Shown here one piece after another: positions 1 through 5,919 of a DNA stretch of 5,919 bases. Position 1 is the first letter of the stretch. The number at the start of each line of letters is the position of its first letter. Source of the DNA: Chloroflexota bacterium (GTDB lineage: Bacteria; Chloroflexota; UBA5177; JANWHV01); NCBI GenBank assembly GCA_025450375.1, contig JANWHO010000359.1, forward strand, positions 1 to 5,919, in the 5' to 3' direction. The notes beneath the pieces are model-generated. The model saw nothing but the letters and a program-made list of their open reading frames with translations, made no database searches and was not told where the DNA came from. A program made the translations under genes and the position numbers.

Positions 1-323
1 CTCCAGCCGCTTGCCGGGCTACTCAAGGGATCCATATCACGCTCCCGTAGCGATACCCACGCGGTCAGCTGGCGCCGAATCGGCCGGCCACGCTGGCGGC
101 GCCGTCCGCCGGCCCCCTCTCTCGATTCAGTGTAGCGCCGCCGCCCAGGGCACGCCCGCCAACTCGGAAGTCAAGGGCATACCGGTGTTTTGCGATCCAC
201 GCATCCCATGGTTGTGGTAGTCACATGCATCTTTCCGGGAGCGCGAGATTGATCACAAACCCGCGGACCCCGGACCGCCGCGGAGACATGGCTGAGCAAG
301 CGGCAAGCCCCGTCTTTGCTTAA

Positions 324-413
324 CCGCAAAGGATCCCGCTATTTCCAGGAGGTCATGTATAATTATGCATTTATCATGGATCCTGGACGGGTGGATTGAC
401 GGATCCGCAAAGG
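324..413 (+). repeat. Pair of CCGCAAAGG direct repeats flanking the candidate promoter
   Basis: CCGCAAAGG occurs at 324-332 and again at 405-413, 81 bp apart. The first copy runs into GGATCC on its right and the second is preceded by GGATCC on its left, so the flanks are partly mirrored. A third GGATCC lies between them at 378. The pair brackets the TATAAT at 358-363. This could be a regulator or initiator binding pair, but two nine-base copies are modest evidence. Confidence 0.35.
345..386 (+). promoter_or_regulatory. Candidate promoter and operator for the XRE-rep operon
   Basis: A consensus -10 hexamer TATAAT lies at 358-363 in an AT-rich island, about 100 bp before the XRE start codon. 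No good -35 is visible at 16-18 bp spacing, so if this is a promoter it probably needs an activator or is weak. The hexamer is bracketed by an imperfect inverted repeat: CCAGGAGGTCATG at 345-357 and CATGGATCCTGG at 375-386, whose reverse complement is CCAGGATCCATG. A dyad around a -10 is where an autoregulating XRE repressor would be expected to sit. The hexamer and dyad are seen directly; the regulatory role is inferred. Confidence 0.4.
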
Positions 414-460
414 TCAGGATATGCTGTGGGGAATAGGAGACAACGGAGAGGGGCGAGCGG

Positions 461-862
461 GTGGAATCGAGTTTCGGCGCCCTATTGCGAACCTATCGCG
501 AGCGGGCCGGTCTGGCCCAGAACGGATTGGCCCGGGCGAGCGGCGTGAACGTGGGCACGGTGAATCGGCTCGAACGAGGCCAGCGCCTCCCGGCAGGACG
601 CGAGCAGGCCCTGGCCCTGGCCCAAACCCTGGGACTGAACCCTTCCGAGACCAACCGGTTGCTGGCTGCCGCCGGCCTTCCCGCCGAGGGGTTCGGTCCC
701 GAAATTACCAGCCACCCCACGATCCGCGCCCTGGTCGACCTCCTGCAAGACGAGACGATTCCTCGGGCCGATCGGGAGGATCTCCTGGCCACCCTCGAGC
801 GGTATGTGCATCTCGTGGCGCGGGCCAATGGCCGGTCCATCGGAGGTAGCGATGCCGCGTGA
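461..862 (+). CDS. XRE-family (Cro/CI-type) helix-turn-helix regulator
   Basis: A 133-aa cytoplasmic DNA-binding protein. Residues about 6-60 form a canonical XRE domain (GALLRTYRERAGLAQNGLAR, then the recognition region SGVNVGTVNRLERGQRLP). It is followed by LNPSETNRLLAAAGLP, a segment resembling those after the HTH in many actinobacterial and Chloroflexota XRE proteins, and a predicted helical tail (about 85-122) that may dimerise. The GTG at 461 is the first possible start after an in-frame stop at 434 and has a purine-rich ribosome site (GGAGAGGGG, 445-453). It overlaps the downstream replication-protein gene by 11 bp, so the two are almost certainly cotranscribed and translationally coupled. 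By analogy with phage and plasmid modules it probably controls that operon; the target and any effector are inferred. It has no sensor or peptidase domain, so it is not a CI/LexA-type self-cleaving repressor. Confidence 0.85.
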   Translation: MESSFGALLRTYRERAGLAQNGLARASGVNVGTVNRLERGQRLPAGREQALALAQTLGLNPSETNRLLAAAGLPAEGFGPEITSHPTIRALVDLLQDETIPRADREDLLATLERYVHLVARANGRSIGGSDAA

Positions 863-1757
863 CGACGATTTCTCGGCCGGCCCCTATGACCTCGAATCGC
901 CCCCCGATTGGACGGCCTTCCCTGGTCTCTATCCTCCGCTCTATACCCAGACCCCGGACATTTTCTTCGATTGGGTGGCGCCCTTCCTGCCCGAAATCGA
1001 GCTCCGCGTCCTCCTCTACCTGATCCGCCGCACCCTTGGCTTCAAGAAGCAAGGCGATCAGATTACGGTCGAACAGATCGGCGGCGGGATCGTCACCCGC
1101 GAGGGATCCCGCCTGGACTGGGGCGCCAGGCTCGGCGAGCGGAGCGTGCAACGGGCCCTGGCCGGATTGGAAACCAAGGGGCTGATCGAGCGGCATCGCC
1201 AACTCGACCCCGACCGCGGGTGGCGGCCCAGCTACATCCGCCTCCGCCTCTGCGATCAGGACGGGGAAAGCTGGGCCATCCGCGGCCGCGCCCACTCTAC
1301 CCCTGGTGTCTCGTCAGACACCAGGGAGGTGTCCACCCAGACATCACCCAGCCGTCCCAACAGACACCAGGGAGGTGTCCCAGCGGCCACCCCGGATCAC
1401 CGGGAACCTCGTGTCCCACCAGACACCTACAAGAAACAGAGATTACACTACACAGAACAGCAAGAAACAGCCCCCCGTCCCCCCATTCAGGAAACAGGTA
1501 CGGGGGCGCGGCCGGCACCCGATGGATTGTGGGACGCGATCAAAAGAGAGTTGGCGGCGGTGCTGGCCCCAGCGGTCTATCGAGCGCGGGTCGCCTCCAC
1601 CACCCAGATTTCCCATGACGGATCGGTCCTGATCGTGCGCTGCCCCACGGCCGCCGCCGCTCAGTGGATCGAGCGGCAACTGGCTCGAATGATCCGTGAG
1701 ATCGTTTCTGGCCTGGCCGAGGATCCTCCGACTGTTCGCTTCACCGCCCCCGAATAA
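852..1757 (+). CDS. Replication initiator-like protein: O-like winged helix plus DnaA domain I-like C-terminus
   Basis: A 301-aa protein. The ATG at 852 is chosen because GGAGG (842-846) lies 5 bp upstream, inside the end of the XRE gene; in-frame upstream starts lack such a site. Residues about 33-130 (IFFDWVAPFLPEIELRVLLY, RRTLGFKKQGDQIT, then RSVQRALAGLETKGLIERHR) match the winged-helix pattern of phage O-type and plasmid replication proteins. Residues about 148-225 are a Pro/Thr/Gln/Arg-rich, probably disordered linker. Residues 226-298 follow DnaA domain I: LWDAIKRELAAVLAP, then VLIVRCP, QWIERQLARMI and a closing TVRF. In DnaA this domain self-associates and recruits DnaB helicase. The inferred role is to bind an origin through the winged helix and bring in the helicase through the tail, as lambda O and P do together. 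The linker-coding DNA carries iteron-like repeats. There is no AAA+ ATPase domain, so it is not a DnaA itself. A purely regulatory winged-helix protein remains possible. Confidence 0.75.
   Translation: MPRDDDFSAGPYDLESPPDWTAFPGLYPPLYTQTPDIFFDWVAPFLPEIELRVLLYLIRRTLGFKKQGDQITVEQIGGGIVTREGSRLDWGARLGERSVQRALAGLETKGLIERHRQLDPDRGWRPSYIRLRLCDQDGESWAIRGRAHSTPGVSSDTREVSTQTSPSRPNRHQGGVPAATPDHREPRVPPDTYKKQRLHYTEQQETAPRPPIQETGTGARPAPDGLWDAIKRELAAVLAPAVYRARVASTTQISHDGSVLIVRCPTAAAAQWIERQLARMIREIVSGLAEDPPTVRFTAPE
1302..1428. repeat. Iteron-like dyad repeats inside the rep gene (candidate origin)
   Basis: CAGACACCAGGGAGGTGTCC occurs exactly twice (1315-1334 and 1361-1380), with a diverged copy starting CAGACATC at 1338 exactly midway, giving a 23-bp period (starts 1315, 1338, 1361). 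GGTGTC is in the same phase at 1305, 1328 and 1374, with GCCGTC at 1351. Each full copy is a dyad, GACACC-N5-GGTGTC. The left edge adds a 9-bp inverted repeat, CCTGGTGTC (1302-1310) and GACACCAGG (1317-1325). A further unit with the same GTGTC-to-CAGAC spacing of nine lies at 1411-1427, out of phase with the 23-bp series. Because 23 is not a multiple of 3, copies 1, 2 and 3 are read in three different frames (SDTREV in the first, RHQGGV in the third), so selection is on DNA. The initiator's own binding sites are the likeliest explanation; an operator array is the alternative. Confidence 0.75.
1428..1470. other. A-rich, GC-poor tract next to the iterons (candidate unwinding element)
   Basis: By hand count 16 of 43 bases are G or C (about 37 percent), in a gene that is otherwise strongly GC-rich. 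The plus strand is almost pure A/C/G with AAGAAACAG at 1431-1439 and 1462-1470, and a further GAAACAG at 1491-1497. Two C6 runs follow (1471-1476 and 1479-1484). Iterons followed by a purine-rich, easily melted stretch is the layout of lambda-type origins. It is also part of the coding sequence (linker residues about 192-207), so a compositional accident of the linker is the alternative. Confidence 0.45.
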
Positions 1758-1788
1758 GCCAACAGATCCTAGCAGGGGCAGCAAGCCG

Positions 1789-1841
1789 AACTATCCATCC
1801 ATTTACTATGTTTACTAAACATAGTAAATGGATGGATAGTT
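1789..1841. repeat. Perfect 53-bp AT-rich palindrome
   Basis: Arms of 26 bp (1789-1814 and 1816-1841) are perfectly complementary around a single C at 1815; I checked each pair by hand. The flanking bases 1788 and 1842 do not pair. Each arm contains a tandem near-repeat, TTTACTA at 1802-1808 and 1811-1817 on the plus strand. It lies 32 bp after the rep stop codon. No U-run follows on either strand and the stem is AT-rich, so a normal intrinsic terminator is unlikely. It could extrude as a cruciform or fold as a long RNA hairpin. Candidate roles are a single-strand origin, a recombination or resolution site, a binding site for a dimeric protein, or an antisense-RNA stem. Confidence 0.9.
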
Positions 1842-1849
1842 GAATGGAT

Positions 1850-1878
1850 AATATACGTTCAGTAAATTTATCTTACAA
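1850..1878 (-). promoter_or_regulatory. Candidate leftward promoter facing the palindrome
   Basis: Read on the minus strand there is TTGTAA (1878-1873), a 17-bp spacer, and TATATT (1855-1850): four of six and five of six matches to the sigma-70 hexamers. Transcription would begin near 1843, within a few bases of the palindrome's edge at 1841, and would run leftward as antisense to the end of the rep gene. The region is AT-rich, so chance matches are easy. Confidence 0.35.
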
Positions 1879-1900
1879 GTAGGTGACACGCCAAAACGCA

Positions 1901-1934
1901 AAGAGGCCGGTCGCTTGGCAGCGACCGGCCTCTT
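1901..1934 (-). terminator. Rho-independent terminator of the sulfurtransferase gene
   Basis: A perfect 15-bp GC-rich inverted repeat (1901-1915 and 1920-1934, core GAGGCCGGTCGC) surrounds a 4-base loop. On the minus strand it starts 19 bp after the sulfurtransferase stop codon and is followed by TTTGCGTTTT, a broken U-rich tract. The plus-strand exit side lacks a U tract, so it mainly serves the minus strand, although such a stem could also block rightward transcription from the rep operon. Confidence 0.85.
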
Positions 1935-1953
1935 CACGACGTCTCTCCAGTTA

Positions 1954-2832
1954 TCAGTCCTCTACGGGGAGGTCAGGGCGATTGCCCCACTCATTCCAGC
2001 TTCCGTCGTAGTTGGTCAGAGCGGAATACCCAAGCAGGCTCAGGCTGAAAAGGAGCGTGGTCGCCGCCACGCCTCCGTTGCAATAGGCCACCACCTGTCG
2101 CTCTGGCCGCAGCCCCGCCCCCTCGAGCGACGCTCGTAACTCGTGGTCGGCCTTGAAGGTGCCGTTCGCTTCCATGCACAGCTCGCGCGGCACCGAGATC
2201 GCCCCCGGAATGTGGCCACCCCGCGCCCCGCGCCGCACCGCGTTGCTATACTGAGCATCCTCGCGCGCATCGGCCAGGGTGATGCCGGGCTGGCCAAGCA
2301 TGGCCAACACCTGCTCGGCGGTCGCCCGCCATTCGGACTGGATCCGGGGCGTGAATACGGCCCGAGGGTAGCTCTTTACCTCGGTGCTCAGGGGCCTGCC
2401 TTCCGCGCTCCAGCCGCCCAGACCGCCGTTCAGCACCATCGCTTGGTCGTGGCCATAATAGCGGAGCAGCCACCACAGGCGAGTGGCGAATTGGCTGGCG
2501 GGATGGCTGTCGTACGCGACCACCGTGGTTCGGTCGCCGATTCCCAGGCCGCCCAGCAACTCGGCGATCCGATCCGGGGGCGCGGCCTGCGCCGGTACCG
2601 GATCATCGGGATCGACGAGGTCGGTCGTCCAATCCACGAATACCGCGCCCGGCAGGTGACCGACCAGATACGCGTCTCGCAGCCCGGTGTAGACGGCCTT
2701 CTGGGTGCCCTCCTCATCCGTAGTGGTTTTGACCGCCCCCCGCACGTCCACCACCCGGACTCCCGGATCATCCAGATGCCGCGCCAGCCACTCCGGCTCC
2801 GCCAGCCACCGTTCGCGATTCCTCTCTGTCAT
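1954..2832 (-). CDS. sseA: Thiosulfate/3-mercaptopyruvate sulfurtransferase (tandem rhodanese)
   Basis: A 292-aa cytoplasmic protein, the usual length for a two-domain rhodanese. It transfers sulfane sulfur from thiosulfate or 3-mercaptopyruvate to cyanide or thiol acceptors through a cysteine persulfide. The N-terminal, inactive domain (about 10-145) opens with WLARHLDDPGVRVVDVRG and has HLPGAVFVDW; the equivalent of its active loop reads YDSHPASQFATRLWW with no cysteine. The C-terminal domain (about 165-288) has DAREDAQYSN, RGGHIPGAISVP and the catalytic loop CNGGVAA with Cys251, a six-residue loop as in sulfur-handling rhodaneses, followed by the family signature YDGSWNEWG. The loop differs from the CGSGVTA typical of mercaptopyruvate enzymes and the CRKG(V/T)T typical of thiosulfate enzymes, so substrate preference cannot be assigned. 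No signal peptide is visible. The start at 2832 is set by an ideal ribosome site; an upstream in-frame extension to 2910 is basic and atypical. Confidence 0.93.
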   Translation of the reverse strand: MTERNRERWLAEPEWLARHLDDPGVRVVDVRGAVKTTTDEEGTQKAVYTGLRDAYLVGHLPGAVFVDWTTDLVDPDDPVPAQAAPPDRIAELLGGLGIGDRTTVVAYDSHPASQFATRLWWLLRYYGHDQAMVLNGGLGGWSAEGRPLSTEVKSYPRAVFTPRIQSEWRATAEQVLAMLGQPGITLADAREDAQYSNAVRRGARGGHIPGAISVPRELCMEANGTFKADHELRASLEGAGLRPERQVVAYCNGGVAATTLLFSLSLLGYSALTNYDGSWNEWGNRPDLPVED

Positions 2833-2840
2833 GGTTTTCC

Positions 2841-2847
2841 CCTCCTT
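2841..2847 (-). promoter_or_regulatory. Ribosome binding site of the sulfurtransferase gene
   Basis: On the minus strand AAGGAGG lies 8 bases before the ATG at 2832-2830. It decides the start against in-frame ATG codons farther upstream (for example near 2868), which would give a basic N-terminus (MGRRRDRKEGK) and have no comparable site. Confidence 0.85.
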
Positions 2848-3021
2848 TCGGTCCCGTCGCCTCCCCATGGTACCGCGCCGACCCCTGAATCCGACGCGCG
2901 GGAAGCGCACGACTGATCAGGCAGTAGCCGGCGGCGCATTGGGGAGGGCGCGGGATCCGGCGCTGGTGCTCATCGCGAATGCCGTGTGGTTTGGTTCCAG
3001 GCGATCAGTAAAGTCGTCTTC

Positions 3022-4365
3022 TCACACCGCCGCGCGGGTCTCCACCTGGCAAAAGGCGAAGCCATTCTTGCCGCGGCTCTTGGCTAGGTACATGGCGGCA
3101 TCGGCGGCGGCGAGCAAGGTCTCGACATCGTGACCGGCGTCGGGAAAGATGGCAACTCCAACGCTGCTGGTTACGTGTAAGATGCGTTCCTGAGCGACGA
3201 TTGGTCGGGCCAGATCGCGAACAATCGTGCGGGCCACCCGTTCGGCGGCCTCGGTTCCCCGGATGCGCGGGAGCAGGACGGTGAACTCATCACCAGCCAG
3301 CCGAGCCACCATGTCGTCCGCGCGCACGCACTGAGTGATCCGTTCGGCCACAACCTGAAGCAGCAGATCGCCAACCGCGTGACCCATCGTATCGTTGACC
3401 GCCTTGAAGCCGTCCAGGTCCACAAACAGGAGGGCCAGTTGGCCTTGATGACGCCGGGCCTGGCTGATTGCCTGGGCCAGGCGCTGGTGGAATAGGGCCC
3501 GGTTGGGAATGCCGGTGAGCAGATCGTAGTGCGCCAGCTGGGTCAGATAGTCCTCTGCTTGCTTGCGGGCCGTGATGTCGATCAACTGGAGCACGTGATG
3601 GGCTACCTGGCCGCTCTCGTTCTCGATCGAGGATGACGCAATCTGACACCAAATCGCCGCTCCGCCGGCCCGCAGATAGCGGCATTCCACCCCATGGTGG
3701 TCTCGTTCGCGCCCAGCCCGCTGCAGGTAGCGGAGGAGGCGCGGGCGGTCGTCGGGATGGATTAGGTGGGGGAAGGAGCGGCGAAGCAACTCCGCTTCAG
3801 GATAGCCCAGCATGTCGCAGAGGCGGCTGTTGACCCGCACCGCCAGGCCGTCGGCCGCCAGAAGCGCCATCCCCACGGCCGCGTTGCGGAAGGCAGCCCG
3901 GAAGAGTTCCTCGCTTTCACGGAGCGTGCGCAGAGCGGCGCGGGCCCGGGTCGGGGCGGCGCCAAATTGACCGCGAAGCACTTTAAGCGCCCGCCGTTCG
4001 GCCACGATCATCCTGACCAGAGCCAGATCCTCGGCCATGGGCAGGGACAGACAATCGTCGGCCCCACTATCGATGGCGGCAATCAAATCCTTGTGGTTGG
4101 TCTCCTCGGTGAGGACAAGCAGTACGCAATGCGCTCCTTGCGGGAGGGTGCGAATCCGCCGGCAGAGGTCCAGTCCATCCGTGCCTGAGACCGCGCGGCC
4201 GATCAGGACCAGGGGAAAGGCTTCATTCTGGCAGACGCGCCAGGCAATCTCTCCATCGGCGACAGCGTGCACGGCGTGGCCACGCTGCTCCATGAGCCGC
4301 TGGAACAAGTCTCGGGAAGCGCCCTGATTCTCGGCCAGCAGAACCTTCATGCTCCGCCCATTCAT
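3022..4365 (-). CDS. Diguanylate cyclase: degenerate REC, PAS and GGDEF domains
   Basis: A 447-aa soluble protein predicted to make cyclic di-GMP from two GTP. Residues 6-120 are a receiver fold (MKVLLAENQ through GADDCLSLPM), but the phospho-acceptor Asp is Gly56 (LVLIGRAVSGTDG), the acidic pair is E12-N13 and the conserved Lys is Leu108, so it cannot be a normal phospho-receiver. Residues about 150-268 are a PAS/PAC domain ending in the usual DITARKQAE linker. Residues about 275-440 are the GGDEF domain: DLLTGIPNRALF, metal site FVDLDGF (Asp316), NDTMGH, and the signature AGDEF at 357-361. Ala for the first Gly is a known active variant. An intact inhibitory site RADD (348-351) sits five residues before the signature. 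There is no EAL domain and no membrane segment. M1 (4365) and M6 (4350) are both possible starts; neither has a good ribosome site. The gene lies 102 bp after the GntR gene on the same strand. The cue sensed by PAS is unknown. Confidence 0.93.
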   Translation of the reverse strand: MNGRSMKVLLAENQGASRDLFQRLMEQRGHAVHAVADGEIAWRVCQNEAFPLVLIGRAVSGTDGLDLCRRIRTLPQGAHCVLLVLTEETNHKDLIAAIDSGADDCLSLPMAEDLALVRMIVAERRALKVLRGQFGAAPTRARAALRTLRESEELFRAAFRNAAVGMALLAADGLAVRVNSRLCDMLGYPEAELLRRSFPHLIHPDDRPRLLRYLQRAGRERDHHGVECRYLRAGGAAIWCQIASSSIENESGQVAHHVLQLIDITARKQAEDYLTQLAHYDLLTGIPNRALFHQRLAQAISQARRHQGQLALLFVDLDGFKAVNDTMGHAVGDLLLQVVAERITQCVRADDMVARLAGDEFTVLLPRIRGTEAAERVARTIVRDLARPIVAQERILHVTSSVGVAIFPDAGHDVETLLAAADAAMYLAKSRGKNGFAFCQVETRAAV

Positions 4366-4443
4366 CTCGGGAAAGTCCAGCGGTCAAGATAGCCTCGCGT
4401 GCTTGCAGTATGCCCACGATAGGCATCCTACCCCAAGATGAAT

Positions 4444-4452
4444 TGTGGATAA
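4444..4452 (-). promoter_or_regulatory. Isolated consensus DnaA box
   Basis: The minus strand reads TTATCCACA, identical to the high-affinity DnaA box consensus. It lies in the 102-bp gap between the GntR stop and the GGDEF start. No second perfect box was found in the window, so this is not an origin cluster. It could regulate the GGDEF gene, titrate DnaA, or be chance. Confidence 0.45.
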
Positions 4453-4467
4453 CGCGAAAAAAGCTCT

Positions 4468-5196
4468 CTAGGTTGGGCGGCACTCGACCAAAAAGCGATA
4501 CCGGTCGGCCCGATAGTGAGTTTCCGCGTACTCAAGCACGCCGCGATCCCTCCCGAAGCCGCTGCGTTCCACGCGCAGGATGGGCGACCCGCTCGGGAGA
4601 GCCAGGAGAGCGGCAATCTCATCCTCCGCCGGCGCCATCTCAATCGCGGTTTCCGTACCGTGGATGCGGCAGCCACAGGCCGCGGCGAGCATAGTATGAA
4701 GGGACAGATCCTCAAGCGCGCACCCTTCGATGGAAGGAAGGTGGGCCGCGGCTACATACGAGGTGACCACCAGGACGGGTTCCCCCCGCACCTTGCCGCG
4801 TCTCCGCGCCATCACCACCGGCGAGCGAAGTGGCACCCCAAGACGAGCGGCGACCGCCGGATCGGCCAAAACGCGCTCCAGCCGCAGCACCTCCAGGACG
4901 ACCGGCTGGTCCGTGGCGAGCTCGGCGCCGGTAGCTCCGTGGAGCACGTTCATCTTCTCCACCACCTTCCGCCGGCGCACAAAGGTACCGCGGCTCTTGT
5001 ACCGGTCCAGATATCCCTGGTGCGCCAGATCGGCGAGGGCCTGGCGGATCGGCGCCAAGCTGATCCCCAACTGGGCCGCGTATTCGCGTTCGGTACTGAG
5101 GCGGGCACCCGGAGCGAGCGTGCCGGAGGTGATTTGGTCGAGGAGCAAGCGCTTGAACTGATGATGAAGGGGCACGGCGCTCCGACGGTCCACCAT
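4468..5196 (-). CDS. GntR-family transcriptional regulator with UTRA effector domain (HutC subfamily)
   Basis: A 242-aa regulator. Residues about 9-75 are a GntR winged helix-turn-helix: PLHHQFKRLLLDQITSGTLA, PGARLSTEREYAAQLGIS, RQALADLAHQGYLDRYKSRG and TFV. Residues about 93-238 are a UTRA ligand-binding domain with its usual closing pattern VLEYAETHYRADRYRFLVE. UTRA domains bind small metabolites such as sugar phosphates, amino sugars or histidine-pathway compounds; nothing here fixes the ligand and no catabolic or transport genes adjoin it. An AGGAG (5212-5208) precedes both a GTG at 5199 (8 bases) and the ATG at 5196 (11 bases); either may be used, and the ATG is annotated. The long upstream extension to 5352 lacks a ribosome site and is unlike the family. 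A well-placed promoter lies just upstream. The adjacent GGDEF gene may be cotranscribed or regulated by it (inferred). Confidence 0.92.
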   Translation of the reverse strand: MVDRRSAVPLHHQFKRLLLDQITSGTLAPGARLSTEREYAAQLGISLAPIRQALADLAHQGYLDRYKSRGTFVRRRKVVEKMNVLHGATGAELATDQPVVLEVLRLERVLADPAVAARLGVPLRSPVVMARRRGKVRGEPVLVVTSYVAAAHLPSIEGCALEDLSLHTMLAAACGCRIHGTETAIEMAPAEDEIAALLALPSGSPILRVERSGFGRDRGVLEYAETHYRADRYRFLVECRPT

Positions 5197-5229
5197 CACA
5201 GCGGCATCTCCTGACCGATAATCCACTTG

Positions 5230-5258
5230 ATTATAAGGAAAAGAGCCAGGAATGCCTA
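5230..5258 (-). promoter_or_regulatory. Candidate sigma-70 promoter of the GntR gene
   Basis: On the minus strand TAGGCA (5258-5253), a 17-bp spacer and a perfect TATAAT (5235-5230) give a start near 5223 and a leader of about 27 bases that includes the AGGAG ribosome site. A CCTATAGG palindrome (5255-5262) overlaps the -35, which is a plausible position for autoregulation by the GntR protein. Confidence 0.6.
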
Positions 5259-5412
5259 TAGGAATCAAGGGGCAAAACCGATCAATCTTCCGGCGGTTGC
5301 CATCCAGCGGCCACCCAGTAGCCACGAACCGCCAGAGCATCGGCATCATCACTCAGGTGCAATGCCGTGGACTGAGGCACTAGCCGCACCGGTTGCGAGC
5401 GTGAGCCCCCGA

Positions 5413-5919
5413 TCAATCGGGAACCCCGTCCTTCGCTTCCAGGCGGAGGAGACGGCCGCGAACGAAGTCGAAGGCCAGCAGGGCGCCGGCGGGAAGGGTT
5501 TGGTCCAGCATGGTGGCCCCTCGACCAGTGACGGCATGGATGGGCGGGAAGGGGGCGGCGGGGAGGCTGCGCCCAGCCGGAGCGAGGCTCCCGCCGGCGG
5601 TGAGCGTGGTCACGGCATCCAGATAGGCCTGGTCCTGTCGGCTCAGGGTCCAGCCCTTGGCGTCCCAGAACGTGGCCAGATCATGCTCCGCCCGCTCCTC
5701 CTCGCCGCGGGCCCGCATGGCGCGGCGGGCAGTCGTACTGCTTAGCAACCAACGCTCGGCGCGGGCAATCTTCCGCCCATCCCCCTTCGCCTGGGCGGCG
5801 GTCGGCGGGCCGGGCGTGGGGGTGGCGGACGGGACCGGGCGCGCTGGGCCGGTGGCCGTGGTCAATGCCGGAGTCGGCTCCGCTCCGATTTGTGGTAAAG
5901 GGCGGGGAGCATCGTCGGC
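5413..5919 (-). CDS. Unknown protein, C-terminal 168 residues, Pro/Ala-rich segment then compact domain
   Basis: The frame is open from the right window edge to a TGA at 5413-5415, so the gene's beginning is outside the window. A TTG at 5865 could act as a start, but the frame continues upstream without a stop and with the same composition, so I treat it as partial. The first 45 or so visible residues are Pro/Ala/Thr-rich (PQIGAEPTPA, PVPSATPTPGPP) and look like a flexible linker, as in secreted or membrane-anchored proteins. The rest has charged helices (KIARAERWLLSSTTARRAMR, EEERAEHDLATFWDAKGW) and a hydrophobic end (LLAFDFVRGRLLRLE). I do not recognise the family. There are no catalytic motifs and no cysteines in the visible part. 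A coding reading is favoured by length and lack of stops, but GC-rich DNA gives long open frames by chance. Confidence 0.5.
   Translation of the reverse strand, partial: ADDAPRPLPQIGAEPTPALTTATGPARPVPSATPTPGPPTAAQAKGDGRKIARAERWLLSSTTARRAMRARGEEERAEHDLATFWDAKGWTLSRQDQAYLDAVTTLTAGGSLAPAGRSLPAAPFPPIHAVTGRGATMLDQTLPAGALLAFDFVRGRLLRLEAKDGVPD

What the first reader, a model, noticed from the sequence alone, without database searches (positions are those of the whole stretch)
1302..1428. 23-bp iteron array embedded out of frame in an initiator-like gene
Seen: dyad repeats (GACACC-N5-GGTGTC) with starts at 1315, 1338 and 1361 and in-phase GGTGTC at 1305, plus another unit at 1411-1427. The first and third copies share 20 identical leading bases yet are translated in different frames, so DNA and not protein is conserved. 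Known: lambda and related phages keep their origin, with dyad iterons, inside the initiator gene in the region encoding the linker. Inference: this is a self-contained lambda-O-style origin in a non-lambda-like bacterium, with the gene's own product as binder.
Basis: partly seen in the sequence, partly recalled or inferred. Interest (0 to 1): 0.82.

Follow-up and report, generated by a model that had tools for sequence, protein, structure and literature searches.

The report
Replication origin hidden inside its initiator gene
A gene from an uncultured Chloroflexota bacterium appears to carry, written into its own coding sequence, the DNA repeats and easily melted tract at which its protein product would start DNA replication, as in phage lambda, and relatives of the gene sit on what look like the second chromosomes of two cultured bacteria.

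Summary
Window 852-1757 encodes a 301-aa initiator-like protein: lambda-O-like winged helix, disordered linker, DnaA-domain-I fold. The linker DNA holds dyads GACACC-N5-GGTGTC on a 23-bp register (exact at 1317 and 1363, degenerate at 1340), read in different frames, then an A-rich tract (1428-1500). DNA is what is conserved: against L001, the one close relative with DNA, the six good half-sites agree at 36 of 36 bases, the rest of the linker at 61 of 120 (all nine half-sites: 46 of 54). 34 of 38 linkers of the family could encode the exact dyad (0.13 expected), at spacings 23/46/69 only. Distant relatives carry other repeats at the same place. Lambda O passes the same repeat test.

Best reading: a lambda-type in-gene origin; the product binds the dyads, the tract melts, the C-terminal domain recruits helicase. 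Binding, melting and firing are untested. Relatives lie on contigs matching chromosome 2 of Thermobaculum terrenum and of Ca. Chlorohelix, where no full dnaA match was found; GC skew is compatible, not decisive. In-gene origins are known (lambda O, repC, RepA_N): a new variant, not a new kind.

The parts
396..425 (+). sigma-70-like promoter TTGACG-N18-TATGCT upstream of the gene pair
   Evidence: Same hexamers and spacer in L001 at 5544; consensus scan
461..862 (+). XRE-family (Cro/C1-type) HTH protein gene, overlapping the start of the initiator gene by 11 nt; probable regulator
   Evidence: PF13560 E 8.7e-14; similar gene directly upstream in L001 and 32 nt upstream in L012 (by eye)
852..1757 (+). 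initiator-like gene, 301 aa: winged helix, disordered linker, DnaA-domain-I fold
   Evidence: PHROG 345 E 2.5e-8; PF04492 15.9 bits and PF11638 20.7 bits, both below their cut-offs; model and fold search; profile A2 hits DnaA 4tps_B at E 6.4e-4
912..1265 (+). region encoding the lambda-O-like winged helix, the most conserved part
   Evidence: alignments A2 and A3; N-terminal half of the model is low confidence
1305..1310 (+). GGTGTC half-site in 23-bp phase (remnant of an upstream iteron)
   Evidence: not kept in L001 (3 of 6 bases); several homologues can encode a dyad at this -23 position
1317..1333 (+). iteron dyad GACACC-N5-GGTGTC, codon phase 0
   Evidence: both half-sites identical in L001
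1340..1356 (+). degenerate iteron dyad GACATC-N5-GCCGTC
   Evidence: sequence; not kept in L001 (4 and 3 of 6 bases)
1363..1379 (+). iteron dyad GACACC-N5-GGTGTC, codon phase 1
   Evidence: both half-sites identical in L001
1410..1427 (+). outlying CGTGTC-N6-GACACC, off the 23-bp phase, abutting the A-rich tract
   Evidence: both half-sites identical in L001
1428..1500 (+). A-rich, strand-asymmetric tract with CAAGAAACAG at 1430 and 1461 in two reading frames and GAAACAG at 1491; presumed unwinding element
   Evidence: 30 A, 23 C, 12 G, 8 T; repeats; third-position A excess p 0.015; Q-E-T motifs also in many distant relatives
1518..1745 (+). region encoding the C-terminal DnaA-domain-I fold (residues 223-298)
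   Evidence: pLDDT 81-91 by blocks of ten; Foldseek 4tps_D E 1.4e-5, 4tps_B TM 0.86 by target length, rmsd 1.3; chain 4tps_B is DnaA
1789..1841 (.). perfect 26-bp inverted repeat with 1-nt spacer, A+T-rich, 31 bp after the gene; role unknown, not needed by the explanation
   Evidence: its half AAACATAGTAAAT is also downstream of the gene in L001 at 7044

Best explanation
Window 852-1757 is a replication initiator gene with its origin inside it. The N-terminal winged helix, probably as dimers, binds 17-bp dyads spaced about two helical turns apart in the linker-coding DNA; the resulting complex strains and opens the adjacent A-rich tract (1428-1500), and the C-terminal DnaA-domain-I-like domain brings in the replicative helicase, a job that lambda O hands to a separate P protein. 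Shown by computation: the dyads, their register, their conservation as DNA, the tract, the C-terminal fold and kinship to O. Inferred: binding by the gene's own product, opening, helicase recruitment, firing. The patchy distribution and a dnaA on another contig in G001 suggest a secondary replicon or an integrated element rather than the main chromosome origin.
For: Off-frame dyads on a 23-bp register. Six good half-sites 36 of 36 bases identical to L001 versus 61 of 120 elsewhere in the linker (Fisher 1.9e-9); with all nine half-sites 46 of 54 versus 51 of 102 (1.2e-5); third bases at identical residues 25 of 27 in half-sites plus tract versus 63 of 118 in the winged-helix part. 34 of 38 linkers of the family (the window's and L001's own included) can encode the exact dyad, 0.13 expected from residue shuffles; all spacings 23, 46 or 69. 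At p <= 0.01, direct repeats exceed synonymous shuffles in 10 of 15 genes and the third-position-A tract in 9 of 15 (11 and 13 at p <= 0.02), against 6 and 1 of 200 random coding windows. Relatives have other repeat sequences, often spaced near 22-24 bp or multiples. Lambda O: iteron starts 20, 24, 23 apart, direct-repeat p 0.0025, 26 A in the 45 nt after iteron 4 versus 23 of 45 here. PHROG 345. DnaA-domain-I fold.
Against: No experiment. PF04492 and PF11638 are both below Pfam's cut-offs for the window protein. DNA of close relatives is one locus only (L001), where three of the nine half-sites (1305, 1340, 1351) are not kept; the rest of the family evidence is back-translation of proteins, which are related to each other. 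4 of 15 genes (L009, L010, L012, L177) show no direct-repeat excess (L009 does on inverted repeats, p 0.0125), and L171 (0.06) and L174 (0.63) show no clear A-tract excess; only 9 of 15 pass both measures at 0.02. L018, an O-like megaplasmid gene, showed me neither repeats nor tract (by eye). Among the six window ORFs scanned with Pfam none is a helicase loader, ParA or ParB. No DnaA box by pattern in the gene. The lambda control is not significant on the third-position-A measure (p 0.11). The random-window control is not a set of disordered linkers and comes from one replicon. The N-terminal half of the model is low confidence.
Confidence: 0.8

Rival explanations
1. The dyads are operators of the upstream XRE repressor (or of the initiator acting as its own repressor), so the array is an internal control site and not an origin.
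For: An XRE gene overlaps the initiator gene in the window, abuts it in L001 and ends 32 nt upstream in L012; dyad symmetry suits a dimeric HTH protein.
Against: Of the 15 tested genes, 13 have enough upstream DNA held, and only 3 (window, L001, L012) show an XRE gene there; L009, L013 and L171-L174 have in-gene repeats (direct or inverted excess) and no such gene in the ORFs listed (by eye). No GACACC/GGTGTC lies near the promoter at 396-425. The A-rich tract is unexplained by this reading.
Confidence: 0.1
2. The gene is a relic or resident of a prophage, plasmid or integrative element; the origin is or was real but serves that element, not a stable chromosome.
For: Patchy: in the class of G001, 5 of 7 genomes match at E <= 1e-3, but only G001 with a full-length relative; the best hits of the other four cover only the query's C-terminal third; 6 of 400 in the phylum match at E <= 1e-8. 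Several relatives occur more than once per genome (G302, G443). PHROG O-like families are phage proteins.
Against: Neighbours in the window are rhodanese, GGDEF and GntR genes, and none of the six ORFs scanned matched a phage, integrase or mobilisation family; the gene is intact and its repeats look constrained across the family; kin on 330-kb and 1.6-Mb contigs; only weak hits in the phage (12 records, 28.6% identity over 35%) and plasmid (1 record, 39.8% over 27%) collections.
Confidence: 0.3
3. The repeats reflect a repetitive, low-complexity protein linker and codon bias, with no DNA function.
For: The linker is modelled with very low confidence; 6 of 200 random coding windows also reach p <= 0.01 (15 of 200 p <= 0.05).
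Against: The exact copies are read in different frames; synonymous shuffles that keep the protein give 2.7 pairs against 25; the good half-sites are perfectly kept while about half of the rest of the linker has changed.
Confidence: 0.03

Closest known systems
Phage lambda O gene and ori-lambda
   Same: Initiator with related O-like profile; dyad iterons inside the initiator gene, spaced 20-24 bp, followed by an A-rich tract (PMC5043065 section 8 read). A regulator gene (cII) lies upstream of O in the record; that it is an HTH protein is recalled.
   Different: Different iteron sequence; no P-like loader gene after it; C-terminus has a DnaA-domain-I fold; no phage gene recognised in the window.
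RepA_N plasmids (pSK41 Rep)
   Same: Initiator boxes centrally within rep, in DNA coding for the linker between a DNA-binding N-terminal domain and a partner-binding C-terminal domain (PMC5703833, passages).
   Different: Different protein family and C-terminal partner (DnaG primase there); Firmicutes plasmids.
repABC replicons (repC)
   Same: Origin within the initiator gene, with an A+T-rich region where silent changes abolished replication; used by secondary chromosomes (PMC3155836 and PMC6090056, passages).
   Different: No iterons found in repC; linked repA and repB; chromids of this type only in alphaproteobacteria per PMC6090056.
Chromosomal DnaA domain I
   Same: Fold of the C-terminal domain (4tps, 2wp0, 2e0g), with profile support.
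   Different: Here it is C-terminal, with no AAA+ or DnaA-box-binding domain recognised.

Membership tests
Lambda-O-type initiator | winged-helix O-like N-terminal domain by profile | tested here: inconclusive
   PHROG 345 E 2.5e-8; PF04492 15.9 bits against a cut-off of 28.7; 24 of 39 family members match PF04492 at E <= 0.01; relatives L009, L010, L011, L013, L015 exceed the cut-off, L012 (27.4 bits) and L001 (16.5) do not
Lambda-O-type initiator | dyad iterons inside the initiator gene in the linker-coding part | tested here: met
   lambda control
Lambda-O-type initiator | A+T-rich tract next to the iterons | tested here: met
   A-rich tract 1428-1500; melting itself not tested
Lambda-O-type initiator | helicase-loader gene (P) directly downstream | tested here: not met
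   next recognised gene is a rhodanese on the other strand
Lambda-O-type initiator | product binds the iterons as a dimer and opens the tract | not testable with these tools
   needs bench work
repABC replicon | RepC family protein with linked repA and repB | tested here: not met
   no such Pfam match in the six window ORFs scanned
Rep_3 iteron plasmid initiator | Rep_3 (PF01051) domain | tested here: not met
   no match in the window protein; 0 of 3 genomes G158, G288, G001
RepA_N plasmid initiator | RepA_N (PF06970) domain | tested here: not met
   no match in the Pfam scan of the window protein at E <= 1
DnaA | AAA+ domain and DnaA-box-binding domain | tested here: not met
   only a domain-I-like match

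The most novel reading that the evidence does not exclude
Lambda-O-type in-gene origins are a third class of secondary-chromosome origin, beside iteron and repABC types, and drive chromosome 2 of Thermobaculum terrenum and of Ca. Chlorohelix allophototropha, each with its own dyad sequence that co-evolves with its initiator.
Probability: 0.35. Interest if true: 0.75.

Novelty: new variant of a known kind. Interest (0 to 1): 0.6.

Why it matters
How large secondary replicons of Chloroflexota start replication is open: a 2026 study of Ktedonobacteria chromid-like contigs reports that Pfam searches found no canonical Rep-family initiator on them (PMC13289182, section 17 read), and a 2018 review knew only iteron and repABC chromids (PMC6090056, passages). 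This family gives a concrete, testable initiator and origin in one gene, with members on what appear to be two second chromosomes of cultured bacteria. It also shows how an origin can be seen from protein sequences alone, by back-translating a linker. It does not explain the Ktedonobacteria case: whether Ktedonobacteria were among the 400 genomes searched is not told.

Tried and rejected
GC skew as proof of origin. In G158 C2 (T. terrenum chromosome 2) the raw circular minimum (1,026,662) is 2.2 kb from the gene's middle, but the detrended minimum is at 53,041, about 99 kb away, the T-A minimum near 24,772 and the keto minimum near 11,978; the sharpest slope change is at 1,027,000 with 250-kb arms but at 53,000 with 100- and 400-kb arms and elsewhere with shorter ones. 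In G288 C2 (Chlorohelix chromosome 2), sampled at 49%, the gene is at a local minimum but the raw global minimum is 106 kb and the detrended one 177 kb away. Compatible, not decisive. Miltoncostaea 815-kb megaplasmid: O-like gene followed by AAA ATPase and DnaB-like genes, but I saw no repeats or tract in it and the sampled skew did not settle its origin.

'Unique to second chromosomes' rejected: a weaker O-like gene with repeats of its own, seen by eye, is on G288 C1 near a ParB match (L222). DnaA box in the gene: none by pattern. RNA element: no Rfam match at gathering threshold. Anti-phage defence: no PADLOC match for the initiator. Viral contigs: no relative. DnaA_N is not detected by Pfam in the two second-chromosome proteins L009 and L013, so the helicase step is weakest there.

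Rows dropped before the counts. One search used 15 genes with linker and tract held, region ends set by hand after looking at the sequences. Left out: L003 and L018 (translated), L217, L219 and L222, fragments L179, L182 and L189, and L168, L180, L181, L185, L186 and L188, in which my script found no frame; most loci were not examined. In one search, 38 of 39 rows were scored; P0038 was too short. The six half-sites were chosen after L001 had been seen; one search gives the count with all nine.

Full report
What is there. The window appears to be a whole contig (one search lists P0001 on a contig of 5919 bases) whose named kin are Chloroflexota. An XRE gene (461-862) and a 301-aa gene (852-1757) overlap behind a promoter-like TTGACG-N18-TATGCT at 396, the same hexamers and spacer as in relative L001 at 5544. 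Exact dyads GACACC-N5-GGTGTC sit at 1317 and 1363 with a degenerate one at 1340 between them, on a 23-bp register, the exact ones in codon phases 0 and 1. A half-site lies at 1305 and an off-phase unit at 1410-1427. An A-rich tract follows at 1428-1500.

Is it DNA that is conserved. In L001 (68% protein identity, genome G001) the linkers align without gaps. The six good half-sites agree at 36 of 36 bases, the rest of the linker at 61 of 120; third bases at identical residues agree 12 of 12 in half-sites, 13 of 15 in the tract, 63 of 118 in the winged-helix part and 4 of 10 elsewhere in the linker. The half-sites at 1305, 1340 and 1351 agree only at 3, 4 and 3 of 6; counting all nine gives 46 of 54 versus 51 of 102 (Fisher 1.2e-5). 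For the other homologues only proteins were available: of 39 rows of A2, 38 linkers were long enough (the window's and, as P0013, L001's among them), and 34 can encode the exact dyad, against 0.13 expected from residue shuffles; placements with at most one mismatch number 77 against 3.09, and every spacing is 23, 46 or 69. 'Can encode' is not 'does encode', and the rows are related.

Synonymous-shuffle test. In 15 genes with linker and tract held, near-identical 10-mer pairs exceed protein-preserving shuffles at p <= 0.02 in 11 (window, L001, L011, L013, L014, L015, L171-L175); not in L009, L010, L012, L177, of which L009 is significant on inverted repeats (p 0.0125). Clustered third-position A exceeds at p <= 0.02 in 13, not in L171 (0.06) or L174 (0.63). 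At p <= 0.01 the counts are 10 and 9, and 9 of 15 pass both at 0.02. L171-L174 are related to each other. Controls: 200 random 234-nt coding windows of G158 C2 gave 6 with p <= 0.01 on direct repeats and 1 on third-position A (15 and 2 at p <= 0.05); phage lambda O gave p 0.0025 on direct repeats, 0.0075 on inverted and 0.11 on third-position A.

Distant relatives. Two phylum searches of 400 genomes found 6 (protein query, E <= 1e-8) and 11 (profile A3, E <= 1e-6) genomes with a match. Searches of the 158 genomes of the class of G288 and G158 found 12 and 13, and of 29 genomes of another class 3, two of them only in the C-terminal part. Their repeats differ in sequence (for example GGTAAA..TTTACC dyads in L171-L174, several starts 22-23 bp apart or near multiples; GGTAGTAGCAATTTGATACC in L013) but lie in the same place, before an A-rich tract whose peptide reads Q-E-T repeatedly in many. 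The 45-mer richest in A starts inside the linker region in 14 of 15 genes.

The protein. The N-terminus matches O-like profiles, below Pfam's cut-off for the window protein but above it for L009, L010, L011, L013 and L015. The C-terminal domain is modelled well (81-91 by blocks of ten) and matches DnaA domain I: 4tps_D E 1.4e-5, 4tps_B TM 0.86 by target, rmsd 1.3; DciA domains come further down. A profile of the family also finds 4tps_B, named DnaA, at E 6.4e-4. PF11638 is below cut-off in the window (10 of 39 family members match at E <= 0.01), above it in L010 and L012, and undetected in L009 and L013. That DnaA domain I binds DnaB is recalled, not tested.

Which replicon. Unknown for the window. 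G001 has its best dnaA match on another contig (C13; the gene is on C118). G158 has contigs of 2,026,947 and 1,074,634 bases, the sizes printed for T. terrenum chromosomes 1 and 2 (PMC3035366 passages). G288 C2 is 2,453,413 bases in a 6.1-Mb genome, as for Ca. Chlorohelix with chromosome 2 at 2.45 Mb (PMC10972752 passages). In both, the best dnaA match is near base 1 of C1; G158 C2 has no Bac_DnaA match and G288 C2 only a 258-bp one in a 271-aa frame of a kind that recurs on C1, C3 and C4. No ParB match is on G158 C2; G288 C2 has three, the best 47 kb from the gene. No Rep_3 match in either genome; other initiator families were not searched genome-wide. Skew is compatible but its estimators disagree. 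O-like genes are not confined to second chromosomes (L222).

Novelty. In-gene origins are known in repC, pSK41 Rep and lambda O. My literature searches (open-licence PubMed Central papers only) showed no report of this family as an origin; two searches returned no paper, the others were seen as listings, with passages or a section read of eight papers in all. I file it as a new variant: lambda-O-like architecture with a DnaA-domain-I-like C-terminus, in Chloroflexota.

Noticed in passing
window 1789-1841: Perfect 26-bp inverted repeat with a 1-nt spacer just after the initiator gene; its half AAACATAGTAAAT also lies downstream of the gene in L001 (7044). Role unknown.
   Followed up: partly
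window 1901-1934: Perfect 15-bp G+C-rich inverted repeat with a 4-nt loop between convergent genes, perhaps a terminator.
   Followed up: no
L222 (G288 C1:1481719-1482075): O-like gene with its own in-gene repeats (TTTAGACC) on G288 C1, about 1 kb from a ParB match.
   Followed up: partly
L219 (G281 C10:229302-229598): O-like gene with repeated GTCAACGAAGTAGACC units, then an A-rich stretch that contains TTATCCACA.
   Followed up: no
L011, L014, L015: Proteins that appear to carry two O-like winged-helix domains in tandem.
   Followed up: no
L018 (NZ_CP064357.1, 787117-791868): O-like gene followed by AAA ATPase and DnaB-like helicase genes on an 815-kb Miltoncostaea oceani plasmid.
   Followed up: partly
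window 4444: TGTGGATAA, a DnaA-box-like word upstream of the GGDEF gene.
   Followed up: no
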